Shown: one piece after another, positions 1 through 40,144 of the stretch
Position numbering within the stretch: the first letter of the stretch is position 1
Layout of the letters: each line of letters starts with the position of its first letter
Source: Candidatus Planktophila sp.
GTDB taxonomy: Bacteria; Actinomycetota; Actinomycetes; Nanopelagicales; Nanopelagicaceae
Assembly: GCA_017858325.1 (NCBI GenBank)
Contig: JAFMBT010000014.1
Coordinates: 1-40,144, forward strand
DNA length: 40,144 nt
Direction: 5' to 3'
Notes under the pieces: generated by a model
What the model saw: only the letters and a program-made list of their open reading frames with translations
Databases searched by the model: none
Told to the model about the DNA's origin: nothing
Program-made: the position numbers and the translations under genes

Positions 1-418
1 CCTCTGCCTGCTTCTTAGCCTCAAACTTTTCGCGGTGACCTTCGATGAGGGGTTCAATCTGCTCAACAGAAGCGGCTAACGCATCAAGGTCACCCACACC
101 ATTTAGATCACGTACTTGCTGACGCAATTTTTTTACTGCTTCATAGGCGTCATCAGGGACCATTGCCCCAGATGTAATTCGCGCAGCGGTAAGTGCAACG
201 TCTGAGGCAAGGGATTCAAACTTGCGTACAAAGTATGCCAACGCTTCTTCAGCGCTCTTTCCTGGATATGATCCGACTATTTTTTCGCCCTCGGATGTGC
301 GAACGTATACATTTCCATCATCGCCGACTCGACCAAATTGTGATGGATCACCGATCAATGCAGAAGCGGCACTTATTTGAGGTGCGACCTGTGATGGGTT
401 TGGATTTTCCGTGGTCAT
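1..418 (-). CDS. DUF349 domain protein, N-terminal part (runs off the window)
   Basis: The reverse strand is open from 418 to the window edge, giving 139 N-terminal residues. The protein starts MTTENPNPSQV, is polar, and has a central stretch with an FGRVGDDGNVYVRTSEGE-like segment followed by charged helices rich in Lys, Glu and Gln that end ...EGHREKFEAKKQAE. This matches the start of actinobacterial DUF349 proteins, whose repeats form coiled-coil helices; their function is unknown. Two in-frame ATGs exist (424 and 418). The Shine-Dalgarno AAAGGA sits directly against the first but 6 nt before the second, so 418 is preferred. The C-terminal part is outside the window. It is divergent from the MBL-fold gene across a 128 nt gap. 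Family assignment is from remembered similarity; no function is inferred. Confidence 0.75.
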   Translation of the reverse strand, partial: MTTENPNPSQVAPQISAASALIGDPSQFGRVGDDGNVYVRTSEGEKIVGSYPGKSAEEALAYFVRKFESLASDVALTAARITSGAMVPDDAYEAVKKLRQQVRDLNGVGDLDALAASVEQIEPLIEGHREKFEAKKQAE

Positions 419-546
419 AGTCATTCCTTTCAGCGCGTTGGCCAGTCAGGCCTTCGTTAATGCAACCAATGATGGGAGGACAAAGGTACCCTGTCTTACT
501 AACGCCTCAAAAATTGAGCGTAAATTCATCGAGGCGGAGGCGAGAG

Positions 547-1203
547 ATGTTGATTCGAGTGCATCCAGCACCAATGTTTGCAACCAATTGCTGGGTCCTG
601 GCGACTGGGCAAGGATCAGAGTGCATCATCGTTGATCCAGGGGGTCCGGATGTAAGCCCAGATATCGAGGCAATTGTTGCTCACGAAAACCTTAAGCCGG
701 TCGCGATTCTTCTCACTCACGGACATCTCGATCATACGTTTTCAGTCGTACCGTTGGCAGATGGATATTCAATTCCCGCCTATATCCATAGCAATGACCG
801 ATTGGCGCTCACGCGACCTGAAGTGATTCACGGATCAGATTTCATCGCTACCTTTTCGGGGAAAGTGTGGCGTGAGCCGGAGCGTGTAGAAGAGTTACGA
901 AACAATGAAATCTTTGAAGCGGTTGGACTTACAATCAAAACAATCCATGCACCAGGACATACCTCAGGCTCGCTGATGTTTCTTGTCAACGATGAAGTAC
1001 TGCTCAGCGGTGATGTGTTATTAGCAGGCTCAATCGGTAGAACTGATCTCCCAGGTGGATCGCATGAGGTAATGCAGAAAACGCTATCGACAAAGGTCCT
1101 GTCTCAGCCAGATCACTTACGAGTTCTCCCAGGACATGGCCCGGACACGACTATTGAATTTGAGCGAAGAACTAACCCTTATCTGAAAGAATTGCGTTTA
1201 TGA
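547..1203 (+). CDS. MBL-fold metallo-hydrolase (glyoxalase II-like)
   Basis: This 218-residue protein has the metallo-beta-lactamase zinc signature THGHLDH early in the sequence, a later HAPGHTSGS histidine, an [16 protein letters not shown] aspartate and a C-terminal LPGHGPDT histidine, which together form the usual two-metal site. Proteins like this are hydroxyacylglutathione hydrolase-like thioesterases; the real substrate is unknown, and actinobacteria lack glutathione. The reading frame is open from 460, but ATG 547 is chosen because GGAGG at 536-540 lies 6 nt upstream. A TAAATT hexamer at 521-526 could be the -10 of a short-leader transcript. It overlaps hisS by 4 nt (ATGA), so the two are probably co-transcribed; this gene precedes hisS in many actinobacteria. 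Confidence 0.9.
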
Positions 1204-2462
1204 AACGCGAAAAGATCATGGCACCGAAAGGTGTGAGTGAGTACCTTCCTCCGCGTTCTGCCTCTTTTGAGTGGGTGCGAGAGAAACTAATCAACCCTGC
1301 AAAATTGGCGGGTTATCAATTGATGGAGTTGCCGGTCTTTGAAGATACCCAGTTATTCTCCCGCGGCGTCGGTGAGTCAACAGATGTAGTCAGTAAAGAG
1401 ATGTACACCTTCGAAGATCGTGGTGGTCGTTCGATTACTTTGCGGCCAGAAGGCACTGCTGGAGTGATGCGCGCTGTGATTGAACATTCACTTGATCGCG
1501 GCCAACTTCCGGTGAAAGTTTATTACTCTGGTGCTTTCTTCAGAGCTGAACGGCCACAGGCGGGGCGTTATCGTCAATTCTACCAAGTAGGCGTTGAATC
1601 GATCGGCCTAGATGATCCGGCTATTGATGCCGAAATCATTGCATTGGCTGATAACGCATTTAAGAGTATTGGTTTGACGCGATATCGCCTTGAGATCACA
1701 TCGTTGGGGGACCAAGCGTCACGAGCCGCCCATCGCAATGAGCTCGTAAAATTCTTAGCAGCTTTAGATCTCGACGAAGCCACGAAGGCGCGCGCTGAAA
1801 TTAATCCTTTACGTATTTTTGATGATAAGCGAGAAGAGATAAAGGCGCTGATGACCAACGCTCCACTTCTCATTGACTATCTGACTGAAGAATCTAAAGC
1901 AAATTTTGATCTAGTCTGTTCCTATCTTGATGCCCTTAAGATTACTTACGTAATCAACCCACGTATGGTTCGAGGATTGGATTACTACACCGGGACAACC
2001 TTTGAATTCGTTCATGAGGATCTTGGTGCCCAATCTGGGATTGGTGGCGGCGGACGCTATGACGGGTTGATGCAAACATTAGGTGGATCAGATCTTTCAG
2101 GCATTGGATTTGGATTGGGTGTAGACCGAGTGCTTCTTGCTGCTGAGGCAGAAGGGGTGCTTGCACTCAGTGATTTTGTCAGCGATCTCTACATCATTCC
2201 GCTAGGTGATGCTTCAAAACAATCGGCGCTGGTGTTGGCACAGGAGTTGCGTCGTGATGGGTTTCAGGTTGAGATTGCATTTGGCGACAGGGCTCTCAAG
2301 GGTGCCATGAAGGCTGCTGATAAGTCAGGTAGCGCATATGCGATCGTTCTTGGTGATGCGGAGATTTCTAGTGGCGCCGTTGAGCTCAAGCGCATGAGTG
2401 ATGGTCAAGTTTCCTCGGTTAAGATGAGCGAATTGAAGAGCGCTTTATCTGAGAGAAAGTAG
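1200..2462 (+). CDS. hisS: Histidyl-tRNA synthetase
   Basis: HisRS charges tRNA-His with histidine in the cytoplasm. The 420-residue length is normal for the bacterial enzyme. Class II motif 2 is at about residues 113-131 ([15 protein letters not shown]), the histidine-specific loop [12 protein letters not shown] at about 258-269, GGGGRYDGL at about 282-290, and motif 3 [11 protein letters not shown] at about 301-311. An anticodon-binding domain follows. The start ATG at 1200 overlaps the MBL gene stop as ATGA. A second in-frame ATG at 1218 is possible, but the 5-8 residues before the conserved APKG motif fit the longer form. aspS follows after 8 nt, so translation-gene co-expression is likely. 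Confidence 0.97.
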
Positions 2463-2470
2463 TAGTAAGC

Positions 2471-4216
2471 ATGATTCGTACACATGACGCTGGCTCCTTG
2501 CGTGCTTCTCACGCTGGGCAGACTGTCACCCTGGCAGGTTGGGTTGCCCGTCGCCGCGATCATGGCGGAGTTGCATTTATTGACTTACGAGATGCGACGG
2601 GATCGGTTCAAGTTGTCATTCGCGATGAAGCGCTAGCTGGTTCTCTGCGAGCAGAGTGGTGTCTTGCCATCACGGGTGAAGTGGTGGCACGTCCTGCAGG
2701 TAATGAGAATTCTGGACTTCCTACTGGTGCAATTGAAGTAATGGGAGATGCCGTTACTGTGTTGAGTGAGTCTGCACCTCTTCCTTTTCCAGTTGATACC
2801 GGGGTCGAGTCTGATATTTCAGAGGAAATTCGACTTCGCTATAGATATTTAGATCTTCGACGAGAGGGACCTGCGGCAAATCTTCGTCTACGTTCTCGCG
2901 TGACATCGGCCATTAGAAGGGCGATGGATGAGTTGAACTTTCTGGAAATCGAAACACCGTATCTCACTCGTTCGACACCTGAAGGAGCCCGAGATTTTCT
3001 CGTACCTGTGCGTCTTCAGCCGGGGAGCTGGTATGCCCTTCCGCAGTCACCGCAGTTATTTAAGCAATTACTGATGGTTGCAGGTATGGAGCGTTACTAT
3101 CAGATTGCCCGTTGTTTCCGCGATGAAGATTTTCGTGCTGATCGTCAACCAGAGTTCACGCAATTAGATATCGAAATGTCATTTATCGATCAAGCCGACA
3201 TTATTGCTGTAGCTGAAAAGATTTTAGTGGATGTTTGGAAAGATAGCGTCGGTTACACCATTCCAACACCAATACCCCATATGACTTATCGAGATGCCTT
3301 GAATCGATTTGGTTCAGATAAGCCAGATCTGCGCTTTGCAAATGAATTAGTGGACGTTACAGATTTCTTTAAAGGGACACCATTTAGAGTCTTCCAAGCC
3401 GAGTACGTAGGTGCGGTAGTAATGCCTGGTGGTGCAAACTCACCACGACGTGAACTAGATGCTTGGCAAGATTGGGCGAAGGCACGTGGAGCTAAAGGGT
3501 TGGCATACATATTACTTAACGACGACGGCACTCTCGGGGGCCCTGTATCGAAGAATATTTCTGAAGAAGAACAAGCGGGAATTGCTGTGACCGTTGGTGC
3601 ACGCAAGGGCGACGCTATTTTCTTTGCCGCCGGCGATCAGAGAACGTCTCAAGCTTTACTCGGTGCGGTGCGAATCGAGATAGGAAAGCGTTGTAATCTC
3701 ATTGAAGAAGGCGCCTGGAAATTTCTCTGGGTTGTCGATGCTCCGATGTTTGAACCAACCGACGATGGGGGATGGACCGCCGTTCATCATCCATTTACCG
3801 GCCCTAAACCTGAGTTCTCTTCTACTTTCTCACAAGATCCTGGCAATGCTCTCGCTTATGCCTACGACATTGTTCTCAACGGTACTGAACTCGGCGGCGG
3901 CTCGATTCGTATTCACGATAAAGAGATCCAGCGAGAAGTTTTTCGGGTAATCGGCTTGAGTGATGAAGAGGCCAATAGCAAATTCGGCTTCTTGTTAGAA
4001 GCATTTAATTACGGCCCACCACCTCACGGTGGAATTGCCTTAGGTTTAGATCGAGTGTGCGCTCTCTTAACTGGAAGTGAATCTATTCGTGAGGTGATCG
4101 CCTTTCCAAAGACTGCAAGCGGAGGCGATCCGTTAACTGGCGCACCAACTCCAATCACAACGGCGCAGCGCCGTGAGAGTGGTATCGACTACAAGCCAGA
4201 AGTGCCCGCGAAATAA
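2471..4216 (+). CDS. aspS: Aspartyl-tRNA synthetase, probably non-discriminating (Asp/Asn)
   Basis: This is a 581-residue bacterial-type AspRS with an N-terminal OB-fold anticodon domain ([18 protein letters not shown]), a class II core ([18 protein letters not shown]) interrupted by the GAD insertion, and motif 3 ([10 protein letters not shown]). His31 in the RRRDHG loop and Gly77 in RPAGN are the residue types known from non-discriminating AspRS; discriminating enzymes have Leu and Lys there. It therefore probably also makes Asp-tRNA-Asn, which the GatCAB amidotransferase would convert to Asn-tRNA-Asn. No asnS or gat gene is visible here, so the second step is inference. It lies 8 nt after hisS. 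Confidence 0.96.
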
Positions 4217-4270
4217 GCCAATCGGGTAGGCTTCTCACATAGAAGTTCTAAAGCGGAATTGAGGAACATT

Positions 4271-4639
4271 ATGAGCGCAGGCGGAATTGCAGCAATTATT
4301 TGTGCGGTGGCACTTCTGTTCATTGCCGTGGCTGTGGCCTACGCAGTGATTCGCCTAGGCCGTTTTATCGATGAGGCGAGTGTTTCACTTGCTGCCCTCA
4401 CTACCGAAACAACGCCCTTAATACAGGAATCAACGCGAACGCTTGAATTAGTCAATAGTCCACTTGAATCTTTTGCAAAGATTTCCAGGAATGTCGAGCA
4501 GGTCACGACAAAGGTTTCAGAGGCAGCAACGGATTTTATCGACCATAGTGGACCAGCGGTTAAGGTCGCTGGCGCACTGATTACAGCTGCACAAGCCGGG
4601 AAGAGCCGTGAGAAGAAAAAGAAGAAGAAGGCTGAGTGA
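4271..4639 (+). CDS. DUF948 small membrane protein with lysine-rich tail
   Basis: This 122-residue protein has one strongly hydrophobic N-terminal segment (about residues 4-27), then an amphipathic helical region with heptad-like spacing (about 35-95), and ends in a basic tail of consecutive lysines. The layout matches the DUF948 family of small membrane-anchored proteins of unknown function, resembling general stress or methyl-accepting helical proteins. ATG 4271 is chosen because GAGGA at 4261-4265 lies 5 nt upstream; the frame extends to a TTG at 4259 that has no ribosome site. Actinobacteria commonly have a DUF948 gene between aspS and alaS. It lies 9 nt before alaS and is probably in its operon. 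Confidence 0.85.
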   Translation: MSAGGIAAIICAVALLFIAVAVAYAVIRLGRFIDEASVSLAALTTETTPLIQESTRTLELVNSPLESFAKISRNVEQVTTKVSEAATDFIDHSGPAVKVAGALITAAQAGKSREKKKKKKAE

Positions 4640-4648
4640 GTGTAATTC

Positions 4649-7324
4649 GTGGAATCAGCGGAGATCCGCGCACGTTGGTTGCGCTTTTTTGAATCAGGTA
4701 ACTCGCTCGGCTTAGACCATACAGTTGTACCTTCGGCATCTCTGATAGCCGATGATCCCAATCTCCTTCTCGTTAACGCAGGGATGGTTCCCTTTAAACC
4801 CTTCTTTCTCGGTGAAGTCACGCCACCGTATGCACGCGCGACATCTGTACAGAAATGTGTGCGCACCCTTGATATTGATGAAGTTGGAAAGACGACTCGT
4901 CACGCATCTTTCTTTCAAATGTGTGGAAACTTTTCTTTTGGTGATTACTTTAAAGAAGGTGCCATAGCACTCGCATGGGAATTGCTGACCAAACCAATCA
5001 CTGAAGGCGGTTACGGATTTCCCGAGGAACGCTTATGGGTAACCATCTACCTCGATGATGACGAAGCAGCAAATATCTGGCATAAGAAAATTGGCGTTCC
5101 TCTGGAACGAATTCAACGCCGCGATATGGCCGATAACTTCTGGTCCATGGGAGTTCCTGGCCCGTGTGGACCTTGTTCTGAGATTTACTACGATCGTGGC
5201 CCATCATACGGAGTAGATGGCGGACCCATCGCTGATGAAAATAGATACCTGGAAGTATGGAACCTCGTCTTTATGCAGAATGAACGCGGAGAAGGTGGCG
5301 GCAAGGATGGCTTCCCAATTCTTGGAGAACTTCCTGCAAAGAGCATTGATACTGGCTTGGGCTTAGAGCGCATGGCCGCTCTGCTTCAGGGCGTTGAAAA
5401 TATTTACGAAATTGATACTACGATGCAAATTCTCAATCGTGCATCTGAACTCTCTGGTGTCACCTACGGCAGAGACGAAAAATCAGATATCTCGCTTCGA
5501 GTGATTGCAGATCATGCGCGAACGGCGGCGATGTTGATTGGCGATGGCGTCACTCCGGGTAACGAAGGTCGCGGATATGTTTTGCGCCGAATGATGCGCC
5601 GCACGATACGAAATATGCGTCTCCTTGGCAGTAATGATCCGAGCATGGTTTCACTCACTCAAGCGGCAATCGCTGCAATGGGGGCTCAATATCCTGAGCT
5701 GCAATCTGATTCAGCACGAATTCTTTCGGTGAGCGCATCCGAGGAAGAGAGTTTCTTGCAGACGCTTAAGAGTGGAACAATTATTTTTGACACCGCAGCG
5801 CAGGTGATGAAGAAGAGAAACTCGACGGTCATGGGCGGTGAAGATGTCTTCAAACTTCACGACACCTATGGTTTTCCTTTCGATCTCACTCTTGAGATGG
5901 CTCGTGAAGTAGGCCTGGAAGTTGACGAGGCTGGATTCACTCGACTAATGAAAGAACAGCGCGAGCGAGCTAAGGCAGATGCGCGTGAGAAGAAGAGTGG
6001 TCACACAGATCTCAGTGAGTATAAAAAGATTGCCGATGACAAGGGTCGTACTGAGTTCATCGGATATTCAGAGGTCATTGCAGAGTCTAAAATTCAAGCA
6101 ATTGTTCTCGACGGCCTAAGCACATCGTCGGCGGATCAGGGGTCAGATGTCGAGATCGTTCTAGATCGCACGCCGTTCTACGCTGAAGGTGGCGGACAGT
6201 TGGCAGACGGTGGAACCATCACCCTGCATGATGGGACGATCATTGAGATCGATGATGTGCAAAATCCAGTTCCCGGATTATCAATACATAGAGGACGCGT
6301 TCTCAAAGGTTCAGTGCAAGTAGGTCAGTCAGCGCTAGCGGCCATTGATAACGAGCGTCGCAACGCTATTTCGCGAGCACATACAGCAACGCATATGGTC
6401 CATAAGGCCTTTAGAGAAGTACTAGGGGAAACTGCAACGCAGGCAGGTTCAGAGAACTCTCCAGGGCGTTTCCGTTTTGATTTTCCATCGGCGGGCTCAC
6501 TCTCTGAAGGTGTTCTTGATGAAGTTGAGGCACGAGTGAACGAGCTTTTGATCAATGATCTTGCAGTTACCGCCGAGGTAATGTCACAGGCTGAAGCGAA
6601 GAAGCTCGGTGCGATGGCCCTCTTTGGCGAAAAGTATGGCGATCATGTTCGAGTTGTCAGCGTCGGAGAGTGGGCGAGAGAACTCTGTGGCGGTACCCAC
6701 GTGCACCGTTCAGGTCAATTAGGTTTAGTCAAACTTCTCTCTGAGTCATCTATCGGTGCGGGTGTTCGTCGCGTTGAAGCACTCGTTGGTGCTGACGCCT
6801 ACCAATTTCTTGCACGCGAGCATGTATTGCTTAACTCTCTCACCCAGATCATCAAAGGTGCTCGTGTAGAAGAGTTGCCTTCGCGCGTAAATGATCTTGT
6901 AATAAAGATGAAGGATATTGAGAAGGAGCTAGCCTCTTTACGAACCTCTGCAGCGATGCAAGGTGCGAGCAAGCTCATTGAAAACGCTAAAGATATTTCT
7001 GGAGTTTCCTACATTTCTGGATCGCTCGCAGATGGGATTGCCGCCGATAGTTTGCGTGAGATCGCCCTGGATCTCCGTGCGCGGAGCCCGAAAAATGTAG
7101 TGGTGCTTACAAGTGTTGTTGAAGGAAAAGTTGTCTTAGTTGTTGCGGTGAGTGAAGCCGCACGATCATCTCAGGTGAAGGCTGGGGCACTTGTTAAGGT
7201 AGCGAGTGCGATTCTGGGTGGTGGCGGAGGTGGAAAAGATGATTTCGCACAGGGTGGCGGAACGGATACTGCGAAGATTCCTGAAGCAATGAAGGCCATC
7301 GAACTAGCGATCGCGGGCAAGTAA
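4649..7324 (+). CDS. alaS: Alanyl-tRNA synthetase
   Basis: This 891-residue protein is full-length AlaRS. It contains a class II core starting with the typical ...[10 protein letters not shown]...[11 protein letters not shown] sequence, an editing domain whose zinc ligands are in [11 protein letters not shown] (about residue 577) and [10 protein letters not shown] (about 680), and the C-terminal C-Ala domain ending in a glycine-rich [15 protein letters not shown] region. It charges tRNA-Ala and clears mischarged Ser/Gly-tRNA-Ala. The start is GTG 4649, with only a weak GAGTGAG-like sequence upstream. The next ATG is far inside the conserved core, so GTG is required. It overlaps ruvX by one base. 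Confidence 0.97.
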
Positions 7325-7746
7325 TGTCGCGGCTGGGTCGCAGACTCGCCTTTGATTACGGGGATGTTCGCATTGGCGTAGCTGTATGTGATATCGATGC
7401 AATTCTCTCTTCGCCCCTTGAACCACTAAAGAGTAAGCATCCGGCGCTGATGGATCAAATCAAAGCATTAATCAAAGAGTACGAGCCGGTGCGGATTTAT
7501 GTTGGCCAACCTTTGAATCTCTCAGGAGAACCCTCTACTTCGAGCGCAAAAGCGAACGCCTTTGCAGCAGAATTGAGATCTAACGTTGATTGCGACATTG
7601 TGATGATTGATGAACGTCTGACAACAGTGTCAGCCAGCGCTCTTCTGAGTCAAGCAGGGATAAATGCGAAGGACCAGAAGAAACTGATCGATTCTGTCGC
7701 CGCAGTTGCGATTCTAGAGAGAGGGCTTGCTCGTGAAGGTAGATAA
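7324..7746 (+). CDS. ruvX: Holliday junction resolvase-like RNase (YqgF/RuvX)
   Basis: This 140-residue protein has the RNase H-like fold signatures of the YqgF family: AFDYGDVRIGVAV with catalytic Asp11, a VGQPLNLSG strand, DERLTTVSA, and a C-terminal IDSVAAVAILE acidic motif. Family members act in 16S rRNA 5'-end maturation and have been proposed as Holliday junction resolvases. The start overlaps the alaS stop (TAATG), and its 3' end overlaps mltG by 14 nt if mltG starts at 7733. The alaS-ruvX-mltG-aroE order is widely conserved in actinobacteria and Gram-positives. Confidence 0.93.
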   Translation: MSRLGRRLAFDYGDVRIGVAVCDIDAILSSPLEPLKSKHPALMDQIKALIKEYEPVRIYVGQPLNLSGEPSTSSAKANAFAAELRSNVDCDIVMIDERLTTVSASALLSQAGINAKDQKKLIDSVAAVAILERGLAREGR

Positions 7747-8764
7747 ACCCGCTCTCCTTCGAGTTGGCGCAGCGCTACTTGCAAGTTTCCTCATTATTGC
7801 TGGACTTTCCTTGATCAAACGAGGTCCAGCAGCGGCTGCAGATTTTCCTTGCCGAGTAGATTCAAATGCAGAGCAGATTTCGATTGATGTCTCATTAGGG
7901 GAGACTGGATCGGAGATCGCTCTGGAGCTCTTTGAAAAGGGTGTTACGAAATCTCAAGAGAGTTTCTTCCGGGTTGCAGTTGCTGATCAACGTTCGGCAT
8001 CTATTGCGCCAGGTCTCCACCTGATCGATGAAGAGATTTGTGCTGAAGATGCGCTGACTCAACTACTCGATAGTAAAAGGATTGTAGGTCTCATCGCTGT
8101 GAAGGAGGGAGCGTGGCTGAGTGAGATCAAAGAGAGTTTTCAGAAAGCAGGCATTCCACGAAAGGAAATCGATCGAGCCTTCGAGAAAGCAATTCTCCCA
8201 AAACCCTTCATCAGTTTAGAGGGCTTACTCTTTCCGGCCCAGTATAGTTTCGCAAAGGGGACACCGATCGACCGCGCGATTGTAGAGATGATAAGCAAGG
8301 GGGAGCGCGAAATGGTGAGAGCTGGTTTTCCCGGTAATACGAGTAAGTTCAACCAACAAGATTTGCTAGTAATCGCCTCAATTATTCAAGCAGAAGGAAC
8401 TGATGAGAATTTCGGCAAGGTTTCACGAGTTATTTACAATAGGCTGAAAATCGGAATGCCACTACAGATGGATTCAACCGTGCACTATGTCCAGCGCCAG
8501 CGTGGAGATATATTCCTTAGCACTAAATCCACGCTTCTCAATTCACCATATAACACCTACCGCAATACTGGACTTCCTCCCGCCCCAATTGGTAATCCAG
8601 GACGAAACGCGATGCTTGCAGCCGTGACGCCAACCCCTGGTGATTGGCTCTACTTCATCACCGTTGCTCCAGGTGACACACGATTTACACGATCTTTCGA
8701 CGAGTTCAATGAGTGGAAGTTGATTTATAGAGCTAATCTTCGAGCCGGAAAGTTTGAGAAGTGA
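7733..8764 (+). CDS. mltG: Endolytic murein transglycosylase MltG (YceG-like)
   Basis: This 343-residue protein has a single N-terminal transmembrane helix (about residues 9-27) and an extracytoplasmic YceG domain. The core motif IASIIQAEG carries the probable catalytic Glu221, followed by the conserved KVSRVIYNRLKIGMPLQMDS and a PYNTYRNTGLPPAPIGNPG segment. MltG cleaves nascent glycan strands and is thought to set their length next to the divisome or elongasome. GTG 7733 is preferred because AGAGGG (ending 7725) lies 7 nt upstream; TTG 7727 would sit on top of it. The stop overlaps or nearly abuts the aroE start. Confidence 0.92.
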   Translation: MKVDKPALLRVGAALLASFLIIAGLSLIKRGPAAAADFPCRVDSNAEQISIDVSLGETGSEIALELFEKGVTKSQESFFRVAVADQRSASIAPGLHLIDEEICAEDALTQLLDSKRIVGLIAVKEGAWLSEIKESFQKAGIPRKEIDRAFEKAILPKPFISLEGLLFPAQYSFAKGTPIDRAIVEMISKGEREMVRAGFPGNTSKFNQQDLLVIASIIQAEGTDENFGKVSRVIYNRLKIGMPLQMDSTVHYVQRQRGDIFLSTKSTLLNSPYNTYRNTGLPPAPIGNPGRNAMLAAVTPTPGDWLYFITVAPGDTRFTRSFDEFNEWKLIYRANLRAGKFEK

Positions 8765-8766
8765 CG

Positions 8767-9567
8767 ATGATTCGTGGCGCCGTTCTTGGGTCTCCAATCT
8801 CACATTCACTTTCTCCGGTGCTATATAAGGCAGCCTTTGCATTTCTTGGAATTGATGGTCGATATGAAGCAATCGATGTACCGAGTGGCATTCTCGCTGA
8901 TTTTTTCACCAAAGGCTCAAGTGAATTTGATTATTTTTCGCTGACAATGCCTTTGAAAGAAGAAGCGTTGTCGCTTGATATTTTCTTTGATGATCTTTCG
9001 AAAAGAATTGGCTCAGCCAATATGCTCTTTTGCAAGAACGGAACATGGCACGGCACCTCTACAGATGGTTCAGGATTTTTATCTGCCCTTGCATCATCTG
9101 ATCGCACCTTTTCAAACGCTCTAATCTTGGGCGCCGGTGGAACCGCTCGTGCTATCGCAGGTGCGATTGATTCATTTATTCCTGCAATTTCAATCTTGGG
9201 CCGCACGTCAACAAGACGAGAGGCGCTCTCTAGATGTGTGCAGTCGTCAACCTTTGAGTATCTCTCGTGGAGTGATGGATATGATCTTTCAGAATTTGAC
9301 TTGGTCATCAATACAACACCGGCCGGTGCTGCCGATCTACTAGCCGGGAACCTTCCCACCACAGTTACTGCACTCCTCTTTGATGTTATCTACACACCCT
9401 GGCCAACGGTATTGGCAACGAGATGGAGTGATCGATCGGGCCAGGTCATCAACGGAAAAGAACTTCTTCTCTGGCAAGGGATAGATCAATTAGAGAGGAT
9501 CGTTGCGGAGCCATTTGATCGCTTACTACTTGCGCGCCATCTGCGATCACATTTGTCCTCTGCTTAA
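8767..9567 (+). CDS. aroE: Shikimate dehydrogenase
   Basis: This 266-residue NADPH-dependent enzyme reduces 3-dehydroshikimate to shikimate. The N-terminal substrate domain has the GSPISHSLSPVL loop and MPLKE with the catalytic lysine, the nucleotide-binding loop is GAGGTARAI, and the C-terminal helix ends EPFDRLLLARHL. The motif usually read as NTDG is STDG here, a mild substitution; the Asp is kept. ATG 8767 is chosen because GAGAAG at 8756-8761 lies 5 nt upstream; an in-frame GTG at 8761 overlapping the mltG stop (GTGA) is a plausible alternative. It is separated from the other aro genes only by the prepilin peptidase gene. Confidence 0.93.
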   Translation: MIRGAVLGSPISHSLSPVLYKAAFAFLGIDGRYEAIDVPSGILADFFTKGSSEFDYFSLTMPLKEEALSLDIFFDDLSKRIGSANMLFCKNGTWHGTSTDGSGFLSALASSDRTFSNALILGAGGTARAIAGAIDSFIPAISILGRTSTRREALSRCVQSSTFEYLSWSDGYDLSEFDLVINTTPAGAADLLAGNLPTTVTALLFDVIYTPWPTVLATRWSDRSGQVINGKELLLWQGIDQLERIVAEPFDRLLLARHLRSHLSSA

Positions 9568-9611
9568 CCACAGGATCAACTTTTGGGGCCACCCTTGGCT
9601 AGAGGACGCGT

Positions 9612-9617
9612 TAGCGT
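9612..9617 (+). promoter_or_regulatory. -10-like hexamer TAGCGT, possible leaderless promoter of the prepilin peptidase gene
   Basis: TAGCGT ends exactly 6 nt before ATG 9624, the same geometry as other leaderless promoters in this window. No convincing -35 is seen. Confidence 0.35.
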
Positions 9618-9623
9618 TACATG

Positions 9624-10034
9624 ATGTTGCCCCTGATTTTTCCAATACTTATATGGTTGAGTTTTCGAGATATGAAATCTCATCGAATTCCTAATTTTGG
9701 ACTTACTCTACTTTTTTCAGTTTCACTTGCTTTTGTGCTTTTGCGAGGGCACCCATGGCCTCAGCATTGTGCAGCAACGGGCATTCTTTTAATCGCATCA
9801 GCGTTAGCTTATGTATTTTTTGGGCTCGGTATGGGGGATATCAAATTCTTGATCATATTAACGTTACTGGTGATCCCCGCAAACCCCACAAGTTATTACT
9901 GGTTTTTTGGTTCCTTCTCTCTTACGACCCTATTCCATGTGATCGTATCGACTCGATGTAATCTCAGCCGTAATATCTCGATTCCGTTAGCACCATCTCT
10001 ATCGATGGCTACGGTATGCGTTCTTTTTCTCTAA
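9624..10034 (+). CDS. Short A24-family prepilin peptidase
   Basis: This 136-residue polytopic membrane protein carries the two aspartates of type IV prepilin peptidases: one in [11 protein letters not shown] just after the first hydrophobic helix, and one in the GMGDIKFL motif. It lacks the N-terminal zinc/methyltransferase domain of PilD, as usual for short actinobacterial members. The role would be to cleave leader peptides of type IV pilin-like (Flp/Tad) prepilins at the membrane. ATG 9624 fits a leaderless transcript; the adjacent ATG 9621 is the alternative, and a stop at 9612 rules out earlier starts. No pilin or Tad gene is in this window. A homologue between aroE and aroC is common in actinobacteria. 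Confidence 0.85.
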
Positions 10035-10063
10035 ATTGGCAGGCATCTAGGGGAGCGATCTGC

Positions 10064-10069
10064 CAGAAT
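10064..10069 (+). promoter_or_regulatory. -10-like CAGAAT with TGn extension, candidate leaderless promoter of aroC
   Basis: The hexamer CAGAAT is preceded by TGC (an extended -10) and followed by 6 nt (AGGGGG) before ATG 10076. The AGGGGG run is too close to the ATG to act as a normal Shine-Dalgarno sequence, which favours leaderless initiation. Confidence 0.5.
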
Positions 10070-10075
10070 AGGGGG

Positions 10076-11257
10076 ATGCGGTGGCTGACAGCAGGTGAAT
10101 CTCACGGACAGGCTCTCTCGGCAATTCTCGAGGGCATTCCCGCTCATGTAAAGATTGACTCGACCTATCTTGATTACCATCTTGCTCGTCGTCGATTGGG
10201 TTTCGGTCGTGGAGCGCGACAAAATTTTGAAGCCGACAAGATAACAATTCTTGGTGGAGTTCGATTGGGTCTAACTCAAGGTGGTCCAGTAAGTATTCAA
10301 GTAGGAAATTCTGAATGGCCCAAGTGGGAGAAGGTCATGTCTGCTGATCCAGTAGATGAATCAGAGATTGCACATTTGGCACGCAATGCACCTCTGACTC
10401 GACCACGACCAGGTCATGCCGATCTTGTCGGAATGCAGAAGTACGACTTCGATGACGCTCGTCCCATCCTTGAGCGCGCAAGTGCGCGTGAAACTGCGGC
10501 GCGAGTCGCACTTGGTGCTGTAGCACGGGCCTTTCTCGAACAGAGTGTGGGTATCACGATCATCAGTCACGTTCTTTCGATTGGTTCTATCCGCGTCCCC
10601 GACGAGGCAGTGTTACCAGAAGTGAACGATATGGAGAGAATTGATAACGATCCCGTTCGTTGTAGTGATGCAGTAACTAGCGCAAGGATGATGAAGGAAA
10701 TCGAAACAGCTCACGCCGATGGTGACACGCTCGGCGGTGTCTGCGAAATTTTGGCGTTTAATCTCCCGCCGGGATTGGGTTCACACGTTCATTGGGATCG
10801 TCGACTTGACGCGCGTATTGCCTCAGCGATGATGGGAATTCAGGCGATTAAGGGCGTTGAAATCGGTGATGGATTCACTACTGCAACTCGCCGCGGCTCA
10901 GTAGCGCACGACGAGATTGAAAAGAATGCCAAAGGTCAGATTGTCCGGCGTAGCGATCGCGCTGGTGGCACAGAAGGTGGAATGTCTAACGGTGAAATAC
11001 TTCGCGTAAGCATTGCTATGAAACCAATATCTACCGTTCCAAAAGCGCTCGATACAATCGATACCGCGAGCGGTGAACCTGCAAAGGCGATTAATCAACG
11101 CTCGGATGTATGTGCGGTTCCCGCTTCAGGAATCGTTGGAGAGGCGATGCTCGCACTTGTTCTCGCTGAAGCTGTTCTTGAGAAATTCGGCGGGGATAGC
11201 GTGCAGGAGACCAAACGCAATTTCAATTCATATGTAGATCATCTTCGAATTAGGTAG
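10076..11257 (+). CDS. aroC: Chorismate synthase
   Basis: This 393-residue FMN-dependent enzyme converts EPSP to chorismate, the last shikimate-pathway step. The start [14 protein letters not shown] is the canonical N-terminus. [44 protein letters not shown] and the C-terminal [12 protein letters not shown] are signature segments. The reading frame is open back to 10016, but ATG 10076 is the family start. The product joins with aroK, aroB and aroQ, which follow at 2, 2 and -4 nt spacing, so these four form one operon. Confidence 0.96.
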
Positions 11258-11259
11258 CG

Positions 11260-11772
11260 ATGCCCTCTGTCATTCTAATTGGACCCCCAGGGTCTGGTAA
11301 ATCTTCAGTTGGAAAATCTTTGGCGCAGCGGTTGGGCGTTTCTTTTTCTGATACAGATGCGATTATTGAAAACGAACGCAAGAAGAGTATCTCTGATATT
11401 TTCATAGAATCAGGTGAGCCGTTTTTCAGGGAAATTGAGAGAGTGGTCGTGCTCGATCGATTAACAGAAGGAGTAGGCGTACTATCTCTTGGCGGAGGTT
11501 CGGTGCTTGATGACAAGGTACAGGTAGCGCTCCGAAAGAGCCCAACGCCGATTGTCTTTCTTGATGTATCCCTATCTAGTGCATCACCACGGGTAGGCTT
11601 TAATAGAGATCGGCCACTACTTGTTGGTAATCCACGCGCTAAATGGCAAGAGCTCATGAATTCACGTCGTCCAATCTACGAAGATCTAGCAACATTTACC
11701 GTCGTGACCGACGAACTAACACCTTCACAGGTATCGGCAAAAATTGTTGCTCTCCTAGCAAAAGAGGATTAG
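11260..11772 (+). CDS. aroK: Shikimate kinase
   Basis: This 170-residue P-loop kinase phosphorylates shikimate at O3 using ATP. Walker A is GPPGSGKSS at residues 8-16. The DTDAIIE shikimate-binding loop, FFREIE, SLGGGSVLD and the NRDRPLL lid arginine are present. Length and motifs are normal for AroK. It starts 2 nt after aroC and ends 2 nt before aroB, so the genes are probably translationally coupled. Confidence 0.95.
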   Translation: MPSVILIGPPGSGKSSVGKSLAQRLGVSFSDTDAIIENERKKSISDIFIESGEPFFREIERVVVLDRLTEGVGVLSLGGGSVLDDKVQVALRKSPTPIVFLDVSLSSASPRVGFNRDRPLLVGNPRAKWQELMNSRRPIYEDLATFTVVTDELTPSQVSAKIVALLAKED

Positions 11773-11774
11773 CC

Positions 11775-12833
11775 ATGAGCAAAGTGATAAAGATAAAGGC
11801 AGAGCGAGAGTATGACGTTCTTATGACTGAAGATTGGCGTCACGAATTGGTTGAGATTGCCAAATCTAGAACTCGTTGCGCTGTCATTCTTACGCAAGTA
11901 ATGCGCGATCAGATAGGAAATCTTGAGGCTGATGATTGTGAATTCTCCTACTATTTGATCCCAGATGGGGAAGAAGGTAAGAGCCCTGCATCGCTGCTCA
12001 AACTTTGGAATTGGTTGGCTGCAGGTGGCTTCACACGAAGCGATCTGATCGTAGGTATCGGCGGGGGAGCAGTAACAGATATTGCCGGCTTTGCTGCAGC
12101 GACGTATTTGCGTGGAATTGATTGGGTGGCGATTCCGACCTCAGTTGCCGGGGCTGTAGATGCTGCAATCGGTGGTAAAACTGGTGCGAATCTAGATTAC
12201 GGAAAGAATATGATTGGTTCGTTTCATTCTCCAATCACAGTACTTATTGATCTGTCGTGGTTTACGACCCTAAGCGATCGCGATTTTGCTGCCGGGCTTG
12301 CTGAAGTAATTAAGTGTGGATTTATCAGGGATGAAGAGATACTCAAACGCATTCAAGGTCAAAGCTTGGCTTCCATTCGAAGCAATAACGAATTAGTTGC
12401 AGATTTGATTTATCGATCTGTGGCCATTAAAGCTAGTGTCGTTGGGAACGACTTCAAAGAAGGTTTTGAAAGAGAGATACTTAACTACGGACACACCTTT
12501 GGCCACGCCGTCGAACAGCATTCGAAGTATTCCTTGAAGCATGGTGAGTGCGTATCCATTGGGATGGCCTACATGGCCCATCTTCAACACTCACTAGGCC
12601 TCATCACTGATGAGGTGCATAAACTGCATTTTTCTATCCTACAAGGGATAGGCCTACCTACTCACTATAAAGGTGGCGATTGGCTCGAGCTCCGTGCCAT
12701 TATGTCGCGTGATAAAAAGAGCCGCGGACACTCGGTCCGCTTTGTAGTGATATCAAAGATCGGAATTACTGATCGGTTGACTGATGTGGCGCAAGGCGAA
12801 CTCCTGAGTGCATATGAGAAGGTATGTTCATGA
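11775..12833 (+). CDS. aroB: 3-Dehydroquinate synthase
   Basis: This 352-residue NAD- and metal-dependent enzyme cyclises DAHP to 3-dehydroquinate. Signature segments are DGEEGKSPASLLKLW, GIGGGAVTDIAGFAA, PTSVAGAVDAAIGGKTG, the AEVIKCGFI helix and NYGHTFGHAVE with metal-binding histidines. ATG 11775 is supported by GAGGA at 11764-11768, 6 nt upstream; the frame is open to 11643 but that stretch overlaps aroK. The stop overlaps the aroQ start. Confidence 0.96.
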   Translation: MSKVIKIKAEREYDVLMTEDWRHELVEIAKSRTRCAVILTQVMRDQIGNLEADDCEFSYYLIPDGEEGKSPASLLKLWNWLAAGGFTRSDLIVGIGGGAVTDIAGFAAATYLRGIDWVAIPTSVAGAVDAAIGGKTGANLDYGKNMIGSFHSPITVLIDLSWFTTLSDRDFAAGLAEVIKCGFIRDEEILKRIQGQSLASIRSNNELVADLIYRSVAIKASVVGNDFKEGFEREILNYGHTFGHAVEQHSKYSLKHGECVSIGMAYMAHLQHSLGLITDEVHKLHFSILQGIGLPTHYKGGDWLELRAIMSRDKKSRGHSVRFVVISKIGITDRLTDVAQGELLSAYEKVCS

Positions 12834-13261
12834 ACGTCCTAGTCATTAATGGCCCGAATCTTGCTCGGCTAGATATTCGCGACTCGAGCATTTATGGTGA
12901 TCTGTCATACCCGCAATTAGTTTCGTACATTTCCGCGGCTGCAAGCAAACTAGGTTTTGTAGCCGATGTTCGACAGAGCGATGACGAGTCAACAATTATT
13001 GGATGGTTGCATGAGGCGGCTGACTCTCAGACTGCAGTCATCATTAACCCTGCAGCCTTTACACACTATTCCTATGCCATCCGTGATGCGGCAGCAATGC
13101 TTAAGGGACCATTAATTGAGGTGCATCTTTCAAACCCGCTCAGTAGGGAAGAGTTTCGTCACACATCTGTCATCTCAGGGGTTGCAACTGGAACAATCGG
13201 TGGTTTCGGACCACATTCCTACGCATTAGCACTGAGCGCTCTGAAAGATCTCAAATCTTAA
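12830..13261 (+). CDS. aroQ: Type II 3-dehydroquinate dehydratase
   Basis: This 143-residue small dodecamer-type dehydratase converts dehydroquinate to dehydroshikimate. The NGPNL start, the lid Arg and Tyr (IRDSSIYG), FVADVRQSDDE, INPAAFTH and EVHLSNPLSREEFR are present. The lid region reads NLARLDIRDSS where most family members have a glycine before the Arg and an E/Q-P pair after it, so the loop is slightly divergent while catalytic Arg, Tyr and His are kept. ATG 12830 (overlapping the aroB stop as ATGA) is chosen because GAGAAGG lies 7 nt upstream; ATG 12824 is too close to it. It is the last aro gene. Confidence 0.93.
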   Translation: MNVLVINGPNLARLDIRDSSIYGDLSYPQLVSYISAAASKLGFVADVRQSDDESTIIGWLHEAADSQTAVIINPAAFTHYSYAIRDAAAMLKGPLIEVHLSNPLSREEFRHTSVISGVATGTIGGFGPHSYALALSALKDLKS

Positions 13262-13273
13262 ATTTTGATGCGC

Positions 13274-13279
13274 TAAACT
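13274..13279 (+). promoter_or_regulatory. -10-like hexamer TAAACT upstream of efp
   Basis: TAAACT in the 71 nt aroQ-efp gap would place the transcript start near 13286, giving a leader of about 45 nt. This gene has a proper GGAG site, so it is not leaderless. No clear -35 is seen. Confidence 0.45.
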
Positions 13280-13332
13280 TGGACGTCTATAGCAACTGAT
13301 ATCGGTCGGTTGCAATGAACTGGAGCGCGACT

Positions 13333-13893
13333 GTGGCAACAACAAATGACCTTAAGAATGGTATGACCTTAGATATTGAAGGCCAGCTCTGGACTGTAAT
13401 TGAGTTTCAGCATGTTAAGCCCGGTAAGGGCCCAGCATTCGTGCGTACCAAATTAAAACAGGTACTAACAGGAAAAGTTGTTGATAAAACCTTTAATGCT
13501 GGGGTCAAAATCGAGATAGCAATTCTTGAAAAGCACGAAATGAACTTCTTGTACAAGGAAGGCGAAGATTTTGTCTTTATGGATAATAAGAATTTCGATC
13601 AGATGTCGATATCTGCGGCCACAGTCGGGGATGCTTCAAACTATATGCTTGAAAATACAGAAGCGATTGTGGCCATTCACGATGGGAATCCACTTTATAT
13701 CGAGTTGCCGGCATCGGTAGAGTTAGTAGTTACATATACAGAACCCGGGCTACAGGGTGACCGTTCATCAGGAGGCACAAAGCCGGCAACTGTCGAGACC
13801 GGCATTGAAGTCCAAGTTCCGCTTTTCATTAAACAGGATGAAAGGATTGTGGTTGATACACGCGATGGTTCGTACCAGGGTCGTGCGAACTAG
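13333..13893 (+). CDS. efp: Elongation factor P
   Basis: This 186-residue protein has three OB-like domains. EF-P relieves ribosome stalling at polyproline stretches. The start is GTG 13333 ([11 protein letters not shown]), with GGAG at 13322-13325 lying 7 nt upstream; an in-frame ATG at 13315 lacks a ribosome site and would add six atypical residues. The tip loop reads KPGKGPAF with Lys32. The PGKGP loop is characteristic of actinobacterial EF-P that works with an unmodified lysine, as described in Corynebacterium. The usual actinobacterial pepQ between aroQ and efp is absent here. nusB overlaps the stop by 1 nt. Confidence 0.95.
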
Positions 13894-14315
13894 TGTCAGC
13901 TCGAAGTAAGGCACGAAAACAAACGTTGGATTTTCTCTATGAATCAGATATCCGTTCAAGTGATCTGCTTGAATTATTATCACTACGAGATGTTGTGGAA
14001 GAAGGGGTAGATGCGCGTCCAGTCCGTGAGTACACCCGTTTACTGGTCGAAGGAGTTCACCTCCACAAGAGAAAAATTGATGAGTTAATTAGTACCTATG
14101 CCCAAGGTTGGGATATGGATCGTTTAGCCGCCGTTGATCGTAATATCCTCCGACTTGGAATCTTCGAAATTCTTTGGGAAGATGAGATAGATGATGCAAT
14201 TATTATCGATGAGGCACTCACTCTTGCTCAATCGTTAAGTACGGAAGAATCGGCTGGATTCATTCACGGTGTTCTGGGTCGAATAGTTTCGATCAAAGCC
14301 AGCCTCGCCCTCTAA
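13893..14315 (+). CDS. nusB: Transcription antitermination factor NusB
   Basis: This 140-residue all-helical protein contains SKARKQTLDFLYESD and the C-terminal AAVDRNILRLGIFEILWEDEI, AIIIDEALTLAQSLSTEESAGFIHGVLGRI blocks typical of NusB. It binds BoxA RNA with S10 (NusE) in rRNA antitermination. The start is GTG 13893, sharing a base with the efp stop, so translational coupling is likely. The TAA stop overlaps the bldD stop codon on the other strand (14312-14315), leaving no room for a terminator between the two. Confidence 0.94.
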   Translation: MSARSKARKQTLDFLYESDIRSSDLLELLSLRDVVEEGVDARPVREYTRLLVEGVHLHKRKIDELISTYAQGWDMDRLAAVDRNILRLGIFEILWEDEIDDAIIIDEALTLAQSLSTEESAGFIHGVLGRIVSIKASLAL

Positions 14316-14791
14316 CGCCTGACAAGCAAGATTTTTTGATCAGCTGTCCACTGTTGAAAGTTGATCTGGTCGCAATCTATAAGACGTGTAATAGCCTCAA
14401 CATCTGCCTCTCGTATGGAAATTACTTCACCAGCCCAGTCACCACGTTGTTCTGCAATCCGCGAGAGGTATCGCGAGAGAAGAACCTTCTGCTCTGAGGG
14501 TGCAAGGGCGCGCAGTGCACGTAGATCGTAGATGTGTCTACCGCATGCGATCCGAGACAGCTCCGGTTCAAGTTCTGTTGCGATTAAGTGGATGAGGGGA
14601 ATATCAAATAGTTCGGCAATCTCTATTACCTTCTTCAAGCTCATGGATCGATCACCGCGTTCATATGCTCCGAGCACAACTGCTCGAATGCGCCCGTGGC
14701 TGCGAATTTCGCAATCAAGGAGAGTGAGTCCTCTCTCCCGTCTGAGTTGGCGAATCCTGCCTCTTATTTGATCGATCTCTGTATTCTCCAT
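14312..14791 (-). CDS. bldD: BldD-family transcription regulator with c-di-GMP motif
   Basis: This 159-residue protein has an N-terminal HTH_3/Xre domain (about residues 8-70) containing SHGRIRAVVLGAYERGDR, the block typical of BldD, and a C-terminal dimerisation domain with RGDWAGEVISIREAD. The latter is the BldD c-di-GMP signature RxD-x8-RxxD (Arg116, Asp118, Arg127, Asp130). In Streptomyces, BldD bound to a c-di-GMP tetramer represses development genes. ATG 14791 is preferred because a TAGCCT hexamer ends 7 nt upstream (leaderless pattern) and this length fits the family. An in-frame ATG at 14872 would add 27 atypical residues. It is divergent from pyrR and convergent with nusB. Confidence 0.88.
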   Translation of the reverse strand: MENTEIDQIRGRIRQLRRERGLTLLDCEIRSHGRIRAVVLGAYERGDRSMSLKKVIEIAELFDIPLIHLIATELEPELSRIACGRHIYDLRALRALAPSEQKVLLSRYLSRIAEQRGDWAGEVISIREADVEAITRLIDCDQINFQQWTADQKILLVRR

Positions 14792-14798
14792 AGTCGAG

Positions 14799-14804
14799 AG
14801 GCTA
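14799..14804 (-). promoter_or_regulatory. -10-like TAGCCT, candidate leaderless promoter of bldD
   Basis: On the minus strand TAGCCT is followed by 7 nt (CTCGACT) and then ATG 14791. No Shine-Dalgarno sequence is seen. Confidence 0.5.
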
Positions 14805-14844
14805 GGCGCGAACGCGCCGATGCGAGCGGGAATTTCCACAGCCG

Positions 14845-14858
14845 TCACGTCGGTGTTA
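14845..14858. promoter_or_regulatory. Palindromic element between bldD and pyrR, possible BldD-type operator
   Basis: TCACGTCGGTGTTA (minus strand TAACACCGACGTGA) resembles the BldD half-sites TNACNC and GNGTNA, with a 2 bp rather than 1 bp centre and one mismatch. It overlaps the first bases of the pyrR -10 and lies 40 bp upstream of the bldD -10. It is a weak motif match and only a hypothesis. Confidence 0.3.
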
Positions 14859-14862
14859 GAAT
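14857..14862 (+). promoter_or_regulatory. -10-like TAGAAT, candidate promoter of the pyr operon
   Basis: TAGAAT fits TAnnnT and would place the transcript start near 14868-14870, just upstream of the PyrR-type hairpin, giving a leader of about 44 nt. A TTTCCA or TTCCAC about 17-18 nt upstream is a poor -35. Confidence 0.5.
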
Positions 14863-14881
14863 CCGCCAGCATCCTTTAAGA

Positions 14882-14899
14882 CCCGTCCTGTGAGGCGGG
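14882..14899 (+). promoter_or_regulatory. PyrR-binding RNA hairpin in the pyr leader
   Basis: The sequence CCCG-T-CC-TGTGA-GG-CGGG can form a stem with CCCG/CGGG, a bulged T and CC/GG closing a TGTGA loop. UCCNGNGAGG in the loop region is the known PyrR recognition signature. The stem's 3' arm abuts GGGGAAGGAG, the pyrR ribosome site, and no terminator hairpin follows. As in mycobacteria, UMP-bound PyrR would probably block translation initiation rather than terminate transcription. Mechanism is inferred from the layout. Confidence 0.75.
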
Positions 14900-14912
14900 G
14901 AAGGAGATTTAA

Positions 14913-15449
14913 ATGAATACAGTGCTGTCCGCGCAAGATATCTCTCGCGCACTCTCGCGCATTGCTCACGAAATTTGTGAGTCGAATACCGGGTCGCAAT
15001 CGATGACTTTATTAGGAATTCCTACGCGGGGGGCTCATCTAGCTTTTCGTCTAGCCACCTTGATCGAATCGATCGAAGGCTCATCAGTTCAGGTGGGAAC
15101 CTTAGATACGACCCTTTTCCGAGACGACTTGAGGTTGAAAGCACCTCGTGCGCTCATGGCAACGAAGATTCCACCTCTTGGAGTTCAAGGCCGCACCGTT
15201 GTTCTTGTTGACGATGTTCTCTTCTCTGGTAGAACTATCAGAGCAGCACTTGACGCCCTCGGGGATATAGGTCGTCCATCCAGAGTACAGCTAGCAACTC
15301 TTATCGACCGGGGCCACCGTGAACTACCTATAAGAGCAGACTTCGTCGGCAAAAACATACCCACCGCGTTATCACAATCGGTAAGAGTGAGTCTTACTGA
15401 AATCGATGGCGTCGATGAGGTTACGATTTCAGATCTGGTCTCCTCATGA
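14913..15449 (+). CDS. pyrR: Pyrimidine operon regulator / uracil phosphoribosyltransferase PyrR
   Basis: This 178-residue PRTase-fold protein has the PRPP loop [13 protein letters not shown] at residues 96-108 and the basic region [14 protein letters not shown] used by PyrR for RNA. PyrR senses UMP/UTP against PRPP and binds a hairpin in pyr mRNA; many members also have weak UPRTase activity. ATG 14913 has a strong GGAAGGAG site 6-7 nt upstream. It is the first gene of an eight-gene operon that ends with pyrF and overlaps pyrB by 4 nt. A matching hairpin lies immediately upstream. Confidence 0.94.
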
Positions 15450-16393
15450 AGCATCTCTTATCAATCGCGGATATTACACACCTTGAGGCGGTATCGATTC
15501 TGAACACGGCAACCGAGTTAGCCAAAGTAAGTGATACACCGATGAAGAAGTTACCAACTCTTCGCGGGCGCACAATTGTCAATCTCTTTGCTGAAGATTC
15601 AACAAGAACGCGTATCTCTTTTGAAGCTGCAGCTAAGCGACTATCTGCTGATGTCATTAATTTTTCGTCAAAGGGATCTAGCCTGAGTAAAGGTGAATCG
15701 CTAAAAGATACGGCTCAAACGCTACAAGCGATGGGTGCCGATGCAGTGATCATTCGACATGGTGCATCCGGTGCACCCGCGCGCTTGGCAGAATGCCAGT
15801 GGATGTCTGGGGCGGTAATCAATGCCGGCGACGGTACTCATGAACATCCAAGTCAAGCGTTACTTGATGCTTTTACGATCCGCAAGCATTTAGGTCACGG
15901 ACGTGAAGATCTTGAAGGGCTACGTATAGGGATCGTTGGAGATGTCCTACATTCTCGCGTTGCTCGTTCGAATGTTCTCTTGCTGACAAAACTCGGCGCG
16001 CATGTGACTTTGATTGCACCCCCAACGCTGCTTCCTGTGGGCGTCGAAAGTTGGCCGGTAACGATCTCATATGATTTCGATAGCGCCTTAGAATCACTGG
16101 ACGCAGTCATGATGCTACGCGTTCAATTAGAGCGAATGAATGAACTCTTCTTTCCAAATGCACGCGAGTACTCGCGGTATTTTGGACTCAATAGCGCGCG
16201 AGTTAAAGCTCTACATCCAGGTGCGATAGTGATGCATCCTGGCCCCATGAATCGTGGTCTAGAAATCACCGCCGATAGCGCAGATAGTGCCCGCTCTGTA
16301 ATCGTCGAACAGGTGAGTAATGGTGTGAGTGTAAGAATGGCAATTCTTTATCTTCTTCTTGCGGGCGACACATCAATAAAGGCGGGAAACTAG
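15446..16393 (+). CDS. pyrB: Aspartate carbamoyltransferase catalytic subunit
   Basis: This 315-residue ATCase catalytic chain condenses carbamoyl phosphate and aspartate. The carbamoyl-phosphate loop is STRTR at residues 52-56, followed by [31 protein letters not shown] and the [10 protein letters not shown] aspartate-site motif. The length is that of the unregulated class without a PyrI partner, and no pyrI is seen. ATG 15446 overlaps the pyrR stop as ATGA, and pyrC starts directly after the stop, so co-translation is likely. Confidence 0.96.
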
Positions 16394-17692
16394 ATGACAA
16401 ATTCATTGAGAGCAATTATTCTCAAAGGCGGAACGTTAGCCGATGGTTCGAAGAGAGATGTGCTCATCAACGATGGCGTCATCACCTCAGTGTCTCAAAA
16501 TCTTCTCTCTGAAGGAGCAGACGTTATTGATACAGAGGGACTCATTCTTCTCTCTGGCCTGGTTGATCTACATACACATCTGCGCGAACCGGGTCGGGAA
16601 GATTCAGAGACAGTTCTGACCGGTTCTCAAGCTGGAGTCAAAGGTGGCTATGTTGCGTTATCAGCGATGGCAAACACCTCTCCGGTGGCAGATACAGCGG
16701 GCGTTGTTGAACAAGTCTTTAGATTGGGCAAAGAGGCGGGGCTTCTAGATGTATTCCCGATCGGCGCTGTTACTCAAGGAATTGAAGGGAAAATTCTGGC
16801 AGAGATAGGTGCAATGGCTGATTCAGTCGCGCGAGTTAGAGTCTTTAGTGATGATGGAAATTGTGTAAGTGATCCGTTGGTGATGCGACGTGCACTCGAG
16901 TATGTGAAGAAGTTTGGGGGAGTCATTGCCCAACATGCGCAAGAACCAGCGTTGACCTCTGGATCACAGATGAACGAGGGAATTGTGAGTGCAACACTAG
17001 GCCTTAAAGGGTGGCCGGCTGTTGCCGAAGAGGCGATCATCGCTCGAGATGTACTTCTGGCTGAACACGTAGGTTCACGTTTACATATCTGTCATCTAAC
17101 AACTGCGGGTGGTGTAGAGATCATTCGCTGGGCCAAGGCACGCGGAATTAATGTGACCGCCGAAGTTACGCCGCATCATCTACTTCTTACAGATGAGCTA
17201 GCTCGCAGTTATGACCCAATCTTTAAAGTGAATCCACCACTGCGAACAGATGCCGATGTCATCGCCTTGCGATCAGGGCTAGCCGACGGAACTATTGATA
17301 TTGTCGCAACAGATCATGCACCGCATCCAGGTGAGAGCAAGGAGTGCGAGTGGCAAGAGGCAGCCTTTGGCATGCTAGGTCTTGAACATGCCTTATCGAT
17401 TATCTCTCAGACCATGGTTGAAACAGGACTACTTGATTGGGCTGGCGTACAAAACCGTATGAGTATCGCTCCGGCGGTAATTGGTGGCTATTCAGATCAT
17501 GGTCGAGGACTAGAGCCAGGATCTCCTGCCCACATCACTGTGATTAATCCGAAGGCTCCATATCGCGTGGATCGCGATAACTTAGCCTCTAAATCACGCA
17601 ATACTCCCTTTCACGGAATGGAATTTTCCGCTCAGGTAGTTGCGACTTATTTCCATGGACGTAAAGTCTTTAGCAATGGAAGAATGGCATGA
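16394..17692 (+). CDS. pyrC: Dihydroorotase (class I)
   Basis: This 432-residue amidohydrolase closes carbamoyl-aspartate to dihydroorotate. Metal ligands are in VDLHTHLREPG (His60, His62), HICHLTTAGGVE, and the catalytic Asp307 in ATDHAPHP. The long form with DLHTHLREPG is class I as in Bacillus and other actinobacteria. It begins at the base after the pyrB stop and overlaps carA by 4 nt. Confidence 0.95.
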   Translation: MTNSLRAIILKGGTLADGSKRDVLINDGVITSVSQNLLSEGADVIDTEGLILLSGLVDLHTHLREPGREDSETVLTGSQAGVKGGYVALSAMANTSPVADTAGVVEQVFRLGKEAGLLDVFPIGAVTQGIEGKILAEIGAMADSVARVRVFSDDGNCVSDPLVMRRALEYVKKFGGVIAQHAQEPALTSGSQMNEGIVSATLGLKGWPAVAEEAIIARDVLLAEHVGSRLHICHLTTAGGVEIIRWAKARGINVTAEVTPHHLLLTDELARSYDPIFKVNPPLRTDADVIALRSGLADGTIDIVATDHAPHPGESKECEWQEAAFGMLGLEHALSIISQTMVETGLLDWAGVQNRMSIAPAVIGGYSDHGRGLEPGSPAHITVINPKAPYRVDRDNLASKSRNTPFHGMEFSAQVVATYFHGRKVFSNGRMA

Positions 17693-18816
17693 GTAAAGCA
17701 TTTCTTGTTTTAGATGATGGCCGAATCTTTGAAGGTTTAAGCTGGGGCGCCACAGGACGAGCTTTCGGCGAAGCAGTTTTCCAAACTGGTATGACGGGTT
17801 ATCAAGAGACGTTGACCGATCCTTCATATCATCGGCAGATCGTCGTGATGACCGCGCCACACATCGGCAATACCGGCATGAACAGAGAAGATAACGAGAG
17901 TTCAAAAATTTGGGTAGCAGGGTTTGTAGTTCGTAATCCATCCCCAATAACCAGCAATTGGCGGAGCGAGAAATCACTTGTCGATGTCATGCTCGAACAA
18001 GAGATCGTGGGCATATCTGGGGTAGATACGCGGGCCCTTACTCGCCACCTGCGCGACCGTGGAGCTATGAGAGTAGGAATTTTCTCTGCTTTAGATCTTA
18101 CGCGGGAAGAGATGGTTATTGAGGTGAGAAAGAGCAAACAAATGACAGGCTCTTTTCTCAGTGAAGTTGTCTCAACAGTAAAGCCATACATAGTCCCTGC
18201 GACAGCGCAAAAGCGATTTACCGTAGTTGCTTTAGATCTTGGGATCAAGAGTGCAACCCCGCGCGCGATGTCCCAGCGTGGGATCGAGACGCATGTACTT
18301 CCATTTAACGCGACCTATGATGAGATTATGGCGCTGGACCCGGATGGAGTCTTCCTTTCAAACGGTCCAGGGGATCCAGCAACAATGACTGAAACAGTAA
18401 ACCTGGTTCGTGAACTGCTTTCTGAAGAAGTACCAATTTTCGGAATCTGCTTTGGCCATCAAATTCTTGGTCGAGCGCTCGGCTTTGAAACATATAAATT
18501 ACAGTTTGGTCACCGCGGTATCAATCAACCTGTGATCGATAAACGAACAGGGAAGGTAGAGATCACTTCCCATAACCATGGTTTTGCAATTGAAGCACCA
18601 GTCGATACTCAATTTGCTACAGTCTTTGGCCCCGGTCAAGTCACTCATATTTGTCTCAACGATGGCGTGGTCGAAGGGCTGGAACTCTTGGAGCGTGGAG
18701 CCTTCAGTGTTCAGTATCATCCGGAAGCCGCAGCGGGTCCTCACGATGCCTCGTATCTTTTCGATAACTTCATTGCATTAATGCAGAAATACCCACGAAA
18801 GATTGGGGTCGCATAA
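17689..18816 (+). CDS. carA: Carbamoyl-phosphate synthase small subunit
   Basis: This 375-residue glutaminase subunit supplies ammonia to CarB. The class I amidotransferase triad is visible: Cys254 in [11 protein letters not shown], His344 and Glu346 in [10 protein letters not shown]. The N-terminal CPSase domain begins with [18 protein letters not shown], and SNGPGDP is the oxyanion-side motif. It overlaps pyrC by 4 nt and carB by 1 nt. It serves pyrimidine synthesis here and probably also arginine synthesis, since no second carAB copy is visible. Confidence 0.96.
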
Positions 18817-21800
18817 TGCCGCGCGACACCTCGATTAAGAGCGTACTGGTAATTGGTTCAGGCCCAATCGTTATCGGACAAGCCTGCGAATTCGATTATT
18901 CAGGAACGCAAGCATGTCGAGTTCTTCGTGCCGAAGGCATACGAGTCATCTTGGTTAACTCAAATCCTGCCACCATCATGACTGATCCAGAATTCGCTGA
19001 CGCAACATACATTGAACCGATCACTCCAGAATTCATTGAGCGAATCATCGCTAAGGAGCGACCAGATGCAATCCTGGCAACCCTGGGTGGGCAGACTGCG
19101 CTCAATGCTGCGATCGGACTCTACGCCGCTGGAACTCTTGAACGCTATGGCGTAAAACTGATTGGCGCAGATGTCGACGCAATTGAACGTGGTGAAAATC
19201 GCGAGATATTCAGAACAATTGTAGAAAAAATTGGAGGTGAATCAGCTCGCTCAGTTATCTGTCACACCATGGATGAAATTCTAGAAGGAGTCAAGATTCT
19301 CGGATATCCGGTTGTCGTACGCCCTTCATTCACGATGGGTGGTCTTGGATCCGGTATCGCCTTCGATGAGGTATCACTTCATCAAATTGCTGGGGCTGGA
19401 TTAAGACACAGTCCCACGTCGGAAGTGTTGCTAGAAGAGTCGATCATTGGATGGAAAGAGTATGAATTGGAAGTAATGCGCGATGCGACAGATAATGTTG
19501 TAATCGTCTGTTCGATTGAAAATATAGATCCGATGGGAGTTCATACAGGTGATTCAATTACTGTAGCACCAGCGCTTACGCTGACAGATGTTGAGTATCA
19601 ACGCCTGAGAGATCTCTCGATGGCGATTATTCGCGAAGTTGGGGTCGCAACCGGTGGATGTAATATCCAATTTGCAGTCAATCCAGTGAATGGCCGCATA
19701 ATCGTTATCGAAATGAATCCACGAGTTTCGCGATCAAGTGCCCTAGCATCTAAGGCGACTGGTTTTCCTATTGCAAAGATTGCTACAAAGTTAGCAATCG
19801 GATATACCCTCGATGAAATCGAAAATGACATCACCAAGGTAACACCCGCCTCGTTCGAGCCGACGCTTGATTATGTTGTTGTGAAGGCTCCACGGTTTGC
19901 CTTTGAGAAATTTCCTGATGCAGATCCACGCCTGACAACAACGATGAAGAGCGTTGGGGAGGCTATGGCAATCGGTAGATCATTCCCTGAGGCGCTGATG
20001 AAAGCTCTTCGTTCTCTCGAACGCAAGGAAGCGATCTTTACTTTCCCACTAGAGATTTCAGAGCAACGAGTGTCAAGTATGCTGACTCAGATTGGAACAC
20101 CTACAGAGTACCGACTTCAACAGGTGCAGCAAGTCCTTTGGGCGGGAATCAGTATTGAAGAGGTCTTCAGTAGGACGAAGATCGATCCTTGGTTTCTTAC
20201 TCAGATCCAATTAATCAACGATGCGGCGCGCGTGATCGCACAGCCTGGAGAACTCACTAGCGAGCTCATCCGAACGGCTAAGCAATGGGGTTTTTCCGAT
20301 GCTCAGATTGCTACCCTGCGAAGTTTGAGCGAAGATGATGTTCGCAAAACTAGGACTCATCTAGGTGTTCGGCCTGTCTATAAAACTGTCGATACGTGTG
20401 CGGCAGAGTTTGAAGCTTTTACGCCTTACTACTACTCCAGTTATGAAGAAGAGACAGAGGTGAAACCACGAAGTAAACCAGCAGTGATCATCCTCGGTAG
20501 CGGCCCTAACCGCATAGGACAAGGTATTGAATTCGATTATTCCTGTGTCCATGCCTCCTTCACCTTACGTGAAGCGGGGTACGAAACTATCATGATCAAC
20601 TGCAACCCCGAGACCGTCTCCACTGATTACGACACAAGCGATCGGCTCTATTTTGAACCGTTAACTTTAGAAGATGTACTTGAGATTGTGCATGCGGAAT
20701 CTCAGGCAGGACCGGTGTTAGGAGTGATCACTCAGCTTGGCGGCCAAACTCCACTCGGACTTGCCGCCGGATTAAAAAATGCGGGAGTAACGATCCTAGG
20801 TACCAGTCCAGAAGCCATAAATCTTGCCGAAGAGAGAGGCGCTTTCGGTGATGTCCTTGCAGCCGTTGGACTCACTGCCCCCGAATTCGGAATGGCTTCG
20901 TCGCAGATGCAAGCGGTCGAGATTGCTAAGAGGATCGGATACCCCGTTCTCGTACGCCCATCATTTGTTCTCGGTGGTCGGGGTATGGAGATTGTCTACG
21001 ATGACGAGGCTCTTTCATCCTTTATTTCCCGCGCGACCGACATTACTCCGGACCATCCTGTCTTAGTGGATAGATTCCTTGATAGCGCTATAGAGATAGA
21101 TGTTGACGCACTCTATGATGGAAATGAGCTTTTCCTCGGTGGAGTAATGGAGCATATTGAAGAGGCTGGTATTCACTCTGGTGATAGCGCATGCGTTCTA
21201 CCTGCGATGACGATTTCAGACCTGCAGTCGCAGGCGATTCGAGAGGCTACCGTCAAGATTGCCGAGGGAGTAGGTGTAAGAGGCTTAATTAATATTCAAT
21301 TCGCACTCGCGGCTGAGCAGTTATATGTCTTAGAAGCTAATCCACGCGCATCACGAACAGTCCCATTTGTTTCGAAGGCAACTGGAGTCCCTCTCGCCAA
21401 GGCGGCGGCTCGTATTTCCGTGGGAGTGCCAATTGCGCAATTGCGTGGAGATGGAACTCTTCCGGCTTTCGGAGATGGAGTCGCTAAGGGAGTGTCAGTT
21501 AAAGAAGCGGTACTTCCATGGAATAGATTTAGACGCTCAGACGGTCGAGGTGTCGACGCTGTTCTAGGACCAGAGATGAGATCTACCGGCGAAGTGATGG
21601 GAATTTCTTCAACCTTTGGCGCAAGTTATGCTAAAAGTCAGATTAGCGCCTTTGGCTCGCTACCTAAGAGTGGTTCTGTCTTCATCTCATTGGCAGATAA
21701 GGATAAAGAGGCGGGAGCCTCTGCCGCTTCAACCCTTTCATCCCTTGGCTTCAGGCTCTTCGCTACCGTAGGAACAGCTGACTTTCTTGATGCTCGTGGG

Positions 21801-22085
21801 GTAAGAACTGCTCGCGTACGTAAAGCTTCTGAAGGCATCGGACCGTATGGAGAGAAGACGATTGTTGACCTTCTCAACAGTGGCGAAATCAACCTGGTGA
21901 TAAATACGCCTGTAGGTCGCGGCACTCGCGCCGATGGTTGGGCTATTCGAACAGCTGCAATTCAACGTTCGATTCCGTGCATCACAACAACAGCAGGATT
22001 TAACGCAGCGGTTGCAGGAATAAAGGTTCTACAATCTGGCGATCTTGATGTTCGTCCAATTCAGGATTGGTTGAAAGACGTATGA
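18816..22085 (+). CDS. carB: Carbamoyl-phosphate synthase large subunit
   Basis: This 1089-residue synthase has the expected two homologous ATP-grasp halves. The first starts with [20 protein letters not shown] and the second with [20 protein letters not shown] (about residue 555), and each has an EVSxxP/NPRxSR-type metal site ([22 protein letters not shown]). The C-terminal 130 residues are the MGS-like allosteric domain, where UMP and ornithine bind in E. coli. It overlaps pyrK by 4 nt. Confidence 0.97.
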
Positions 22086-22933
22086 GCACCATCAATAAGA
22101 GCGCTACCCAGATTTCATCAACGATTCTGAGCAATAAACGCATAGGTGCCTATCATCAAATTTTACTATCGATAGGTGATCTTGCATCACTGTGTCGTCC
22201 TGGGAATTTCGTCGCTATTGCGGTAGGGGATGAATCATCAAAGATGATCCTTCGTCGCGCCTTTGCGATCTCTCGTATCACCCATGGCAGCGCCTCAGGT
22301 GGGGCGATGGAATTGATTGTTGCGCCCCACGGATCTGGCTCACGTTGGATCTGCGCACAGCCAGAAGGTAGCGATATAGATATAGTCGCACCCCTTGGAA
22401 AGGCTTTTGGAATTCCTACTTCGCCGGTGAACGCTCTTCTTGTGGGTGGTGGATATGGTTCCGCCCCGCTTTTTGGCCTAGCCGAAGTTCTCAAAGCACG
22501 GGGATGTCGTGTCGATATGCTCCTCGGAGCTAGTACCGGATCAAAGATTTATGCACCGCTTGAGGGAAAGCGCAGCGCATCAACACTGAAGATCTATACA
22601 GAAGATGGCTCTATGGGTGAACGTGGTCGTGTCACTGCGCCAATCTCTGCTCTTATTCAACGGGGAACTATAGATGTGATTTATTCTTGTGGCCCAATGT
22701 CTATGTTGCGAGCAATCTCTGATCTAACAGAAGGTACTGATGTGGTTCACCAATGCGCAGTGGAAGAGTCAATGGCATGCGGAATTGGGATTTGCATGAC
22801 TTGTGTTCTGCCGGTTAAGGGTGAGGATGGGACTATTTCGATGCTCAGATCTTGTATCGATGGCCCTGTAATGGATTCGAGCACAGTTGCATGGGATCTT
22901 GTAGGAAAAACACCACCCGCGGTAACTCTATGA
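22082..22933 (+). CDS. pyrK: Dihydroorotate dehydrogenase electron-transfer subunit PyrK
   Basis: This 283-residue flavoprotein iron-sulfur subunit contains an N-terminal ferredoxin-reductase-type FAD domain (RRAFAISR), an NAD-binding domain ([17 protein letters not shown]) and a [2Fe-2S] ligand set C233-x4-C238-x2-C241-x16-C258. It passes electrons from the PyrDB FMN to NAD+. ATG 22082 overlaps the carB stop; the frame extends upstream to 22067, inside carB. It overlaps pyrD by 4 nt. The class 1B PyrK-PyrD pair is not the membrane quinone enzyme (class 2) typical of Streptomyces and mycobacteria. Confidence 0.93.
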
Positions 22934-23886
22934 AAATTGATTACGAAGGTTTCGACTTCTCCACATCTTTAGCAGACGCATCTTTTCCTTCACCTATTTT
23001 CACGGCAAGTGGTTGTGCAAGTTCAGGTAAAGAGCTTGCACAGTTCTTTGACCTCAGTGAGATAGGTGCAGTTGTCACTAAATCAGTGATGAATAAACCA
23101 CGCCATGGACGGCCAACGCCACGAATGGCAGAAACACCCTCTGGAATGCTTAATTCGATCGGACTACAAGGTCCAGGGATCGATTATTTTTTAGCCAATG
23201 ATGTCCCATGGTTGTTAAACAAGGGCTCACGGGTCATAGTCTCGATCGCAGGAGAAACAATTGATGAGTACTCAGTTTTAGCACGCAAGATTCGCGCCGT
23301 TCAAGGAATCAGCGCAATCGAAGTAAACATCTCCTGCCCCAATGTTGAAAATCGTGGCATGGTTTTTGCGTGTCAGACAGACACAGCGGCTCGTGCTATT
23401 GATGGTGTCCGTAAAATTATTGGTGGAGAAATTCCAATCATTGCAAAACTCACACCAGATGTCACTGACATCACAAGTATCGCGTCATCGGTAGTCGATG
23501 CTGGAGCCGATGCTTTAGCGTTAATCAATACAGTTCTTGGAATGGTGATCAATCTCGATACTATGAGGCCACATCTTGGCGGAAAAACTGGCGGTCTCTC
23601 TGGTCCTGCGATAAGGCCGGTGGCTGTTCGTGCTATCTATCAAGTACATAGCGCAATGCCACAGGTTCCGATTCTTGGAATGGGTGGCGTTGCGTCAGGG
23701 CGAGACGCACTCGAACTTATCCTTGCTGGTGCTTCAGGTATCTCAGTTGGCACCGCTAGCTTCGGAGATCCGTCGGCAATCCCACGAATTCAACGCGAAC
23801 TCCATTCTCTTTTGCTGGCGCGTGGTTTTAAATCTCTTCGGGAGGCGGTTGGTTATGCCCATCGTAGTATTGAGGAAGGAAGCTAA
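22930..23886 (+). CDS. pyrD: Dihydroorotate dehydrogenase, class 1B catalytic subunit
   Basis: This 318-residue TIM-barrel FMN enzyme oxidises dihydroorotate to orotate. The active-site base is the cysteine of EVNISCPNVENRG (Cys136), which marks class 1; class 2 enzymes have a serine there. LINTVLGM, GGLSGPAIRP and GMGGVASGRDA flavin/phosphate loops are present, and there is no N-terminal membrane helix. The partner pyrK lies immediately upstream, so this is the NAD-linked 1B form. ATG 22930 overlaps the pyrK stop, and pyrF starts at the stop codon. Confidence 0.95.
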   Translation: MKIDYEGFDFSTSLADASFPSPIFTASGCASSGKELAQFFDLSEIGAVVTKSVMNKPRHGRPTPRMAETPSGMLNSIGLQGPGIDYFLANDVPWLLNKGSRVIVSIAGETIDEYSVLARKIRAVQGISAIEVNISCPNVENRGMVFACQTDTAARAIDGVRKIIGGEIPIIAKLTPDVTDITSIASSVVDAGADALALINTVLGMVINLDTMRPHLGGKTGGLSGPAIRPVAVRAIYQVHSAMPQVPILGMGGVASGRDALELILAGASGISVGTASFGDPSAIPRIQRELHSLLLARGFKSLREAVGYAHRSIEEGS

Positions 23887-24587
23887 TGACCTCACCGATC
23901 ATTCTCGCAGTTGATACTCCTGATATCGAGCTTGCCAAACGTTGGATATCGGCAACCCGTGAAAGCATAGATGTCTTCAAGTTAGGTCTTGAGTTTTATC
24001 TCAGCCATGGTTTTGGAGGCATTTCTGCAATTCAAAGGGAGACAGGTGCGGAGATCTTTCTCGACCTTAAGCTTCACGATATTCCACATACTGTTTCTAA
24101 GGCGGTAACCGTTGTTAGCGCACTAGAGCCACGTTTCTTAACCGTGCATGCAAGCGGGGGAGAGGCGATGATCTCGGCGGCGGTAAAGGCAGTTTCATCG
24201 ACCTCAATTACAGCGGTCACCATCCTCACCTCTCTCTCACAAGATGATCTCTCTGAAATCGGATTTCAAGGAACCGCTCTGAGTGCTGCCCAAGCGTTGG
24301 CAAACCTCGCGGTAAAGGCAGGAGCAACATCATTAGTCTGTTCACCCCATGAAATTTCTGGAATCCGAAAAAACGTTGGTGACGGGGTAACTATTATTAC
24401 TCCAGGTGTCCGACCAGCAGATGAGATATCAGCTGATGACCAGAAACGTACAATGACTCCATCAGAGGCCATTTCTCTCGGTGCTAATTTCATAGTTATT
24501 GGCCGCCCCATTACCTCACGTTGGGCTAAAGGCTCAGAGCAGATGGCCGAGCGTGCAGCCCAGATCCTTGACTCAGTTCAACGCTAG
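23886..24587 (+). CDS. pyrF: Orotidine-5'-phosphate decarboxylase
   Basis: This 233-residue TIM-barrel enzyme makes UMP from OMP. The catalytic Asp60-x-Lys62-x-x-Asp65 array is in FLDLKLHDIPHTV. The GVRP phosphate loop and IGRPITS are near the C-terminus. This is the short, E. coli/Bacillus-type form; mycobacteria and Streptomyces have the longer type. ATG 23886 overlaps the pyrD stop (TAATG). It is the last gene of the pyr operon, and only 25 nt separate it from the mihF-gmk start. Confidence 0.95.
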   Translation: MTSPIILAVDTPDIELAKRWISATRESIDVFKLGLEFYLSHGFGGISAIQRETGAEIFLDLKLHDIPHTVSKAVTVVSALEPRFLTVHASGGEAMISAAVKAVSSTSITAVTILTSLSQDDLSEIGFQGTALSAAQALANLAVKAGATSLVCSPHEISGIRKNVGDGVTIITPGVRPADEISADDQKRTMTPSEAISLGANFIVIGRPITSRWAKGSEQMAERAAQILDSVQR

Positions 24588-24600
24588 GGCTGGCTTTCGC

Positions 24601-24606
24601 TAGATT
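24601..24606 (+). promoter_or_regulatory. -10-like TAGATT, candidate leaderless promoter of mihF-gmk
   Basis: TAGATT is followed by exactly 6 nt (AAGCAT) and then ATG 24613. There is no purine-rich ribosome site in the 25 nt gap. A TTGACT at 24568-24573 is too far away (27 nt) to be its -35. Confidence 0.6.
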
Positions 24607-24612
24607 AAGCAT

Positions 24613-25497
24613 ATGAGGCGACCACCAATACTGACGGCAGAAGAACGAAATGCCGCGTTGGAAAAGGCGAGGAGTTCACGATCTCGACGGTCTGCAATAA
24701 AAGCTGACGTTCGTGCAGGCAACCTGTCAATGCACGATGTTATCGAATTAGTCAGAACCGACGATGCAATCGCAAAGATGCGAGTAGTTGAGCTGCTTGA
24801 GTCATTTACAGGTGTGGGCAAGGTACGGGCTATCGCGATCTTAGATAGACTCGGGATTTCTAAAACTCGTCGATTGCAAGGGCTTGGAACTCATCAGCGC
24901 GATGCGTTAATAAAAGAGTTTGCAATTCCACGAGTTAACCTTGATGTAGGGTCACTAATCGTTCTATCTGGTCCTGGCGGAGTTGGTAAAAGCACAGTTT
25001 CCAAAGAGATTCGAAAGAGGAACGATTTTTGGGTGAGCGTCTCGGCAACAACGAGAGCTCCTCGAGGAAATGAAGTACATGGTGTTGACTATATTTTCAT
25101 GAGTGATGAAGAATTCGATCGAGGTATCGCAAATGGTTTTTTTCTCGAATGGGCGCATTTTGCTGGTGCGCGATATGGAACTCCTCGCCAGCACGTGATA
25201 GATGCCCTGCACGAGGGTAAGGACGTGCTTCTCGAAATTGAAATAAAAGGAGCAAAGCAAGTAAAGGAGAGTTGGGCTCACTCCATACTCGTTTTCCTTG
25301 AACCACCAACCTGGGAAGATTTGGTCTCTCGTCTTGAAGGCAGGGCTACCGATAACCCAGAGCGTAGGGCAGAGCGTTTGGCGTTGGCCCAAGATGAGAT
25401 GGCTCAGGCACCATTTTTCGACCATATCCTGATCAATGACGAGGTCGAGAAGGTCGTCGCGAGCCTGATAAGATTGGTTCATTCGCAGCGTTCATGA
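24613..25497 (+). CDS. gmk: Fusion protein: MihF (actinobacterial IHF) + guanylate kinase
   Basis: One 294-residue frame contains two proteins that are usually separate neighbours. Residues 1-104 are MihF, with the GVGKVRAIAILDRLGI helix-two-turn-helix and the RRLQGLGTHQRDALIKEF end that normally ends MihF. Residues 105-114 form a short linker (IPRVNLDVGS). Residues 115-294 are a complete guanylate kinase: P-loop GPGGVGKST (120-128), SVSATTRAPRGNEVHGVDY, EWAHFAGARYGTP, DVLLEIEIKGAKQV and the lid GRATDNPERRAERL. No ATG, GTG or TTG codon lies between residue 97 and the P-loop, so Gmk has no separate start. It makes GDP from GMP; MihF binds and bends DNA. rpoZ follows. Confidence 0.9.
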   Translation: MRRPPILTAEERNAALEKARSSRSRRSAIKADVRAGNLSMHDVIELVRTDDAIAKMRVVELLESFTGVGKVRAIAILDRLGISKTRRLQGLGTHQRDALIKEFAIPRVNLDVGSLIVLSGPGGVGKSTVSKEIRKRNDFWVSVSATTRAPRGNEVHGVDYIFMSDEEFDRGIANGFFLEWAHFAGARYGTPRQHVIDALHEGKDVLLEIEIKGAKQVKESWAHSILVFLEPPTWEDLVSRLEGRATDNPERRAERLALAQDEMAQAPFFDHILINDEVEKVVASLIRLVHSQRS

Positions 25498-25533
25498 AAG
25501 TGAATGCGTGCATCAATAGCGTAAGGGGCGATA

Positions 25534-25785
25534 ATGGACGGTATTACTAATCCACCAATTGACGAACTTCTCGATAAGAGTGGTTCAAAGTACAGCCTTG
25601 TTCTCTATGCTGCTAAGCGCGCACGACAGATCAATGCCTATTACTCACAATTGGGTGAAGGTTTACTTGAGTACGTTGGACCGCTGGTTGAAACGCATGT
25701 CCACGAAAAGCCGCTCTCGATCGCACTTCGCGAGATCAATGAGGGATTGTTGACAATCGAGAACCTTGACCCTGCCGTCAAGTAA
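25534..25785 (+). CDS. rpoZ: RNA polymerase omega subunit
   Basis: This 83-residue protein contains the core omega block [21 protein letters not shown] and the beta-prime-contacting N-terminus, plus a [18 protein letters not shown] tail seen in actinobacterial omega. It assists assembly of RNA polymerase. ATG 25534 is set by AAGGGG at 25523-25528, 5 nt upstream. It follows mihF-gmk by 36 nt; the gmk-rpoZ-coaBC-metK order is conserved in actinobacteria. Confidence 0.94.
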
Positions 25786-25804
25786 CTCTTAGAACAAGAA
25801 TCCC

Positions 25805-26995
25805 GTGTCTGCCCGCGAAGTTGTTCTCGGCATAGGCGGTGGAATAGCGGCCTATAAATCCTGTGAACTTCTCCGTCGTTTGCAAGATGCTGGATTTGGC
25901 GTCACAGTCATTCCAACTCCTTCGAGTCTGCACTTTGTTGGCAAGGCTACGTGGGAAGCGCTATCCGGCAGAGCTGTCACAACAACAGTCTGGGAACGAG
26001 TTGATGAAGTTCGCCATGTGCATCTAGCTAAGGTGAGCGAGTTCAACATTATTGCTCCAGCAACAGCTGACTTAATTGCAAGAATTGCGCACGGTCGTGC
26101 AGATGATCTACTGACTAACACTCTTCTGGCAAGCAAAGCACCGACGCTTATTGTTCCAGCAATGCATCCGACAATGTGGGCGAATAAAGCGACACAGTCA
26201 AATGTCTCACTCTTGCGCGATCGTGGTTATGTGGTGATGGAACCCGATCACGGACGACTTACTGGAAGTGATATCGGTGTCGGGCGTTTCCCTGAGACAA
26301 GTCGCATTGTTGCCACCTTCAAAGAGATGACAGATAAGGCCAATGATCTCTCTGGCATTAAAGTCCTCGTCACCGCGGGTGGAACTCGTGAAATGATTGA
26401 TCCGATTCGTTTCATCGGAAATAACTCATCAGGACGCCAAGGTTTTGCAATAGCTAAAGCGGCCATGAGGCGCGGTGCCGAAGTTACTCTAGTTCTTGCA
26501 AATAGTATCCTGCCAGATCTTCCTGGTATCACTACGGTCAGAGTCACCTCGGCAGATCAAATGTTTGCCGAGGTGCATTCTCGCTTTGCTTTATGTGATG
26601 TTATTGCAATGAGCGCTGCGGTAGCAGATGCAAGGCCTGCGCAATATAGCGATAGCAAAATTAAGAAAGGTTCACTCTCATCCATTGAGCTGACCGCCAA
26701 CAAGGACATTATTGCTACCGTTGCCAAAGATAAGAAGAATCAGGTCGTTATTGCATTTGCAGCTGAAACAAATCTTGATATCGAAGAGGGAGAGAGAAAA
26801 TTATTGGCTAAAAGTGCCGACATTCTTTTCCTCAATGATGTATCAGGTAGCGAGATCTTTGGATCAGATGAGACACAAGGAGTCATCTTAACCTCACAAG
26901 TTTCACAGTCCATCGAAAGGGTGATGGTTGATAGAATTTCGAAAGACACGCTCGCCGATCTACTTCTCGATCAGGCCTTGAATAAGTTAGGTTAG
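25805..26995 (+). CDS. coaBC: Bifunctional phosphopantothenoylcysteine decarboxylase/synthetase
   Basis: This 396-residue protein makes 4'-phosphopantetheine from 4'-phosphopantothenate, cysteine and CTP. The N-terminal CoaC flavodomain has [10 protein letters not shown], the active His in VRHVHLAK and PAMHPTMW. The C-terminal CoaB domain has [22 protein letters not shown] and KIKKG. Where E. coli has PAMN and an ACG flap cysteine, this protein has PAMH and [12 protein letters not shown], a pattern I remember from actinobacterial CoaBC. The start is GTG 25805, with no strong ribosome site or -10 in the leaderless position. Confidence 0.94.
26988..26993 (+). promoter_or_regulatory. -10-like TAGGTT, candidate leaderless promoter of metK
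   Basis: TAGGTT overlaps the end of coaBC, including the first base of its TAG stop, and is followed by 6 nt (AGGGCA) before ATG 27000. The TAGGG bases could alternatively be a very close, weak ribosome site. Confidence 0.4.
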
Positions 26996-26999
26996 GGCA

Positions 27000-28187
27000 A
27001 TGTCAAAACGCCTGTTCACATCAGAATCAGTAACTGAAGGCCATCCGGATAAGATCGCAGATCAAATCTCGGATGCGATCCTAGATTCGTTACTCTCTCA
27101 GGACGCAAAGAGTCGTGTCGCCGTGGAAACCCTGATCACCACTGGTCAAGTTCATGTTGCAGGTGAAGTGACAACTAACGGGTATGCAGATGTGATGGGA
27201 ATTGTTCGCGATACTGTTATTGAAATCGGATACGACTCAAGTGTCAAAGGCTTTGACGGAAACAGTTGTGGTGTCTCTATCTCTATCGGCCAGCAGTCTC
27301 AAGATATTGCACAGGGCGTCAATGATGCCTTTGAACATCGCGTTGATTCAGCGATCGATCCGCTCGATCTTCAGGGTGCCGGTGATCAGGGTCTGATGTT
27401 TGGCTATGCCTGCGATGACACAAAAGAACTCATGCCACTTCCGATTTATATGGCACATCAACTTGCCCAGCAACTCACAGCGGTTCGAAAGAGTGGAGCA
27501 CTTGGTTACCTTCGCCCCGATGGAAAGACTCAGGTCACTATCGAGTATGACGGGGATAAGGCGATGGCAATCGACACTGTCGTTATCTCAAGCCAGCACG
27601 CTGAAGAGGTAGATGTAATTGCAAAGCTCACTCCAGAAATTATCGAGCTTGTGATCAAGCCTGTCCTTTCAAAGATAGATCTTCCTCAGAGGAATGTGCG
27701 CACTCTGATTAATCCAACTGGGCGTTTCGTAATTGGCGGACCTATGGGAGATGCTGGTTTAACTGGTCGAAAAATTATCGTTGATACCTACGGCGGTATG
27801 GCACGACATGGTGGAGGTGCATTTAGTGGAAAAGATCCATCCAAGGTTGACCGTTCAGCGGCTTATGCGATGCGTTGGGTAGCAAAAAATGTCGTTGCCG
27901 CAGGATTAGCGCGTCGTTGTGAGGTACAAGTCGCCTACGCAATCGGTAAGGCACAACCGGTTGGAGTATTCGTTGAAACATTCGGTACCGAGACGGTTCC
28001 AGTATCAAAAATACAAGAAGCCGTTCTCTCCGTGTTTGATCTACGACCAGCTGCGATCATTGCTGAACTTAATCTTCTACGCCCGATCTATTCCGCTACG
28101 GCGGCCTACGGTCACTTTGGTAGAGAACTTCCGAATTTCACGTGGGAGAGAACTGATCGCGTAGACGCTCTCCGCGCGGCGATCTAA
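27000..28187 (+). CDS. metK: S-adenosylmethionine synthase
   Basis: This 395-residue enzyme forms SAM from methionine and ATP. Its signatures are [16 protein letters not shown], the hexapeptide-like [12 protein letters not shown] (Mg/K site), [18 protein letters not shown], and [16 protein letters not shown]. The length is standard. It begins 4 nt after the coaBC stop. No SAM riboswitch is possible in that gap. Confidence 0.97.
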
Positions 28188-28202
28188 CGCAGAACTTCAA
28201 CG

Positions 28203-30086
28203 ATGACATCCGCTCCTCTGCGGCTTAAGGTACAGAAAGTTGCAAGGGGGTCGACCGAAAAAGCATCCGCTCTTCCGGTCGCACTCGTGTGGGTCGACAC
28301 AGGAGTATCTCATCTTGACTATACCTACGATTATTTAGTTCCTTTATCACTAGATGCACAGGTGATTGCTGGGGTCAAAGTCGCAGTTAATTTTTCGGGG
28401 CGCACTGTTGATGGCTATGTGCTGTCTCGAACGGATTCATCAGAGCTTAGTAACCTAAAATTTATTGAGAAGGTTCTCTCGCCGATTCCCTTACTGACCT
28501 CTGAACTGACCTCATTAGTAAGAGCTGTTGCCCAGAGATGGGGGAGTTCACCACTTGATATTCTCAGTAGCGCTATCCCATCGCGAGTGATAGCGGTAGA
28601 GAAAACTCTGCAACCAAGTTCTCCGCAAACGCAGCGGCATGGTTCAAAATCGCACACCCAATCTTTCTATTTAGTCACACCGGGTGAAGATGCAATAGCT
28701 CTGATGGCTGATTGGATCCTCGCTCGATCTGCACTAGGTGGAGTGCTTGTTATTGCACCTGAAGCTCGTGAAGTTCTCCTATTGGCGCAAGAGCTAGAGT
28801 TTCGTGCAGTTGATTTTTTGATTCTTGATGCATCCCTGACTAGGTCAGAGAGGTATAGCAACTACCTCAAAGTTGCATCAGGGGAATCAAAGATTGTTAT
28901 TGGTTCTCGCAGTGCGGTATTTGCACCAGTTCATCACTTGAAAACGATCATTGTTTATCGCGAAGGCGCTCAATCGCATTATGAGGTGAGGACTCCTGGT
29001 TGGAATACCCGCGATGTTGCGCTGCTGAGATCACAGATAGGGCGAATCGATCTTACATTTGTCGGCTATGCACCGTCATCGGAAACGTCTTATCTCCTGG
29101 GAAAGAGAGAGATCGTCCTCAAGGGGAGAAGCGTGAAAGTGGATGTGCAATCGTATCCAGCGCATAATGGTGAACTCTTGCCCGATCGAATATTTGGACC
29201 TATACGTAAGGCACTTGAGAAAGGATCAGTTCTCTTTCTCGTCTCTAGAAAGGGCTATTCAAGTGCTCTGATGTGTAAGTCGTGTAAAAATATCGCGATA
29301 TGTGACTGTGGAGGAAGAATTTCTTTTCAGGGAAGTACGAAAGGTTACAGCTGCTCACTCTGCGAAAAGAAAGGAAGTCATTGGTCTTGTCGATGGTGCA
29401 AGAGAGATCAACCGATATTGTTAGGTAGAGGCAGTCAGAGATTTGCACATGAGATTGGTCGGGCATTTCCAGGGTTTCCTGTTGTTACTTCAGATGCTTC
29501 CACTCCAGTGGATTCAGTAATAGATCAACGTTCGATTATTCTTGCCACCTCAGGTATGGCGCCACGATTGCCATCGGGGTATCAAGCAGTAGTCATACTT
29601 GAGGGGGACTCACTCTTTTCACAGATCGACTTGAGAGCGCAAGAGCGCGCACGTGAATCAATTTTGCATTTCTCTTCTCTCGTATCATCTGACGGCAAGG
29701 TTCTGGTTGTCATCGATAGCTCACATCCGATCGTGGCAACTATCGCACGGTGGAATCTGACTGCAATCAATAATCGCGAGTTAATGGAGCGAGAGCAGAC
29801 ACAGCTTCCCCCTGTGGTCAGTGCTCTCACAATCGAAATGGTTCATGGAGACTGCCAAACCTTCATTACTGGCATAAGGAAGGCAGTCGATGATGGACGC
29901 ATTCCACATACGACGAGAATATTGGGACCAAAGAAGATATCTGATGAGAGTTCCAGGGTGATTCTCACAGTCCCGCATGAAGATGCTCAATCACTCGTTG
30001 ATTTCCTTGTAACGTATCGAAAAAAGCGATCACTGGCTAAGAAAGCTAATCTGAGTATGAGGGTTGACCCGTACGCTTTGAGTTAA
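28203..30086 (+). CDS. priA: Primosomal protein N' (PriA), without helicase motifs
   Basis: This 627-residue protein has the N-terminal DNA-binding 3'BD/winged-helix portion (VALVWVDTGVSHLDYTYDYLVP) and the cysteine-rich zinc region (CKSCKNIAICDCGG ... CSLCEKKGSHWSCRWCKRD). No GSGKT Walker A is present, and the DEEH box is replaced by VYREGAQSHYE. This matches the actinobacterial PriA, which is considered not to be an active helicase, so its role in replication restart would be structural or loading. ATG 28203 has no good ribosome site or -10 in the leaderless position. The end overlaps the candidate -10 of def. Confidence 0.88.
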   Translation: MTSAPLRLKVQKVARGSTEKASALPVALVWVDTGVSHLDYTYDYLVPLSLDAQVIAGVKVAVNFSGRTVDGYVLSRTDSSELSNLKFIEKVLSPIPLLTSELTSLVRAVAQRWGSSPLDILSSAIPSRVIAVEKTLQPSSPQTQRHGSKSHTQSFYLVTPGEDAIALMADWILARSALGGVLVIAPEAREVLLLAQELEFRAVDFLILDASLTRSERYSNYLKVASGESKIVIGSRSAVFAPVHHLKTIIVYREGAQSHYEVRTPGWNTRDVALLRSQIGRIDLTFVGYAPSSETSYLLGKREIVLKGRSVKVDVQSYPAHNGELLPDRIFGPIRKALEKGSVLFLVSRKGYSSALMCKSCKNIAICDCGGRISFQGSTKGYSCSLCEKKGSHWSCRWCKRDQPILLGRGSQRFAHEIGRAFPGFPVVTSDASTPVDSVIDQRSIILATSGMAPRLPSGYQAVVILEGDSLFSQIDLRAQERARESILHFSSLVSSDGKVLVVIDSSHPIVATIARWNLTAINNRELMEREQTQLPPVVSALTIEMVHGDCQTFITGIRKAVDDGRIPHTTRILGPKKISDESSRVILTVPHEDAQSLVDFLVTYRKKRSLAKKANLSMRVDPYALS

Positions 30087-30089
30087 GAT
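30084..30089 (+). promoter_or_regulatory. -10-like TAAGAT, candidate leaderless promoter of def
   Basis: TAAGAT contains the priA stop codon (TAA, 30084-30086) and is followed by 6 nt (TGCGCT) and ATG 30096. No Shine-Dalgarno sequence is seen. TTGACC at 30064-30069 is only 14 nt away, short for a -35. Confidence 0.6.
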
Positions 30090-30095
30090 TGCGCT

Positions 30096-30656
30096 ATGGC
30101 AATTCAGGAGATTCGTTTATTTGGTGACCCGGTCTTGGTAACGCCGGCTTCTCCTGTCGTTGATTTTGATAAAGAATTGCGAACCCTTGTCAGTGATTTG
30201 ATGGATACGATGCTTGACGCCCCTGGTGCCGGATTGGCTGCTCCTCAGATCGGTGTCCCGCTTCGTGTGTTTACATGGTGTGTCGATGAAGAAGTTGGTC
30301 ATCTAGTCAATCCCACCCTGACCTTGAGTCAGGAGTTGCAAGACGGGGAAGAAGGATGCCTTTCATTCCCAGAGATCAGGTATGAGACGCCTCGAGCGAT
30401 GCGCGCAGTTGCACAGGGTTTTAACATGTATGGGGAACCGATCACTGTCGATGGAAGTGAGTTTTTAGCACGCGCCTTACAGCACGAGACGGATCATCTC
30501 GATGGAATTGTATTCATTGATAGATTATCGAAAGCAGATCGCAAAGTAGCGATGAAAGAGATTCGCGATGCGCAGTGGTTTACCGCAGCGCTCGATCAGG
30601 GGATCACACCCACGATCAAGGTGTCGCCTCATGGGCTCTTCGGAAAAAGTCTCTAG
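30096..30656 (+). CDS. def: Peptide deformylase
   Basis: This 186-residue metalloenzyme removes formyl groups from new N-termini. All three motifs are present: GAGLAAPQIG (residues 44-53), EGCLS with the metal Cys88, and HETDH (His130, Glu131, His134). It shares one base with fmt, so the pair that adds and removes the formyl group is coupled (def-fmt). Confidence 0.95.
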   Translation: MAIQEIRLFGDPVLVTPASPVVDFDKELRTLVSDLMDTMLDAPGAGLAAPQIGVPLRVFTWCVDEEVGHLVNPTLTLSQELQDGEEGCLSFPEIRYETPRAMRAVAQGFNMYGEPITVDGSEFLARALQHETDHLDGIVFIDRLSKADRKVAMKEIRDAQWFTAALDQGITPTIKVSPHGLFGKSL

Positions 30657-31570
30657 TGCGTATAGCCCTAGCTGGAACCCCGCAGATCGCGGTACCAACT
30701 CTGGAATGGCTCCTGACGAGTGACCACGAATTGGTGAGAGTCTTCACTACATCACCAAAAGCAGCTGGACGCGGTGGGCACATCGTAAAAAGTGATGTGG
30801 CGCGCTGGTGCGAGCAAAAATCTATTGATTGTATTGAGATCGCCAAGGCTGATGATTTTCAAGCAAAACTCGATGACATCGACTGCGTCATCGTAATTGC
30901 CTTCGGGATTTTACTTCCGCAAAATATCCTTGATCAGCCTACACATGGATTTATTAATCTTCATTTCTCAGAGTTGCCACGCTGGCGTGGGGCAGCTCCT
31001 GTTCAGCGAGCTATCGAGCATGGAGATACACATCTAGGTATCACAGTTTTTTCACTCGATGCGGGGATGGATACCGGTCCGACCTTTCGCAGCGCCACTC
31101 GCGAGCGCGATCCACAGATGCGGACATCTGAGGTGCTGGAATACCTTGCCACAGAAGGAGTTACCTTGATCAAGGATTCACTGGCGGATATATCTGCGGG
31201 AGTTGTTCCAATTGTGCAAGGTTCAGTTGGTGCAAGTATCGCTTCCAAAATCGGTAAGGATGAAGCACTCCTCGATTGGAACTTGAATGCAGATGTGCTC
31301 CAGCGGAAAATTCTCGCTTTTTATCCAAACCCGATAGCCCGGACATTTTTTAGGGGAGATCTATTGAAGATAACGAACGCTGTCCTTTCAACTACCTATG
31401 AAGAAAAATTAGAACCGGGAGAGCTGCACGTCTCAAAGAATACGGTGCTTATAGGAACCTCAGATGGGATTCTTGAAATTCTCTCTGTGATCCCGCAGGG
31501 AAAGAGCGAGATGAAGGCGGCGGATTGGGCACGTGGAGCCAGAATCGATCTCGGTGAATACTTTGGTTGA
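30656..31570 (+). CDS. fmt: Methionyl-tRNA formyltransferase
   Basis: This 304-residue enzyme formylates initiator Met-tRNA with 10-formyl-THF. The start MRIALAGTPQIAVPTLEWL is canonical. The formyl-transfer motif is HFSELPRWRGAAPVQRA, and GDTHLGITVFSLDAGMDTGP follows. The C-terminal tRNA-binding domain reaches the end. The start is GTG 30656, sharing the last base of the def TAG; the longer frame to 30575 lies inside def. Its 3' end overlaps rsmB. Confidence 0.95.
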   Translation: MRIALAGTPQIAVPTLEWLLTSDHELVRVFTTSPKAAGRGGHIVKSDVARWCEQKSIDCIEIAKADDFQAKLDDIDCVIVIAFGILLPQNILDQPTHGFINLHFSELPRWRGAAPVQRAIEHGDTHLGITVFSLDAGMDTGPTFRSATRERDPQMRTSEVLEYLATEGVTLIKDSLADISAGVVPIVQGSVGASIASKIGKDEALLDWNLNADVLQRKILAFYPNPIARTFFRGDLLKITNAVLSTTYEEKLEPGELHVSKNTVLIGTSDGILEILSVIPQGKSEMKAADWARGARIDLGEYFG

Positions 31571-32918
31571 GGCCAGACGTAACACCTTTAAGAAAGCAAA
31601 AGCTGATCCCGTCAGACTTCTAGTTTTTGATGTCATGACTGAGGTCAATCGCAGAGATGGCTACTCTAATTTGCTTCTACCAAAAGCGTTAGAGAACTCG
31701 TCTTTTGATCAGCGCGACAAAGCATTTGCCACTGAACTTCTCTATGGAACGCTCCGGATGCAGGGTCGCCATGACTACATTCTCGCGCAAGTCAGCGATC
31801 GACCATGGAAAGATGTTGATTCGGGCATTGTGGATCTCACTCGTCTTGGACTACAGCAAATATTCGAGATGAGAGTGCCCATGCATGCCGCCGTTTCAGA
31901 GACGGTTGAACTAGCTCGTAAAGTCCTTGGAGAATCTAAGGCTAGCTTTGTCAATGCGCTTCTTCGCAAAGTTAGTGCCAAGAGCTTGGATGACTGGCTC
32001 GCGCCTGTACGGGCAATCGGCGATGACGTCACTAGATTCTCAATCCTCTACTCGCATCCGGAATGGATCGTTAGCGCATACTTTGATTTATTGCGCGATT
32101 TTAGTGAAGTGGAAAAACTCCTAAAGATAAATAACGTACCTGCCAAGCCTACATTTGTTACTTGGCCGGGACGATCTTCGATCACCGAATTTGAAGAGCA
32201 GGGTGCAATACCAACTGAGTATTCCTCTTACGGTTTTACAGCTGATGCAACACCAGGATCGCTTGAAGCAATACGTCATCGCCGGGCAGGGGTGCAAGAT
32301 GAAGGCTCTCAGTTGGTTGCCTCCGTCTTCGCACGTGCAGCGTCAGATAAAAATTCTTGGCTCGATCTATGTGCCGGACCTGGTGGTAAGGCTGCACTTC
32401 TCGCCTCTATCGCCAAAGAGGAAGGTCACCTCTTTACCGCAAATGAAATCTCGCCAGCAAGAGCAGAGTTGGTCAAGCGTGTTGTAGCCGGTGCACCGGT
32501 GTGGGTTGGAGATGCTCGTGAAATCTTGCAGAAGAAAGAGATGTTCGATGCAGTTTTAGCCGATCTTCCTTGCACTGGACTTGGCGCCTTACGGCGCAGG
32601 CCAGAGGTTCGGTGGCGTCGCAACATCTCTGATCTCAGATCGCTTATTCAATTACAGAGCGAAATTTCAGATGCTGCTATTTCAGTTCTAAACATTGGAG
32701 GAGTCTTCGGTTACGCAACATGCTCTCCCCATATGGCCGAAACAAGTATTGCGGTGGCCGATATTCTCAGGCGCCATCCATTGCTCGAACAGATAGATGT
32801 CACCCCGTATCTCCCGGGGAATCTTGAAGGAGCTGTCCGGCAAGGCGCGATGGCACTTTGGACCCAGAAACATAATATGGATTCAATGTTCTTAGCGCTC
32901 TTCCGAAAAACTGCTTAA
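31554..32918 (+). CDS. rsmB: 16S rRNA m5C967 methyltransferase
   Basis: This 454-residue protein contains an N-terminal NusB-like RNA-binding region (FDQRDKAFATELLYGTLRMQGRHDYIL) and a C-terminal SAM-dependent methylase with DLCAGPGGKAALLA. It has the two catalytic cysteines of RsmB/Fmu enzymes: Cys340 in PCTG and Cys390 in YATCSPH. GTG 31554 is tentative; TTG 31563 has GGTGA 5 nt upstream, and an in-frame ATG at 31533 lies well inside fmt. It overlaps fmt by 17 nt. def-fmt-rsmB is a conserved set; rpe follows. Confidence 0.91.
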   Translation: MNTLVEARRNTFKKAKADPVRLLVFDVMTEVNRRDGYSNLLLPKALENSSFDQRDKAFATELLYGTLRMQGRHDYILAQVSDRPWKDVDSGIVDLTRLGLQQIFEMRVPMHAAVSETVELARKVLGESKASFVNALLRKVSAKSLDDWLAPVRAIGDDVTRFSILYSHPEWIVSAYFDLLRDFSEVEKLLKINNVPAKPTFVTWPGRSSITEFEEQGAIPTEYSSYGFTADATPGSLEAIRHRRAGVQDEGSQLVASVFARAASDKNSWLDLCAGPGGKAALLASIAKEEGHLFTANEISPARAELVKRVVAGAPVWVGDAREILQKKEMFDAVLADLPCTGLGALRRRPEVRWRRNISDLRSLIQLQSEISDAAISVLNIGGVFGYATCSPHMAETSIAVADILRRHPLLEQIDVTPYLPGNLEGAVRQGAMALWTQKHNMDSMFLALFRKTA

Positions 32919-32920
32919 GG

Positions 32921-32926
32921 TAGAGT
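32921..32926 (+). promoter_or_regulatory. -10-like TAGAGT, candidate leaderless promoter of rpe
   Basis: TAGAGT is followed by 6 nt (GGAGAA) and ATG 32933, and lies just after the rsmB stop. GGAG lies only 2 nt before ATG, which is too near for a normal ribosome site. Confidence 0.55.
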
Positions 32927-32932
32927 GGAGAA

Positions 32933-33583
32933 ATGGGAATAAGGATCACACCGAGCATTTTAAATGCGGATTTTTCCCATCTTGATCAAGAGATTGCAAA
33001 GATTTCTGAGGTATCTGATCTTCTCCACTTAGATGTGATGGATAACGTTTTCGTCCCTAATTTTACTTTTGACTTTGACGCCGCTACATCAATCATCGCG
33101 AAGTCTCCGTTGCCAGTTGACTCTCATTTAATGATTGCAGATGTAGATACGCTAGGCCCGGCCTATGCGCATGCAGGAAGTGCCAGTGTGACAATTCACG
33201 CCGAATCATCGATAGACCCAGTCAAAACCTTAAGATCAATTAAACGAGAAGGCGCACGCGCCGGACTCGCGTTCAAACCTGGCACCGATATCGAGGATTA
33301 TCTCGATATCGTTGCTGAGGTAGATATGTTTTTGATTATGACAGTCGAACCAGGTTTCGGTGGGCAGAAATTTATGCAGTCGATGGCGGAGAAGGTAAGA
33401 CGAACGAGAGCGCTCATCGGCGATCGCCCGATATGGCTTCAAGTCGATGGTGGTATTTCTTTGGAGACGATAGAGATTGCTCTTGATTGGGGAGCAGATA
33501 CCTTCGTAGCTGGTAGCGCCGTCTTTAACGCTGCTGACCCGGCAGAGATGGTGAATCGGTTACGAGCTCTTGTTACGCAGTAA
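32933..33583 (+). CDS. rpe: Ribulose-phosphate 3-epimerase
   Basis: This 216-residue TIM-barrel enzyme interconverts ribulose-5-P and xylulose-5-P. Metal and substrate motifs are HLDVMDNVFVPNFTFD, DSHLMI, VEPGFGGQKFM and VDGGISLETI ... AGSAVF. It starts 14 nt after rsmB. It supplies pentose phosphates; the two his genes that follow use PRPP. Confidence 0.95.
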   Translation: MGIRITPSILNADFSHLDQEIAKISEVSDLLHLDVMDNVFVPNFTFDFDAATSIIAKSPLPVDSHLMIADVDTLGPAYAHAGSASVTIHAESSIDPVKTLRSIKREGARAGLAFKPGTDIEDYLDIVAEVDMFLIMTVEPGFGGQKFMQSMAEKVRRTRALIGDRPIWLQVDGGISLETIEIALDWGADTFVAGSAVFNAADPAEMVNRLRALVTQ

Positions 33584-33611
33584 TTGTCAGCAGAATTCAC
33601 ACTTGATCACC

Positions 33612-33617
33612 TAAACT
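33612..33617 (+). promoter_or_regulatory. -10-like TAAACT, candidate leaderless promoter of hisE
   Basis: TAAACT is followed by 6 nt (AGTCTC) and ATG 33624. There is no Shine-Dalgarno sequence in the 40 nt rpe-hisE gap and no -35 at the normal distance. Confidence 0.6.
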
Positions 33618-33623
33618 AGTCTC

Positions 33624-33887
33624 ATGAAGTCATTTGAAGAGCTCTGGGATGAACTATCACAGAAGGCGATCGATCGCCCTGCCGGCTCATCCACCGTGGC
33701 AGCTCTTGATTCCGGAGTTCATGGGATTGGAAAGAAGATCATTGAAGAGGCAGGGGAGGTATGGCTTGCCGCTGAGCATGAAAACAATGAAGCTCTCGCC
33801 GAAGAGATAAGTCAACTGATCTATCACCTACAAACGCTTATGCTCGCTCGTGGCCTTACTCCACAAGACATTTACAAGTTTCTCTAA
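33624..33887 (+). CDS. hisE: Phosphoribosyl-ATP pyrophosphatase
   Basis: This 87-residue all-alpha pyrophosphatase hydrolyses PR-ATP in histidine synthesis step 2. Signatures are [23 protein letters not shown] (MazG-like metal site, residues about 33-55) and the tail [12 protein letters not shown]. It is a stand-alone HisE as in other actinobacteria, not fused to HisI. hisG follows after 22 nt. Confidence 0.93.
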
Positions 33888-33909
33888 CGAATCGAAGGTG
33901 TGTTAAATC

Positions 33910-34755
33910 ATGTTAAGAGTAGCTATTCCCAATAAAGGATCACTGGCAGAAGAAGCGATCGCCATCTTTAAAGAGGCGGGATACAAGCAACGAACTGACT
34001 CGCGCGATCTGATCTTGGTCGACACTGGAGGCGGTGTTGAGTTCTATTACTTACGTCCGCGCGATATAGCGATCTACGTTGGTTCTGGTGAGCTCGAAAT
34101 TGGAGTAACTGGTCGTGATTTGCTTATCGACTCGGGAGCGCCAGCCACGGAGATTATGCCGCTCAATTTTGGTTCATCAACTTTTAGATTTGCGGGTCCG
34201 GCCAGTAGTAACTATTCCATCGCCGATATCGCAGGAAAGCGTGTAGCCACCGCCTACCCAGGTTTGGTTGAGAACCACCTCAAGGCTTTACGGATTAAAG
34301 CAGAGGTTGTTCGCCTTGACGGCGCGGTTGAGAGCAGTGTGCGTTTAGGTGTAGCGGATGTGATCGCTGATGTTGTGAGCACTGGTAACACGCTGCGCCA
34401 GGCGGGATTAGAAATATTTGGCGATGCAATATTAACGAGTGAGGCAGTCGTAATCTCACGCCAAGGTGTCCAGATTTCTGCCGAGGTAGAGGTACTTATT
34501 CGTCGCCTCCAAGGGGTTGTTACTGCGCGTCGATATGTGCTCCTTGATTATGATGTGAAGAAAAGTGATGTTGAATCAGCATGTCTGATCACACCGGGCC
34601 TTGAATCTCCAACTATTTCTCCTTTGCAAAATCAAGATTGGGTCGCGGTTCGTGCGATGGTTCTGCGCGAAGAGACAAATCAAATTATGGATAAATTATG
34701 GGCTCTCGGAGCGCGCGGAATCCTTGTGACTGATATTCACGCTTGCCGACTTTAA
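33910..34755 (+). CDS. hisG: ATP phosphoribosyltransferase (long form)
   Basis: This 281-residue enzyme catalyses the first step of histidine synthesis. It has LRVAIPNKGSLAEEA, GVTGRDLLIDSG, and the PRPP motif DGAVESSVRLGVADVIADVV (about residue 136-155). The C-terminal about 70 residues form the ACT-like histidine feedback domain, so no HisZ partner is needed. ATG 33910 has GAAGGTG 9 nt upstream. It ends 5 nt from the convergent serB stop. Confidence 0.95.
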   Translation: MLRVAIPNKGSLAEEAIAIFKEAGYKQRTDSRDLILVDTGGGVEFYYLRPRDIAIYVGSGELEIGVTGRDLLIDSGAPATEIMPLNFGSSTFRFAGPASSNYSIADIAGKRVATAYPGLVENHLKALRIKAEVVRLDGAVESSVRLGVADVIADVVSTGNTLRQAGLEIFGDAILTSEAVVISRQGVQISAEVEVLIRRLQGVVTARRYVLLDYDVKKSDVESACLITPGLESPTISPLQNQDWVAVRAMVLREETNQIMDKLWALGARGILVTDIHACRL

Positions 34756-34760
34756 CGGAC

Positions 34761-35966
34761 TTACTTTCGGAAGCTTTCTCCAGAGTCTTCGATATTTTCA
34801 CGACTAATTCCAAGGAGATATAACACGCTATCGAGATACGGCACGCTTAAAGCACTATCTGCCACATCTCTTACTGCAGGTTTAGCATTAAAGGCAATAC
34901 CTAGTCCTGCAAGAGCAATCATATCTAGGTCATTTGCGCCATCGCCGATAGCAACGGTCTGCTCTATCTCAACTTTCTCAAGTGCGGCAAAATCACGTAA
35001 CGCCTCAGCCTTAGCAGCGCGATCGATTATCGGTCCGACAAGTCCACCAGTAAGGAATCCATCTTTACTCTCAAGTGTATTTGCCCGATAGTGGCGAATT
35101 TCAAGCGAGGAAAGAAGCGGTTCGATGACATCTATGAAACCGCCCGATACAACAGCGACTGTGTGACCTAGCTTCTGCAGGGTCTTAACGAGAGTTCGGG
35201 CGCCTGGAGTCAGAGAGATTTCATTTCTGACTTCTTCAATCGCCGTTAGAGGCAAACCTTCAAGCAAAGAAACCCTTTCACGGAGGCTCGCTTCAAAATC
35301 AAGTTCACCCGCCATGGCACGTTCGGTGATGGCGTGAATTTGGGCTTGCGCACCTGCTTTAGCCCCAAGAAGTTCAATCACTTCTTGAGCTATCAAGGTC
35401 GAGTCCACATCCATGATGACGAGCTTCTTCGCCCAACGCATTAAACCGCCTGGAGATACTGCGATGTCGACATTGAGCTCTGCAGCAATCGAGGCAAGTT
35501 CGGCTTTGAGCACAGGGGTTGGGACTGCACTCACTAAAAGTTCGATTGCGGTTACTGGATAACTAGCGGTGCGCTGAATACGTTCGATGTTTCCTCCAGC
35601 AGATGCGATTGCTGTGGCAAGGCCGGCAAGAGCGGACGGTTTCAAATCTTGTGAGAGGAGAACAACATGGGTGAGGCCAGATTTGACGGCAATGCTTTCA
35701 CTCTCTTGCTCTGAAAAGGCCACAGCGATATCTAAGTTGAGAACTTTCGCTTGAGCGCTGAGATCCTCCTCAATTGCCTGAGCATGCGCCTTATTAAGGC
35801 TAATAAGGATTGTGAGGATAAGTCGGGAACGAATGACAACCTGTTCGATGTCAACGATAGAAAGAGAGAAGGGGGCAAGGGCGCTAAAGAGGGCTTCGGT
35901 GATTCCTGGTCGATCTTCACCGGATACCAGAACTAACCCTGTGTATTGCGCGCTCTGCTTATCCAT
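34761..35966 (-). CDS. serB: Phosphoserine phosphatase with N-terminal ACT domains
   Basis: This 401-residue HAD phosphatase makes serine from phosphoserine. The N-terminal ~165 residues form a tandem ACT region (LVLVSGEDRPGITEALFSAL and a second VVLLSQDLKPSALAGLATAI half). The HAD core has motif I DVDST (nucleophile Asp186, acid Asp188), VVSGGFIDVIEPL and GDGANDLDMI. The ACT domains suggest amino-acid regulation. On the minus strand it starts at ATG 35966 with a leaderless-type promoter. It is divergent from the ABC ATPase and convergent with hisG. Confidence 0.94.
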   Translation of the reverse strand: MDKQSAQYTGLVLVSGEDRPGITEALFSALAPFSLSIVDIEQVVIRSRLILTILISLNKAHAQAIEEDLSAQAKVLNLDIAVAFSEQESESIAVKSGLTHVVLLSQDLKPSALAGLATAIASAGGNIERIQRTASYPVTAIELLVSAVPTPVLKAELASIAAELNVDIAVSPGGLMRWAKKLVIMDVDSTLIAQEVIELLGAKAGAQAQIHAITERAMAGELDFEASLRERVSLLEGLPLTAIEEVRNEISLTPGARTLVKTLQKLGHTVAVVSGGFIDVIEPLLSSLEIRHYRANTLESKDGFLTGGLVGPIIDRAAKAEALRDFAALEKVEIEQTVAIGDGANDLDMIALAGLGIAFNAKPAVRDVADSALSVPYLDSVLYLLGISRENIEDSGESFRK

Positions 35967-35972
35967 TGAGCA

Positions 35973-35978
35973 AGATTA
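35973..35978 (-). promoter_or_regulatory. -10-like TAATCT, candidate leaderless promoter of serB
   Basis: On the minus strand TAATCT is followed by 6 nt (TGCTCA) and ATG 35966. No ribosome site is seen. It shares an 81 nt divergent region with the ABC ATPase gene. Confidence 0.6.
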
Positions 35979-36034
35979 TCGTGAATCACAGCGCAAGTTC
36001 TTCATATTTACATGTAATCACTGCTGATAAGTAC

Positions 36035-36040
36035 TATCTT
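36035..36040 (+). promoter_or_regulatory. -10-like TATCTT, candidate leaderless promoter of the ABC ATPase gene
   Basis: TATCTT is followed by 7 nt and GTG 36048. An overlapping TACTAT at 36032-36037 with TTTACA 19 nt upstream (36007-36012) is an alternative -10/-35 pair. Confidence 0.45.
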
Positions 36041-36047
36041 TTGACCC

Positions 36048-36833
36048 GTGAGCCTGCCAGAAGTTTTGCGTGTGTCGGATGTAAGTGTGACACGTGGTCC
36101 ACGCACAATTCTGGGCCCAATTACCTTTGCAATTTCACCGGGGGAGCGTTGGGTCATTTTGGGACCGAACGGTGCTGGAAAATCAACGCTTCTCAATATC
36201 CTGGCCACTCGATCTTTTCCAACATCAGGAAGAATCACAGTTTTAGAGAAGGAGATGGGCAAGGTCGATCTCTTCGAATTAAGAACTCGTATCGGACTTG
36301 TTGGTGTTGGAATTTCGGAGGACATTCCGTACGAGGAAAAAGTTCGTGACGTAGTGGTGACGGCGGCATATGCCGTCCTCGGACGCTGGAATGAGGATTA
36401 CGATCTATGGGATGAATCCCGTGCAGTAGCTCTGCTGACAACATTTGGAGTTCGAGATCTTGCTGATCGTCTGTATGGAACGTTGAGTGAGGGGGAGAAG
36501 AAGCGAGTACAGATCTCGCGTGCGCTGATGGCTGACCCTGAACTTCTTCTATTAGATGAACCTACCGCCGGTCTTGATGTTGGTGGACGTGAAGATCTGC
36601 TGCGCCGTTTTACCATCTTCGCGAACGATCCAGCCTCGCCTGCCACCGTCATCGTGACGCACCACATTGAAGAAATTCCGACGGGAACAACACATGCTCT
36701 CTTGCTCAAAGATGGCGTCATTGCTGTCAGTGGACCGATAGATCAAGTGATCACAAGTGATCATGTGAGCGCTGTTTTTGGAACTGATGTAAAAGTTTCA
36801 CATGACGGTGCTCGCTTTTATGCTCGAGCATAA
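36048..36833 (+). CDS. ABC transporter ATP-binding protein, no partner permease in view
   Basis: This 261-residue stand-alone ATPase has Walker A GPNGAGKST (residues 39-47), the signature LSEGE (146-150) and Walker B LLLLDEPTAGLD (166-177), followed by the H-loop VTHHIEEIP. The HHIEEIP and DLWDESRA context resembles the YlmA/ModF-like group. The transported substrate cannot be told from sequence. The start GTG 36048 fits a leaderless pattern. It is the first gene of a small plus-strand pair with ung, 2 nt downstream. No permease or binding-protein gene is nearby. Confidence 0.86.
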   Translation: MSLPEVLRVSDVSVTRGPRTILGPITFAISPGERWVILGPNGAGKSTLLNILATRSFPTSGRITVLEKEMGKVDLFELRTRIGLVGVGISEDIPYEEKVRDVVVTAAYAVLGRWNEDYDLWDESRAVALLTTFGVRDLADRLYGTLSEGEKKRVQISRALMADPELLLLDEPTAGLDVGGREDLLRRFTIFANDPASPATVIVTHHIEEIPTGTTHALLLKDGVIAVSGPIDQVITSDHVSAVFGTDVKVSHDGARFYARA

Positions 36834-36835
36834 GA

Positions 36836-37480
36836 ATGACACACCCGATATTTCAAGGCGTTGATCCGTCATGGCAGCCAATTCTTGATCCTGTAGAGGA
36901 TCAGATAATCCAAGCTTTTGAATCAATCAGTTCCTCAGATTTCATCCCGAATGTAGATCGCATACTTGCTCCGCTGCATTACTCGCTAGATGATGTGCAA
37001 GTTGTCATTGTCGGACAAGATCCCTACCCAAATCCTGACTACGCAGATGGCTTCGCCTTTAGCGTGAGGAAGGAGGTCGAATCTTTTCCAGCCTCTCTTA
37101 CAAATATTCTTAAAGAACTAGAGAGCGATCTAGGGACTTCGTTACCCGATAATGGGAATCTTGAGAGATGGAGCTCTCAAGGTGTGATGTTGATCAACCG
37201 AACCTTGACAACTATCGGCGGTCAATCACACGCTCACCAGAGAAGTGGATGGCTAGAAATCACGGAAGTTCTTATTGGCGCAGTCGCTTCACGTGGTTCC
37301 ATAGGAATTCTTTGGGGTGGTAATGCGCACCAACTTTCCGATCTTTTTGACCCAACGCTAGTCATTAAGAGCGCACACCCGAGTCCGCTGAGCGCATACC
37401 GCGGTTTCTTTGGATCGCGCCCGTTCTCGCGGGCAAATTTACTTCTCGAAGAACGCGGACTCACCCCGATTCAGTGGTGA
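36836..37480 (+). CDS. ung: Uracil-DNA glycosylase (family 1)
   Basis: This 214-residue enzyme removes uracil from DNA. The catalytic Asp62 is in VGQDPYPNPDYADGFAFSV, and the C-terminal loop HPSPLSAYRGFFGSRPFSRAN holds the catalytic His. The GQDPYP form, where many bacteria have GQDPYH, is also what I remember from mycobacterial Ung. It starts 2 nt after the ABC ATPase stop with no clear ribosome site, so it is probably co-translated. A hairpin terminator follows. Confidence 0.95.
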   Translation: MTHPIFQGVDPSWQPILDPVEDQIIQAFESISSSDFIPNVDRILAPLHYSLDDVQVVIVGQDPYPNPDYADGFAFSVRKEVESFPASLTNILKELESDLGTSLPDNGNLERWSSQGVMLINRTLTTIGGQSHAHQRSGWLEITEVLIGAVASRGSIGILWGGNAHQLSDLFDPTLVIKSAHPSPLSAYRGFFGSRPFSRANLLLEERGLTPIQW

Positions 37481-37487
37481 AAGAAAA

Positions 37488-37516
37488 CCGGGCCCCCACC
37501 TAAGGTGGGAACCCGG
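37488..37516. terminator. Hairpin terminator between ung and the purine permease gene
   Basis: CCGGG-CC-CCCACC-TAA-GGTGGG-AA-CCCGG forms a long GC stem (5 + 6 bp with a small 2x2 internal loop, 3 nt loop). On the minus strand it is followed by TTTTCTTTC, an intrinsic terminator for the minus-strand permease gene, which ends 18 nt away. On the plus strand only CTTCTCTAT follows, so termination of ung is less certain. Confidence 0.8.
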
Positions 37517-37533
37517 CTTCTCTATCGGTAAAT

Positions 37534-39027
37534 TTAGCCGATGAGGGCGTTAACCGGTGATTGCAGGAAGTAAATCATGAATAGCCCTGAAACGAGGAGC
37601 AAAAGAGGGTGTACCTCTTTAATGCGGCCTTGTACGAGACGTATCACAACGTGAGTAATAAATCCTGCGCCAATTCCAACTGAGATGTTGTAGGTAAATG
37701 GCATCAAGATTATGGTGAGGAATGCTGGAATTCCAATTCCTAAATCATCCCAATCGATATTCTTGACCTGGCTCATCATCAGGAATCCCACAATGATTAA
37801 GGCAGGTGTTGCCGCCTCATAAGGAATCATCGCAACGATGGGAGCGAGGAAGGTGGTGAGTAAGAATGCGATTCCAGTAACAATCGAGGCAAGTCCGGTG
37901 CGAGCACCTTCACCTACTCCTGTAGCGGATTCAATGTAGCTGGTATTAGATGAAACTCCCGCAGCGCCTCCAGTGGCGGCGGCGATTGAATCCACGATCA
38001 GAATCCGGTTTGCACCTTCCACATTTCCACTCTTATCTACCAATCCTGCTTGATTTCCGATCGCGGTCATTGTGCCCATTGTGTCGAAGAAGTCAGCGAG
38101 TAGAAGGGTAAAGACCAAGAGCGAGGCTGCTAGGAAGCCAGTCTTCGGATTAGTAAATGCACCGAAGATATCTTCAAATCCCAACCCCAACGTGTCAAAG
38201 CGTGGAGTATCTGTCAAATTCAGCGCTCCGCTGGAATCCTTAGGCAAAGCGGGAGTGTTGAGACCCCAGCCGCGCGAGTTGGACTCTGTTGGGCTTATAA
38301 AGCTGTTTCCAACTTTGAATTGAGTCTCAACAATCAATGCAAGAATCGTCGAGGTGATAATTCCGATAAGAATTGAACCCTTAATCTTTCTAATCATCAG
38401 AATAATTGTTAAGAAAAGACCAAAAGCAAAAATAACTATTGGCCAACCGACTAATTCTCCACCATCGCCGAGTTCTAGAGGAACGTTTGCTGGCTTCGAG
38501 TTTTCACTACTCCATACGAAGTTCGGTGTTCGTCTGACGAAACCTGCATCAACAAGTCCGATGAGCGCGATAAAGAGGCCAATGCCGACGGAGATGGCAA
38601 GCTTTAGCGCATTTGGAATCGCTTTGAAAACTGCGATTCGAAATCCGGTAAGAACTAAAATGAGGATCAGGATTCCTTCGATCAAAACTAAGCCCATGGC
38701 CTGAGCCCATGTGGAATTCTTAGCTATGGAAACCGCAACAAAGGTGTTCAAACCCAAGCCGGTAGCGAGTGCGATAGGGAAATTAGCGACAGCGCCCATG
38801 AGAATCGTTAAAATCCCAGCAATGAGTGCTGTACCAGCGGCGACAATAATGATGGCGTTTGTTCTATCGCCACCACCAATGAATTCTCCAGCTCCATCTG
38901 TAGTAGCAAGAATAAGTGGATTCAAAGCGACGATATATGCCATGGTAAAGAAGGTCACGAGTCCGCCGCGAACCTCCTGTGCAATTGTTGATCCCCGCTC
39001 TGATATTTTGAAATAACTATCTAGCAT
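37534..39027 (-). CDS. NCS2/AzgA-type guanine-hypoxanthine permease
   Basis: This 497-residue protein has about 12 hydrophobic segments. Conserved NCS2 (COG2252, PbuG/GhxP-like) motifs are FFTMAYIVALNPLI near the N-terminus, FPIALATGLGLNTFVA, LLADFFDTMGTM and SNTSYIESATGVGEGARTG, the last two holding the substrate-binding acidic residues. It is probably a proton-coupled importer of guanine, hypoxanthine or adenine; the exact purine cannot be told. The ATG 39027 has AGGAAGG 6 nt upstream, and a 100 nt untranslated region with stem-loops precedes it. The hairpin at 37488-37516 ends the transcript. Confidence 0.92.
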   Translation of the reverse strand: MLDSYFKISERGSTIAQEVRGGLVTFFTMAYIVALNPLILATTDGAGEFIGGGDRTNAIIIVAAGTALIAGILTILMGAVANFPIALATGLGLNTFVAVSIAKNSTWAQAMGLVLIEGILILILVLTGFRIAVFKAIPNALKLAISVGIGLFIALIGLVDAGFVRRTPNFVWSSENSKPANVPLELGDGGELVGWPIVIFAFGLFLTIILMIRKIKGSILIGIITSTILALIVETQFKVGNSFISPTESNSRGWGLNTPALPKDSSGALNLTDTPRFDTLGLGFEDIFGAFTNPKTGFLAASLLVFTLLLADFFDTMGTMTAIGNQAGLVDKSGNVEGANRILIVDSIAAATGGAAGVSSNTSYIESATGVGEGARTGLASIVTGIAFLLTTFLAPIVAMIPYEAATPALIIVGFLMMSQVKNIDWDDLGIGIPAFLTIILMPFTYNISVGIGAGFITHVVIRLVQGRIKEVHPLLLLVSGLFMIYFLQSPVNALIG

Positions 39028-39040
39028 GTTTTACCTTCCT

Positions 39041-39145
39041 CATTTTGTTATCGGGGGTGGTTGCGACCCCGTGTGAAATGACGGCCCACAGACCGATCAG
39101 AGCTGGGGAGCGCTTCGATGGGGTCAAAATATCTGACCCTTTAGG
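39041..39145 (-). other. Structured leader upstream of the purine permease gene
   Basis: In this gap, read on the minus strand, a GGGTCA-7 nt-TGACCC hairpin (39121-39139) lies just after the YczE-like stop. A second GC-rich hairpin, CGGGG...CCCCG (39052-39071), lies 11 nt upstream of the ribosome site. Between them are a further GC-rich stretch and a TATTTT -10 candidate. No known purine or guanidine riboswitch motif was recognised. The first hairpin lacks a following T run. Confidence 0.4.
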
Positions 39146-39814
39146 TTACTTAGCCGTTAGACGCGCAAGCGCGCCGAGAGAAATAGCGAGAGATTGTCCA
39201 ATAAAGAGGGCGAAAAGAAGTGTCCCGACGCCCAAGGTCCCTCCAAGTAGCGCTCCAAGAATCGAAACTACTACTTCTATCGCTAACCTCACCCTGCCGA
39301 CCCTCACCCCTGTTCGATTGTGCAAGCCAGTCATTGCGCCATCACGCGGTCCCGGGCCCAACCCACAGGTGATGTAGAGAGCAGATCCCGCGCCTACCAA
39401 AGTAATACCAATAAACACATAGGTCACACCAAAGAGAAATCCATCTTGTAATGGAATTATGTGTGTCCCTATATCGATGAAGAGTGCAATGACGAGGATA
39501 TTTGCAATCGTTCCGAAACCAGGTCGAACACGAAGGGGTATCCATAACAGTAATACGGTCACGCCGATGAAGAGAGTTGAGGTACCAATAGTGAGCCCTG
39601 ATTTAAGAGAAATTCCTTGTGCTAAAACCGACCACGGAGTATTTCCAAGACCAGATTCAATAATGAGTGCATCTCCGAGACCGAAGATTGCAAGGCCAAA
39701 TATTAGGATAAAGACTCGTTTAAGTGAGAGATCCCAACGATGCTTCGCTCCCCAAGGAAGGATGGGAACCGTGCGATGTGGTTTCACAAATTCCAAGAGA
39801 TCTCGTAGGTTCAC
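39146..39814 (-). CDS. YczE/YyaS/YitT-family integral membrane protein
   Basis: This 222-residue protein has five to six hydrophobic segments. The motif IESGLGNTPWSVLAQGIS in the first third and GPGPRDGAMTGL near the C-terminal third match the YczE/YitT family of membrane proteins, whose function is unknown. The start is GTG 39814, with a TATGAT hexamer 6 nt upstream on the minus strand. It is divergent from the DUF554 gene and transcribed in the same direction as the purine permease gene, 118 nt further on. Confidence 0.83.
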   Translation of the reverse strand: MNLRDLLEFVKPHRTVPILPWGAKHRWDLSLKRVFILIFGLAIFGLGDALIIESGLGNTPWSVLAQGISLKSGLTIGTSTLFIGVTVLLLWIPLRVRPGFGTIANILVIALFIDIGTHIIPLQDGFLFGVTYVFIGITLVGAGSALYITCGLGPGPRDGAMTGLHNRTGVRVGRVRLAIEVVVSILGALLGGTLGVGTLLFALFIGQSLAISLGALARLTAK

Positions 39815-39820
39815 TCTGCG

Positions 39821-39826
39821 ATCATA
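39821..39826 (-). promoter_or_regulatory. -10-like TATGAT, candidate leaderless promoter of the YczE-like gene
   Basis: On the minus strand TATGAT is followed by 6 nt (CGCAGA) and GTG 39814. No ribosome site is present. Confidence 0.55.
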
Positions 39827-39848
39827 TCTTTAAGCGAGCACTGCCGAG

Positions 39849-39854
39849 TATGAT
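39849..39854 (+). promoter_or_regulatory. -10-like TATGAT, candidate leaderless promoter of the DUF554 gene
   Basis: TATGAT is followed by 6 nt (TTGAGG) and ATG 39861. It faces the identical TATGAT hexamer of the divergent minus-strand gene. The TTGAGG is too close to the ATG for a normal ribosome site. Confidence 0.6.
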
Positions 39855-39860
39855 TTGAGG

Positions 39861-40144
39861 ATGTTTATCGGCTCTGGCACATTGATCAATGTGATCGCCA
39901 TTATTGGTGGCGCCTCTCTTGGTGTACTCATTGGTGGGCGAATTCCGGATCGCACACGGGCGCTGATCACAGACGTACTTGGTTTGATAACAATTCTTGG
40001 TGCCGCCTCGGCTTTGGCCTACATCGCATCTGAGCGATATATAGATTCACTTCCACAAGGGTGGCCCTTACTTGCCATATTAGCGTCATTGCTTATCGGT
40101 GGAGTCATCGGAAGTGCACTCAATCTTGAAGCCAAGCTGGAATC
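39861..40144 (+). CDS. DUF554 (YqgA-like) membrane protein, 5' part
   Basis: The plus strand is open from ATG 39861 to the window edge, giving 94 residues. The start (MFIGSGTLINVIAIIGGASLG) and the following GRIPDRTRALITDVLGLITILGA are the typical N-terminus of DUF554 membrane proteins, and three hydrophobic stretches are visible. The function of the family is unknown. The C-terminal part is outside the window. Confidence 0.85.
   Translation, partial: MFIGSGTLINVIAIIGGASLGVLIGGRIPDRTRALITDVLGLITILGAASALAYIASERYIDSLPQGWPLLAILASLLIGGVIGSALNLEAKLE

Follow-up and report, generated by a model that had tools for sequence, protein, structure and literature searches.

Fusion of the nucleoid protein MihF to guanylate kinase in Candidatus Planktophila and in other actinobacterial families

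In Mycobacterium tuberculosis, the genes gmk and rpoZ lie downstream of mihF, and both had to be supplied upon deletion of mihF because of polar effects; its product, mIHF, is essential there and belongs to the ten most abundant proteins, as described in the accessible part of PMC6155035. A fixed 1:1 tie between such a protein and an enzyme is therefore surprising. A tie of this kind is encoded in a stretch of 40,144 nucleotides from Candidatus Planktophila sp. (Nanopelagicaceae), here called the window, where mihF and the guanylate kinase gene gmk form one reading frame between pyrF and rpoZ. Given the arrangement in M. tuberculosis, the fusion unites old neighbours. Is this fusion real and translated as one protein, how often has it arisen, and what does it mean for the two activities that it joins?

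The mihF-gmk fusion in the window is real. Its product has a mass of 32.9 kDa, and the chance of an open stretch of this length is about 6e-8 at the local base composition (Table 1). The N-terminal part matches the NCBIfam model actino_IHF (NF041260) with 116.4 bits (cut-off 60) and the C-terminal part the model guanyl_kin (TIGR03263) with 205.3 bits (curated equivalog cut-off 160.45); Pfam places H2TH_5 at residues 34-103 and Guanylate_kin at residues 115-290. NF041260 is typed by NCBI as equivalog_domain, i.e. a domain model, and the MihF of the window is a domain member only, lying in frame with Gmk and not as a free-standing small protein. The first-pass annotation had described a single frame with a complete MihF and a complete Gmk, a P-loop at residues 120-128, and no ATG, GTG or TTG codon from residue 97 to this motif. 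The frame and both curated cut-offs bear out the first of these claims, the P-loop indeed begins at residue 120, and the stretch devoid of start codons is even wider than described. Residues 1-104 have a net charge of +8, and the Gmk motifs SVSATTR, RYGTP, and LEIE, which we take to be the GMP-binding motifs of guanylate kinase, fall on columns conserved across 16 fused proteins. Profile searches of the contigs of the window's genome (G000; 1.336 Mb, 32 contigs, 99.91% complete) found no second guanyl_kin match and no second MihF above the cut-off. The only other MihF match has 11.9 bits (G000:C26:52378-52515, locus L106) and possibly represents another H2TH protein, ribosomal S13 being a guess.

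Table 1. Features of the fusion gene and its neighbours in the window (residues and codons are numbered within the fusion).
Feature	Position	Strand	Remark
pyrF (orotidine-5'-phosphate decarboxylase)	23886-24587	+	upstream neighbour, 25 bases ahead of the fusion
mihF-gmk fusion gene	24613-25497	+	294 codons and stop; open reading frame and profile matches
MihF / actinobacterial IHF domain, H2TH fold (predicted)	24625-24921	+	residues 5-103
Stretch from codon 88 (TTG) to codon 141 (GTG) inclusive	24874-25035	+	no in-frame ATG/GTG/TTG between
Linker	24922-24948	+	residues 104-112; lowest predicted confidence
Guanylate kinase domain	24949-25479	+	residues 113-289
P-loop GPGGVGKST	24970-24996	+	residues 120-128
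rpoZ (RNA polymerase omega)	25534-25785	+	downstream neighbour
coaBC	25805-26995		downstream of rpoZ
metK	27000-28187		downstream of coaBC
priA-like gene	28203-30086		downstream of metK

Checked by structure prediction, both folds of the fusion are predicted with confidence (mean pLDDT 95.0, pTM 0.72), and the N-terminal helix and the H2TH fold known from sIHF are present in the model. Residues 16-104 of the predicted model superpose on DNA-bound sIHF (6bek) with a Z score of 16.4 and an rmsd of 0.8 Å over 89 residues and also match 4itq (Z 15.9); residues 112-291 match Gmk of M. tuberculosis (1s4q) with a Z score of 24.5 over 180 aligned residues, 42% of them identical. The block of residues 101-110, which holds the start of the linker, has a mean pLDDT of 71. 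The model suggests two well-folded domains, the mutual orientation of which is less certain.

The genes of the region follow the order carB, pyrK-like gene, pyrD, pyrF, mihF-gmk fusion, rpoZ, coaBC, metK, and priA-like gene. The pyrK-like gene (22067-22933) scores 146 bits against a cut-off of 314 for its best model, the TTG listed as its start falls within the end of carB, and it may be diverged or mis-started. With 368 bits against a cut-off of 812, the priA-like protein (627 aa) is a diverged PriA, perhaps one of the actinobacterial PriA proteins that lack helicase activity.

The fusion is widespread in the family of the window. Among 101 Nanopelagicaceae genomes, the window's included, 70 carry it in one frame (G060 and G069, both cut by contig ends, are counted here), 28 have separate adjacent genes, one (G058) has Gmk only, and two gave no match, according to the match table, from which all 28 separate and 44 of the 70 fused cases were also re-read by script. 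Fusions were present in each of the 12 sampled genomes of the window's genus (g1), 11 of them single-contig, and the genera g6, g10, g11, g13, g15, and g17 have separate genes in every classified locus. Where stops had been reported inside spanning matches (G076, G031, G003), the first in-frame stop is the gene end; G074, G080, and G014 possess a stop between the domains and are counted as separate. Over the kept columns, locus L241 from Actinobacteria bacterium IMCC26103 does not differ from L002, a member of the window's genus, and L187 (Candidatus Planktophila) clusters with these two in the tree; the source of the window is thus very probably of the Planktophila type within Nanopelagicaceae. 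A fusion from a MAG titled Bifidobacterium breve (L164, CAMDHH010000001.1) falls inside Nanopelagicaceae; the title is probably wrong. G060 harbors its fusion at a contig end (L078, G060:C83) and a different Gmk at the start of another contig (L079, G060:C28), which may be a second copy or the sign of a mixed bin.

The first-pass annotation had mentioned a long N-terminal extension in some Microbacteriaceae Gmk proteins; this holds, and the extension is MihF. Family f31, equated here with Microbacteriaceae by the position of its members among named representatives in the tree, was sampled with 60 genomes, each of a different genus. MihF matches exceed the cut-off in 55 of the 60, three further genomes score 55-58 bits, G337 has a 20-bit partial match, and G335 has none. 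From the 58 genomes with a clear MihF, 40 loci were fetched, in all of which profile HMMs place MihF and Gmk in a single frame; in the remaining 18, the frame that contains the MihF match spans 294 codons or more, and the one of these that was read (G212) is fused. The small genomes G335 and G337 (1.4-1.5 Mb, one contig each), members of an otherwise fused family, encode Gmk alone in frames of 186 and 198 codons (L242 and L244). No MihF remnant was found in the fetched flanks of their gmk genes, and the fusion apparently lost its MihF domain in these genomes.

A third family, f29, has MihF in 36 of 59 genomes. Its genus g89, of which four genomes were sampled, is fused in both genomes read (L044, L086); in the genera g59 and g100, MihF was undetected in 7/7 and 7/7 sampled genomes, and some other f29 members also gave no detectable MihF. 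Gmk is present in the three g59/g100 cases checked (L247, L250, L251), several genomes of these genera being 94-99% complete, which suggests that a protein described as essential in mycobacteria has been lost. In a phylum sample of 80 genomes, which held no f31 or f29 genome, MihF occurs in 76, and no clear match other than that of the window lies in a frame of 280 codons or more, the length required for a fusion. G456 shows three MihF-like matches, the weakest of which (G456:C12:1089885-1090151) lies in a 726-codon frame and is perhaps a different MihF-containing protein. Two matches in G236, obtained in a class search of 246 genomes, were recognized as one fusion cut by contig ends. Among 80 named loci, the best of at least 417 confirmed ones, 20 are fused (Curtobacterium, two from Leucobacter, Frigoribacterium, Planctomonas, Frondihabitans, Cryobacterium, Pseudoclavibacter, Microbacterium, Naasia, Planktophila, IMCC26103, and eight further MAGs) and 60 separate (Streptomyces, Arthrobacter, Rothia, Cellulomonas, Ornithinimicrobium, Mycobacterium, Frankia, and others). 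Before group counts, six duplicate loci (L070, L085, L101-L103, L105) were dropped. The fusion of the window is by itself not novel; it is a trait of whole clades. Its repeated appearance, in contrast, lay beyond the reach of the first-pass annotation.

This distribution bears on whether the one frame could be an artefact or could yield more than one protein. That a sequencing or assembly error removed a stop and a start codon found no support beyond the origin of the window in a 32-contig assembly. The comparison with related genomes excludes the artefact: with 70 of 101 family genomes fused, the window is joined by 69 others, among them the 11 single-contig genomes of its own genus, and the fusion is present in other families too, which makes an error hardly conceivable. 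A separate Gmk might also be made from the same frame, by internal initiation or by proteolysis of the linker, which is the least confident part of the predicted model. A Gmk starting at a standard codon in the window would carry the end of MihF or be without the P-loop, no start being found between codons 88 and 141. Unfused Nanopelagicaceae have a start codon 6-15 codons before the P-loop in 27 of 27 loci; among the 57 fused loci of the family (a few of them identical or from one genome), 29 have one in this ten-codon zone, at scattered positions, against a chance expectation of about 40% from background codon frequency. Some start codon lies within 25 codons before the P-loop in 52 of the 57, which would favor a second product, and in five, the window among them, there is none. 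An internal Gmk start was rejected for the window and has no fixed position in its relatives, where a second, shorter Gmk product may exist. Codon variation across 16 sequences of the window's genus amounts to 0.43, 0.38, and 0.67 differences by position at the junction, to 0.35, 0.19, and 0.65 in MihF, and to 0.25, 0.15, and 0.58 in Gmk; the junction thus displays the third-position excess of coding sequence, but less sharply than either domain. The scattered starts and this third-position variation would fit a translated linker, though they do not prove it. We infer a single polypeptide in the cell and regard two products from one frame as improbable.

How many times the genes were joined depends on how changes on the tree are read. 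In a quick 118-row tree of both domains, the label fused/separate needs four changes, and starred branches force at least three; in a careful tree of 44 rows, hand-picked from the 118 to span all groups, it needs five, with at least four forced by starred branches. None of 200 bootstrap trees of the 44-row set manages with a single change. The AU test, run on the 44 rows, rejects all fused rows as one clade (lnL 166 worse, p-AU 9e-5) and is compatible with one clade of fused Nanopelagicaceae (p-AU 0.074). Within this family, the fused state of genus g9 could have been gained a second time, or else the neighbouring genera with separate genes could have split again. Such change counts treat gain and re-split or loss alike; since the separate state is so common elsewhere, at least three gains (Nanopelagicaceae, Microbacteriaceae, and genus g89 of f29) are the simplest reading. 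Only parsimony and the occurrence of separate genes elsewhere in the phylum argue against an old fusion that came apart repeatedly.

What has become of MihF in its fused state can be judged from 27 reference positions that are at least 85% conserved in each of two free groups. Of these, 24 are retained in the window, the differences being A27S, K34R, and P66T. Retention averages 0.895 in the 57 fused Nanopelagicaceae loci, 0.647 in fused Microbacteriaceae, and 0.63 in the two f29 fusions, compared with 0.961-0.985 in free MihF, part of this gap being built in by the choice of positions conserved in the free groups. R23, R26, R86, G90, G92, and Q95 are kept in 57 of 57 fused Nanopelagicaceae loci; K34, K55, E63, and R86 are replaced in all 67 Microbacteriaceae loci (five genomes being represented twice), R86 by K in 98%. 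Neither of the two large fused groups shows any change at R23, R26, G69, or Q95, and the fused MihF domains hold core basic residues and a net charge of +8 to +9. At a Gmk identity of 70-80%, paired sequences have a mean MihF identity of 0.851 for free MihF of other actinobacteria (318 pairs), 0.754 for free (14 pairs) and 0.622 for fused MihF (113 pairs) of Nanopelagicaceae, and 0.549 for fused MihF of Microbacteriaceae (993 pairs), the pairs being non-independent and the set of other actinobacteria rich in Streptomyces. At 60-70% Gmk identity, free and fused MihF of Nanopelagicaceae differ little (0.540 vs 0.525). This faster divergence of fused MihF, together with the MihF-less Microbacteriaceae and f29 genera, points to a relaxed demand for MihF in these lineages.

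Studies of free homologs provide a background for this reading. As far as the available portion of PMC10028186 describes it, msIHF is essential in M. smegmatis and functional as a fusion to EGFP or mNeonGreen, which argues that MihF tolerates fusion. In Streptomyces coelicolor, loss of sIHF only slightly affects vegetative growth, according to the accessible section of PMC4255298. Regarding other nucleoid proteins, HU is present in the window's genome and in 24 of 26 genomes searched, and Lsr2 was detected in nine of ten other actinobacterial genomes but in none of the 16 searched from the window's genus, several of which are incomplete.

The explanation that we favor, with moderate confidence, is a fusion of operon neighbours that gave rise to a bifunctional DNA-binding Gmk under relaxed demand for MihF. 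In this view, the adjoining genes merged into one reading frame, and each was preserved practically in full. Judging from the fold and the retained basic residues, the N-terminal domain would bind DNA via its H2TH surface; a short flexible linker would join it to a normal guanylate kinase, the complete motifs of which suggest conversion of GMP to GDP. Gmk would then be made at a fixed 1:1 ratio with MihF and would probably reside on the nucleoid part of the time, and no signalling between the two activities would be required. Most simply, Nanopelagicaceae, Microbacteriaceae, and one genus of the third family would each have fixed the fusion on their own, because the genes adjoin with short gaps or overlaps and the demand for a separately abundant MihF was relaxed.

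A different view of the same divergence is that fused MihF is no longer a nucleoid protein and serves Gmk as a tail for solubility, localisation, or oligomerisation. The low retention in Microbacteriaceae, the replacement of the four residues in every locus of that family, the faster divergence, and the two members with Gmk alone would agree with such a demotion; the 24 positions kept in the window, its predicted sIHF fold, the net charge still at +8, and the four residues invariant in both large fused groups speak against it, so that we deem it rather unlikely, if still the strongest competitor. The retained core basic residues and charge may also be seen as signs of a functional coupling, in which DNA occupancy of MihF alters Gmk activity, nucleotides bound to Gmk alter DNA binding, or GDP is made locally at the nucleoid; a tie between chromosome organisation and guanine-nucleotide supply had been suggested in the first-pass annotation. 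That the same two domains were joined in identical order in three families whose fused proteins are not one clade would suit this coupling, as would the presence of HU and the missing detection of Lsr2 in the genus of the window, where several genomes are incomplete. Pairing and order, however, follow from gene adjacency, so that the fusion could recur without any selection for coupling; the linker, predicted with lower confidence, is short and variable, and fused MihF diverges faster and is missing beside Gmk in two Microbacteriaceae. Coupling is accordingly an unlikely explanation. The fusion may be neutral, may favor co-expression of the two parts, or may, with low probability, couple DNA state to nucleotide supply. 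As a similarly unlikely conjecture, MihF-Gmk might be a nucleoid-tethered metabolic sensor that evolved several times, with DNA occupancy and kinase turnover influencing each other.

Each domain of the fusion is from a known family, and the combination is already contained in public genomes. With free actinobacterial IHF (mIHF, Rv1388; sIHF, SCO1480; NF041260, H2TH_5), the window shares the domain, the predicted fold, and the place before gmk/rpoZ; the free proteins consist of about 107-109 aa (PDB chains), whereas MihF of the window makes up the first third of a 294-aa protein and is followed by Gmk. Likewise, the complete kinase domain, P-loop, and GMP-binding motifs are common to the window and free bacterial Gmk (TIGR03263; Rv1389 of M. 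tuberculosis, 1s4q), but the latter comprises about 200 aa and starts shortly before the P-loop (PDB chains), whereas Gmk of the window is preceded by a predicted DNA-binding domain. The closest counterparts are MihF-Gmk proteins of Microbacteriaceae (Curtobacterium, Leucobacter, Microbacterium, Cryobacterium, and others) with the same domains, the same order, and a similar linker length. They do not form a single clade with the window's group, their P-loop is mostly GPTAVGKGT instead of GPGGVGKST, and their MihF domain is more diverged. Eukaryotic MAGUK proteins also harbor a guanylate-kinase domain in a multidomain protein, but offer no match to the N-terminal part of the window's protein. 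Their partner domains are PDZ and SH3 domains, not DNA-binding ones, and the guanylate-kinase domain acts there as a binding module. No description of a mihF-gmk fusion was found in the open-access literature searched: the available part of PMC6155035, which treats gmk and mihF, leaves it unmentioned, and the terms 'gmk', 'guanylate kinase', and 'guanylate' are absent from the accessible parts of PMC4255298 and PMC10028186.

For annotators, these results are a reason against trimming MihF-Gmk proteins to the usual Gmk start. If the sensor reading, speculative as it is, were true, one protein would read both the state of the chromosome and the GDP/GTP pool in freshwater actinobacteria and Microbacteriaceae. 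Beyond this, mIHF is reported to be essential and very abundant in mycobacteria (PMC6155035, accessible part), yet the only MihF found in the fused clades is a domain of a housekeeping enzyme. The fusion in three families, the faster divergence of MihF, and its local absence provide a testable case of the importance of a nucleoid protein versus its dose, and the fused, split, and MihF-less relatives constitute natural material on the link between chromosome binding and guanine-nucleotide synthesis.
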